NCBI GenBank assembly: GCA_001986395.2
Contig: MQVO02000009.1
Span: 434,001 to 498,000 of the forward strand
DNA: 64,000 bases
Direction of reading: 5' to 3'
From: Irpex lacteus
Lineage: Eukaryota > Basidiomycota > Agaricomycetes > Polyporales > Irpicaceae
Shown here: in pieces, positions 1 through 64,000 of the stretch
How the letters are laid out: the number at the start of each line of letters is the position of its first letter
Numbering within the stretch: the stretch's first letter is position 1
The notes under the pieces: model-generated
Databases searched by the model: none
The model's input: the letters and a program-made list of their open reading frames with translations, nothing else
Told to the model about the DNA's origin: nothing
Position numbers and translations under genes: made by a program

Positions 1-1528
1 GAGCTCACGAAGTTGACTACGGAGCCTGCAGAGGAATCAACTGACGCGCCGTCGGAGAAAGACGCAGCCACTTCTGCTGATCCTTCAGACGCGCATCCTG
101 CTGGTGACTCTTCATCAGGTCCGTCGACAGAAGCCCCCACCGAAACGTCACCCACACGACCAGGGCACACTCGAGGCGTCTCCGTTTCCGCTACCGCTCA
201 GAACCTTTTCTCTCGTCTACAAGCATCCCTCCCTGCAGATCTTGCGGCGACTGTACAGGCCAAGTTACCAGAATCTATCAAGCAAGGAGCTGGGTCTATC
301 GATCTCGGACAGCTGCGGACGACATTGGCGTCTGAGTTTCAGAGAGTGCAGAATATCACGAAGGCGCAGGCGGAGGAGTACGCACACAAGAGTGAGGAGT
401 TATTGCGCGATGCGGGAGAGTTCTTCAAGGAGGCGGTGAAGGTCGTCCCGCCTGAGGGTGGTAGCGTTGATCCACCTGGGGTGTTGTGGGATGGTACGGA
501 CATTTGGATGCTGCCAGAGGTGAACGCTGCACCTTCTACTGCGGACTCGAAGGGTAAAGGGAAGGATAGGGAGAGCAAGTCGAGCGCGGAGGGATTAAGG
601 GCTGTGGCGACGAGGGCGGAAGCTCTGTTGAAACAACTGAAGCATGATCCAGAGGTGATCAAGGCAGACCCTGAGGCTGATGAAAAGGCAGCGAAGCTAT
701 GGAAGGAGTGGTATGCCAAAGAGGTCGAACCGAAAGATGGAGGCATCGACAGTGTGGAATGGCAGGCCGCTGTCAAGACAGCCCTGGCTGACCCAGTCGA
801 CGGAGGTGCATTGCAGAGGAACTTGAGCACGCTGGGTGAGTTCCACTATAGAATATCGTTTACGGCATTCGTTATATCCATGGATATAGTACCCGATGTT
901 ATCACTCGCGAGACCTTCTGGACAAGATATTTCTTCCGAGTCCATCAGGTGGAAAGCGAGGAGAAGAGGCGCAAGGCTTTGCTTCAGAGTAAGCGCTGTT
1001 TATTCAATTCACTGTATACAATACAGCATTCTCAACATACTATTTTTCTAAGATACCGCTGAAAGTGAGGAAGACTTCGACTGGGAGAGCGATGAAGACG
1101 ACGAGTCCAGCGATAAAGCAGTTACTCCCCAAGGACGCGCATCAAGCCTCGCTGAATCGACTAAGACGCTAAGTGCTGTCAAGCCCGACACATCGCTCTC
1201 GACTACAACGACAAACAGCAGAGTTAGCAGTGAAGATGGCAGCTACGACGTTGTCTCTTCGCAAGTCAGCAATGCTGACGAGTCTACTACTAAACCCGAG
1301 GAACAAGCTGAGAGTGGCAGCGAGGATGAAGATGACGAGGAGGAGGACGATGAAGAAGAGGAAGGAGATGATGATGATGATGATGACAGCGAAGAAGACG
1401 AGGAGGAGGCAGAAGGTGGTGAACAACAAACGAAAGCCCAGGTCGCGAAGCCTCCGGCTGAGGCGAAGGCTACTAAGGCGCCTCAGGCGAAAGCAGGAGA
1501 CGATGATGACGATAGTGACTGGGAGTAA
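1..1528 (+). CDS. BSD-domain protein (5' end outside the window)
   Basis: Exons 1..835, 890..988 and 1053..1528 join in frame. The frame is open to the left edge, so the true start lies outside the window. Residues about 205-310 form a BSD domain (the fold of TFIIH p62, synapse-associated and DOS2-like proteins), shown by the core around FWTRYFFRVHQVE, which is assembled across the first splice junction. Before it lie a Ser/Thr/Pro-rich region and an amphipathic helix-rich stretch. After it comes a very acidic Asp/Glu tail ending in DSDWE, an ending I associate with DOS2-type fungal proteins. Family role: BSD proteins of this type are linked to protein turnover or trafficking, but the exact function here is not known. 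The domain call is firm; the DOS2 relation is inference. Confidence 0.82.
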
Positions 1529-1832
1529 GCTACCATCGAATGGATTATGTACTTATAGGACAGCAACTGGGCATATGTGATTGTATTATGAATATATTCT
1601 CGTTGACTTGCTGGTTGAAGCTGGCAGGAGCAGCGGCCGAATGGAGGTGGCGGGCGTCCAAAAGAGGAATGCGTCGGGACTTATTACGTCCTAGCGGAGA
1701 TCAATTCAAAATTTTGGACACGACTCATCCACTTGTCTTGTTGACTCAACTTGGACTCTCACCACCACCTCCCCCTACTTAAACCGCCTTGGTTCAGACA
1801 CCCTACTTTTCAAGAGCGACTCCCGCTCGTAC
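1529..1832. other. Intergenic: 3' flank of BSD gene and CPA1 promoter
   Basis: This 304-base spacer between two genes on the same strand must hold the terminator of the BSD gene and the CPA1 promoter. A pyrimidine-rich stretch near 1755-1800 precedes the CPA1 leader. I see no gene and no convincing TATA box. Confidence 0.5.
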
Positions 1833-1955
1833 ATGATTTTCACGCAGAACACACGCGACGAGTAAGTTGTTTAACGGTTAATGGGCCCAAGTCGCGTGCT
1901 CATCGACTACCACAGTTACCTCAGTGACCTCGTCTTCTCGCTCCTCAGTCATTAA
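1833..1955 (+). CDS. Arginine attenuator peptide (AAP) uORF of CPA1, split by an intron
   Basis: Exons 1833..1861 and 1916..1955 give a 22-codon peptide ending DDYLSDLVFSLLSH; its stop lies 26 bases before the CPA1 start codon. Fungal CPA1/arg-2 leaders carry an uORF whose peptide stalls the ribosome at its own stop codon when arginine is high, lowering CPA1 translation and destabilising the mRNA. The fungal core is (S/T)QDYLSDHLW. Here the core D-Y-L-S-D is kept, the Asp equivalent to Neurospora Asp12 is present, and 12 residues follow it before the stop, exactly as in Neurospora. The conserved Trp is replaced by Phe. Intron 1862..1915 (54 nt, GTAAGT...CAG) interrupts the Asp codon. Without splicing, the first ATG gives only 10 codons (stop at 1863..1865), and an intron ATG at 1881 opens a 24-codon frame into the same ending. 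Confidence 0.85.
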
Positions 1956-1981
1956 GCTAGCCTGAACCATCGGAAAAAAAC

Positions 1982-3463
1982 ATGCTCGCTCGTACCCTCA
2001 TTCGCACTTCCCGCCTCTCGCGAGGCTTCGCTACACACGCCAACAACACGTCGCTGCCAGCAGTGCTCCATCTTAAGACTGGCCAGTCCTTCCAAGGACG
2101 TTCCTTCGGCGCACCAAAAAGCATCTATGGAGAAACAGTATTCTCCACTTCTATCACTTCTTGTGAGTAGTAGTCATTGCTACGTGGTTATTGTCCTCGA
2201 TTCTTACGTTTCGCTCACAGATACTGAATCTATGACCGACCCATCCTACCGGGGTCAAATCCTCGTCTTCACCACACCGCTCATCGGCAACTATGGTGTG
2301 CCTTTGAACAAGACACCCGTTGACAGCCGTGATGTTGGTGTATATCTCGAGTCAGAGCGTATCCAGTGCAGCGCCGTCGTCGTTGCGGATGTCGCTGAAA
2401 AGTTCTCGCACTACCTCGCCGTCGAGTCCCTTCACTCTTGGTGCAACCGATTTGGCATCCCGGGTATCACTGGCGTCGATACTCGCGCCATCACCACCTT
2501 GCTTCGTGACCAGGGTACTACCCTCGGTCGTCTCGCTGTCGGTGCTGATGCCAGTGCCGCCGCTCCTGCTCCGTCCGAGTATTGGGATCCCACCACCGAG
2601 AACCTCGTAGCTCAGGTGTCCACCAAGGAACCCTATGTCCTCAACCCGAACGGTGACGTCAAGATAGCTGTACTCGACTTCGGCGCCAAGGCCAATATCG
2701 TCCGCTCACTCGTCCGCCGTGGTGCTGCCGTCACTGTTCTTCCTTGGAACTTTGACTTTAACAAGGTTCGGGACCAGTTCGACGGCCTCTTCCTGTCGAA
2801 CGGACCCGGCGACCCCAACCACTGCATGGAAGCTGCCTTGCATCTTCGCAAGACTCTTGCAGAGTGGGATAACCCCGTGTTCGGTATCTGTATGGGACAC
2901 CAGGTCATCGGTATGGCCGCCGGTCTGGATGCTTACCGTATGACGTTTGGGAACCGTGGACACAATCAGCCTGTGCTCGCACTTGCTTCATCTGGTTCTA
3001 TCAAGGCCGGCCGTGTGTACGTCACGAGGTATGGTTTCATTATTGCCAGTCTCCGATCTTTGGTCGCTGACGAAAAGCTTATAGCCAAAACCATCAATAT
3101 GCCTTGAAGCTCCAGGATCCTTTCCCGAAAGGCTGGGAGCCCTTCTTCATCAACTGCAATGACTCATCTGTCGAGGGTATCAAGTCGACTACTGAGTCTG
3201 GCAAGAAAGTGTGGGGCGTTCAGTTCCATCCTGAGAGTGCTGGTGGTCCGCTGGACACCATCGAGGTTAGTGTCTTCGAACTCAACTACTCTAGGCAATC
3301 TTCTAACACCATTGCACAGATGTTCACTGACTTCCTTGCGGAATGCCGTGCTCACAAGCTGCAAATCAACCACGCACAACCCGACGTGATGGGCGCTGCC
3401 AAAGTCCAGCCTGCCTTGAAGCACGAGACCGTTCGCCCTGTCGCGGTCGCTGCTGCTGCATGA
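1982..3463 (+). CDS. CPA1: Carbamoyl-phosphate synthase, arginine-specific, small (glutaminase) subunit
   Basis: Exons 1982..2162, 2221..3028, 3085..3265 and 3320..3463 encode 437 aa. It supplies ammonia from glutamine to the large subunit for carbamoyl phosphate, the first committed step of arginine synthesis. The N-terminus (MLARTLIRTSRLSRGFAT) looks like a mitochondrial presequence. The first half is the CPSase small-chain domain (SYTESMTDPSYRGQ, TGVDTRAIT). The second half is a class I glutamine amidotransferase with nucleophile Cys284 in GICMGHQ and His378/Glu380 in QFHPE, so the triad is complete. The length fits the family. The last intron (3266..3319) is exactly 54 nt with no stop, so an unspliced reading stays in frame. 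Translation is expected to be arginine-repressed through the uORF at 1833..1955. Confidence 0.96.
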
Positions 3464-3642
3464 GGTCGTAGATACTCAGATTAGATTGATGCTTTCGGAA
3501 ATGTACTATTTTGCTAGATTAAATGGACTTGTGTAATAATATTCGGGTCGTGAAGCGAAACAAAACAAGAACTTCGTTGATGGATATGAACAGATAGTGT
3601 GGAAAATTTGGATCGACAAATGTATCAAACTAAGAACAAACC

Positions 3643-6600
3643 CTACTTCTTCGCTGCACCTGCTCGACGCTCCTTTGGAATATGCGAAAGAACTTCCTCA
3701 TCGTCGGAATCCGAGCTATCAGAGGACGAGTCGTCATCCCCCAGAGCGTTTCCAAGAGATCTCTTCTTTGCATCCGTACTTGGGCGAGGCGGAACGGGGT
3801 GGGCGGTCAGAGGGGTGAACATTCCTTGACTCGCAATGTCCGAGAGACGAGGGAGCTTCCAAGAGGACACAGGCCGCATCGCAGACTTGACTAGACCGCT
3901 CACCTGGGATGCACTTTCTCGCTGCGTAAGCGGAGAACTGACAAGTTGCGAGTGCGGTGGTACACGGTGAGGTGCCTGGCTGCTTGGGAGGAACAGAGGT
4001 GTAGCAGATGTGGCACCTGCCGTCTTTACGAGTGGCGTCGACGTCAGCTGATCTCGCGCGTCCTCGTCGTCTGAAGATGCGGGGGGAACGGAGCCCGCGG
4101 ATTTAACTCCGTTATCCTCCCTCTCTGTATGCCCGGGACTACTGGATCGTAGCTCGTCAATCTGGGTCATGTCGTGAGCTGACGGGGTGGCTGATAGAGT
4201 CTCCCAGCCATTCGTGGTAGGAGCAGGATCCTGGCTGGCATCGGCAGTGGCAGCAGCAGTGGTTTCTGGGACGACTGTTGGCGTAGCCTTGACGGTCGTT
4301 TGTCCACTGACAGGCGCATCGCCCGCTACACCCTTGGCGCTCTTGACAGACTTCGTCGTCGTAGACTTCAAACGGGCCTTTTCAGCCTGATGGGCCGCCT
4401 TTTCCGCCTGCTTCTTCGCATTCTGTAGCGCCTTCTTCTCCGCTGCTATCCTTGCTCTTTCAGCCTTGACCTCAGCCGACAGAGGGGGTCGACCACGCCT
4501 CTTCGCGGGGGTAGTGATGGCAGATGCGGAAGACAGTGGTTCAGCGTCGGCAGCCGCAGCCGCGACCGGCTGGTTGGCATCAGTCTTAGGGCGTGCAGTC
4601 GCAGTGTTATGTTCTGCACTGGTAGACGTCGCCTTAGTATCACGAGCGTTGCCGTTACGATCCTTCATCTTCTTCGCGGTCCTGTTCTTAGGAAGCGGCG
4701 TAGGCGGTGGCGTAGATTTATCCAAAGTCACTTGCGACATGCCCACCTCAATGGGATCATCGTCTGCCCCAGGAGATTCTGGCTCCTCCGATGGCTCGAT
4801 TGGATCTTCTTCGTGCTGAGCGGATGCCATGGGGACATCTGGCGAGCTTTCCCGGTCATGCGTTGCGGACTGGACACCCGGGACTGGTGAGGACTCTTCT
4901 TCGTCTTCGGAGGAGGGGACTACCTCCTCGTCTTTGCTGAGCATATCGATGTCTTCGTCAGCACTGGCTCTCGTCAGTGAGGGTTCATCAAGAGCAACAG
5001 GGGTGCCTTTCGCAGGGGAGTCAACGGTGATAGCGTCAACCTAGCTGATGTTAGTTATGGCGAATTCTGCTGATCGTGCAGTAGGGTTACGCACCTGTGT
5101 AGACGACGGGACCTCGGCATCTTGGTCGACATCCATCGGAACACTGTTGGTCGGTGTACCTTGCTCCTCATCCGAGTCCTCTTCGTCCGAAGAAGGCGCA
5201 CGCCGCTGCAGCTGCTGCGACATACGCCGGAAAGCCCTCTCATGCTTCGCCTCCTCTTCTGACGCCATATCCTCTGCCTCTGAATCTCCACTTTCGCTAC
5301 TATCGTCACCTTTGGCGGATATGTTATTCAAGATGTTCGCTACATTCAATGACGATGGTGGACCGCGCAACAACGCCTCGAGATCTGCTTCAGTAGGGTT
5401 TTGCGGAAGAGAGAGAGTGGGAGCAGGTAGGTCGGCAGCCTTCCCATCGCCCTCTTCCGCATCGTCTTCGCCCTCATCACTGCTGGAACTCTCCGAGCTA
5501 TCATCACTCTTCCCCTGCACCACCACCTCTGAAATCTCGGATCCTGTAGGGATCGTTGGTAGGCCGTTTTGAAGTGGAACCTCTGGAGACTGCGAGCGAG
5601 AGGCGAACAAAGACCCGTTGCCCACGTCTGAGTCAGAGGGTGAAACACGCTTCTCTTCCGTCGGCTCCTTGTGCGAGTTACTCAATGACTGCCTCTTCTC
5701 CATCTTGCCCAGTATATGCTCTAATTCTCGCACGACCTGTAATTGGTTGGGATCACTTTTGAGCTCCTTGATTCTGCGTTTGAGAGGCTCTGGTCCAGCA
5801 GCCACGACAGAACACTGCCAGCGCAAGTGGAATGGCCGTTTGAGGCAAACAGGGCAAGGAACAGTGTTTTCTTGGCGTTTTGTTGCGCCGGGCTTCTTAC
5901 GTTGGGTAGCAGGGGAATACGTAGAGTCCGCGTCGTGTTCTTCAGGATGATCCTGGTCGTGAACTCCTTCTTTCGCCTTCCCATCGCTTTCGGACAATAG
6001 CGGGGCTGCTGATGGTGTAGTCGGGGATACTGCACGAGGCGGCGGTAAGGGCGAAGAAGCAGGTTGAGGCGAGGGCAATGGAGCAGGCTGAAGTGAGGAA
6101 GATGAAGTAGGCTGAGGCGAGGGTAATGAAGCAGGCTGAGGAGAAGGTAATGGAGCAGGTTGAGGAGAAGGTAATGAAGCAGGTTGAGGAGAAGGTAATG
6201 AAGCAGGTTGAGAAGGTAATGAAGCAGGTTGAGGAGAAGGTAGTGAAGCAGGTTGGAGTGAGAAAGATGAAGTAGGCTGAGGCGAAGGTAATGAAGTAGG
6301 TTGAGGGGAGGGTACTGAAGCAGGTTGAGGTGAGAGTTCAGTTCGAATCGGAGGAGACGCCTTAGGAGGGAGTGAAGATATTACTGTCTCAGCTGACGTA
6401 GAAGTTTGCGGTGGGGCAGGTTGAATACCTGAAGGAGGAGCTCGAGCATTGATCGTTGCCATAATACTCTCGACAACTGAGAGAGCCACAGAACTAGCTT
6501 CATATACCTTCGGCGGAGGTTTAGATTTTTCTAACACGGACGTTGAAAGTCGGGCTTGGTTCATTAGACATACTACTTACTGGACGGTTTCGCGGGTTTG

Positions 6601-7865
6601 TCCTTGCTCTTGATGTCCTGGGGCTTCTGCGTAGAAGTTGCTTCGCTGGTTGGGCTGGGTTCGGGGACACCCTTCGACTTCTTCTGTGACTTTTTGGCTT
6701 TCGAAGCGACGGGAGTTTCACTTTCCGTAGGATGATTCTCCTGCGCAGCCTGATGAGGCGCAGGAGTTGACGAAGGTGCAGCATCGTCGGCCTTCTTCTT
6801 CTTCTTCTTTTTCCTAGAAGAACTGTCGTCTTCCACAGGCACAGCCTCAGAAATGGGCTCTGCAGGCGGAGAATGCTCGACTGGAGGGGTCTCCGAGGCT
6901 TTCTTTTTCTTCTTCTTCGGCTCAGACGCACTAGTTGCGGCTGCTTCCGCAGACTTTGCCGCTTTCTTCTTGGACTTTGCAGAGGGTTTTCCTTGACCCT
7001 CGACGGCATCGGTCTCCATTGCGACCTGTGTGCCCAAATTCACGTTCTTCGGCGAAGGCTGTGTCTCTGAGGCAGTTGGCTCTGTTGCAGGAGGTTTAGA
7101 CGAGGATGCAACTGGCTGATCGTCCTCGCGCGGCGCAGTTTTACGTTTCTTCTTGCGAGGAGGTGCATCCTGTTCAGTAGCCCCTAAATCTGTAGGAACA
7201 GGACTGGCTGACGGCGTGCTCGACACCACGGTAGCCAGTTTATCTTTTCTGGACTTCTTCTTGGGTGCAGAGTCTGTGGCCGGTCTATTCTGCGTCGTAG
7301 GTACCGTCACAGGCTCTGCACTCGTCGAAGCCGCAGGCTGTTCCTGTACATGCCCTGAAACAATCTGAACTCCGTTAATAAGTGTACCAGGACTTTCGAG
7401 AGAGTATCTACCGAGTCAGAGGTGTCTGGTGTTGACTGGTTCAGTGGCCGATCAACAACTGTCACTTGAATGTCGAGAGAAGGATTTGTTCTGGCAAGAG
7501 CACGGAGTGCGAGAAAGTCGTCGTCTGATATGTCATTCTCTCAAAATAAGTACGCAATCAAATACTGTCGTAGCATCATGACATACCGTCCTCCAAATCT
7601 ATCCTCTGCCCATTTCGAAGCTGGGCGAGCTCAAAGTTTACCCCAGGAGCAAAGCCGAGCTTCTTGCGAACAGTCTCTCTTGTCTTTGCGAGCGTTTTGT
7701 CTGCAGAAGCCAGGAATACTCAAAAATTAGAAGAACAGCCTAGGCAGTGTGATGCTCACCTTTGAATACACGACTGAACGTTCGCCCATTCGGTGCATGA
7801 AAAGTTATGATCGCATCCTCTGCTCGGTCAGCGTCCTCTTCGCGTTTACGCTTCCTGCTTTCCAT
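3643..7865 (-). CDS. Large Lys/Ser/Pro-rich nuclear-type protein, unknown function
   Basis: Six exons read on the minus strand: 7760..7865, 7587..7700, 7412..7539, 6581..7364, 5095..6530 and 3643..5040, coding for 1321 aa. Residues about 15-110 form the only compact-looking N-terminal part (TFHAPNGRTFSRVFKD..., then a D/E-rich turn) and could be a ubiquitin-like fold, which is inference. Then come several poly-Lys clusters resembling nuclear localisation signals. A Pro-rich octapeptide repeat occupies about 441-537. Near residue 600 is a Cys/His knuckle, CPVCLKRPFHLRWQC, a plausible zinc site. Acidic Ser clusters and a Lys/Ala-rich helix follow, then a basic end (KERRAGAAKK). The composition suggests a nucleolar or chromatin protein. 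An in-frame upstream Met at 7922 is a possible alternative start. I do not recognise a named family. Confidence 0.75.
6051..6340 (-). repeat. Coding minisatellite: about 12 units of 21-27 bases (PQPASLPS-type)
   Basis: About twelve imperfect tandem units, mostly 24 bases and encoding variants of P-Q-P-(A/T)-S-L-P-S, with some units shortened to seven residues. All units preserve the reading frame of the surrounding large protein gene, so length variation adds or removes whole residues. On the plus strand the pattern is purine-rich (GAAGCAGGTTGAGG...). Confidence 0.85.
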
Positions 7866-8098
7866 CGTGCACGACGGGAGACCGTCGTATGTGGTGGTTG
7901 AACGAGAAATGCGTCGAAACACGAACTCTCACGCGTCCGCTTGGTAAGTGGAGAAGAAATAGTCGACGTTCAAGAAATGATAGCCGTACTCGCGCGGCTT
8001 TCCAACTTTTGCCTCTTTCGCATTAATTAGGCGCTCGAATGCGCCTCCTTCCGGGTCGGGTTGTGAGGCGCTAAGACAACTTACACCTTTCCTACAAC

Positions 8099-8482
8099 AT
8101 GGCCGGGGCTCCTCGTGCGTTGGGCTTACTGTAATTAAGAAGAAGGCCTGTGAAAACTAACTCAAATGCTGCTTAGATTCTGGCGCGGGTTTCCACCCTC
8201 ATTTACCCGGCTTCAAGTACAGATTCTTGTCCACCACACTCGGTGCAACGATGTGGTTCTTCATCTTCTACCGTGCGAGGTACGCTTTCTGAACTATGCG
8301 TGACGGATGTCATTTACTTATAGAATGATCAGGAAGGATGGTTCTAAGCTTTTGGTACGTTGTACCGCAAGCCTTCGAATGACTTCGCTGATCTCGCTCG
8401 CACACAGGGAGGACACCCATGGGAGGCTCATGGAACTGGCCATGGACACGGCGACCACTCCGCACACGATGCACACCATTAG
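8099..8482 (+). CDS. NDUFB2: NADH:ubiquinone oxidoreductase subunit NDUFB2 (AGGG type)
   Basis: Exons 8099..8114, 8177..8279, 8324..8354 and 8408..8482 give 74 aa. This is a small accessory membrane-arm subunit of mitochondrial complex I. The core FKYRFLSTTLGATMWFFIFY is a single membrane segment typical of fungal NDUFB2-like proteins. It is followed by RARMIRKDG, then LLGGHPWE and a His/Gly-rich tail ending in H-D-A-H-H. The first exon holds only 16 bases and the second intron is 44 nt. The start is the only ATG in frame. The gene converges with METTL16, with 44 bases between the two stop codons. Family recognition comes from the FK...TTLGATMWF and HPWE motifs; the assignment is good but not certain. 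Confidence 0.8.
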
Positions 8483-8526
8483 TATTGGCACAATAGAACC
8501 AACAATATATCATTCATCGGACTGTG

Positions 8527-10408
8527 CTACGAGACCACGCCATCTCCTGAAGACTTCAGCGCCGCTTCTACTTTGCGCGAGACATGCGCCATGAAACTCT
8601 CAAACAAACCCCGACTTTCTCCTCTTATCCATTGGAATTCCAACGCAACCTGTTCTCCTGCCGTCTGTGTTATATGCACGGCGGTGATCAGACAGATTAA
8701 GGCAGGTGCTATGTTGCCCGTGGGGTGGACTGGAGTGCCAAGGAGCTTCTTTCTTCGAGCAGCTCTCGACCACGTATTGCCGGATGCATGCACCATCAGC
8801 TGTCTAGAGTTCCCTGCTCTTGCTTCGTCCTCCGGAACTACAATGTCGAATGTGACACCGTCAATAATAGGGAGCACTAGCTTTAGGGCATCATGCAGCT
8901 CGTTTGTCGACGATACTGCGCTGAATGGCTGCTTCAATGTGTTTCGCGGCGGCATTATCGAGTGAAGCGCAGGATTAGATATGCGTGCGAATGACTATAG
9001 CACTATATTTAGACCAACTCATATTGGACGTGACGAGGAGACGTACGTCGGGGAGTCGTTCGTCAGTGAAGGACCATGCTATTGCCCAGCGTCGCGTCTT
9101 CCCCTGAATGAATTCCGTCACCGCGTAGTTTTCGACCTACAAGAGTTGTTCAGGACACTTGGCCGCGACCATAGCGATTTACTCACTTGGTTGGTCCTAA
9201 GCAGCTCTACCACGTCTATTAGCGAGGACAATTTGCCCAGCATCGAGGAGTACCATCTACAGATAGTTCAGTTATTTGACAGGCATAAGTATGTCGGACG
9301 AAACATACCGACATCTTGTCTTCAATATCAAACTCTCTTCCACCATTCTACGAATAAACATGACTTCGCCCCCAGGAGTAATCATCTCCGTGTCTGCACC
9401 GGTACACACGGCACTTGGGCCAAGCTCTTTAGCCTCTGCAGAACGTAAGACTTCCTCACGGTCGCCATAGAATGGAGGATTACACATGGTGAAGTCTATG
9501 TGACCGGGAATGCTGTGGGGCAGTAATTAGAAGAGAAGGACAAGCTTTTCGCAACGGCAGATCGACATACTCAAAGATACTTGGAGCGAAAATCGGACCG
9601 TCAGCTGAGACTTGAACGACATGTATCCGGTCATCCAGATTGTTCTGTGCAATATTTTTTCTTGCATGGTGAAGAGAATGCGTGTCGATGTCTACCGGTG
9701 TGCGTCACTCATAGTCAACCACAAACGATGCAGACGGCGTACCTGTAGCTATAAATCGCCAGTTGCTACTGGTTGCGCAACCAAGAAGTGGGTATATAGC
9801 AGAGGCACCTGTACCGCTTCGATGGTAGTAAGTATGTTTATATTCCTAGCGAGCGGGCAGGAATTGGTACTAACATGTCTACGCTAGTGATTGTGCTTTG
9901 GTCTTCACTCATCCCTGCACGGGTGGCGAGCATTATATCTTGAAGCCATAGAATATAATTGAGCCTATAGTAATATGTCATTCATGGTTCCTTCTAAAGT
10001 TTGCACATTAGCGAAACGAACCTATTAGGCACCTGGAAGTGCGCTCATAAGCATTGTATGGAGTACGGCTAGAATATCACTGACTGGTGGACAAAGGCGG
10101 TCATCCGGGATGAATACCTCCAAACCAAAGTCACGATGAAGAAGTGCTTGTGTCAAGCATCTGCACTACAGGCGAACATCGTGAGGTTGTAACAGGAGAG
10201 ACTTCGCTGCAGTACTAACCTTTGTGCTTTGGCGTCGTGAAAGTCAATAGAAACTCCTGTGGCAATTGATACCAGACTAGATCGACTCTTAATTAGCTTG
10301 CTATCCGTAGACATTATTCAAACGGACGTACTGCGACTTCAAGGGCGGATAGCTTCCTGCAAGCTCTTCGAAATCTGGAGATGTGTGGTATGGGTTACGG
10401 GGATGCAT
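8527..10408 (-). CDS. METTL16: METTL16-type N6-adenosine methyltransferase (U6 snRNA m6A writer)
   Basis: Eleven exons on the minus strand: 10332..10408, 10220..10276, 10085..10160, 10022..10032, 9875..9964, 9743..9816, 9571..9691, 9309..9512, 9187..9256, 9047..9136 and 8527..8928, together 423 aa. The family methylates the adenosine in the U6 snRNA ACAGA box and, in animals, the MAT2A mRNA. The N-terminus [13 protein letters not shown] matches the METTL16 signature. [26 protein letters not shown] and [14 protein letters not shown] (SAM loop) follow in order, then catalytic NPPF at 180-183, RWYSSMLGK and a final [16 protein letters not shown]. The C-terminal 130 residues are not recognisably the vertebrate VCR domain. 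Exon 4 is only 11 nt but is required to spell PPVPNRLNY. The nucleus is the expected location. Confidence 0.93.
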
Positions 10409-10768
10409 CTACGCCACCAATATCCAGTAAGTAAAACAATCGGTATAGAGTAGTCAAAGCCATAACTAGCAAGTCGTGTCTAGTTGGTGTCTTTGTGAAG
10501 ACCTCCAGCAGCTGGATGTTGACAGTAGTATTTCATGTTACTATCGGCCGCGGTTGACTGAAAGTGAGCCTGAGCGCATCAAGGTGTCCGGGGTCTTGCA
10601 ACTACTTCAGAAGTCCGTCACTCACCTTGTTCTCAGCCCGCACGGCTCGCGCGTGGTAATTGGAACTCGCAGGCTTTACACGACCTCTTGACGACATTAT
10701 AAAACGACCCCAACGTTATATCCCCTTCGGTTACCCTGTACTAATACTAATCTTGGACCCTTACCATC
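10409..10768. other. Divergent promoter region, METTL16 / gelsolin-like gene
   Basis: 360 bases separate two divergently transcribed genes. A TATAAAA lies on the plus strand at 10698..10704, about 65 bases before the gelsolin-like start codon. No comparable box is seen for METTL16. I see no gene in it. Confidence 0.55.
10698..10704 (+). promoter_or_regulatory. TATA box of the gelsolin-like gene
   Basis: TATAAAA 65 bases upstream of the ATG at 10769, a normal distance for a fungal core promoter with a short leader. Confidence 0.55.
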
Positions 10769-13700
10769 ATGCACTCTGATTTGGCGTCGCGAAGGCGCAC
10801 TACAGACATCCCGGCAAAACCAGAAGCAGGACTGGCGGAATGGACGAGTAGGATCAAAGAGCTGCAAAGACAAGTAGATGCCGATGAAGAGGCAGAGACG
10901 AAGCGGCTAGAAGAGGAGATTGCAGCGTCTCGACTTGCAAGGATGCGGAGGAGCACAGGTCGAGGCACAAGTGCGGATTTATGTGCGTTTGCTCTTACAT
11001 TCAACCGATGATACAATATCCAACGGGATATATGGATAGCTACGACAGAAGTTGCACAGTCTTTACGGGAGACATCGACGACACCTGCTCCTGCCGCGGA
11101 TCGCGAACAAAGTCAGAGTGATGCTCTCAAAAAGCTCATGGGCGAAGGCCGTTCTTCAGGCGTGTCCAGATATGCACGAGATCACAGTTCTGTGCCCAAG
11201 TCATCCACCTCTTCGCAACCGATGTCTTTAGCTGCGTTCATGGGTGGGCGAGCTACAGGCCCACGGCTCAATAGACCCGCTCCCCAACAGGACTCTCATG
11301 ATCCTACACAATTCGAACAGCGCAATATCACGTCTCCCCATCCGATCTTTGGCAGGGGCGGGGTAGCAATGCCTGGTATGGCGGGGAGAAATCGCGTAGC
11401 AGACCGTCACGAAGACGAACCGCCGATCAAGCCTGCTGCGACTCCCTCACAGGACCGTAAATCGACACCAGTACAAGAAGGTTCAACCGCCTTACGCACA
11501 CTCGTGCAGAGTGCAGAAGAGCGTCGCAAATCTGGGGTACCTTCGAAACCGACAGCTTCAGCTGCAGTCGATAATGCCCGGACACGTACTACCAGTATAC
11601 CATCTACTACTTCTGGCAGTTCTAGCTCACCTCCATCATGGAAACGCGAACCACTTCGAGACCACACCATACCCTCGGTCACTGCTCGTCCTACAACTCC
11701 AGCAGCAACTACCCGGTCTACGACTCCAGGAACAATTGCCCGATCTACGACTCCAGGAAACCAGTCGTCATCTCAGAGTATTCCTCGATCAGGCCGCCAT
11801 ACGCCCACACGTAGCACCACACCCGCCCCGCCGTCACGCACAGAGTCTGTCTCGCCTCTGCCACCACCACGTACGCCTCAGGTAACCACATACCCAGCAA
11901 TATCTAAATCCCCTCCGACTACCTCTACTACGCCTGGTTTAGCAAAGCCGATCCAGCCCACTCCCCGAAAGTCATTTCAGGGACCTGAGATACCCCTTGC
12001 ACAGAAGCCTTCTGCTACCTATCTCCGAACATCGCCAGCGAAAGAGCCCACTCCGAGTATCAGTCGATTGCAGGGTCGAGGCTTTGTGCAAAGCATGGTG
12101 CAGGCCAGCAGTCAGAGCGAGAGCCCTTCCTCTTATTCCCCTGGTACACCCTTCGGCTCACCATCAGAAAAGAACAGAGAGAGGAAGTCCTCCGTACTTG
12201 ACCGTTGGCAGCATGGCAATGATAAGCCACCGCCTATTATCGCCCCGAAGCCGATGCCTGTGCGCAAGTCTCGTACCACCGACTCCTCTTCCAACCCTAT
12301 CTCTCCAACATCTCCTACATTCTCACCACCTCCAGCCAAATCTATCAAACCAGACTACACTGGCAAGTCTCTGAAGTCAGTCGCGTCGTTGCCCTCTATC
12401 GCCCAAGCTGCTGCAGCGCAAGTGAACACTCGTAACGGGTCCGCCAAGAGCGATGTGGGCACGGACCATAGTTCATCGTCAGGGCAGAAACGAGGTTTGG
12501 GATCCTCTACCACAATGATCTCTTACATCAAGCCGCTTAAAACCGGCGACAACCCCCCAACGAACAATCCGCCATCCAGGCCTGTCTCTGCAGCTGCATC
12601 GCGTAGTCGGGCGGCTTCACCTGAAGTGGACGAAATGGGCCTCAGGACACGCTCTAGGACGCGGAGCACGGGAGGTGGGTCTGAGGTTGGACGTCAGGAG
12701 AGGCAGATGTCGGGGGGAGGAACTGGGAAACCGTTGAGTCATGTACGTTCCCTTTGGTAATACAGTTATTGTGGGATTTATACAGGTTGCTTGAGATACA
12801 TCATATTTCTTTCTTGCGTTCTTTTTTCAATGAATTTGTGCCTTGAGGGAATAATGGCTGATTCTCTTCGTCTCGATATATAGCCTACGAAAGATCGGGC
12901 ACGTAAACCGCGGAAAGCGAAGACGGTGACTATACAGGCTCAGGTGAAGTCTGAGCCTGAGGAGACGCTGGCTCGGCAAGTGGAAGCTACTAGGCACCCT
13001 GTTGACGCAGCTACTGTGGCTAGCTTTGATGTCAAAAATCTCTCTTCTCAGCGGCCTGGCCCTCTCACATCCCATGATGCTGCCACCAAGGTCAACCAGG
13101 CCGAGGACGAATTATCTGTCAGCGGTCCTGGTCGCCGCGTTCATTTTCCACTTGACATCCCCGCGTCACCGCCAAAGGCAGAGAAGCCTCATTCACCAAT
13201 CCGACATACACGCATACCGAGTACAGGCAATAGGGCTACTGTAATGGAAGTTGCACAGGCTTTGCAGGCACGCGACGTCCAACACACTGTACAGGCGCCC
13301 GAAGAGTTGCCGGAACCCGTCGCCCCTTCGACGGCGGTAGGCAGCGACGCTGGCGCCGCGAAGCCCGACGTCAAGTCCATGATTGCTGGTTGGGGCTTAC
13401 CACAGGCTCAGCCGCAGGCCCCGGAGGAAGTAGCGCCTCCAGCGCCCCCTCCCATGGAAAGGCGGAAGTCCAGTCAGGAGAAGTACTCCGCATTTTCATT
13501 GCCAACTCTGATTGAGGAAAAGACACCGGTGCAATCACCTGCGGGTACCTTGTCGCGGGACAGCGGCCGGTCAGGTCTACCCGTGATCGTAGAAGTTAAG
13601 GTTGCTGGGCATCTTGTTGAACCTTCGCCTGGTCCGGAGGAAGGGAGCATCCCTACAACTGTCGAGGAGCCGACACGACAAGTGCCTGAGGCCGTGAGCG

Positions 13701-15284
13701 CTCCTCCAGTGGTGGAAGATAAATTTGTTCATCTCCGTGAGTTGTTCGATTTGGTAGTTGTATAACGCTTAAACTGGGTTAATAGATCATCACGATGGTC
13801 CTCTACCCAAAGTGGATGTAGCGGCACTATTCCACGAGGCCAACAAGCCGTTCAGCCCTGACCCGGACACTCAGACAATATCCGTTGAAGTGTTGTCCGT
13901 CCAAGGCGCAATAGCTACTGCTATTTTCAAGGATTCACATGTTTTCTACGACAATGAAGTCCTTGCCATTATTCATCGCTTCAAATCCAAAACAAGCGGA
14001 CTTGTCGGCACGAAGGTGTGGGCATGGAGGGGTAACAAGGGAAGCGTCGGTGAAAGAGAGGAGAAGAAGCTGCAAGAGCTCGCGCGCAGATATGGCACGT
14101 CTCTCGTAAGCCTTTTCCAGAGACCCGCACATAGCATGACAGTGATTGTTTCGCACAGATCACGGTACATCAATATACTGAGCCACCAGAGCTTGTTCAC
14201 GTCCTTGGTGGCCGCCTGGCTACACGACAGGTAACGCTGTTGAGCTCGGTCAAGGAGGTGACTGATGAGTACTGAATGATAGGGCCTTCGTGCGCATTGG
14301 TCTGCGGAAAACACGGCGATGCATCTTGTCAGGTCATTGCATGGTGTTGTCTATATTGACGAACTAGAACTCGCAAGTGTCATTTATGTCTCAATATCAA
14401 GACAGCACTCATGCCATCATATAGGGCATCAAGAACCTTTGCTCCGGCTTTAGCTATTGTTTATCTTTGCTAGAGACATTCTATGTCTGGCATGGACATG
14501 CATCGATTGGAGAAGAGCGGAAGAGTGCCTTGGAATATGCTCAAAGCCTCGCCTCATCGCCGGAGAACATTATTGAGCTGGTTGAAGGAGAAAGTGACGA
14601 AGATGACATGTTCTGGTTGATCCTTGGCGAAGGTGACTACGCGAAAGCAGACTACTGGAGGTACAAGCCAAGCGTAACTTTCAGCCCAAGGGCGTGGCGA
14701 GTCCACGCGGATGGTAGCAATAAACCCGTGCGTACATAAGCGATAGTGGCATATCTTCATCGGAAGCCCAACTGACAATTTCTTTTTAGGTCTTGACTCC
14801 AGCTTTGCCGGGAAGCACGCAGGACATACATGCAAGCGTTCATATATTCGACTGTATATGGGAAATTTTTGTAGTTGTCGGCAGTGACGCCCGGGGACAC
14901 CGGAAAGACATTCGCTTGGCTCTGAGCGTTGCCGATGTAAGCCCTTTAAATTGTTGCTCGTGGTCTTTTACTAAATCGCGGTTCTTTTCAGGAACTCTCT
15001 GCGATTGCAGCACCTCATCGACCTTTCACTCCACCAGTGCATGTCCTCGTACTTCCGAGTCAAATCCCTATTGATCTGCGGTTGATGTTCCGCGACTTGG
15101 ACGAGTCCTTCTTGGTGAGCTCTCACAGACCGGCATGAGCGGCGTCCGTGTCTTACGGTATCTCTGATAGAACAAGAACTCTACCCCCGACCACATGAAT
15201 CTCCTGCCATCTGCTCTTGCGTTCGAACACGTCAGCCAACCTTTCCTTCCTAGGCCACCGCAAAATTTTACTGACATCCATTGA
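10769..15284 (+). CDS. Gelsolin-repeat actin-binding protein with long disordered N-terminus
   Basis: Ten exons (10769..10982, 11040..12742, 12884..13736, 13786..14105, 14159..14230, 14283..14378, 14425..14727, 14790..14936, 14992..15114, 15171..15284) code for 1314 aa. The first 70 residues are charged and helical (EWTSRIKELQRQVDADEE). About 800 residues of Ser/Pro/Thr-rich disordered sequence follow, with TTP-type repeats near 11690-11760. The C-terminal third holds gelsolin-type modules: DGPLPKVDVAALF, a core with VYIDELELAS and SGFSYCLSLLETFYVWHG (actin-severing repeat signature), a second YWRYKPSVTFSPRAWRV, and a final HMNLLPSALAFEHV. Fungal proteins with this layout are actin regulators in the cytoplasm. 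The 14379..14424 acceptor has a close alternative 10 bases downstream. An earlier stop at 15136 would be used if intron 15115..15170 were retained. Confidence 0.88.
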
Positions 15285-15436
15285 CTTAGTTGCAAAAGAC
15301 CTCATGGAGCAAGGACGCGGTAAAAGATGCTGACATGCTGCCTCTCGGTCTGGACCATATCGCATGACCGGAGTTATATATTCCTGAATCGCTGTATGCA
15401 ATTCTCGGGGACTGTATCCTAGTGCGCTTATTCAAA

Positions 15437-16022
15437 TCAATCTAATAGCGCCTGAAAGTTCGACGAGCTTGACTCTTTCAGACTCTCTTGCTCGTACTGC
15501 TCCATATTTTGCTCATCTTTGGCTTTGAACCGCCATGCATGCTTCCCCATCGAATCTTCTGTCTTCCAGAAGTTCGGGATGTGCTCATTCAACTTTGCAC
15601 GTGATGTAGCCCGGAATAGTCGCGTGGGTTTAGGTGGTTGGCGTCTGTGTCTCACCTGCTCTTTGGCCGCGTTCCATTTCATGCAACACTTTTGACCCAC
15701 TCTCACAGCCTGTCGTGAATGCGAGCTATGGCCTCCATTAAACAAGAGAAGCGTGTTTATCTAGGAAGATGCAACATTGTGATCAGGTTATCACGCAGTT
15801 GCCCTGATGAGCTCCTTTCTTGTCCGCGTTGTTGTGGCTGACTTCTCGTAGCGAGTAGCCCAGGTAACTTTGTGACGGTCGAGTTCTAAATGTCAGCTGG
15901 ATCTTAGCAGCATGGCTCTTGTCTTCTTGAACTCTATCCTCTTCTCTCTCTGGTGTTTCCGGACTTGATCCAGAGGTCGCCCGTTTGCTGGCCACGGTAT
16001 AAAACCTCGCTGCAGGCAGCAT
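15437..16022 (-). CDS. Small basic protein, unknown (model uncertain)
   Basis: A plausible minus-strand gene. A last exon starting near 15597 encodes LNEHIPNFWKTEDSMGKHAW and runs to the stop at 15437; before it is an exon with NGGHSSHSRQAVRVGQKCC (upper limit 15760). These two join over a 63-nt intron. An N-terminal exon starting at 16022 (MLPAARFYTVASKRATSGSS, presequence-like) can be joined in frame with an 85-nt intron using GTCAGC, or with an implausible 34-nt one. The proposed start is only 24 bases from the divergent GH17 gene, and a good TATA box for GH17 lies inside this exon, so the N-terminus is doubtful. I do not recognise the family. Confidence 0.4.
15998..16004 (+). promoter_or_regulatory. 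TATA box of the GH17 gene
   Basis: TATAAAA 43 bases before the GH17 start codon at 16047. It lies within the putative first exon of the minus-strand neighbour. Confidence 0.6.
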
Positions 16023-16046
16023 TTACGATTCGACAGACAGTCGAGA

Positions 16047-17412
16047 ATGTCGCTCTTTACTCTCGCTCTTACTCTCCTTTCCGCAGGTGCGGTTCTCGTC
16101 TCGTCTGCGCCAGTACACAGCAACGGCACCGATAGCAGCAGCGATGTCATCACATGCTTCCCAGCTCTCAACTTCAATATGCCTGCCACACTCCCTAAGG
16201 ACAACACACAATGGTGGTGCGACCCGAAAGACGAGTTTGCCTTCTTGGGGTTCAGTTACGAGGTCACTGCGTGTATGTGTCTACGTTGTATGTCCGCTTT
16301 TAACCCAGGTATACTTACTCATCCACGACAGGCCAAAGCCCAAGTCAACTGAACAAGGAGTTCAGCGACATCCGCAATCATTTCCGAGGTCGCTACGTGC
16401 GATTGTACGGGTTCTGCGACAGCGAAGGATTTTAGTATGTGTGTTTTCATAAGTGTCGACGCAGATACTAACTGTCACTTTGCAGTGACGACGTCGTGGA
16501 AGCAGCATGGAACAACGGCCTTGGCGTCCATGCTCTCGTCTGGGTAAATACCATTCTAAACTGTGTAGTTTCAATGACGCTCACATATATTATTTCAGTT
16601 TGGCTTTGATGGCGGGAACGAATGGATAGGTCGCAGAGACGCTCTCTTCAAATCTCTTCATACCAATCCCAAAGCCAAGTTTGTCACACGAGTGGTCCAG
16701 TTTGGTTCGGAACCTCTCTACGACAACGTTCTCCCTCACGCTCAGCTTGCACAACAAGTGAAGCTCGCTAAGGCTAACCTATCGAGCCTACACATCCCCG
16801 TGACTGTCAGCGAGCTGGCCTATGGCTATCAGGAACGCGGTGGTGCTCAAGACGTGTTGGATGCGATTGATTCTATCAACATTCACATGCTGCCGTTTTT
16901 CTCCCAGCAAGCATCCATAGGTAAGTTGTCCTCGAATAACCTTTCCCTGACTACTTTTTGACCGCTTGCACTAGCGAATAACTCGTGGCCTCTTGTCGAA
17001 AGCGACATCCAATGGTTCATTGACCACGGCGATGGTAAGAAGATGTATCTTGACGAGGTAACGAGCTTCCGCCTTTGACGATATATCTCGCTCATACTTT
17101 CCGCTCAGAACGGCTGGCCCTCTGTGACTTCTCCGGGTGTGCAACCTAACAGTCCCGACGCCGTCGCAAACGTCCAGAATGAGCACGTACGTCACCTCCT
17201 TTGTCGTAACGCTTTATAAGGCCTAATCGTCTCTCATCTTGAAGGATTACTACGTCTTACTAGACAAGCATTGCGAGGACTTCAAGACTGCACCGAATGG
17301 TGGCATAGGCTGGTTCGCGCATATCTATTCAGATGACCAGGAACCAGGCTACGGCATATATAATAGCAATGGGAAGATGAAGTTTACCTTCAAACCTCGC
17401 ACCTACTGCTGA
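16047..17412 (+). CDS. Secreted glycoside hydrolase family 17-type beta-1,3-glucanase
   Basis: Exons 16047..16272, 16332..16434, 16486..16543, 16599..16920, 16975..17057, 17109..17186 and 17245..17412 give 345 aa. The N-terminus MSLFTLALTLLSAGAVLVSS is a signal peptide. The body is a GH17-like barrel: FLGFSYEVTACQSPSQLNKE, RYVRLYGFC, ALVWFGFDGG, TRVVQFGSEPLY with Glu167 as probable acid/base, TVSELAYGY, and DENGWPS with Glu264 as the nucleophile candidate. It ends in GIGWFAHIYSDDQEPGYGIY. Family members act on beta-1,3-glucan in the cell wall or in the medium. No GPI tail or Ser/Thr-rich linker is present, so free secretion or loose wall binding is likely. Activity has not been shown for every member of this basidiomycete subgroup. 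Confidence 0.9.
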
Positions 17413-17807
17413 TGATATCCGATACGACTCGTTCTATGACGTTCGATTATGTCTTGTTCTGCTTCTATTGGGCTGTTGTAACGAGCTTGATGTATTTTTA
17501 TCTTAACATTGTATTTTTCGGTTTCGTCTTCTGTAGCTTATTACCAGTATACCACTTCGATGTCCATGAATGCCGGTTTCCCCGTACACAATCAAACCAA
17601 TGTGATGACTCTCGACGATAATCTTGTTCTTTCCAGATGGAAGTCCAATTCGGGTTACCAAAACGATACAGTCAACGCAACGTTATTAAATTGAGAAAGC
17701 CATTACTTGGGCGAGTGCCACGATCAACGCTTCGAGAGGAACATAAGGATAGTTGTCCATCCGTAACCTGCCTATTTCACACCATCACTAAACACCTTTA
17801 TACCCGA
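17413..17807. other. Convergent 3' region between GH17 and GPI-protein genes
   Basis: AT-rich (notably 17480-17530), consistent with overlapping 3' untranslated regions and poly(A) sites of the two facing genes. No other feature seen. Confidence 0.5.
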
Positions 17808-18801
17808 TTAAGCGCCAATCGTGAAGAGGGACGCGACAGTCAAAATCATAGAAAGGGCAGCACCAGGAGCGTAGGCCATGATGGCACCACTGGCAGTGCT
17901 GTTGCTAGAGCCCTGAACAGCAGTGTTCGCACTGGAGCTGATGCCAGAGGGAGTCTGACCATCTACATTGTGAAAAGCCATCAGCATCTGAACGAACGAA
18001 AAGGGCCGAGAGATGATCAACACATACTGGTGAAATCAGCACCACATGTCTGTTGAACGTTTTGCTGGGCATCAGAGTTGAGAACACCAGGGAATTGTTG
18101 GTTAACGATGTTGAAGGCCTGCTTGGCGCAGCTGGAGCACTCGACAGATTGGGGGACGGTGGGAGGAACGGAGCTGCCTTCGACATCACCAAGCAGAGCC
18201 TTGAGAGCATCGACGTTAAGGGGACCATTGGCAGACTCGTATCCCTTCAAGGTCTCCGTGGCGCACAGGGTGTTGTTCGCATCACTGTGATACAAAACAG
18301 AAAAGGAGTCAGTTCAACTTGTGATGGGGTCATCACGAGTCATCAGACATACTCCTTCAAGCACCCAATCTCCTTAACGAGGGGGAAGAACTGCTGAACG
18401 AGCGTCGTGAGCTGAGCGGAGCTGACGTTCTGTATGCCGAGCTGGGTCATCTCAGCTTGGCAATCGCTGGTAAGGGTGTTCACGACAGTAGCGAGTGTGC
18501 TGTTTGAGCAAGCTGGCTGACTGCAGAACCCTCCAAGCCAAGTGTTGACGGGGTCAACAATTGAGGAGTTCCCGACTGTGACGAGGCCAAGCAAGCCCTG
18601 GAGGTTAAGGCATCCAGTGTCCGAGTTGAGTGCAAGGCCAGCCAGTCCAGTCTGACATCCCGTAGAGATGCTGCAATGCGGTGAGCAGATTCAGCCATCT
18701 GTTTGACATAGTACAGGATGGCGATAGACGCACCTTTGAGCGGATGTGTAGGCAATGACACCAGTCAGGCTAGCCAATGTGAGAACACGTCTGTTAACCA
18801 T
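17808..18801 (-). CDS. Cys-rich secreted protein with probable GPI anchor
   Basis: Exons 18734..18801, 18353..18670, 18028..18284 and 17808..17962 code for 265 aa. There is an N-terminal signal peptide (MVNRRVLTLASLTGVIAYTSA). Regularly spaced cysteines follow (TGCQTGL, TGCLNL, GFCSQPACSN, SDCQAEM, EIGCLK, TLCATET, ECSSCAKQAF, QTCGADF). Then come a Ser/Asn/Thr-rich stretch and a hydrophobic C-terminus (YAPGAALSMILTVASLFTIGA) of the type replaced by a GPI anchor. Such fungal proteins sit on the outer plasma membrane or wall. I know no biochemical role for the family. The start is the Met directly before the signal peptide; longer upstream readings are not credible. Confidence 0.8.
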
Positions 18802-21566
18802 GTCGAGACCTGAGAAATGTAAGGGGAAAAGATAGACTATCTGGAAAGCCTGTATACGATGGGAGGCTGAAGTAGAAAGTAGGTGGGAGAGCAGGGCCTG
18901 CTGCGGCGAGGGGGAAATCAAGAAGTGGACGGCGAAGGTGAGCCGCCTCTCACAGGAAGGCTGTGCGCCCTATTATAAGTACCGCACACATGGCCCCGCG
19001 AATAGCGGTTGCCCATACAACATTTGACAACAGCCGCCAAGGCGACAAGCCTAAATGCGCATCAAAGCGATCAAATTTGCCTTTTGTGGCATACCGTACT
19101 TTCAAACCTCTCGATTTTGTGGAGTCATTCCCTGCCATTCCTTTACTTCCGATATTTCTGCAACGGCGAGTGAGACATGCCCGTGTACTGGCATGATGGC
19201 CCATGAAACCAAAGAGCGTTTCTAACCCGCGATTATGTATCTTCGCCGAGAGACAAGATCAAGACTGTCCCAGAAAGATGTAACAGCTTGGCAGCGGAAG
19301 AAGGGAAGACATGGTATTTCCTCTAGTTGCAATTTGCGAGGGTGCACACACAGGATTCTGGACCCCTGTAGCATCAAGGGTAATGACTCACCATGCAAGG
19401 ATTTCTTTAGGAGACGGCTCTACAGATCACCGAGATATACAGTACATTTCAGAACTTTAAAGATGTTGGCTCTAGAGAACTCGTGTAGGGGGGAATTCAT
19501 CCTCGGTAAGTGCGCTACGAGATAATTCATTGCTATCTGCTATTAGTAACGCTTCTTAGTCAGACCCTGCTGGTAGTTCAATACAACGTTCAATGTTAGT
19601 GTGATGGACATCGAGTAATACGAAATTTACCCAAAGCAAAGTTCTGCTGTTGGGTTTTGCTGAGTTGACGCGCGATCTCAAGACAATGCAAAGTTCAAAC
19701 TCTTATTCAGGCCATGACCCGGCGACAATGGTGCTGTCTGGCCCGGCATAAGGAACTTGATGCTTTCCGTGGACCACTCTATAGTGAGAATATTTGCAAT
19801 GACTTCGTGACCAGAACCATGATTTACTTATGTCACATAGGGAGGGCTGAATAGTAAGAGTCAGACAGCTGACGACTGCCAACAACGACAGGCAGAATCA
19901 GAGCAGCGCCGTGAGTTGCAGAGTGTTCCTTGACTTCAACCAAGAGTACGTTACGACGTTCGTACAACTTGTGAACTGTACATACCTTGTATAGGGTGGG
20001 TTCGTGATCCGCCATATCCGGAAAAGAAAGGCAAGGGACCTCGGACACTTCATTGGACGCTCAATCAAGCTACCGCTTCAAACGGGCTACTGTAGTACGT
20101 ATATGGCTTACTTGCTACTCGCGATGTGACACTGAAGATTGTAAGGTCAGGGGTATACGTCCAGTCTGCAGATCAAACCAGTAAGCAGTGATATCGATCA
20201 CCCCTACCTACGTCCAGTGTCTAGTGAGTAACTTTCAGCCGGAAAAGTCTTGTCAGCACTGTGCCATGTCCGAGTCTCCGCTGAGAGACGGAAAGAGGGC
20301 GAACGGTCCCTGGGCTGTCATGTTCGCCATACAGTCATGCAAGCAAGGGTGCTTACTGAAACTGTAAGAGCTCCTCTGACCGAACTCTATCCTTGTTGCA
20401 CAAACACCCAGAACCACGTCTACATTCAGCACGAGATCACCGCATTACTTGTCAGCCTCCCGCGCATTCCGAGCCACTGACCCGAGATACAGGCTCCAAA
20501 ATGCTACGCATCCTGCAAGATATCCATGTTTCGCACACGGCGCATTTTCTGTTCCCCCGTTCTCGTCCAGTGACTATTCCAATCAATCGCGCAGCGCATG
20601 CGCCCTGATACTCTTCTCTGCGCCCGGGACAGTAAAGATCAGCTGGTCACCCAAGACGAGAAGAATCTCATAAGCAAAGGGTTCACGGAACTGGGGTAAG
20701 AAAGGAGGTACGTCTAGCGTCGTTGTGTGCTGCTCTGCGAATACTAGACCGAACTGGTGTTCAGAATTTCTTCCTTGAATGGTTCCCTTTTACAGATCAC
20801 TGGCGATGTCAATCTAGCGTAAGGAATGAACCCTCTTTCACTGTTACCGATGTAATGCGTCGGTCTACTTATCGGTGAGTAGCTAGTTATCCTATCGAGC
20901 TGCTGACTCAGCTACTATCCAGGTTTGGGTACTGGTGACACCTCAATACTTCAGATTTTCAGATGCAATATAGAAGCACCAGCACCTGTCCCCCATCGGA
21001 CCATGGGTCCTTCTCCGGAGAGCATCCCCTTCGATTTCGGCCATTTTTGATGTCGAAGCCGAATATCGAGCAACACAAGCTTTGCGGAACTCGTGCTTGG
21101 AATCAATCGGCTTTCATTCGTAAGACCGACAGTTACGAATCCCGTTCTGCCGTAAAATAGATTTCCAGACCTCTGAAGTCATTGGCCTAGATTTGCTTCG
21201 CTAGCAGGATCCTCATCAGGCAACTCGAGAATTAGCCGCGGATCGCACGATTGCTCGAATCTGTATGTTCTATGGTCAGAATAAACAGTACGCCATGGGG
21301 ATACACAGTTTAATTGATGTTATTCTCCTGTCTTCTTCATCATAGGCTTGTCAACCACTGGTCGCAGAGGCCCCCTGGGGCAAATTCTACTCGTACTTTA
21401 CAAAAGGGTCGAAGTCCGTCCATCCGGACTAAAGTGAGAGTAAGTACATAGCGTATCAGAAAATATTTGGCACAAGATCATTTCATGAACAAGGAGTATA
21501 TACATAATAAACAAGGTGTGTGTCGTATTTTACATGATACAAATACAGGTGCGGTACAAAACAACA
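18802..21566. other. Gene-poor stretch (2.8 kb)
   Basis: Apart from the promoter of the GPI-type protein gene near 18802-18980, I find no open frame with intron logic or a recognisable motif. A minus-strand frame at 19833..20048 has a donor-like GTATGT after MADHEPTLYK but cannot be extended convincingly. There is no obvious transposon end or long repeat. The stretch could hold a non-coding RNA or decayed sequence. Confidence 0.4.
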
Positions 21567-22296
21567 TCAGATCTTCCAGTAGTCCGTGATCGCCAACGCT
21601 TGTTCGAACGGAAACTCGCCTCCCCACGCTTCGCAATCGCTCAGGCTCTCATTTACGGCCGCCTTAAGCCCCTGGACCGTTGAGCGTGCAGCAGCTAGAT
21701 CCGTCACCCGCCCTCCTCCCAGCTCCTCCTTCATACTCTGATAAGCTTGCGAAATGTCTTGATCAACAGCTGCGAGGATATCCGCTGTTTCGCCATCCAA
21801 ATCCCATCGTTGACCGATGGTTGCCTGAACCACCTCCGTCAAGATGCCCATGCTTGCAACACCCATCCCTGCGCCGTATAAGGCGCGTGACCGGCGAAGG
21901 GACGCGTGTAGGTTCGGTGTTGGTACGACCACCCCGTCGCTCGTGACGGTGAAGAGTGATGTTGCACAGGGTCGCGATCGCGCATTCGTGTGAACGAGTC
22001 GCTTTCTTGCAGCCGCTGTAAACGCGGACGCTGTGCTGGGAGGACAGCTCGCCAGAGTCGCGCGCAGGATCGCTCGGAGGCTAAGGTTGGGAAAGTGGAT
22101 GGTAAGATAGTGGTGCGTGCACAGACAACGACACTCACTCATCAGCCTCTGCATTGGCAAGTAGAGTGTCCACCATCAGGTTGCTAATAGCGAATTGTAA
22201 TGAGATTCGTTCGCGAGCTCGGACAGCAGCAATGACTTACACATGTGTAACGCTTGAGCGGGATTCAGGAAAGATGGCAAGTTGTGGGGCAGGCAT
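21567..22296 (-). CDS. Small unknown protein, 204 aa
   Basis: Exons 22241..22296, 22139..22183 and 21567..22080. It begins MPAPQLAIFPESRSSVTHV, then VNLMVDTLLANAEADDLRAI. It contains SCPPSTASAFTAAARKRL, then a Gly-rich YGAGMGVASMGILTEVV and a helical acidic end finishing ITDYWKI. There is no signal peptide or clear membrane segment. I do not recognise a named domain; it reads as a conserved soluble basidiomycete protein. A TATA-like box lies at 22406..22413. The three-exon join is supported by good donors (GTAAGT, GTGAGT) and frame continuity. Confidence 0.75.
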
Positions 22297-22405
22297 GGTG
22301 TTGGCGGTGATCAAGAGCCTGAGTGAGGTCGAAGTGAGCGTGCGGGTATAGTTACAGAGGGGGACGGCTGAAGTGAGGTACGTGACGAACGCGTACAACT
22401 CGCCT

Positions 22406-22413
22406 AATATATA
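22406..22413 (-). promoter_or_regulatory. TATA-like box of the 204-aa protein gene
   Basis: Reads TATATATT on the minus strand, 110 bases upstream of the ATG at 22296. Confidence 0.45.
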
Positions 22414-23482
22414 GCACGGTAGTTGCAGGCATCAGTCTGACCCCGGATGCCGGGAAGCAAAGTCGGTAGTGCTATATCGAACAACGTGGATCGCTTGGCT
22501 AGTGTGTCGATGGACCAATTACTCGAAACCGCCCTCGAGGGACTCGATCAAAAACTTCTGGTGGACGTCCCCTACAAATTGCCACTGGCAGCGGCCTTCT
22601 ACAGCTCGCCGGACATGCTGCCCGCTGACTGACTTGCAGCGGGACCGGAATGCGAATTGGTATCCTCCGAACCCCTTGTGGCGCTCACAAACACCGTGGC
22701 ACGAAAATCACAGAACATAGGTCTTCGCGCGTGTATCACTGTGCCCATGGTGCACAAGATATCGGTGCTTTCACTACGTATCTGGCTCATCCTGAACACA
22801 GAGCATCATCAGATCATATCAGGTTTAGCGTCGGTCAGTTAGCGTGACAGACCCTACCCCCAGGCACACAAGCGCGTTGTTAGCTCCCCGCTTTATCTAG
22901 ATATCCCCACTCTCGCGGCAGGCGAGAAGCAGCAGCGACCTGACAGGTGCGTGCCAGCGTTAGCCCTCCCTTCTCCGAGCATTAATTTCGGATGGTTCGG
23001 CAATTAAACTCGATATCCCGAGATTAGGCTGAGCTATACGACTCGATCGAAAGTTATCTAGGTAGCTATGGCCATCATCGGTCTCGCCACGGGTGGCGGG
23101 CAAGGGCGGGAGGACTCGTAAGTTGGTCTGCGAGGGGACAACTTTCGAATCAGAAACGAGGCTCATGGTGCCTCCCGCTCAACGACAGCTTGCGAGAAGT
23201 TGGAAGAAACTGCATTCGCTCGAGGTGTGATTGGAGGGCAATCGCGCCTGATTCATTGATTAGTTATTTAACCAGTTTCTCAGCGGCAACCATTTAATAT
23301 ACCGGGCGCGCAAGCAGACGAGAGCGGACGATCTTGGTTGAAGATTGCGTGGGACCCCAGACACTGCAATCTCACCCTGCTTCCGAGACATGATGCTGCT
23401 TCTATCCTCCGCTCAAACCTGCGGCCGTGCAAACGTGTTGTGATGATCCGGACCATGACTTCTTACTGACCTCTGTATCTCG

Positions 23483-23489
23483 TATATAA
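23483..23489 (+). promoter_or_regulatory. TATA box of the aldo/keto reductase gene
   Basis: TATATAA 104 bases upstream of the ATG at 23593. It argues against using the upstream in-frame ATG at 23512, which would lie at or before the expected transcription start. Confidence 0.6.
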
Positions 23490-23592
23490 GCCTCACCAGG
23501 TTGAAGCCAAAATGTACCCAACCTATACTCTCATACGCGTTTGCCAAACATCTAATCGAATATTGATCACAACTCACACAGATCTTTCATCA

Positions 23593-25145
23593 ATGAGTAA
23601 TCCTCAGTCGCAACACCTCGAAACGTTCAGACTCGGGTCGCTAGTCGTCCCACGTCTGTGGAATGGACTCTGGCAGTTATCCAGCAACGCCTGGGGCAGT
23701 GCACCTTCTACGAAAATCCGCAGGCATATGGCGCAATATGCTAGCCAGGGATACATTGCCTTCGGTAAGTGATTACGGTAATTCCTGAAGAGCGATGTCC
23801 TCACAATGCTGTAGATATGGTATGTCGCACCTCTCTTATCATAAGGTACTAGCCTAATCGCTACATCAACCGATACATTTCACTAGGGTAAGTAATAGTA
23901 GTAAGTTGGGACGTGGTATAGATACTAATTCAGTACGTCATATTAGCTGATCACTACGGCAGTGCCGAGCTGCTCTTCGTAAGTTCCGTCTTATAAACCA
24001 ATTCTTTTTTCTAACGATTTCATAAGGGCCAATTCAGACAAAGTCTTCCGAACCCAAAACAAGTAGTTGGTGGCACGAAGTGGTGTGTCTTTCGGAAGAT
24101 AGACCCTACCCGGGAAGTTGTGGAAGCGGCCGTTCAAGAACGTCTAGACAGGACGAAAAGTCAGGCCGTTGATTTGCTGCAGGTAAGATCGTACCGCGAG
24201 AACGGGTAGATATATCTAGGAAGTAACTTACCGGCAATTCCCAGTTTCATTGGCAAGATTATAGTGACGAGGGGTATATGACTGCACTGCGGCACTTACA
24301 AGATTTACAGGCGGAAGGGAAGATAATAAACATCGGCTTGTGCAACTTTGACACCATCCGTACGGATGAGATTTGCACTTCGCTCGGTCCAGGGTCTATA
24401 GTGTCAAACCAGATACAGGTGCGTTTCCGAGCAGCCTTTGATCGATCTTGTGAGTTAACCTGGCACTTCACAGTTCTCTCTGATAGATACAAGGCCGCTT
24501 CACGGCATGTCGGACGTGTGTGAGAAGCACGGAGTCAAACTTTTGACCTATGGAACGCTCGTGAGCACCGCAGGCCCTCCGTATTTCACTAACTTACACC
24601 TGCTACAGTGCGGAGGGTTTCTTTCCGATCAGTGGCTAGATAAGCCCGAGCCTGACCTATATGCCGATAATCTGACCCCCTCACAGCGCAAAGTGAGGCG
24701 ACCGTTCCATCTCCATTCTTCAGCTAACTCGACTCCTCCCCATTTAAATCAGTATCTTGATATGATCGTGAAGGCGTGGGGAAGTTGGCCACTTTTCCAG
24801 GAACTGCTGACTGTACTTCGAAGCATTGGGAACCGCCATGGTGGTGTCAGCATAGCCAACGTAGCCACTCGATGGGTGCTTGACCAACCGGCTGTAGGTG
24901 CTATCTTAATCGGTCAGTGGTGTCATTCCTTTCGCCGTAGTTGAGATAGCATTGGCAAGCCATGTATTCACCGGGATTGTATAGGCACACGCATGGGTAT
25001 CACGGACCATACGGAAGATAACCAGAAGGTCATGAGTCTCCGTCTAGACGATGAGGACAGAGCTGCTATTGAAGAAGTCCTGGACCGCTCCAATGGGCGA
25101 AGATTGATCACAAGTATAGGCGATTGTGGGGCTGAATATCGCTGA
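23593..25145 (+). CDS. Aldo/keto reductase with 5-nt and 1-nt micro-exons
   Basis: Exons 23593..23764, 23815..23819 (5 nt), 23887 (1 nt), 23947..23978, 24027..24182, 24245..24418, 24474..24560, 24609..24692, 24753..24912 and 24985..25145 code for 343 aa. It is an NADPH-dependent oxidoreductase fold. The full catalytic tetrad is present: Asp58 and Tyr63 in FDMADHYG, Lys88 in GGTKW and His124 in FHW, with the normal spacing. Cofactor-end motifs follow (RWVLDQPAVGAILIGTR). The two micro-exons supply D-M and the first base of Ala60. Without the single-base exon the reading frame is lost. The substrate is unknown. The start at 23593 is preferred because of the TATA position. Confidence 0.88.
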
Positions 25146-27454
25146 ACAGAACATCTTGATTCGATTGTCTCGCAATAGAGGGTCCAGACAAATGTATATT
25201 ATCATACACCGCAATCGGCTATAACGCATCAATATTCGAGATGTACACGCCACCTGTGTGATCGTTGAACATGAGCGCTGCGCGGGCGCCGAGAGCATAG
25301 TAGATGCAGGGCTGGTCGCTACTGGTGAAAAAGGAGGATTTCTATACCGCCTAATGATCTTCTTCAGATGTACTTATGGCGAATCATTGGTACGATCCTT
25401 TCCTGAGATGTGATATGATAGGAGCAGATGGTTGAAGGCCGTATGTCTGTGCATCTTTCTGTTCAATCTGAGCTGATCATCTCGGTATCGCTGAAGCAAT
25501 AATCAAGTGCACGTATCACTGGCATGACCGAGTGTTCGATTATATTCGCACCTGTCATCAACCATTATACTTCTGAATTCGGTGGTTGGTGAGAGGTGAA
25601 CGCGAGTTGAGGTCGAGCCTCTATCTAAAGCTGTTGATCTGGATCATAGGCCAGAGATGAGAGAGGAGACGGGCTTCATGAGTCTTCATGGCGCTACACG
25701 GCGCCATTCAGCAGTCCGGGCATGATTTCACCGGTGAAGCCTGGAGAGGAGATCGCGAAGACTCGCGAAAGCTCGCGAAAAGCTCCCCCGAGGGACCATA
25801 CCGCGGGACAGCACATTTACAGATGATCTCCAGCGATAAGCACCGAGTTTAACAAAGGAGCTTTCATTGGGCAGATTGAATGTTGCTCGAATGGGAACTG
25901 ATATGCACAGCGCACACCGGAAATAACTCACCTAGCACAAACGTATCCTGTATTAGAGTTTAGTATGAGTTTGCGCTGAAAGGAAGGAGATAAAGGGTCT
26001 TCAACTTGTCGTAGATCTTGCACCGGGAACAACATATCAGTAGAAGAATCGGGGATCGCACCGAATGTGTTGCCGACAAAGCCTGTAGACGCAGCACAGC
26101 GCTCTGCTACAAATAAAGTGGGTCACAGAGTGAATACCAGAAACTTTAAACAACTGCATACCTGGGACCCCGAACTCCTGTCAAATTCGGTCCGTGTTGG
26201 AATATCGATTTCTTCCTGGTATAGCCGCAGACTGCTGGGTAGCAGTTAGCAGATCAACAAGTATTCCATCAATTGACCCGAGTGCCCGCATGAACTTACG
26301 ATTAACTTCGTCGTAGCATCGTTGCCTCAATCGCACGACAGCTTGCCTGATCTGGCAACCTACTGCGCCATCATAGCTACATCTATCTGTGGAATTGATG
26401 TCCAGGGCACATAAGTTCAGCACTACCCTGTGGCGATCACTGATTCTGATAGGTTTCTTGGCCGTGCAGGCGTTTCGACTCTCGACTGAGATCTGGGGGG
26501 ATTGTAAGCCGTCTCGTTTGGATACTGCAGACGTCCTCAAATAACAGGGACATACAGGGAGTTGCGGGGTGTCTGGTAAATGCCTGGCAGCAGACACGCA
26601 GGGCTTACTAATATTGTTATAGAGCAAGTAAATATACTATGCTTCTAAGTTCAGCGATGCGAAGCAAATGCTACTACCGTTGTCAGTCAGTTCGATACGG
26701 ACGGCATCCAGGTGAACCTCGAAGTATTCTCAGTTGCTTGCGAGTCTCACCGAGCCATAGAAGCTATCATGGAGAGCACAGTATCAGAATACAATTGTGC
26801 TCATTGCAGTGATATGGAGGCCAAACCGTAACTGTGCACTGGTACGCTGCTCGTATCTATCCCTTTGAGTTCGTAGGCGGTTGTGACATTACTTCAGTGT
26901 CCTCCGTAAATTGCGAATGGCGAAGATAGAGATATCTATGTAATGATAGCTATGCATGCTTTGAGTGTCTATTCAAGAATCAGAATGTGTGATCAAGATT
27001 TTCATCATGAAATGTACCTGTTGCAACAAACTGCTTCGTCATTTGTGTGATACAATTGCAAGGCGCGCGAAGACGCATCTGAGGGTCTCTACCAGTTGAT
27101 GCAGTGTACTGACGTACCACCATTGCTCTGGAAGACTGATACACGCCGTACGGGAGTAACATCGAATAACCAACGCGATAGATATGATAGACGACAGCAG
27201 ATGGTGGTTCCACACGACAATCTGTTCAGGCGCTAAAAGGACTCAACAACTGGGACGTTTGTGCAATATCCTAAAACGGAAGGTAGTGTAGTTCACATGC
27301 GCCGAAGGTGCTATACAGTACGAAGCTATAGAGCACATTGAAGTCTGCTGCATAAATCATACTGAGTCGTACCCTCCTGTGTACCTATGCATAAAATTCC
27401 GTGAAGCAAAACTAACGATTGCTACAATGTCGAAATATTTCACTGTAATGTCAT
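25146..27454. other. Gene-poor stretch with decayed minus-strand coding sequence
   Basis: No intact gene is found. Several short minus-strand segments between 25218 and 26240 read like exons but cannot be joined without stops (see the pseudogene entry). Around 25755-25785 there is a short direct repeat of the motif CTCGCGAAA. The remainder, 26250-27454, shows no coding pattern I trust. Confidence 0.4.
25218..26240 (-). pseudogene. Fragmented minus-strand gene remnant, family unknown
   Basis: Exon-like pieces with splice-like borders read in order on the minus strand. The first contains LYQEEIDIPTRTEFDRSSGS (upstream of a GTATGC donor near 26161). The second contains GFVGNTFGAIPDSSTDMLFP and QDLRQVEDPLSPSFQRK (about 25950-26100). 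The last ends CIYYALGARAALMFNDHTGG...SNIDAL with a stop at 25218. Joining the pieces needs frame changes, and an in-frame TAA precedes the donor near 26298, so the gene appears broken. I cannot name the protein. It might instead be a rapidly evolving gene with very short exons that I failed to assemble. Confidence 0.25.
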
Positions 27455-29581
27455 TCACCGCATACCCATCGGACTCGAACGATCTCGCTCACGATAACCA
27501 CGCGAGGAACTGGCACTCACAGTCCTTTCGCGCCTGGAAGACAAACCAGGTGGACCCATGTACGTCGACCTAGAAGGGGATACCACTGCCGTCCTTGCCT
27601 TGATTGGGTTTAGCTGCATCAGGTTCTCAACGTCCAGGCCAGCGGACTCCATTAACATCGCCCCCGCGCGGGCGATCACTTCCCTCTTTTGCTGATCCTT
27701 CGCGTCCAGTTCTCGAATCCTCCTTTCCTTCTCGTCCAAATCCTGCCGCAACCTCTTCACCTTTTCTCTCAGCTCGGCTGCCTCCGCTGCTTCTTCCTCG
27801 GCCTTTCTACGGCTCACAACCTCCCTCTTGCACAGATCCAATGCGAACTCTTCGGAACGACGGACCGAGTCGAGTTCTTCCTTCTTCTCCTCGAACTCGG
27901 TCTCTATCTTCTTGCGTACCGCCCGCTCCCGGTCAAGCTCGTCCTCTAGCTTCCGCTTCGCACGACGCGCCTCAGTAAGGTTCGTGACATTGTTCGCGTG
28001 GCGATCGCGTAGAGACTGAAGTTCACGTTGGAGCTTTTTCTCGGCTTGACGAAGATCAGTTTCGTCCACCGATTTATCGGAAGATTCTTTGCGTTTTCTG
28101 CCTCGGATACGGGAGGAATTCGTCGAAGAAGCAACAAGGATCGGAGCCTGTACTGAAGACAAAACTTGTTCACCGGTACCGTACACCTTCCGAAGGCATT
28201 CCTGAGCCTTCTCAAGGTATTCCTTATCCGTGCCAGCGTCTGACTCCTCTTGTGTTCGATGTCGAAGATCGTTGTAGCAGCTGGCTAACATGAGATACGC
28301 TGGACCCAAGTCCTCGTCCTTGAGCCCGACGTCCAGTGACCTCATGGCTGAAAACGTAGGTCGATGAAACGGCAACGTTACAAAAACAGAAGACGACATA
28401 CCGTCGAGCATTGAGGACATCACTGCAGCAGCAGCAGTGAGGTTCTGTTTCCTACGATAGTGAGCTGCGACGATCATCCACTTATCACGTTCCATTGCGG
28501 AGGCGGCGGTTTGCTGCAGGAGGAATATGACATTCTTAGGATCCTCAGTAATCGCATCGAGTTCGCAAGTGAAGTATTCGCCCTCGTAGTGAAGCACAAG
28601 AGATGGGACTTCGGATGAGGGAGGCCTCGGGGGGAGTGATCTGTGAAATCCTGGTATATTCGGATACTCGTAGGACGTGGATGTATGGCTTGAACCAGAT
28701 AGAACTAGATGATCTGCCATGGGCTCAGCTTTGATAAGGTGTGCAGGCAAGTCGGCGACCTCCAAACCTGGGGCCGTCGACGACGAAGAAGCATGAGGGA
28801 AGGAGAGCGGGTTCCTCATGCCAGAAGTAAATAGAGAGTCAGGCTGAGGAGTGGTAGTGTCTGGAGGTGTGACAAATTCGCGCATGTGAGCCTTGTACTT
28901 CTGTGCGGTGGTGGGGGTGACAACGTGATTTTCCTTCTCGTCTCCATTTAACCGCATATAGCCGCTTCCAGCGGTATGGAGGACGCCACCAGTGCCACGG
29001 GATACGCCCGTAGAGTTGGAAGAGAAGCTGCTCTGCTTCCTCAGTGAAGCAGACGAACGCCTGCGACCATTTGTATCCGAATACGTAGATATGCGGCCTT
29101 TGCACACATCAGTCTATAGAGTTCAAGGGAACAGTAATGTATACTCACTAAGGCCTGCATCCTCAAGCGATATTTCGACCTCTGCATTCCCCAGGCTTGT
29201 CCCCTCTCGCATCGGTGCGTTTTCTGATAGAAAAGGCAGCGGTGCGACTGAGAGAAAGTTGGCCGTCATCTGCGGGTTATCAGCCACAGTACGGACACTA
29301 AGCAAGTCTGATGGTATCTTAGAAGCCCTAACGCGTTTCACTTCATCTGAGCTATCAAACTCTACGAAGAAATGGGTTCGTCCGTGATGATCCCCTATTC
29401 TCCAAGGGTATATACCGCGGCTACATGCGCATATCATCAGCATATAATCAGTAGAGCGGTGAAAGTGAACGAAGAACATGAACGCGTACATAATGCCGCA
29501 TCGGCCCAGGATTTTCCGTATCTGGCCTTCCGACTGGTTTGTCGAGATATATACGACACGAAGAAGACGATTTGCAACCAT
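27455..29581 (-). CDS. Coiled-coil protein with RRM-like N-terminus, unknown function
   Basis: Exons 29490..29581, 29149..29420, 28402..29097 and 27455..28347 give 650 aa. The N-terminal 90 residues (RLLRVVYISTNQSEGQIRKI, then HGRTHFFVEFDSSDEVKRV) look like a small RRM-type alpha/beta fold, by inference. A Ser/Pro-rich linker follows, then a helical region (EGEYFTCELDAITEDPKNVI, AAHYRRKQNLTAAAAVMSSM, AYLMLASCYNDL) resembling TPR-like helices, then a long coiled coil at about 440-590 and a basic Ser-rich tail. Intron 28348..28401 is 54 nt with no stop, so an unspliced reading would add 18 residues; its borders (GTATGT...TTTTCAG) are convincing. No named family is recognised. Confidence 0.75.
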
Positions 29582-30253
29582 GGCACGATCCCGATGCTAC
29601 AGAGGGAGATGAAGGTTAGAAGCAAAGATGTTGAATAGCTTGCTCGCGAATATGCCGACGGCAGATTTGCGCAGAGATTTGTGTGTGATGTGTGACAAGC
29701 TAAGAAGAGAAGCTGTCAACGCGAACTACCTCACCTTCCATTTTGAGAGTAGGGGTAACCGTCCTTTCAGATTTCTCGAGGCCCGTCAAGAGGGAAAGAT
29801 TTGCGCATACTCATAGTCCAAGAGTATGATAACTGACGCAAAACAGCAAAGCTAGTACGTAGACGTTATGCTGCCTCACTGCTTCAGCGAAGTCGGCAAG
29901 ATGACAGGAATGCTGCATCAAACTGGAGATCTAGTGAAAAATCGAGACGCGAACCTTGGGAGTAGACCTGAATAGACTTATTCATATATATATGGTTCAG
30001 AAAGGGAGAATAGCGTGTGCACGCAGCAAATCATGGAAACGCCAGCTGGCCACAGAGTGATGGCCCACGTGGATGAGGCATCGAGATGGCTGTATAGTTA
30101 CTTCGGCATATGCCGGCTCACTGTGAACCTTATTTGTGCAGTGGCTGCACACCAAATACGGCCGAGCGTCTAATTGGACTCGCACGCCTGCAACCTCTCC
30201 CGCCGCCAAAAGGTCGACCCTCAAGACTCTCGACATCCTCCTCGACATCCAAA
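29582..30253. other. Divergent promoter region, coiled-coil gene / RPS5
   Basis: 672 bases between two divergent starts. An AT-alternating stretch (TATATATATGG) near 29985-29996 and a pyrimidine-rich segment just before 30253 fit an RPS5 promoter and leader. No gene is seen. Confidence 0.5.
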
Positions 30254-31130
<877 letters not shown>

Positions 31131-31636
31131 AGGCGCTCCATTTCAACCCACGATCCAGCCTCCGAGTTCGTATCATGTACGATACTGTGCTCGGTCGAGG
31201 AGACGGGCGAGAGGAAGAGAGAGAGTCCCGCTTGCTGCTATTGCGTTATGGGTGTTTTTATCTGTCTTTCTGCATTTGTTATTTTCACAGCCATCATGAC
31301 CCACGTTTCTACCCTGTATGAATGTATGGCACAGCGAAAGCTTCTCTCCTACCTGTGTGAGCAAACCTGAGAGATGCAGTCTGTTGCGTGACTAGATAAG
31401 ATATTGTGATGTCCAGTCTTGTTGATGATATCCCGGCATGAATGCGACGGACTGGGACCCTCAGAGCCAGAGTAGTACTTAGACAAGTTCAACCCTCGGG
31501 GCTTAGAATTCATGTCTGACGTCTACGTCCATTAAAGTTCTCGATAAGATGGGTGGTTATAAATCCAGACTACTTGCGAAGGACGGTGTATGTACTGCTG
31601 GTTTAGGGCCTTGAACGTGTGAGAAGCAAAAATAAT
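31131..31636. other. 3' flank of RPS5 and spacer to tRNA-Glu
   Basis: RPS5 3' untranslated sequence, then unassigned spacer. A run of five T on the minus strand at 31627..31631 directly after the tRNA 3' end is a likely RNA polymerase III terminator. Nothing else is seen. Confidence 0.5.
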
Positions 31637-31707
31637 TCCGACACGGGGAATCGAACCCCGGGCTATCGCGTGAGAGGCGATAATGTTAGCCACTACACCA
31701 TATCGGA
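31637..31707 (-). tRNA. tRNA-Glu (anticodon CTC)
   Basis: 71 nt without an intron. The acceptor stem TCCGATA pairs with TGTCGGA (one T-G wobble). The anticodon loop CTCTCAC gives anticodon CTC (decodes GAG). The T-arm contains GGTTCGATTCC, the B box. It is identical over its full length to the plus-strand copy at 50505..50575. Confidence 0.95.
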
Positions 31708-32000
31708 TTATCATGTTGTCTAGTAAAAAGTACTAACATCTACTTTCAGAGTATGGAGAGTAATTGCGGATATCTCCGCGTCAGTGCTCATTCCGATTAT
31801 GGCACCTACTGTAAGTGGACTGCCGCCTTCGTCAGCCCTGCGGTTGGTGATGAAAGCCTTCGCGATCGGACACAATAGCCACTGTTGTAATGCATACCGG
31901 CTCGATGGCTCCTCATCTTGCGTTGGAGGCCCTCTGAACCTTTACTGGTCTATCTTGACTGTCACGACACCGGTGAGCGAGCGACTCGGACACACGAGCG

Positions 32001-33181
32001 ATGGACAACAAACCATGTCCAACAGTTCAAAGCGAAGGAGGCCGTTCTAATCTCGGGGAGACAACATCAGCACAACCACCTCGACACAATGATGAAATTT
32101 ATCCGGTAGACGAACAGCAACTGCCGCCATTGCCCTATAGCCTCACTCCTCCACGACGACGACGAGCTATTGCTATATTCTTCACCATGGCCATTGTTGA
32201 AACATGCTTTCTCCCTCTCGTGCTCTATTACTCTTTCCGCTTAGGGGCACATCTATCCATGCGAACCAACCTGGCCATCGTCACCAGCCTTGTAGGCACC
32301 TTCAGCGGCTTCAAACTAGCCATTCGGGCATGGGTTCTGTGGTACCGGGAGGGAGACGGAAGCCGCAGACCTATTGGCGGTGGTAAATGGGGCCTCGACA
32401 CCTTTCATGTATGGATTTCTGCTGCTTTAACAGCGTTTTTTGTACCTCTTGCCATTGGATCATCTCTGTAAGTCCACGCAGTTTGAACGATGTATTATTT
32501 GAAGTGCGGAACTGAAACTCTGCTTCTGATAGAACGCCGGCAAGGCCTGAGGCAGTCGCTATAGCCCTTCCTTGCTTCATGCTCGTCTTCTGTATTCCAC
32601 TCACCATCACCGGACTCTTTCCTCGACACATACGAGTCCCATTCCGTATTTCCTCAATGCCAGCCGGCCAGCTCATCCCACCGCTTACTTATACCATCAC
32701 GGAGGATGTGGTCGGTGTCGATGGTGGAGGGAAGCTAGCGTTCCGCTATGCGCTTTGCCGGAGATACAAGGTGTCACAAGTGATGAGACGTATTATGCGT
32801 ATCACGGCTCTTGTTTGGGGACTTAGCGGATTTATCGCCGCAATAGGTCTGATTGTTGCCGCATGGACTGCACCTACGGATGTTGCATTCGCTCTTGGGT
32901 ATGGTGTGCCTTGGGTATGGGCGATACTTCTGGCACTGTGGACGCTGTTCTATGTGCGACGTCAGTTGGCCATTGAGAGGCATGAGTGGGATAGAGGGGT
33001 CAGGCATGAGATACCTCTACCAGTATGCGCCTCCTCAGTCGACAGAGATGTTGATCCTACACATACTGGATCAGCAACTTCTCAAACGGCCCCAGAGAAG
33101 ACTTTGGAGAAGGAGGTGGATCATAGGGAGGAAAACTTGATAGCGCAGAGTGGCCCGGCATACAGCAACCACACTGTATAA
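32001..33181 (+). CDS. Multi-pass membrane protein, unknown
   Basis: Exons 32001..32467 and 32533..33181 give 371 aa. After a polar 45-residue N-terminus come six or seven hydrophobic segments: around AIFFTMAIVETCFLPLVLYY, NLAIVTSLVGTFSGFKLAIR, VWISAALTAFFVPLAIG, AIALPCFMLVFCIPLTITGL, ALVWGLSGFIAAIGLIVAAW and AFALGYGVPWVWAILLALW. A 75-residue polar C-terminal tail follows. The layout is receptor-like, but no GPCR family motif is evident. The single intron has a clear GTAAGT donor and TGATAG acceptor. The 293 bases before the start hold no other feature. Confidence 0.75.
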
Positions 33182-36100
33182 ATCTAGTGACTTCCATTTG
33201 ACATGTTTGTATTCATCAAGAGTGTATGCCGTATTTTTTCGTGTCCTTCGATTACAAAAAATTCACCGTCGCAACATTCACGCTAGGTCAGAGTGGGGTG
33301 AGCGCGTCGTCGAACAGAAAACATAAGTAAAGAAATAAAACTCACATAGGTCATCTCATTCCAACGCGTGCGGCAAATACCAAGTTGACCAACCGTGTTA
33401 CCAGAGACCGGTCTCCAAGTTCGGCGCTTGTCAACGACTTTGTGGCGCGGCGGGTATATCCCGAAAGGGCAATCACGTCGGCATTGTATGACGTCTGGTA
33501 TGGCAGCCGCTGACACCCGGATGTGCTTTAGCCCTCCTGCATCTGTCGCGGGGCCAGTAGCTACTATGTGATTGAATGTTGATTTTGGCAGGAAAGTTGA
33601 TCAATCACCGGCGAAGTGTAGCGGCCGGGAGAAAGCCTGTCCTAAGTGTCTGACAGCAGTGGGAAACAGTGGAACTGGAATGAATCCTAGTGCAGACCCA
33701 ACTGTCGGGAGTCTTGCTTGTGCGTGACACCATGCCCATAAAACAGGCCTTGTCTTGATTGCTGCGCTTCCCCTCGTCGACGTACGAAATGCACACTTGT
33801 GGGATGTTAGCTGCACGTATACTCACCTATGTCTGAACGTTTCACGTTCACAATCTATCGTAGTCCAGGCACAAATTTGACGTAGCGGAGACTTGCCTGA
33901 GAGCGACGAGGATCTATGCTTGAACTCATAAGAATAGAATCATTGGAGCCGCTGAAACTAAAGTGTTCAGTCTCACGCATCCGAAGTCGTAAATGCCCAT
34001 GCTAACCCACGAAACATCGGGACTATCCTCGCTCTATCATTCGCCCAGCATTCAATTCAAGTAACATATCAGCCGTCCAGCTGTCTTGTTCACATCGCTC
34101 CCGAGTCGTGCATCGCGCCTGGTGAACACGATTTAGTGAAACAAAAGCGAGGTATGTCTTACATCGCGACATGTTTTACTAGCCGTGTGAATTCGACTCG
34201 CCGTCGACGGGTCTTTCTGAAGGATGCGATGGCTCTCACGAGCATTTTGAAAACGTTTTAGACCGTTTTAGACGTCGAATTCTGGACGTTCGCCTTGAAA
34301 ACTGGGAAGCCTCAGACCAATAACGAATGGGAAGATGCGAATTTCGAACCATACATACATCAGAACACCCGTATCTTCACACGCTGAACTCGAACAGCAC
34401 CAAGCAGTCCGTCCAGCCCAGCCCGCCCGCCCACATGATCCTTGGTCGGCTGAACGGTCGACGGGCATCGCCCTTCGGTGAGCACGGCAGGTGCGGCCGA
34501 CATGTCAAACGGCAGCCACTTCCTGTTGCAGATGACATTCAGCACGGATATTGACACGGACATAGAGCGTACCTAGAACTTCTACGTTCAATACGCCGTA
34601 GAGAAATGTGTGACGCATTTCAATGGATCATGTTTCTATATGGATCAGACTAGGATATTGAATGCCGCCGCGGTCAGTGACCAAAGCAGTACTCAGTGCA
34701 TTGAGCGCAACGCTCATCCAACGATGAAAGGGTGAATTCGGGGCGAAGCTCACGTAGGCATCATTAGTGCGAATTGCAATACTTACATACCTATTATACA
34801 ATGCATAACTGCTCTGGAAACCCATATTCCTTGTGCTATGGTACGATCTAGAAGGAAGGTCAGTACGTACACAGACGAATTTCTTGTGGACCGTACCTGA
34901 CTAAAAAGTACCGAAAGCCTTGACGCCTTCCAGCCGCAAAGAAGGCTTCAAATGACCGGCTGCGGGCGATCCGTAGCATTCAGAAGCCGTCTAAACAGTC
35001 AGCAAAAGCCTAGATCGGGCGTTATCCAGAAAAGTGCAAGGTTTGGGGGTTTGGAGTAGGGTGCCGTTTGGTAGTCGTGAAAGCGATTTCGAGCGCACTC
35101 CGAGTCCCTCGACACCACGAGTGCTTTGCACTGAGCACCCTGGCAGTGGTTTATCGCGGTAATGACCTATACCATTTACTCAGTGATGAAAAACGACTTA
35201 AAATAGATGGACTGAATGCGAACCTTGTTTCGATGGGCTGCAACCCAGTCCCGACGTAAACGCAGGAGAGATAACCCACGCCACGAACAATCTAAACGGA
35301 GGAGTGCCGGGTGAACTCCGCCGTAAGACATAACTTACTACTGATGCGGAGCCTGAGAGCGGGATCAGTGACGCTGTTCACCCGAGTCCCCACGCACCAC
35401 CAAATCAAGCTTTGGGAGTCCCGTAAGCGTAGAATCGTCAGACACGAGAGAGAAAACGTCCAAGTGAAATCGAAACCCAGCACGACAGGTGAGGGCACGA
35501 GGGATGATGATTAGGAAATCCAACAGACAACAAGGATAGGGGAAGTAGGGTATGTTATATGAGACAGCCTTCAGACGATCGCGAGGAATATGGAACCAAA
35601 AAAAGTGAGATAAGTGATGCGAAGGAGAGATGAGATGATGCAACGTGCGGTGCGGGAATGAGAGTGGATGCTAAAATGGGGGTGTGTAGGGGATGATGAA
35701 TGCTAGGGGAGTGGGATGAGGGGGTAGAAGTAAAAGCGAATATGGACGAGGACCAAGGCAGAGATATAATAAATCCTTGTTGTTGGAAGTTCCGATGAGC
35801 CCCATACGAGTTACTCGAAGAATAAATCAGAAAAGAACGATGCGAGAGGGATAGGGCGAACTGGAAGAAACACCAGCAAGACTCTATGGCCCGAACCCAG
35901 AGCATGCACGAGCGACTTCTTGGGAGCACAGAAGGCGGATGCGCGCTGCGTGGGTTCGAAGGGGCCTGGGTAGCTGAATGAGTGTAGATAGCAAGCAAGA
36001 AAGCTTTTGATCTCCGCGGCCCGTCATGGGCTATCAAGTCCATACGACGCGGTGTCGTCCACAAAATCCAAGGGTAGGGGAGTAATAGTACAGTGGGAGG

Positions 36101-36721
36101 TTCAGTATGGGCGATTTGTTTCGTATACAACCAGTGTCATGAGATGCGGTATGGAGGAGATGCGTTGGGATGTGAGCCGTGGAGTTGCAATGCGAGGGAC
36201 GTCGGATAAGTTTTACATGAGAAGCAAGAGATACAACGGGTAGGATGCTGATGATATGCGCGCCCGCCTTGCGGAGAACACTGGACGTTCCGGGAAAGGC
36301 GGGGCTAGGAAAGGCCGGTGATAACGCTACAGCAGGACGATGAGCATGCGCGACGGTTGATCAAGTGATGCGTGTGATCAATTGTTGCAGCGACACGACA
36401 CAGGCAAGGACGGCCATGGGAACGCAAGTCCAGCGAGTTGCTCTTGATGCAGTGGGAAATGGTATCCAAGAAACTGTGGTCCTCGCTGTATGGCAGACGA
36501 GACGTGAGGAGCCCGAGAGAAAGAGAGTCGAACCAGATGTATCGCCAGACCAGATGAGATCAATGTGAGAGCGGGAGCGGTGTACGAGGATGACGACAAT
36601 TAGCCGACTACGACGGATGCTAGGGTGTAAGACGAGGCGGGGCCGACAAGGGCGATCTGTTCCAAGGATAGCATTTGACTCACGATGAATGGAAATGGAG
36701 GGGCCGAGCCGAGTCGGGGCG
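33182..36721. other. Gene-poor stretch (3.5 kb)
   Basis: No gene recognised. The part from about 35500 to 36720, read on the minus strand, is pyrimidine-rich and rich in ATC/TCC triplets. It looks like a long 3' untranslated region of the gene ending at 36722 rather than coding sequence. 33182-35500 shows no coding pattern, RNA gene or repeat that I can support. Confidence 0.4.
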
Positions 36722-38472
36722 CTAGCGCTGGACAGCACCAGGAGCGTCGACCGGTTCTTGGAATGGGACTGGGGTAGCCGCATGCACCGGGGCTCCCGCT
36801 GGTGTTATCGCATCGCCGTCCGCGCCCTCAGAGTCGGGCTTAGGAATGATACCGTCTATACCGCGATAGCCAAACTCATCTCCGAACTCCTTGATCATCG
36901 CCTTGCCCATCGTGCAGACCCATCCGATCCCCGCCCCGGTCACGACTTGACCAGGCCAGAATAGCTCGCCATCGTCATCCTCAATGTCTGGCTCATGCTC
37001 GTCCTGCGGTGAGAATGTCGAGTGTACCATTCGCTGGAATGTTCGCGGGAAGTGCTTGGCCATGATCGGGAGCGTGATCGTATTCTGGGCCTGAGACATG
37101 CACCACGCAGCTGCAACTAGGGCACTGCTCTGGTATTTGCGAGGTCCGATGAAGTCCCAGTTCACAGGGACGGTGATATGCGGAGGTGGTGGTGGGTCTG
37201 GTTGCTTCTTGTGCTCGCCTGGTGCCTGCGGATTAGATGAGGAAGACGACGAGTTTGCGAGGTTCTTAGCCGCCGCTGGCGCTGCGGACAGACGACCCGT
37301 AGGCGTAGAATTGGCGCTGTTAGAAGTCGTTATGCTTGCGGGCGAAGGTAGCATCGGAGGTGTAGCGGCCTCGGCCTCCTTTTTCGCGGCTTCGTACTCC
37401 ATCGCCTTCTGGTGTTTCGCATGCAACTCACGAGAGTATCGCTCGTTCTCGCTATTGATTTGTCTCGCAAAGGAGCTGATTTGACGGCCATGAATGAAGC
37501 CCTCGATCATCCAGCTACAAGCATTGCAGAAAATAGTCGGGGGGAGGCATGAAGTCAGCACGTATAGATGCAAGGAACAAGGAACCTACATGAGACCTGA
37601 GAGAGCCTTCTCTCTTTCATCCGCACCATCTTCCACCTGCCACTTCCGCTTGCAATACACCAAGAACGCCTCTATGCTCGACCAGTTCCCTCGACTGCGC
37701 TTCCTTGAGTAGTCCTTGGCCCAGATGGCGTAGACGAAGTCGACAAGCGCATCAATGAGTTCAAGGCGAGCAATCAGATTCCCATACTTGTGGTATGGCG
37801 ATTGCGGAGGTGGAGGATCAGGGAGTGCGATGTACGTAGGGTTCTTCGGGTGGAAGGTTGACAGTAGCCGCCTATCGCCAGAGTACTTGAGCATCCGACC
37901 GTAGCCGTGGTACTTGTCGTAGAGCTCGTCGAAGAATATTGGCGGTAGGTGGCCGCCTCTTCTGGGTCTGCGGACTGGAACGTCGGAGATATCTGCTACT
38001 CGCCTGGATGCCGGGATATCTTCGCGAAGTTCACCATCCTCGCACGCGTAATTTGAGGGCCCGGCGACCGGGTGCGACGACGACGGGCGGTGGTTGTTTG
38101 ATATGCTGCTGGTACGTGGTTTCTTGCTGAGACTGTATTCGCTGTGAGCGTCGGGTTTGCGCTTGGACCCGGGTGCTGGGGAGCTGCTTCGTGAGGGCGG
38201 GGGCGACAGTGGGAGTTCCGAGGGGATTTGTGTGGAGAGGGTGCCGAGGATCTGCGGATGCATGGATTGAAGGTCAATCTGTAAGAGCAGAGCGAGATCA
38301 ACCAACCTCAAGACTCTTCATGAGGTGTTCTCGAGAGTATCGTCTGTGGGTGGAAAAGATGAGATGAGTACGGCCACGAGGCGGGGGAGGAAGAGGGGAG
38401 GGCTCACAGGCGTCTTGGCTTGTAGGACGAGGACGACGACGAGGAGGCCGTCGCTGGGGTGGCGCGATGCAT
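36722..38472 (-). CDS. Unknown protein with two conserved helical blocks, 518 aa
   Basis: Exons 38408..38472, 38307..38343, 37590..38251 and 36722..37514. It starts MHRATPATASSSSSSS, then YSREHLMKSLEILGTLSTQ after two short exons. A Ser/Pro linker with KRKPD and KKPRT basic patches suggests nuclear import. The first conserved block runs from LPPIFFDELYDKYHGYGRML to KDYSRKRSRGNWSSIEAFL. The second, after an intron, is WMIEGFIHGRQISSFARQIN followed by a coiled coil and a disordered Ala/Ser/Pro stretch. The C-terminal block contains VNWDFIGPRKYQSSALVAAA and HFPRTFQRMVHSTFSPQDEH. No named domain is recognised. A regulatory nuclear protein is a guess. Confidence 0.72.
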
Positions 38473-41400
38473 GTCGGCGGCAGCGCAGGACTTGGGAGGA
38501 GGTGGTGGTAGGAAGTCAAGAAGTGAGGGCGGTGGACACCGCAACAATGGCGTGAAGTCCGGCGGAAGGTGAACAAGGTCAGGGCAGCACCAGGCTTGTC
38601 ACTGGGGGCTGTGACGCCCGTGATGTGACGCCTTCTCTCAATTTCAGCGTTCAGCCACCCGCGGTTGCAACCACCTCCTCCCCTGCCTCTGTGTCCACCC
38701 ACTGCCAAAGTTATTTACTCAGAGCATTAAACACCAGTATCCACTCCCTAGACTGCCGTCGGTGTGCCCGCCACTGCTCCAGCCATTGCGAGCCCCACTG
38801 TCGGACGCCGGATCGATGGCGGCGTTTATTGTCGACGTGCCCAGAAAGGCAACTGCATCCGTAGACGCTTTGACCCAGTGTGACAACCCTCTCTGTCAGC
38901 CCGCATCCCAGAGGAAAGCCACGAGTAAGGCCAGCTGGGATTGGCCCGCTCACGCTCACGCAGGCCTCTCTTATCCCATCCTATCCCATTGTTTAGTATT
39001 CTCTAGTGTCCTATTGTGGGCCATAGCATGGCACGCTATTTACTAGGTTCTGTCCCTCGAAATACGCTCAACGGGTCCATGCGTGCGCATCAGCCATTAT
39101 CGGCTCCTTCTTCTCATGACTGCATGACCTCGGACATATTCTAATCCCCTCGTCTTCCCAATTCATCATTCTCTCGAATCATTTCATCCCGGCCTTGCTC
39201 TCCTCGCACCGGCCAAATCCGACGCCCGGCCATACTCCAGACACCTGCGATTCCACCCGTGTCTCGTCCCCGTGAGAGCTCCTCCACCGACCATCCCAGA
39301 CTGCTGGTCGCGTCCAACACCAGCTCTGTGTACTCTCTCCATGCCTCGCGGCTCACCCACAGCCCCCTCCGCTGCAAGGTAACACGGAGAACGATGCCTC
39401 GCGCCATGCGTTTCATAATGACGCTCCTGGCAATTATAACCAGTCTCCACCGCCCTGCTTCTCTGCCTGCTGATAGAATGCCTCGTTATTACGATGGAAG
39501 ACTCTCTTTGCCTCTTCCCGCATGGCGTTTTCCCGCCTTTTCTGCGGGCGGCCGTTTCCCCTGCAACCTTGGAACATTGGCCCGTCCTCGTTCCTCACTT
39601 CATCAGCTGACGATCATCTCTTTGCATCTTCGTTCAGGGGTCTGTGACACATGCGTGACTACTCTATACATGTCGTGGACTCTGCCTTCGTCCGATACGA
39701 TGAAGACATAATGCGGTTGTCGTGTTTCGCTATAGCAAGAATCACTGTTCCCTCGATAGCTCCACAACACCATGCTCCTCGACGGTCCGTTCGTTCAGGA
39801 GCAAGCATGGGCAGTACGGCCGCCTATGAGCCTATCCACATATCCAGAGATACAATGTGCTATCCGCTGCTATCCGTACCTCAATATCAAACAGCTTGTG
39901 TGACCGACGTATTTGACGACAATCTATCTTTTACTTCTCCCTGGCCGATGTTTGTGCCTGCTCAGCATCTAACCCGAGTATCTCTTGCAAATGCTTTCGG
40001 AATATTCTGTTCATTGTGCTCGCCTCCAATGCCGTTGTGACTGTAACACCATTGTCGACCGTGATTGCCTCTCCGATCGACTCTTGGAAACAGTCACTCG
40101 CGGAGAGCGGATGGCAGTGCGGTCGCAGTAGTTGGACGCTGATCCGACTGCTATGGGAGCGTTTTCTGCGTTTCTGTGGCAATCTAACCAGTCTTTGTTG
40201 CCGGACTCCATCCTCCTTCCGACATCTGACTCCATTTTTCTTATACAACGCACATTTCCATATGCCTAGTCCACACCAAAGAAGGCATAAAGGCATTTCT
40301 AGTCTACATTTCATTCGCGAACACTGTAGTTGGGAATGAAATGGAGGAGGTGGCCCTCTGAGGGAATGTGCCGGCGGTAACTCAATTCATTCCAACGAGG
40401 GTGGCCAGATCAGCGCCCGAGATCTGATCAATGTCAGATCCACCAGATGATCGGTCCCTGGTTTCTCCAATTGGGTTTGGGTCCGCCCTTACATAAACCG
40501 CGGTTCCGTCGATCACTGCGCCCCCCGCGACGGGAGGGCGGGGGAGGAACACCGTCTGTACGACGACCATGAGCAAGGTGAGTCCTGTTTTCAACGGTCG
40601 ATGCTGGCACAGCTGAGTTGACGGGGGTTATGGAAGGTTCATCGTGGCGTCGAGGAGAAACAGGCCGTCCGAAAAGTACGCCTATCCAGACATCTCCGGA
40701 GGCAATACATCATCGTCGACATCAGGCGCTGTCTCAGTGATAATACAAGTCATCCCCGCACGGCTGAGGCTGTAGCCTGATCATGCATTTCCATGCGTCT
40801 AGACCATCGTTGTCTCCGGAATACGCTACAAAAAGCTACTGCATATGTCCTAGAGTCACAAAGCTAATTGGGAGGCGCATGTAAGTAGAAATTCCCATTG
40901 AGTACTCCTTGAGAAATATTGAACGTACTTAGTGACAGATCGACTTGACTAATTGTGACGTTACTTTATCATTCAGGCCGGTCAGACGCCACCATGTCAT
41001 CCCTGCTTTATTCTTGCACACCCAAGGATCAGAAAGTACTTTATCTCTCGCGCATGCGCAGCGGTCACTGGCAATCAAGAAACCTGTCTTCGAGTTTTCC
41101 AGTGCTGCGAGGGCAATCCTCAAGCTGTTTGAGCTACTGCGCAAGGACTTACCGGTGTCAGTAGAAACAAGGATTACAGATTACACGCGCGCGCAGCTCG
41201 TCGGAACGTCGGACGTATCGACTACATCACCTGCGCAAGTCTCGCGACCACCCAGATCATACGGACGTGAACAAGGGCTTGGCTTGACAGCAAAGAATCG
41301 ACCAATGTGTCTATATCTCTGATAGGTAGCAGAATTGGGAACCACGCGTACCCTTTCGTATTCAGTCACGGAGGTTTGGTACTGGTGCGTCCCGAGCGAG

Positions 41401-43382
41401 AGGAGACATGAGGACTCAATACTGCCTAGCTTGGTCAATGGTGCCGGATGAGATCCCGACATCATACTTGTGCAGTTGGTGGTTTCTCGCTGAGGCACAG
41501 ATCCCGTAGGTTCATTATGGCCATTATGGCCGATACGAGCAGCTGACCATCATCGTGATACAGTAGAAAGTCTTCATTGAAGAGCATGCGTTGGAATGTT
41601 CGACAGGGACTTGGGATATCTGAGGCAGACGCCAAGATATCACGACGGATAGACAGGTACTGTTCTTGACGAAGACGAATGCTTAGGATGCTCCACCTCG
41701 CGGGAAAGGACGCTGAGGATATACCTCATCGTATCAAAGAAGATCCCCAGACCCCCGACGCATATCCAATACGCGTACGTACGTACGTACCAACTCGCAA
41801 ACCTCCGTACTGGTGTGATATCAACCAACGACATACAGCGATATCTACATAGTACGATATCGTGATAGAGCATGGCATAGCATGTGTGCGCCACGAGATC
41901 GCTATCGCAGATGCGTGTTCTCTATATGTCACAGTATGTCAACCTCCGCATCCCCATCTTCCACAGAAAACGGTGGACAGGCTCAAGTCACACATTGTAC
42001 AACACACAGATAACATACAAACGGCTCCACACCTCGCGTCGAGCACGCGCATCTCATATCGATATCTTTGTGTGTGTGCATCCTAGAAAAAGAGGATCGT
42101 ACATACCAAGTTCTCACCGTCCAAACAGACGGGCGCGTGTCTGTGGAAGAGTGGTAGGTCAGTGTTGCCATGCGATTGTGATTTGACTTGGGAGAATGCG
42201 GTTGCGTGGTTGCCGTAGGAGGCAACGAAAGAAACGTGCAGGGAGGGTTCGGAATGCGTGGCTTGGTCGGCGTGTTTTGGACGGTGAGGTACGTCATGGT
42301 GGTACGTAGTGGGAACGGAACGGAAGGCAAACAATTGAGAGATGTAAGGGTGAGTTTACTGAGCTTTCAAGTCGGATTTAGTTTTTGGCACGTATAACTC
42401 AAGAAAGTCAGAAACGAACAATGGAGGAGAGGAAAATAAGATCGTCACTTCCAGTATGTTTAAACACAATAACAGGAAAGCATTGTTTTAATCTTCGAGT
42501 ACCTGAAGTAGCACCGAGGATCACAACGAAGCGGACCGTTAGGCTCTTCCCGACTCAAACATCGTTCGTACCGGACACCCATTGCAAAATAGCCAAGCTA
42601 CGGCCTACGCGACGTGATCTGCGAAAGGCATAAGAGGTCGCTGTACTGACCCCCGGCCGAGGGCGTGTCCTGAAGCCGAACAGTGGCGGAGATAAATACG
42701 AGTAGAGGTGTGACATACCGTAACAGAACGCCCTTTGCGTCCATGAACCGCTCGCATCATACCGAACGAAGATGTGATCACCAGAAGACAAACTCCTACA
42801 GTAATGCTGAATCAGCTTTAGCAAAGTCTGAGTAACGGACGCGTGGGTTACTCATCCGAACGAGCGAACCTGAAGCTGTGAGGTTCAGTGTTACGACATC
42901 ACGATTGGTCAATGAGTGATGCACTTACGCGTACGTTGTCAGGTTTATATTTGTTCTGAGATATGAGCATTGATGAACCTTAGCAGAGTGTGTGACGAAG
43001 AGTGACAGGACGTCGAGGGCAGTAAATGAAAGAAAAAGAAAGCGAAAAGGGAAAAGCAAGAAAGAGGCGTAACGTCGGGATCATCGTGGCACGCTCGGTC
43101 CCGCACTTTCGGGTTAATTGGATACACTTGAATCGAGAGTAAAGGAGTTCTCAGGCGTCGGAACAGTGCGGACGACTTCGTATGTTCGAGGTCTGCAGAA
43201 ACATGGAAGACAATCAACAAGAACGCACGCACGACAATCAAAGTTGGAACATTGAACGTTGAACGCTAAGCATTGGTTGGTGTGATGATGTATGTTACAT
43301 TGAGTTTATATGCTGAAGTTATGAGGGTCCTTGGATAGAAAGCCACGACAGCCTGGAAGAGAACGTTCCCAGAGATGCAAGT
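38473..43382. other. Gene-poor stretch (4.9 kb)
   Basis: The largest gap in the window. Scattered short open frames (for example 39259..39711, 40382..40594, 40945..41322) show no splice logic or motif. The frame at 40382..40594 (minus) starts with a signal-peptide-like MKTGLTLLMVVVQTVF but has no recognisable body. A (GTAC)n micro-repeat sits at 41774..41790. I cannot support any gene here. Confidence 0.4.
41774..41790. repeat. Short (GTAC)n simple repeat
   Basis: About four copies of CGTA in a self-complementary run inside the gene-poor block. Probably without function. Confidence 0.6.
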
Positions 43383-44800
43383 TTAGACGTAGACGAGGAC
43401 GCGGTAGTGCTGGAGCAAACAGAATGTCAGTTCTAGTAGATGGGAACTGTAGATGCCATTGCCAACTCACGTCGATCTCCTTCTCAGTGCCTCCATACGT
43501 GATAAATGCACCTGAAATGATACGTTTGAATCAGCAGTGCTTACAGCGAAGACTTCACAAGCACGTACCATCGAGGTGAGGGCTCGCCTTGCCGGGGTGG
43601 ACACTGTTGTTGTGGTGGGCCTGCGCGATGTACAGAGGGGTACCGTCTGCCTCACGGCCGGCTTCAACGGGCCTTACGTTGAGGTCCTGAGGCTTGAAGT
43701 GGCCCTTCGCGTCGACCCACTGCACGGCGCGGGGATCAGCGAGGAGGACCTCGAAGGTGGGGACCTATACAATCCCTGTCAGTGGCACGCTCGTTGAGTG
43801 GCTCACACCGTTCGCGTGGTACTTACAGAAATCTCCTTGTGGCCGTATCCAATGACTGCACCGTTGCTCCAGTGACGGGCGGTCTTTCCGACCTCTGCAG
43901 GTATGGGTGAGTGTTGATACTTAAGTGCTGTAACAAAGTGTACTCACGGATGCTGCCCTCGTGGAAGGCACGAGCAATGTAGAGAGATTGCCCGTTCTCC
44001 TCACCTCCAGGGAAAGGGTTCGCAGGAAGCTGGTTGCCCTGTACGAGCACCCAGGTGACAGGTCCGCGGGGACCGTACTGATGGAACTCTTGTGTGCGCC
44101 TCTGAGCATCGGCGAGCCAGTTCTGTACTCCCCAAGCATGGGCTTTTTTCTGTGAACGTGGTTGTTAGCTATATCAAACATTCACTGTGACTGAAATGGG
44201 ACGTGCCTCTTCCTCGCTCTTCTTGTGATGGTTGTACGCGAAGACACCGCCACCAAGCAGGGCAGCGCCAAGGGCGAGACCACCACCGATCTAAAGAGGA
44301 GTAAGCCGTATGGTCTGTGCGGTGCATAGTCTAGAACGAACCTCGAGCTCTTTCTTGCGCTTCTCATCCAGATCCCACCAGTTCTTCTTCTGTTCCTCAG
44401 GCGGGATATCAACCTTCTGGTGGGACTGCTGGTCCCATGGCTTCTCCTCTGATTAAGTTATTAGATCTGGTATGCACAAGGATCAGGGATACTGGGTACA
44501 TGCCTGGGTATGACTGCTGGGGCTGCTGGGGTTGTTGGTAGGAGGGAGGCTGGTAGCCTGGCTGAGGCTCGGACGCGCCGCCGTATTCTTCGGGAACGCG
44601 AGCCCATAGGGCAGGCGTCACGGGAGGGGTCCAGTCAGACTGTGAGCGATGGGGCTGCACGATCTGGTACTTGTGGCCTGCACGAATCGGTCAATATCAG
44701 TGGCATCAAGGCAGCAGTAGTACAAAGGCGTGGACGTACTCTCGAAGATGACGACATCACCGAGGTTGTATTGAGTGTCAGGCTCCCACTGATAGACCAT
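43383..44800 (-). CDS. Chitin-binding module (CBM5/12-like) plus DM9/DUF3421-type protein
   Basis: Nine exons on the minus strand: 44740..44800, 44504..44677, 44342..44448, 44207..44290, 43948..44149, 43827..43894, 43569..43764, 43471..43511 and 43383..43409, coding for 319 aa. Residues 1-45 are a CBM5/12-type module (WEPDTQYNLGDVVIFESHKY, SQSDWTPPVTPALW). Then come a Gln/Pro/Tyr-rich linker, a KPWDQQ...NWWDLDEKRKKELE helix and a Gly/Ala-rich hydrophobic stretch (IGGGLALGAALLGGGVFAYN). Two DM9-like blocks follow (GPVTWVLVQGNQLPANPFPG, LYIARAFHEG; then DGTPLYIAQAHHNN, PGKASPHLDGGAFITYGGTE). There is no signal peptide. Two introns, 44449..44503 and 44150..44206, need GC donors. Chitin or glycan binding is the likely property. 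Confidence 0.85.
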
Positions 44801-45598
44801 GATGATGCAGGAGAATGAGTTGTAGTGAGTGTAGAAGATGTAAGAGGAATGCGCGTCGCTGCAGAGCTGGGGATGTCGATGAACGGGTGAGGGGGTATAT
44901 ATAGCCTGGGGGCTGCGGAACTAGGGCACAAATGGCGTTGTGGAGAAGCCAAGATCTTGGTTCAACGGGTCTGCCGCCATTCGGCATGACCTCGAGAGGG
45001 CAGAGCCTCGAGCGAGGCGTTGAGATGATCACCGCTAGATGATACTTATCGATTTCATGGATGCGATGAACGATCTTGGCGGTGTTCAGCGAACACCGCA
45101 ACGTGCAGGCCACATTTTAGCCTCACAGCTTTCCGGTGACCCCAACCAAGCGGATGTGCAAAGCATTCGTTAGGCAAAGGCATCTGATTATTTCCGAACG
45201 AACTCAGATTCCTGAGATTACGAGCTATTGAGAATACGATCGTGACGGGCGGTCAGTGCTACAATAGGATTGCGCAATCATGTACTGACTGTTGCAACCA
45301 TTCTTGGGGTTATCCGGCGATGCATGGAAGACTCAGTACATATACCTACTTACAGACTCTGGTCGGAGTTGAGCGAGCTCGGACGACGACGTTCAATTAA
45401 GGTGCGCATCACCCGCCGCCGCGTGGAATACACGTGTGCGATCATGTGACGGACTCAACAGTGATTCCCACCGAGACGCGCCCCGCCTTCGCGATCTCTT
45501 GTGTTCTTCACACTTCACCGGGTGTTGTCTTTCTCTTCGTCGTCGTCGCCATCGACGACCTCTCGGCTGGTTCTTGAATTTCTGGTGCTGCATGTCTC
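44801..45598. other. Divergent promoter region (0.8 kb)
   Basis: Lies between the CBM/DM9 gene (minus) and the large membrane-anchored protein (plus). It contains the TATATATA box of the former at 44896..44903. No gene is seen. Confidence 0.5.
44896..44903 (-). promoter_or_regulatory. TATA box of the CBM/DM9 gene
   Basis: TATATATA, 96 bases upstream of the ATG at 44800. Confidence 0.6.
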
Positions 45599-48500
45599 AT
45601 GGATAGCCTCGCCGTTCCTCCTCGTCTTCGCCAGATGCGCCAGCAAAGGGCAAGAGTCGACCATGTTTTCGATACGCCTCAGGCAGGACCGTCGCGCATC
45701 TCTACTCACGCGGACACGTTGGGCGTGTCCAACCACGATGAAAGCGACACCGAGGCGACCCCCAGGGTCTCTAGCAAGCCCCCCATCGGATTCTCTGGCG
45801 AAACCCCCGAACACACCAGCCGTCTGCGTACCGCCATGAGCATGATGCCTTCCCAGACTGCGAAACCTGTTCCACAGAGGGCCCCTTCTTCGGATTACTC
45901 GGTTGTGGACTCGGACTTTGAGGCACCGAACATGACCACTTATGCCAACGACGCGTCTTCCATCGCCAAACGGAGCTTGGCGGAGTTGTTCTCCCGAGCT
46001 AAGGAGGAGAGTCCACAGAGGGATCGAACGCACAGGAGGAGGAACAGCATTGATGCGAGCGAAGTGGAGGCGAGTCCGCGGATAGAACTTCTCAAGCGTG
46101 AACGTGCAAAGGCCAAGGGCAAGCGGAAAAGTCTGAGTGATGAAGAGACTGAGAAGTTTGCCAGTACGTGGCCTTGTGTTTCCTTGTATCTCTCGTCACC
46201 ACATACTTTAAACAGGAGTGGCTGGTAAAACGGAGCTCTCTGAAGCAGCGTATACGTCCACTGCCGCCCTGGCTTACGACCGAATGCGGCAGAGGATCAC
46301 TGACGTCGTGAGCATAGCGTCCATATCACCGTTGAAGAATACGGAGCATGCCAGTACTACATCAGGCTCTGTGGTAGACATGGACGAAGAAGCCCCTGCT
46401 GAACATAGTGGGGATACCGCTTCGACGTTCAGACAGCTTGCTCAGGACACAGCTTCGTTCGCATTACCTGCGGGAGCAACCAGCACACCCATGCGTTCAG
46501 CAGTGATGCCGTCGGAAATCCAAATGCATTCTAGTGAGTACTACACAGTGTGTGATCTATGCTTGCTAAATCAAGTATCGCAGATTTAATGTCACAGGAC
46601 TCCGAGATGCAGAATGTGATGCAAGGGTTGGATACCATGGACGCCGATTCTACCATCAACAAGACTCAGCGAAGATGTACGCGTTATTCTGCAACTTTGT
46701 ATCACAATTTTTTTAATCTTAACGCGCTTTTTTCACTTACAGACCCTTTCCCTGATTCTCGTCCGAGTGCCCCTTCTCGTCCCGGCTCGTCTGAGCATGC
46801 ACACTCTCACGCTGGAGCGCATGATAAGTCACATTCCGCACACAATCTCCCCTTCGCCCGGCGAGTTAGCATGGACAGCATGTGTGGGTATTTCATTGGC
46901 CTGCACACATGCATGGTGGAACGTACTAACTCAAACTGTGCCGCTCAGCATCTCGTGGCTCTTCGATGTCAGGATCAGATTGTAAGCAAATACCTATGCA
47001 TTTAGCTGAAACTACGAAATCTCATTTGACTCTATTTGCAGTCAAGGACCGCAGCTTGTACGAACGTGAGCGTTCTTGGAACAAGCCTGGACCGAGATCG
47101 CCGGCGCATAACACTACGCCTGACCGTCGTCATTCTTCATTTGATTCCCCACCCCATGGTGTCAGGTCACGAAGGAACAGTTCAGCATTCGATGACTATT
47201 CCTCCTATGGAGGAAGCTCCATCGGCTCACGAGCTGATTGTAAGTATATCTATGACTATCATTTTGACTTCGTTTAACGATTCTTCTAGATCGAGATCGT
47301 ATGAGGGACATGGATGACGAAAGAAATAGAGAAAGGGAGAGAAATTGGAATCATCCTCATACCCTCTCCCGCTCTACTTCGAGCCTTGACCTTAAGTCCC
47401 CCGGAGAGCCCCACCGGCACCAGAGCACCCCTTCCAGACCAGACTCGGCACAGTCCTTCCACACTCCGTCGCGTCCCCAAAGCTGGCATTACGGCCGGGG
47501 CGACTCACGCGCGAGTTCGCCAGCCAACTCCGTCGCGAGTTACGGGCGTGAGCCACGGTCTGAGCCACGGAACCCTGTTGCGCATGAACGAGAGCGGAAT
47601 TGGAACGCACGGACGCAAAAGTGGGAGTATGGGCCGCCTCCACGGCCGGTGTCGCCTTCTCCCCAGTCGCTGAGTGCGTCGCATTCACATCGACGCCTCT
47701 CCAATGCCAGCCCGTCCCCCTCTCATAGCCAGATGCGTGTCTCGGCACGGAATCGTACTGTCAGTCTGGGTGCTACACCGGAGAAGTCCACCTCTCCACT
47801 GGTACGCAGAAGTGTGAAGTATAAGGAGCAGCTTGCGGCTGAGGCTGCGGCTGCTGCCTCTGGTGCTACACCTCCTCGACCTGGGTCTACGGACTCTGAT
47901 GGACCAGCAAACGATGCGGTGTTCGGGTCAAGATTTGGGTGGACGTTCCCCAGGAATCACCATCCTCTGCCGCCTCTGGAGTTGGACGATGAGAGTCAAC
48001 ACGGGTCTCGTCCGTCTAGTAGGCTATCGCTATCTTCAGACAGGCCTAGTAAGATACCAGTACGATCACCTGGGAAGGGTTCGCCTGCGGCGGCGCCGAA
48101 GCGACCTGCACCACCTTCTGCTAGTGTTGACCTACAACGTAGACTTGGACATCGTAGGAGTGTTCCCGAGATAGCTTCAGAGATCCCAGCGCATACCCCA
48201 CGCGTTGTGATTGAGCCTGTCGATCTTATCAACGCGCACACTGAAGATCTTGTGCCGACCGATACCGAGACTGGTGAGTGTTCAGATGAAGATGTGACGT
48301 GATGATCGACATGCTGATTCGTGCGCAGATTCCGCAGAAAGCGACCTGGAGTCGCAAGTAACGAGTACACCATTAGCGAGGCCTTCTACCATTCCAGAAG
48401 AGTCTGAACATGCTCCTCAACTCCATGCCTCCTCCTCACCCTCTCCACCCGCCACCCCTCCTAGGCCACCCGCTACGATACCCGAAGAACCCGAACACGA

Positions 48501-50261
48501 AGAACCCCCTCCTGCGAAACCCCAAACGCCTCCGCCTTCCTCACCTCGAAGAGCAGAACACACGTCCCCGCTCTTCGGATTGCGTACTCCCCCGCGACGC
48601 CCCCAATTCAACACATCCAAATTGGAGTTCCAGACCCCCTCCCCACCTCCCCACATGCCCGATCTACCAGGCCCACCTTCTTCAGACGACGAAAACGAGC
48701 TACAACGCACCCCGAGCAAGTCTCATGGTAGCATCAACGGCAACCTCACCATGATGAAAACACCCAGACCCCCAGGCGCATGGGCTCTAACACCCGCACC
48801 GGTCGAGAAACCTGAGGTTCCGCCAAGGGAGCCCACGCCTCCACCACCCAACTTCGCGGGAGTGCAGGAAACGCCAGTTCAACGTGCGGACACCACATCG
48901 AGCAAAACACCTGCTCCCCCTGGTGCGTGGCAGAACACGCCTATCACGGACTCGATGCGCAAGAAGGGGATATTGAAGGTGCGCTTTGATGTGGAATCGA
49001 ACGCGTCTGGGGATACCACGCTCGATGAGATTCCCCTGGTCGGCCCGTCAAGTCCGCAGGTTAGGTCGGGCGATAGTATCTCGGAAGTGTTCCCTGCTAT
49101 CCCTGGTGATCTTGCGATGGACAAGAGTCGAAAGAGCAGAGGGGTGACGAATAAGGAAAATGAGGCTGTCGCTGGGCCGTCATCGAGTCGTGCTCGGTCT
49201 CCCAAGTCGCCCGGTGTGCGTGTTGTGGACGCTTTTGGTCGAGAGACTGTACAGGAGCCTTCGCCTGCTTCTTCACAGGAACCTAGTTCGAAATCAGGGA
49301 CAGAGACAGAGACGGATAAGGGAAAGGAGGTGGCCGGTCCTTCTAGCCCGCGGAATCGAAGCGCTGTGCGGATTGTGGATGCTATGGGTCGTGAGGTTGC
49401 TGAATCTGTGGATCCCAACGCTGAAGATTCGGTGGAATTGCCAGAGCCGAGATCGCATAGTGAGGCGTTGAGACGAATCCGCAAAGCGGTCTCTGACTTG
49501 GCTGATGACTTCAGCGATAGCGAAGAGTATGTGAACTCGTTTTGTTGATTCTTATTAAAGCTGACCCAGGTTTAGCTTACAAGCTGTGACGCTGAGGAAC
49601 GAACAGCGGTTGAAGGAACTATATGCTACTTCACAAGCCGCCAGGACCGCTCGTCAGGGCTTGTCTGATTCTCTTAAGAAGCACAAGGACACGGATGCTG
49701 AGCTGAGGGCGAGATATGGATCTCTTCGGGAGGGTATGCAACGAAGACAGCTTCTGGTAAGTGTCCGTTCCCAATACAACGGTCCACGTGATCTGAGAGT
49801 ATTTCTTCAGCAGCCTCCTGCCCCGGAAGAGAAGGGGAGATTTACTGTAAACTTCCAAAACATTTGGATACTATGGGGTTTCCTGATCCTACAGCTCGTC
49901 CTCTTGATATATATGTACTGGTGAGTAGACACTCTGCGCTCCATCAAACCCCCTGCTAATGACCGCTCCAAGGTACTCGACCATCCGCGCGAAACGGATA
50001 TTCCTCACCACGTACTACGACGCTTTTGAGCCCGCACTGTTCGCTCACATCCCTAAGTCCGACTCTCTCCAACGAGGATCCCCATCGCCATCGTCCGTTT
50101 CTTCCCCATTCTCGGTCCCCGACGCCTTGTTCCGCTCAGGGTTCAAAGGCTTTCTGAGAGAGAGCTGGTCCCGTATCTCTGCTGCTGCTATTGAGTGGCA
50201 GGTGCAGATCTGGGACGCGTGGAGAAGAGAAGCACGGACAACTGCCTGGCCACCGACATGA
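45599..50261 (+). CDS. Large disordered protein with C-terminal membrane anchor, 1371 aa
   Basis: Eleven exons: 45599..46163, 46216..46533, 46584..46676, 46743..46883, 46949..46981, 47042..47239, 47290..48273, 48329..49526, 49570..49756, 49811..49920 and 49973..50261. Most of the protein is Ser/Pro/Arg-rich and disordered. Two copies of a TP-x-PPGAW-x-x-TP motif lie near residues 922 and 970, followed by KKGILKVRFD near 990. A helical segment (TLRNEQRLKELYATSQAART, then RQGLSDSLKKHKDTDAELRA) precedes a single membrane span at about 1252-1276 (IWILWGFLILQLVLLIYMYW). The last 95 residues contain AKRIFLTTYYDAFEPALF. This layout suggests a tail-anchored protein of the nuclear envelope, spindle pole or ER facing the cytoplasm. 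That is inference; I do not recognise a characterised homologue. Confidence 0.78.
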
Positions 50262-50504
50262 TCTTGTCTTATGCAACTCTTGGGTTTCTACTTGCATCTA
50301 CTGGAGTTTTGGTTTCATCCCATCTGGTTACCCCCCCTGTCATATACGCTGTCTTTTATTCATTAAGTAGTTATATGCTGTCCTCGTTAATGTCAATCAC
50401 GATTGTTGTATGCCACTCTCGCTGCCTCGATGTTAAGTGCATGGAGGATTCGGAAGATACTAGCCTCGTAATATCATTAATATATCTGGGCCCTTTTCTT
50501 TGTC

Positions 50505-50575
50505 TCCGATATGGTGTAGTGGCTAACATTATCGCCTCTCACGCGATAGCCCGGGGTTCGATTCCCCGTGTCGGA
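50505..50575 (+). tRNA. tRNA-Glu (anticodon CTC), second copy
   Basis: 71 nt, identical to the minus-strand gene at 31637..31707, with the same acceptor stem, CTC anticodon and GGTTCGATTCC B box. A TTTT run about eight bases downstream (near 50583) is the likely terminator. The flanks differ from those of the other copy, so only the gene itself is shared. Confidence 0.95.
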
Positions 50576-50668
50576 ATTATGTTTTCAAAATATTCATTAT
50601 TTTTCCACTCCCACCTGGCAACGAATCCATATCTTCCTCTTACTCACTTACCCCCCCCTTCATCCACA

Positions 50669-51884
50669 ATGTGGCGCATATTAGCCTTCGCTGTGTCTTT
50701 CTTCGCATATCTCTCTGTCTGTTCAACCTCTCCTGTTGCTGCAAATAGTACAGGCCATTATTCGAATCCGCGCCCGCTAGTTCTATGGCATGGTCTCGGA
50801 GATAGCTACGGTGCATCCGGTATCCTGAGTTTCATAGACGAGGTCAAGAAGATTCATCCTGGCATATTCGTGTATTCAGTGCGTTTTGCCGAGAGCCAGG
50901 AAGATGACAGGAAGGCCAGCTTCGTAAGTCGCTGCTTGTATTGAGCTTTTGTCGTCATTCGAAGGTATGTTACTCAGTAATGGTGGGCGGTGCGAAGGTA
51001 GTTCGGGAACGTCAACCTGCAAGTAGAGAATGCTACAGAGCAGATCCGGAGCCAGCCTGAGTTGAAGAATGGGTTTGATGCGATTGGGTTCTCACAAGGT
51101 GTGTACTTATGTTCGGTGTGACGCATACATTGGTCTCACAACAGCTTGTAGCTGGGCAGTTCTTAAGGGCGTACGTAGAGAGGTATAACTCTCCACCAGT
51201 GCACAACCTCATCACCTTCGGCTCCCAACACATGGGCGTATCTGACTTGCCCCCATGCAAGCCATTCGACATTCCATGCCAACTTGCTAGGAGGGCAGTA
51301 AGGGGTGGCGTCTACTCGGAGTGGGCTCAGAACAATGTCATCTCTGTAAGCCCCTAATTCACCTCGGCTGTGACTTACGTGCTCATGGCAGCGCATTCTG
51401 GTTGCAGGCTCAGTACTACCGTGATCCAGACCAATTCCCTCTGTACCTCGAACGCAACCACTTTCTCCCTGACATCAACAACGAAGATCCTTCTTCCATC
51501 AATAAGACGTACGCCGAAAACCTCAAGAGCCTAAACAAGCTCGTTCTTGTCATCTTCAGCGAGGACAAGACTGTTGTGCCAAAAGAGAGCAGCTGGTTTG
51601 GATCGTATGCCCCTCAGGAAGATGCCCATTTCAACGTTTTTGGTGCGGAGAGGACTATCATCCCCATGCATTTGCAGACGCTCTACGTGAACGACACGAT
51701 TGGTCTGCGTACAATCGACGAAAGAGGAGACTTGGTATTTGAGACGTGCGAGAGCGACCATATGGACATTGGGCCGTGTTGGAGGCCGTTGGTGAAGAAA
51801 TACATCGGCAGCGTCACCCAACAATCTCGTCCAGAACCAAATCCAAATTCCGAGGGTCAGACTGTGTTCAGTCTCGGAAACTAG
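50669..51884 (+). CDS. PPT1: Palmitoyl-protein thioesterase (PPT1 family)
   Basis: Exons 50669..50923, 51002..51098, 51152..51345 and 51408..51884 give 340 aa. It removes thioester-linked fatty acids from cysteines during protein degradation, in the vacuole/lysosome. The N-terminal hydrophobic signal (ILAFAVSFFAYLSVC) is followed by PLVLWHGLGDSYG (oxyanion region), the nucleophile Ser116 in IGFSQAG, NLITFGSQHMGVSDLPPC, WAQNNVIS, then EDKTVVPKESSWFG and CESDHMDIG with the probable catalytic His. Ser116 corresponds to human Ser115. The usual GFSQGG reads GFSQAG here. The third triad member is probably the Asp in the EDK segment, although the Asp of the animal IVDPVDS motif is Val here. Ends in a short polar tail. 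Confidence 0.93.
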
Positions 51885-52086
51885 CATGGTCTTGAAGTTT
51901 GATATGTATTTGTACGTTTCTCGTGCTCTTGTTCGCGTGTATTTGCGGCTGACAGGCTGTCTGCATTCCCAAATTGTAGATGGGCAACATGTAAATTAAA
52001 TTGTACAAGATATAATATCCATCCAATTCATTCCGAAGTCACGGACATATCCTACAGTCGTTGCTCTGGTGATACCAGTAATTATA

Positions 52087-52582
52087 CTACACTCTTGCAA
52101 CGTAGCTTGCAGATTGATATAACGGCCCCTTCGAGTTCACGTCGCGCATTCCAGGTCTGCTACCAGGTTCAGCCTTTGGGTCTTTGTCGTTTACCTCCCG
52201 AGGTTCATCGGTCGGGTGAGCGGTATGATGCTAAACGAAACAATGGTGCGTAAAGTACATTTGACGAACATGCGAAGAACCCAGTTGAACTGACCTTACG
52301 CTGCTTTCCACGCTCCACCATCGAATCGTCACCCAAGACACGGCCAGCTATTTGCTGGAACGTACCTTTGGGGTGCGGAAATCAGCCCATCCATCTACGA
52401 ACTACTACAACACAGCGCATACCTGCGAGGCGTTCCTTCGTGCCCGGTGACGAAGTCTCCTCTGTCTCGCTACCTCTACGTTCCCGAGCCTCCTGAGGAG
52501 GCCGCTCTGGCTCAGCAGGTCCTTGAGCATCGAGCCGTTCGCGAGCTTGTGCGTCGGGATAATTCATGGGAACAGGGTACAT
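52087..52582 (-). CDS. Small charged protein, 124 aa, unknown (CsbD-like segment possible)
   Basis: Exons 52423..52582, 52295..52365 and 52087..52230. It starts MYPVPMNYPDAQARERLDAQ and continues with an acidic/basic repeat-like stretch (PAEPERPPQEARERRGSETE). Across the splice comes GTFQQIAGRVLGDDSMVERG-KQRK, which resembles the short helical motif of CsbD-type stress proteins; this is a tentative link. The C-terminus is polar. There is no signal peptide or membrane segment. It faces the PPT1 gene with about 200 bases between the stops. Confidence 0.7.
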
Positions 52583-53791
52583 GGGTTGAAGGAGTGAGTT
52601 GTGTTTGGTTGAGAACGGTGTGTCTGCTGATTATATGGGTTTTGCAGTGGTGTGATGTAATGGGGTGGCTCTTATAGTGACCGGTGACCAAGCACGGACA
52701 TGTCAACGGAGATACCCTCCGGAGAACAGTTGTACTAAGTATGCTAAAGGAGTCCTAGGAAGTGGAGCTGCAGTGGATCGCACGAGCCCTTGGCGCCGCG
52801 TATGGATGCCAGGCTTCTAGCTTCTATTACTAGAACCTTCAATGTTTCCCACCACATAAACTGTCGTACTAGGCTGGGGAAAGGTGGCCTTGGGACGCTC
52901 TTCTAAAACCTTGCCTCTCGTTCAACTGCTCAACATGACGAGACGGATGGTTATGGGCGGTTGCTTTTGGTAAGTCGTGTGGCAATGCAGATTCCATTTT
53001 CTTCGCAGTCGCTTATCAAGGAAATGATAGTTACGAACTGCAGAAGGCTTGTTTCTGACAGGATCGTCGACTCTCATGCCTGTCAAGAGTTGCTGGTCGG
53101 AGAATGGTGTGTATGTCGCATGACCACTGATAACACGTCTTACAAGTCTTCATGTCCACATAGGTGCATTGATAAAGTCACCTTTGGCATTTCACGAGTG
53201 AATTAATGGATCATGACATAACACATGCTACGATGTTATTACCGACACGTTCTATATAGCGCTAGCACCCACTTGTCGCTGCATGGGAGATCTTCCCAGA
53301 CCCAAGATTGCTCATCGCGAATAGGTGAACTTTATACACTCGCCCGCTGGATTCCCTCCAGCTACCATAGACCCCATAGGCATTCAGCTAATATCACAAG
53401 GAACGGGCTGTATGGTGTACACAGCGTCGGAATACGATTCACTCGAGCCACAGGTATGTTGTATCAAAATGCCGTCCATTCCCACACTCGATAGCTAAAT
53501 GTCCTTCTCTGTCACAACAGCTGTACCTGGACACTATGTACCTGATAACGCCCAATACGACTGCGCGGAGCGCTGTCTCTGATATGTCGCACAGATCCAA
53601 ACTCTATCTGCTCTTGACATATATCTAGAATCCTTCGTAGGCTGTGTGCACCTAATTAGCACCCTTCAAAGTTGGATGGATGGTGGCTGCTATTTGCACT
53701 CTATGATTACCGCCTTCTCTCCCTGGGTATAAAACTATATGGCTCACATGCTGACTCTGCTTTGCCCCTTTTGCCTTGGATCGCCGTAACG
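52583..53791. other. Intergenic region (1.2 kb)
   Basis: Divergent promoter space. A minus-strand TATAAG-type element lies near 52669-52675 for the 124-aa protein gene, and a TATA box lies at 53728..53734 for the receptor-like gene. I see no gene or decayed receptor copy in it. Confidence 0.45.
53728..53734 (+). promoter_or_regulatory. TATA box of receptor-like gene A
   Basis: TATAAAA 64 bases before the ATG at 53792. Confidence 0.6.
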
Positions 53792-55119
53792 ATGCATTGT
53801 CCACGCCCTACTCGGATCGTCTCATGCCTAGTCTTGTGGGGCGTGGTGAACAACTTGGACGTGGCGGCGCAAGGCACAACGGCGATATGCAAGCCTGGAT
53901 TTAGCTGGGTACGTTAACGTTGTAGCAGTTCTTCTAGGCTACTATCGAATACCACTAATAAACACTCTGGTCGTTGCAGATGTCGAACAGTCTTGGCCAG
54001 AGTCCGTGTCTGATGGCAGCGTATTTGGGCTCGGTATGCAGCACAGACCCCAGCAGTGAGTCATTCTAATTCACTCTAGAATCTAATGAGGCTGAGCACG
54101 ATTCCTCCAGCCTATATCGTAGGACCTACAGCGTTCGGTTATCATCTGCCGACTACCTCCGCACATGATTGCACCTGCAATACAGTAGCATATAGCCTGT
54201 TTTCGGCTTGCGCACTATGTCAGACGCAGGTGCCAGAGTATGGATCGTACGTCCAATTATCACTATTCGCTGCGAACCCGCACATATCGATATTCGCCAA
54301 ATACTCAGGTGGAGCTCGTGGATAACGAATTGCACAGATTCGTTCGTGGCCCAGTAAGTACATGTCGTAAAGTATGCACTTTGCACTTTTGGAGCCGCTG
54401 AATGACATGAAATCAAGATATCCGAGACCCCTCCCGACTGGTACTGCGATCCCTGCGTGGGCCTTCCTTGATGTGACTGGTACCAGCGAGTTCAATGCGA
54501 CTGTCGCGCAAGCTATTGCAGTCCAAGACCCCTCGGAAATTAGTGCGACTGGGACACTCTCCCCGAATTCACCGTCAAATACGTCCCCGCCTATCTCTCC
54601 TTCATCGCTACCTTTGTTCGCATCGCAAACTTTCTCTTCAACTCAAGAGTCTCCGACCATTGTGGTGACAGATCCGAACTCCCATTCAAACCACTCCGGA
54701 TCAAAGAAACACGTCGGTGCTATTGTTGGCGGTGTGGTTGGCGGCGTTGCCTTCCTTGCCAGCCTTGCAGGAGCAGCACTCCTATTAGAAAGACGTCAGA
54801 GATCCTCCCATCGGCCTCGTCCTGCCTCCACGGCGGTTCTAGATGCAAGTTCCCAGTCTCACCCAGACGTGTTGCCCACAACACCTAGTGTTAATGAGAA
54901 AGGATCACTGCTATCCCCAAGCTCCGTATCGGGAGCCACCCCCAATACACTTCCTTCCAATGCACGACTTTATGTACGTGACTTTCAGAAGATCTGATTC
55001 GAGAGTACAACTTACCTTCTTGGCAGGACCCCAATGACCCGTCGACCTTTCCGGATCAAGTCGTCACTCCAACCCAGAGTGCACAACGCGGTGGCTACGC
55101 TGGTTACCCCGAACTTTGA
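53792..55119 (+). CDS. Cys-rich single-pass membrane protein A (tandem paralogue)
   Basis: Exons 53792..53908, 53980..54055, 54111..54246, 54309..54353, 54418..54973 and 55027..55119 code for 340 aa. A signal peptide (MHCPRPTRIVSCLVLWGVVN) is followed by a Cys-rich ectodomain: AICKPGFSW, SLGQSPCLMAAYLGSVCSTD, DCTCNTVAYSLFSACALCQT, SSWITNCTDSF. Then comes a PLPTGTAIPAWAFLDVTGT segment, a Ser/Pro/Thr stalk, a Gly-rich membrane span at about 223-247 (GAIVGGVVGGVAFLASLAGA) and a basic stop-transfer (LLERRQR). The cytoplasmic tail is Ser/Pro-rich and ends in P-E-L. It is a paralogue of the gene at 56050..57295, with the same six exons and intron phases. A cell-surface sensor role is plausible; the ligand is unknown. 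Confidence 0.82.
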
Positions 55120-56049
55120 TGCGATTCACTCTCTAGGAATGACTGTCGTATCTATGTGGGGGCCCATTCTGAGAGGACTCTTTGTGGTCTACGGCACTTA
55201 ATATGACAAATGATATTGGGATCTCATCTACTGGCAGACCCATGCTTTACCCTCTCAACCTTCTTAGGCGTGATCAAGTCCAGGTCTCACGGGTGCTGTG
55301 CTATCCTGTTTATCTCCCCGAGGTTAGCTCTTCGGTCAACACATCAGTCACTAACAACTATGACCGCGGAAGTACACAATGTGCGTACGATTTGTCCGAT
55401 CACGCCTACATGTAAAGGAACCAACTCATTGCCCTGTACTAGATTGTAGCTGAAGGACTCGTTTCTCGAGAGATCGCCATAGTAAATATGGACTTTCATG
55501 CTGAGGAACTCAATGACGGGGTCTCATCCCACAGTGAGTGTCAGAATTTACTGCCGCTGTTTGCACACGCGTGTCACTGACTCACTATCATAGCGCTATC
55601 ATTTGACAGCGACTGTGTGAGAGAACATTCGAGCCTGAGTCGATTCTGCTCATTTTCGCATGCAATAGCTAATTCATACACATGAAGACATGTCTCGAAT
55701 CAGACGTTGCAGGCTTTCGGGAATTCTATTGTTTTCCTTCGATAGACAAAATCCCTCATGAACCCTATTTGGCCGCTCAGGGCATAGGTATGTCAGTTGA
55801 AAGAAGGCATCATGTTCTTATTCGATACTGATTGCTTCTGATGTTAGCGCAATCGTGCCTGGATTCTCTGAGTCAAGTCAAGAGTCGAACTATCCACTAA
55901 TATACATCCCTGTTATGTACGCATTGTCTGAAGTCTAACAGTAGCGCACTGTCGAGATGATTACCGTCATCCATGGAAACATATAAAGCGAGCTGGTGGC
56001 GGTAATGTCCGTCTTTCCTACAGCATCCTCATCGCTGAGACTCACAGGC
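55120..56049. other. Spacer between the tandem receptor-like genes
   Basis: 930 bases with no gene recognised. The TATA box of copy B lies at 55982..55988. I looked for traces of a further degenerate copy and saw none. Confidence 0.45.
55982..55988 (+). promoter_or_regulatory. TATA box of receptor-like gene B
   Basis: TATAAAG 68 bases before the ATG at 56050, nearly the same spacing as in copy A. This supports 56050 over the ATG at 56005 as the start. Confidence 0.6.
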
Positions 56050-57295
56050 ATGCATGCCTTCCGTCGTGCCTGGGTGGCCTTCAACCTCGCCATAACCTTG
56101 GTGGGCCCGGGTGTGATCTGGGACTTTCGAGTGGCAGCACAAACGGCGACTGCAATGTGCAAACCTGGGTATGAGTGGGTTCGTTTCATTGACATCCAAA
56201 ACCTATCATACTAGATTGTCTAAACTTTTTCGTCGCCAGATGTTCAATAGCCTAGGGCAGAGCCCATGCTTGATGGCATCGTATCTAGGTGCTGGATGCA
56301 GCGACCCCAGTAGTGAGTCATTCCTATCTCGAATTACTCACTGTTTAACCCCTGGGACACTTTCTAGGCTACAATATTGCTCCCACGTTCTCCAACTACT
56401 ACCAATCGAAGGCTTCCGCGACTGATTGCACCTGCAATACAGTAGCGTACTCTGTATTCTCCGCCTGCGTACTATGTCAAACACAGTTGCCTACATATCT
56501 ACTGTACGTGTAATGGTTTTGAGTGACTGACCGACGACTTGCTCATTTCCATTAGATGGAGTCTATGGATAAAGAACTGTACTAGTACTCGCACATATGT
56601 CGATGAGTGAGTAGGGGTTGGAAAGCAAGCTTGAGAGTAACTGAAACAACATCTCATGAAGGTACCCAATGTCCGTACCAAACGGCACTGCAATCCCAGA
56701 ATGGGCATTCCACAACGTCACCGATATCGACAACTTCAATGCGACTATCGCAAAAGCCATCGCAGCACGAGATCCCGCTGAGACTGAACCGTCTCTCATT
56801 ACTCCTTCTGCGTTCCCGTCGCCCCCGCTTTCTACTTCCCCTTCTCTCCTGGCTCCATCGGCCACTGTCGTAATCAATCCAGACTCGAATCATGTCAGAG
56901 GCCCACTCTCATTTAGCGGCACCATTGCTGGGGTTGTAACCGGGGGCGTTCTCCTCCTTGTTGCCATTGTAGGAGGGACTGCTAAGTGGCGCAAACATCG
57001 CAGGTCCGCTACGCAGACCCAGCCTACGTCTACGGCAAATTTGAACGCTCAGCTCGAGCCGGACGCTTCCCCGCAACTAGCGAGTATGCATGAAACGGGA
57101 TCAATATTACCTCTGACTTCTGGGACAGAGGTCTCACATAGTACCGGTGTGCCTCCTGTAGCTAGTGGCTCGAGACTCTACGTTCGTCTTCTTAATTCCC
57201 ATGAATCACGGATGAATGGCTGACAAGCTTATCAGGTTCCACAAGACCCGTCGAGTTCAACATCTCAAGGTCGCTCTGTTGCTCAACATAGCTGA
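56050..57295 (+). CDS. Cys-rich single-pass membrane protein B (tandem paralogue)
   Basis: Exons 56050..56178, 56240..56312, 56368..56503, 56556..56606, 56662..57181 and 57236..57295 give 322 aa. Signal peptide region MHAFRRAWVAFNLAITLVG. The ectodomain aligns with copy A through AMCKPGYEW, NSLGQSPCLMASYLGAGCSD, DCTCNTVAYSVFSACVLCQT, WIKNCTS and PNGTAIPEWAFHNVT. The membrane span is at about 216-236 (GTIAGVVTGGVLLLVAIVGG) and is followed by KWRKHRR. The tail differs from copy A in sequence and length but keeps the final small exon after an S-R-L-Y junction. An upstream in-frame ATG at 56005 would add 15 residues; paralogue and TATA spacing favour 56050. The function is unknown, as for copy A. 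Confidence 0.82.
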
Positions 57296-57835
57296 TCTAG
57301 CCTGAGTGATCCAGAACTGTGATGGCTTGCGTCCATACTAAGCACTGTGTAATGTCTATCGTTACAGTTGCTTTCCAATTATCGGTATGCCATATTTTGG
57401 AGACCTTGCACTTGCGAGTCCAGCCTCTTGCTAACACCAACCCAGACAGTTATGTATACCCAAATTATACCCAGAAAACGATTATACATACCGCTTCAAC
57501 ATCCCCTCAAGAATCAAGAAACATACATTATTAATCCTGTAGGCCGCCGCGTTCGCAACTCAACTAATCTTAGTAGTAGGTATGCCCGACTCCGGGAACG
57601 TAACGCCCCTTCGAGTTCTCGTCGACACCTGTCCTTGCGTTCAGTTCGCGTGCTCCTGGATGGCCCTTGGTATCTGCTTGGGTGACGGCAGAAGGTCCGT
57701 GAGCTCGAGCCTAAGCAACAGGCAGGATGAGATCACGTATAGCACACAGACAGGCAGCACCCACTTTACGATTCTTTCCCCGAGCGATCATTTCTGGACT
57801 CTGAATAACATACCCAGCCATTTGCTCAAGTCGCC
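57296..57835. other. Convergent 3' region
   Basis: 540 bases between the stop of receptor-like gene B (plus) and that of the Met/Gly-rich protein gene (minus). No gene or RNA is recognised. Confidence 0.45.
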
Positions 57836-58449
57836 CTACAAATTATCGCACGTAAGGAATCTGCTTCTTCTCACATAGTCCTTCGCTCATCTTAAGAAGG
57901 TACTGACCAGCAAACCGTTGACTTCCAGGAGGTCTCATCTCCGGTCCAGTTTCACCTTCCTCTTCGGCCACCTCCTCTTCCTCTGCGCCTTCCTCTTTAG
58001 CTGCCTCTTGGTTCGCTTGCTGTGGGAAACCACCTCCCATGCCCATTCCACCACCCATGCCTTGCCCGGCCATATTATTTGGCGCCCCCCTTCCCATGCC
58101 CATGCCCATGCCCATACCCATACCCACATCCGCTCCCGGTCTTACCATCCCAGGTCCAACTCCCGCGCCACCCGGACCTCCCACCATCATCCCAGGCTGA
58201 GCACCTCCCATACCCTCGGGTGCTTGCATGGCCATCCCAATATCGGGTAGCATATTTCTGTTATCTGGGACACCCATCGCTGCCCCCTGTTGCATTCTTT
58301 CTGGTACTCCGAGAGCAGGAGGCTGATACGCTGGCGGGAGAGGCATTTGTTGTTGACCTGTAAGTGCCATATGTGTATATGGAGTGAGTCGATCACGACC
58401 GAATCATGAGTCCTGAAGACGTACCGGCGTACATCATGTTCGGATTCAT
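57836..58449 (-). CDS. Gly/Met/Pro-rich low-complexity protein
   Basis: The first exon is 58425..58449 (MNPNMMYA) and the second starts at 58357. The body is Pro/Gln then Gly/Met-rich, with a (GM)n run at about 58096-58128 and NNMAGQGMGGGMGMGGGFPQ. An acidic stretch (EEGAEEEEVAEEEGETGPEM) follows, then SQRFAG. The end is ambiguous: with intron 57861..57903 (43 nt) the protein is 167 aa and ends LTCDNL at 57836; without it, 179 aa ending at 57843. Both keep frame. The SQR(F/V)AG segment recurs in the neighbouring gene at 58769..60195, so the two may be relatives. The function is unknown. Confidence 0.65.
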
Positions 58450-58768
58450 ATTCGAGTTCGACTAGTCGTCAATGATGAAGATAAAGTCAACAGGCAGTAG
58501 TTCGCGAGCCAAGAAGGCGAGAGTTGGTATAGTCCAGGCGATTAGATCGATTAGATGTGGCACATTATATACATTTGCTAAAAATACAACCCAAACATCA
58601 TTCTATTTCAACCAGGATCCAACGTTGATGTTAGTGGGGTATGACGATGTTTCGACGAACTGCGCGAGTGGGGTCATGGAAAGTTCTTGGAGTACATGCT
58701 GTTGATGGCGCCCACCAAGTACAGGGGTGGAGTCGTGGTGTGCAGATGCACGGAAACAACGTTGGGTC
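58450..58768. other. Spacer and promoter of the Gly/Met-rich gene
   Basis: 319 bases. A minus-strand TATATAA at 58565..58571 lies 116 bases before the ATG at 58449. Nothing else is seen. Confidence 0.5.
58565..58571 (-). promoter_or_regulatory. TATA box of the Gly/Met-rich gene
   Basis: TATATAA on the minus strand, 116 bases upstream of the start at 58449. Confidence 0.5.
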
Positions 58769-60195
58769 CTAGTAGTATGTGGGACCAACGCCGGGAACGT
58801 ATCTTCCCTGGCCACCGCCTGCAGGTGGGAGAACTCCTGGGCCACCAGAAACGCCTGCAGCGCCTCCACGCATAGCTGCGTCCTGCGCCGTATTGGGTAC
58901 TGGTGCCATACCCGCCTAGATGGTCGAAGAAAGCAAATGTCAGATCGATAGCGAGGTAGGAGCAACAAGGGGAACCGACACGTACCCTTCGAGCCTGTCC
59001 ACGGTACACCATCTCTGGGCTGTCTGCTACGTATCCACCTAGTTGCTGCAAGTCGCCTAAAACACATATGTATCAGTGTAATTTACTCGATTGAAGCGCG
59101 ATGACGATTGGTGTAAGCCTACCTGCGACACGTTGACTTGCTGTTGGTCGGACACCAGGTGCGCCCACTCCTGCACCAGCTGCTCCCATGCGCATACCTG
59201 TACTATAGCCACCTCCTACCCCGGTACCCACTCCGTACCCTCCGCCATACCCTGCTCCCATACCAGCCCCGTATCCTCCTCCTACTCCTCCGCTGTATCC
59301 TACACCTGCACCAGCTAAGCCGGCACCTCCACCCACAACATTGCCTGTCGTGACCACAGGCTGAGCAGCCGCGCCAACACCCGTTCCTACACCAGCATCC
59401 ACCCCTCCCATACCACCGGCTGCACCTGTCGGTGGAGGAACGACAGTGACGTTCGTCGGTGCAGCGGCTACATTATTCGCTGGTACGCCTGCTCCTGCTC
59501 CTACTGTGGCACCAGCACCTCCTACGGCCGCTGACACGGGAGCTTGCGTTGCATTTGTTGGGGGCACAATGGTAACTTGAGCGGGTGCTGCCGCGGTTGG
59601 TACTGCACCTCCCACTCCTGCACCTACTTCCGCACCAATACCTCCCATGCCCACTCCTGCACCTACTCCTGCCAAGGGTGCTTGTGCTTGAGATCCCTGG
59701 ACTACTGTCACTGGTGGTGCGGCTCCTACTCCTCCTGCTGTGGCTGCGCCAGGTATAACAGTAGTTGCAGGGGCCGCGGCGGTAGCGGTTTGTGCTCCCA
59801 ATCCCGTGGCTCCCAATCCACCTCCGGCTAATGGGGCTTGGGCTTGAGATCCCTGGACGACCGTTACTGGCGGTGCGGCACCTACGCCTCCTCCACCTGA
59901 AACGACAGTGGTCGCCCCTTGTTGTGCTACACCTCGAGCAGCAAGAGGGTTGGCTGCTACTGTACCAGTGGTAGCGGGGGGAGCGGCAGCCATTGCGGAT
60001 TGGTTCAGAGGATATTGGACACCTGTAGCTGGGCCCGTCACATATCCCGGTTGAGCAGCAGGCATATTACCTTGCGCTATTATATCGTCAATCTCTTCAC
60101 TTGTCTAGTATTATGAGACACGTACCTAGTCCTCCTGCAAGCGGATCAACAGCTGTGCTCGAGCGACGTTGGTGAACATGAATTTCTGTGACCAT
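58769..60195 (-). CDS. Gly/Ala/Val-rich low-complexity protein, 411 aa
   Basis: Exons 60126..60195, 59123..60070, 58986..59056 and 58769..58915. It starts MVTEIHVHQRRSSTAVDPLA. The long second exon encodes Ala/Gly/Val/Thr-rich sequence with two copies of a 22-residue unit (GVGAAPPVTVVQGSQAQAPL...) and looser V-T-(V/I)-V-P-P repeats. A Tyr/Gly-rich block (GYSGGVGGGYGAGMGAGYGG) follows. The C-terminal part is less repetitive: TASQRVAGDLQQLGGYVADS, EMVYRGQAR, then GRYVPGVGPTYY. There is no signal peptide or membrane span. A structural or condensate-forming role is speculation. Similar to the downstream neighbour in composition, orientation and the SQR-AG segment. Confidence 0.72.
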
Positions 60196-61983
60196 GTCTG
60201 TGATAGGAAGCCTATATCCTGGCCTGGTATGGGGAAGATGAATGTCTGTGTATGTCAGAAACCTGAACCTCGATATATTTATCTTATCTCACTCGACCTG
60301 GACGAAAGGAATGACGCATGAAGAGTAACACGAGGAGTTGTAGAGTGGATCTCGGATTCTCGGACGGAACACTCGCCACTCCGAATGTGATTTCATCGAG
60401 GGAGCATTGCTCCTCATCAAGGCCTCATTTACAGTACAGTAAACATTCCTGCAGCCAATGTGGTGGTGAATGTCAGTTTCAATCTTTTGCCTGATGAATA
60501 ACAGCCACTTACCTTACAACATACACAGTGATCACTGACTCCGCTGGCAAGACGTTGCCGACAGACTGTCACGGTCACTGCCATCCGGTCACGACACGCG
60601 TCCCAGTATACTTATCGGCACAGTAATGTCGTTTCATTAGGGCAGCATACTCAGCCATTGTGATGTGCGATTATTAGCTGAGCTAGAGGATTACTTGAGC
60701 TGAGCCACACAGGTACCTAGGTGATGGTCTAAGTACGTCGTTTGTTCAGTAGGACCCCGAACACTTGCCGTGTTCCGAGACTGAAGCTTGAAGCTTGAAC
60801 GTTTGAACGCCCAGGCTTTCTCTCGAACTGCACCACGATGACACCGCTGAACAGGACAGCCGAATCCAGAACGATAGGCCCGTAACGAAAAAATCGCAGA
60901 GACTCTGTTCGAGCTGATCACAGGCGGAGGTAGGCGGGACGAAGGAATCGTGATGGCCGCCTTGCTCCTATTCGCTAGAGAGGGCGAGAAGAGAGCCGGA
61001 TACGTGTTTCAGCGAAGTCCGACTGTGTGTATGACTGGCGAAAGGGCCTATCATTATGAATCTGGCTCGAAGAGTTGTAGAACCATCCTTGTCCACAGCG
61101 CCTGCCTTCCCGACAACCATGGGAATTAGCTTTATAGCTATCTGTCAATGGGACTTAAGTAGTAGTGACTAGTGACCTCAGGCTTGGCTAATAGACCTCG
61201 CCGGTAAGTACTGTGGTTTGAGTCGTCAAATCTCGGAACAATCAGGCTTCTAATAAACCTCGTACCTCGGAATAGATACTGTCATGCCAGTGTTAGTACG
61301 TCCAGCCATTTCTCCTCACGCTTTGGCTGATTATTAATCTCTGTACGGCAGATTAAGTATCACGCCGGTATCTCGAGGCGCGACATTTAGGATCGCACAC
61401 TGTATTCAAGACGTTGATGTTCAAGATATTAGTAGTCATGTGAAACAAATCGCAACTTTGATCTTCTAACTCTCAGGTAATACAGCTACCCGAATCCATG
61501 TCCTCATTGCCATTGTTTAATATCGATTTTTGGTGCATGTACTTTTAGGGCATGGGTTTCACCGCCTTGCGGTTGGGACCCTCATGGTCTCCATCGTCCA
61601 TTGCATTTTGCGAGCTATGGAGAATCCACTTGTGTCGAGCGGTGCACCCAACCATCGAGTAGATGTTACGCCACAAGTCGATAACTGACATCACACCCGA
61701 TCATCATGGTCTGGGACCACTAAGGGTAGTGAGTAGACATCCCTGCTTCCCTTTGCTGCTCAAATTCAAATCTCTGCTGAGAAGGCCGAGAGTTATAAGT
61801 CGCAGTAAGATACAGTTCTTCATCCCAACTCACCCCGCAAGGTCAGTACTCGTGGCATCCTATATCTCTACTTCTTCCTCCCCTCATTGAAAGTCCTGTC
61901 GTGTCAGAGCAATGATATCAAACACCGATAGGGATCTTTTATGTTCCTCTGTCATCGACATGAGAGAAGTTCTGCCGCCTCAG
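60196..61983. other. Gene-poor stretch (1.8 kb)
   Basis: Promoter region of the Ala/Gly-rich gene and upstream region of the 7-TM-like gene. I see no coding sequence, RNA gene or repeat that I can support. Confidence 0.45.
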
Positions 61984-63510
61984 ATGGACGCTTCCGCCGT
62001 GTTTGCTCATGGCCCCTTGGTGTTTGAAACAGTTCTCTGGGTAAGCAGGTGCTCGAGTTAGGCATTCGGAAACATTATAACATAACTTTCAGGATTCTTC
62101 TCGTTTCTAATTCTGGTTTCTTCCTTCTTATGGGTGTAAGTCACAGAATTATTTCTCTCTCGATATTGTCATCCAAGTTTCTCATTGCCACATCGTTCAG
62201 CCGGGATGGCCCACATAACAAAGGCGTTTGGGCATGATTGCCACCTGTATTGTTATGTACGCAATGGCAACAGCACATTGGGCCATAATGCTCAACTGGT
62301 CGCAGAATTTCGACGCGGTTCTCAGAAAAAGAATGTCCGAGGACATTTGGACTATCCTACGGCTAGGAAGAAATGCCGCGGCACCTGATTGTTTGGGCAT
62401 ATCATTAATCTTCATTGGATCGCCCGTACTACTAGGCGGTATAATGCCAACCGTTGCTCCGACGGCATTTTTAACTGTCAATGTATGCATTTATTTTGTG
62501 TTTGCATTAACAACCTAATTGAAATCATCTCCGACCGACAGGTTATTCTGAGCGACACAATCGTGCTCTACAGGGCCTGCACAATATGGGGAAACAGACG
62601 TTTTGTACAAGCTATATCAATAGTGTTGCTTTTTACGCTGTTTGGTGAGTACCATATACTACTAGTAGCCGCGCTGGAGAGACCCAGCGAGCGATGATCA
62701 AAGCTGAAAGCTATGAGCAGGCTGCTCAGGATTCAACCTCTGGAGCTCTACCTTTCGTGACCAAGACTGCCTGTTCTGTAGCGCGTCTGGCCTCTTGGTA
62801 GTTGGTATATCCCTCATGCTAAACCTTTGGGCAACATCAATCATTGGATACAAAGCTTGGTACCGTGTGACGTTCTTCGATCTTTCACCATTCTCGCCAT
62901 CTCACGCAGCCGTGCATTGAATGGATATGCAGGACACATAAACGTGTTGTCAGAAAGTATCTTGCAACTGGAAACAAGCGGACTCGTTCGGAAAAACTCC
63001 TTGCATTGTTTGTGGATTCTGGGGTGCTGTACACGATGCTATGGGTAAGATCTTTCCCAGTCTACTAAAATCGTTGCACTCATCTTCTCTAGGTATTTTT
63101 AATGGTGTGTGATGTGTCATCGGAGCTGCTCACTATATATTTCCAAACCACAAGTCTTATTCAACTCGTGGTACGTACTGACCTCCCTGACTATCAGGTT
63201 ATATATGGACATCCATCTTCACTCACGAAATTGACAGGGAATGTATCCTACTGTATTGGTTGCGGCGGTCTCTATTGAAAGACTGACAGGAAATCAAACA
63301 ATACAAACGGTCCATGGACTTACTCAAAACGCGCCATCAGGGCCTGTGCTCCCACCAGCGCATATCCGGGTAGATTTGGACAGTTACGTTGACGCAAACG
63401 CAGAGTCTCGAGCGGCTGTAGCGTCACTGCCTTCCGCAATCGACTTGGAATGCTCAGAGCAGACCCAGTTTGGAGAAACTGAGGTGAAGTCTACAGAAGC
63501 CGCGTTCTAA
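61984..63510 (+). CDS. 7-TM-like fungal membrane protein, N-terminal frame apparently broken
   Basis: The C-terminal exons join cleanly: ..62482, 62542..62644, 62721..62866, 62910..63044, 63093..63170 and 63238..63510. Hydrophobic segments include MIATCIVMYAMATAHWAIML, VILSDTIVLYRACTIWGN, LLVVGISLMLNLWATSIIGY, LFVDSGVLYTMLW and VCDVSSELLTIYFQTTSLIQ, then a polar tail. This is the layout of a common basidiomycete family of unassigned 7-TM proteins. At the N-terminus, exon 61984..62040 (ending FETVLW) ends in phase 0, but the next hydrophobic exon (FFSFLILVSSFLWV, from 62092) needs phase 1. RDGPHNKGVW is followed by TGA where MIATC should continue. Each mismatch equals one missing base, so the gene may be a young pseudogene or contain sequence errors. 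Confidence 0.6.
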
Positions 63511-63772
63511 TCAGCCTTGTGGGCAGGCGTGGGATGGGATACTACTTCTAGTAATGACGAATTTCCGTACCACAATTACTTAGGGTTCCTTTCACGACAT
63601 TTCCTTGTATGTTATGTATTGACAGGCAGACAGGGCATCCCTAGAAATGTCAAAGGCATGTCTTCTCGGAATTGATGGACAAAAGATACATTGATTATGG
63701 TGGATGTGGATACAATAGTATGACGATAGTTCGTGTCCTTCATCTGAGTCATCCTACAACACAGGGTCCTAT

Positions 63773-64000
63773 CTATCGTTGGCCATAAGCCTTGGTCTCG
63801 TATCCCTCTGGAGCCAAAGTTAGCATTCATACATAGACGTGAGATGCAGAACAATATATACTCACTCTTGCCGATGATAACATTGGCGGGGTTCTGAGGC
63901 TTGTTGCCGAAGAAATTAGACAAGATCTCCTTCGTTCCCTCAGCATAACGCTTCTGAGCATCGAGAGTAGTGCCGGAGTAGTGAGGTACCATGCCGTTGC
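63773..64000 (-). CDS. FDH: NAD-dependent formate dehydrogenase, C-terminal part (cut by window edge)
   Basis: Exons 63773..63807 and 63866..64000; the rest of the gene lies beyond the right edge. It oxidises formate to CO2 with NAD. The visible end reads GNGMVPHYSGTTLDAQKRYA, then EILSNFFGNKPQNPANVIIG and KKGYETKAYGQR. VPH-x-SGT contains the catalytic His of FDH, and NKPQNPANVI is diagnostic for the family against other D-2-hydroxyacid dehydrogenases. The intron 63808..63865 has GTGAGT and CAG borders. The residue after the catalytic His is Tyr where many family members have Met. Confidence 0.93.

Follow-up and report, generated by a model that had tools for sequence, protein, structure and literature searches.

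A probable arginine attenuator uORF, split by a predicted intron, in the CPA1 leader of Irpex lacteus

In Irpex lacteus the gene CPA1, which encodes the small subunit of the arginine-specific carbamoyl-phosphate synthase (CPS), is preceded by a short upstream open reading frame (uORF). We consider it probable that this uORF is the arginine attenuator of a basidiomycete CPA1 and that an ordinary intron, as a rule spliced out, runs through it. Homology of the uORF to the arginine attenuator is near certain, and the core of the arginine attenuator peptide (AAP) that it encodes is beyond chance. Elements of this kind are known, and the Irpex leader adds one more organism; two details make it noteworthy, an essential Asp codon that is split by the intron and a Phe that stands in for Trp.

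The CPA1 gene and its surroundings

The window analysed here is a stretch of 64,000 nucleotides (contig C54, positions 434001-498000) from an assembly of 44.3 Mb in 317 contigs. Within it CPA1 occupies positions 1982..3463 of the forward strand and encodes a protein of 437 residues in four exons, which was identified through Pfam (CPSase_sm_chain and GATase) and protein matches. The three coding introns, at 2163-2220, 3029-3084 and 3266-3319 (+), measure 58, 56 and 54 nt. Among the best 120 of 7991 protein matches the nearest are from Irpex rosettiformis, which is placed in the Irpicaceae (Polyporales), and Cytidiella melzeri, with 92% and 91% identity respectively, and both carry the name CPS small subunit. 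The separate small subunit suggests that the enzyme is the arginine-specific one. A family search of the genome returned at least two CPA1 exons and at least one further CPS small-chain match on contig C18, which is probably the pyrimidine enzyme; among the matches listed in that search there is one CPA1. The third coding intron of CPA1 (3266-3319, 54 nt) is in frame and contains no stop, so its retention would add 18 residues near the C-terminus.

Upstream of CPA1 lies a gene with a BSD domain, whose apparent end at 1528 leaves about 304 nt to the ATG of the uORF at 1833. Between the two, at 1742..1748 (+), a candidate TGACTCA element starts 91 nt 5' of the uORF start. We take this to be a Gcn4/CPC1-type site, and it would weakly fit regulation of CPA1 by general amino-acid control; the window holds 12 copies of this motif against 12.66 expected, and one copy in the leader interval is only mildly notable.

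The spliced leader encodes an AAP-type peptide

The uORF is predicted to consist of two exons on the forward strand. Exon 1 (1833..1861) ends two bases into the essential Asp codon, and exon 2 (1916..1955) supplies the last base of that codon, followed by YLSDLVFSLLSH and the stop codon TAA at 1953-1955, which is the predicted site of arginine stalling. Joined, the exons give 69 nt that translate to MIFTQNTRDDYLSDLVFSLLSH*, a peptide of 22 residues in which 12 residues stand between Asp10 and the stop. Phe17 sits seven residues after Asp10 (Asp+7), where the characterised AAPs have Trp. The predicted intron, 1862..1915 (+), is phase 2 and divides the Asp codon itself (GA|T), so that the full core would be present only after splicing at 1861/1916. 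Searching the genome with an uninterrupted Asp codon in the pattern gave no match, as the intron divides that codon; TAYYTNAGYGAYCTNGTNTTY, a degenerate word for YLSDLVF from the spliced peptide with AGY serine codons only, occurs a single time in the 44.3 Mb, at this uORF. An Asp codon that would exist only in the spliced RNA offers a clean system for studying whether splicing efficiency tunes a nascent-peptide sensor.

Judged by sequence, the start context at 1833 is weak (T at -3) and that of CPA1 at 1982 is strong (A at -3), a combination that fits leaky scanning. Between the uORF stop and the CPA1 start there are 26 nt. On re-reading, the coordinates and leader translations of the earlier note proved right to the base. 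Its description of a spliced 22-residue AAP-type peptide, with Asp in register and 12 residues to the stop, is borne out both by the re-read sequence and by the score described below, and the Phe that it reported in place of the conserved Trp is present and is a real caveat for an arginine response. The division of the Asp codon is a detail beyond that note.

The AAP core is beyond chance

We scanned mini-ORFs on both strands of 264 kb, made up of the window and 20 other 10-kb stretches of this genome. Mini-ORFs were defined as ATG frames of 14-60 residues, which overlap and so are not independent, and for spliced mini-ORFs we allowed a single intron, 46-65 nt long, that has a GTRNG donor, a CTNAY and a YAG. 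Each was scored for seven AAP features counted from the peptide end: Asp-13, Tyr-12, Leu/Ile-11, Ser-10, Asp-9, Leu/Ile/Val-7 and Trp/Phe-6. The features were drawn from known AAPs, the tolerance for Val and Phe suits the CPA1 leader peptide and so favours it, and most of the weight of the score lies in the five DYLSD positions.

All seven features were found in one of the 455 once-spliced mini-ORFs, the CPA1 leader uORF, and the remainder reached three at most. The best of the 4386 unspliced mini-ORFs, with six features, is its own frame-mate that starts at 1881, and four more reached four features, two of which share a frame, one inside the other. The whole core is therefore seen once among 4841 overlapping mini-ORFs, and this one case lies directly before CPA1. 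A random short ORF that happens to stand ahead of CPA1 and resembles an AAP by chance is effectively refuted by these two observations together. A search of the 22-residue peptide against solved structures matched none of 177635 sequences at E values up to 10, a comparison that is insensitive with a query this short.

Comparison with characterised attenuators

The closest parallels are the AAPs encoded ahead of arg-2 in Neurospora crassa and of CPA1 in Saccharomyces cerevisiae. All three precede the same gene and place the Asp 12 residues before the stop, all share a core of Tyr, Leu/Ile, Ser and Asp, and in all of them a weak uORF start is followed by a strong main start. The peptide has 22 residues in Irpex, 24 in Neurospora and 25 in yeast. 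The Irpex element differs in the Phe at Asp+7 and in the intron that splits the Asp codon. Characterised AAPs also have His after the second Asp, where the Irpex peptide has Leu. Residue 14 of the Neurospora AAP is believed to be Leu rather than the Lys that is found in print. A review names Asp12, Tyr13, residue 14 (printed as Lys) and Trp19 as the critical Neurospora residues (PMC3130931), and against this set the Irpex Asp, Tyr and Leu match, whereas Trp is replaced by Phe. In yeast the stretch T-C-Q-[D13N]-Y-I-S is readable from a mutagenesis primer, and the same source reports that D13N abolished the arginine effect (PMC7969011). The spacing between Asp and stop may be less strict than the comparison implies, as Neurospora arrest is said to persist with the stop codon moved (cited in PMC13183943). 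Scans of viral contigs and of genome contigs for a relative's leader turned up no fungal DNA; the genome contigs yielded four loci, titled bacterial or archaeal.

A basidiomycete parallel is provided by Cryptococcus neoformans and C. deneoformans, where a uORF likewise precedes CPA1. Studies of Cryptococcus describe strong ribosome occupancy of this uORF with repression of the main ORF, and a 5-fold increase of CPA1 mRNA in a C. deneoformans upf1 mutant (PMC7049704); up-regulation of CPA1 in a nonsense-mediated decay (NMD) mutant is also reported (PMC5006051). The Cryptococcus genes with the highest translation carry a purine at -3 (PMC7049704). By analogy, the spliced form in Irpex is best predicted to work by a mechanism of the Cryptococcus type.

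We infer from these features how the leader would act in vivo. Once the mRNA is spliced, a fraction of the scanning ribosomes would use the weak ATG at 1833 and make the 22-residue peptide. At high arginine the Asp-Tyr-Leu-Ser-Asp core would stall the ribosome at the stop codon at 1953-1955, and the stalled ribosome would keep later subunits from reaching the strong start of CPA1, 26 nt further on. Stalling would probably also mark the mRNA for NMD. RNA that retains the intron, if it reaches ribosomes, would present two short uORFs without a complete core, and we expect it to be a poorly translated, arginine-blind by-product rather than a dedicated regulatory state.

Phe for Trp, Leu for His, the CTCAT branch site and an alternative acceptor at 1924 stand as caveats against the attenuator reading. 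The replacement of Trp at Asp+7 makes the claim of an arginine response correspondingly weaker, and we regard this Trp as functionally important in the characterised peptides, not as a mark of the family. It is possible, if improbable, that the uORF is a degenerate attenuator, descended from an AAP, in which repression of CPA1 by ribosome occupancy and decay persists while arginine sensing has been lost or weakened by the Trp-to-Phe and His-to-Leu changes. The Phe would fit such a loss, since Trp19 counts among the critical Neurospora residues (PMC3130931), but the Asp, Tyr, Leu, Ser and Asp of the core and the 12-residue spacing are intact and in exact register, and in a frame of 22 codons drift would be expected to erode the core as well. 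A working attenuator that carries Phe remains the reading we prefer. With the Irpex uORF the known range of the AAP takes in a polypore-related CPA1 whose leader peptide has a substitution at a reportedly critical position, a natural test of the residues that sense arginine.

The leader intron appears ordinary

The predicted intron is 54 nt long (GTAAGT...CTCAT...CACAG), and the branch-type A of its CTCAT lies 13 nt before the intron end. The corresponding sites in the CPA1 coding introns, CTTAC, CTGAC and CTAAC, are 14, 14 and 13 nt from the end, and the leader intron resembles these introns in both length and branch spacing. For wider comparison we used overlapping sets of introns inferred with a codon model. 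These sets left out introns that are stop-free and a multiple of three in length, hence also the third CPA1 intron. At a cut-off of 6, 97 of 762 candidates with a GTRNG donor passed and so did 115 of 1334 with a decoy donor; the sets are noisy, and the base rates derived from them are approximate. GTAAGT is the most frequent donor in three of the four sets of 46-65 nt, in which candidates had been limited to GTRNG beforehand. CTRAY occurs in 38% and CTNAY in 64% of a 53-intron set, and since CTCAT falls outside the stricter CTRAY form the branch site could be on the weak side. In its splice-site features the leader intron looks ordinary. An alternative in-frame acceptor CAG, with its last base at 1924 (+), would give an intron of 63 nt and remove Tyr-Leu-Ser from the core; its use could yield a defective variant of the peptide.

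Retention of the intron as a possible switch

If the intron is retained, the frame from 1833 reads MIFTQNTRDE* and ends after 10 codons at the stop 1863..1865 (+). An ATG within the intron then opens a second frame, 1881..1955 (+), of 24 codons plus stop, MGPSRVLIDYHSYLSDLVFSLLSH*, with Ser in the Asp register; like the ATG at 1833 it has T at -3. Both frames had been described in the earlier note and are confirmed. The same note had gone on to suggest that retention could act as a switch to an arginine-blind uORF. What stands of its interpretation is that the uORF is of AAP type, that a predicted intron interrupts it and that splicing would complete its Asp codon; a regulated switch found no support.

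The frequency of such intronic ATGs bears on this directly. In the overlapping inferred sets of 46-65 nt, an intronic ATG in frame with the following exon, and open into it, occurred in 1/27, 2/53, 9/105 and 7/72 introns (4-10%), and the 66-91-nt introns contained 13 in 71. Simulation of 20000 introns of 54 nt gave 16%. With such an ATG expected in roughly 4-16% of introns, the single case at 1881 carries no weight either for or against selection, and the 1881 uORF can be a by-product of the retained intron. In Yarrowia 383 of 561 5' UTR introns contain an upstream start followed by a stop in its frame (PMC13309789), and retention of 5' UTR introns often yields uORFs. The unspliced leader also folds no better than shuffled sequences (z -0.03; 88 of 200 shuffles were as good), which makes no structured sensor apparent.

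Introns in the AAP regions of other fungi may already be known. A limited literature search, covering titles and the openings of abstracts among the papers listed, found no splice-dependent AAPs, which does not imply their absence from print. Related arrangements are on record: in TPP riboswitch genes and in a N. crassa gene with the SDC motif, the choice of splice site alters the uORFs on the mRNA (PMC5640933). The SDC splice forms were seen by RT-PCR and the TPP ones are described as riboswitch-controlled (PMC5640933), whereas for the Irpex leader alternative splicing is a proposal.

Could splicing nevertheless gate the attenuator? Regulated retention would then exchange the arginine-responsive uORF for an arginine-blind pair, and splicing would determine whether CPA1 obeys arginine. 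The position of the intron is suggestive, as it divides the essential Asp codon and splicing completes it, and fungal uORF leaders with alternative splicing are known (PMC5640933; PMC7049704). In Cryptococcus, retention is commoner for UTR introns than for those in ORFs, and of 4,210 retention events over half vary with growth conditions (PMC5006051). Against this, an open intronic ATG at the frequencies above needs no selection, the splice signals of the leader look ordinary and its unspliced fold gives no hint of a sensor. In Cryptococcus retained-intron transcripts contribute only a small share of the mRNA from a gene (PMC5006051), and the Neurospora SDC structure mutants M1 and M3 left splicing unchanged (PMC5640933). 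Retention should moreover reduce CPA1 output rather than free it, the two uORFs of the retained leader mostly lowering expression. More retention often accompanies lower expression in Cryptococcus, and the authors there suggest that incompletely spliced mRNAs may stay in the nucleus or be degraded there (PMC5006051). We therefore regard a splice gate on the attenuator as quite unlikely. The same doubt applies to a conserved form of it, in which the intron in the Asp codon would serve in this fungal group, through regulated retention, to produce an arginine-blind and constitutively repressive CPA1 leader; if true, it would add another level of control on top of the attenuator. The reading that we retain is an attenuator uORF interrupted by an ordinary intron.

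Other features of the window and assembly

At the gathering cut-off, RNA families across the window amount to two tRNAs only. Both are tRNA-Glu (CTC) genes, identical to each other and oppositely oriented, at 31636-31707 (-) and 50505-50576 (+). Repeats of the LPSPQPAS type form a long run at about 6040-6340 (-), inside a minus-strand ORF at 5041-6564. Elsewhere in the assembly, P450 exon matches recur with matching profile ranges on the contig pairs C44/C134, in mirrored order, and C37/C8, which suggests that haplotype duplicates were left in the assembly.
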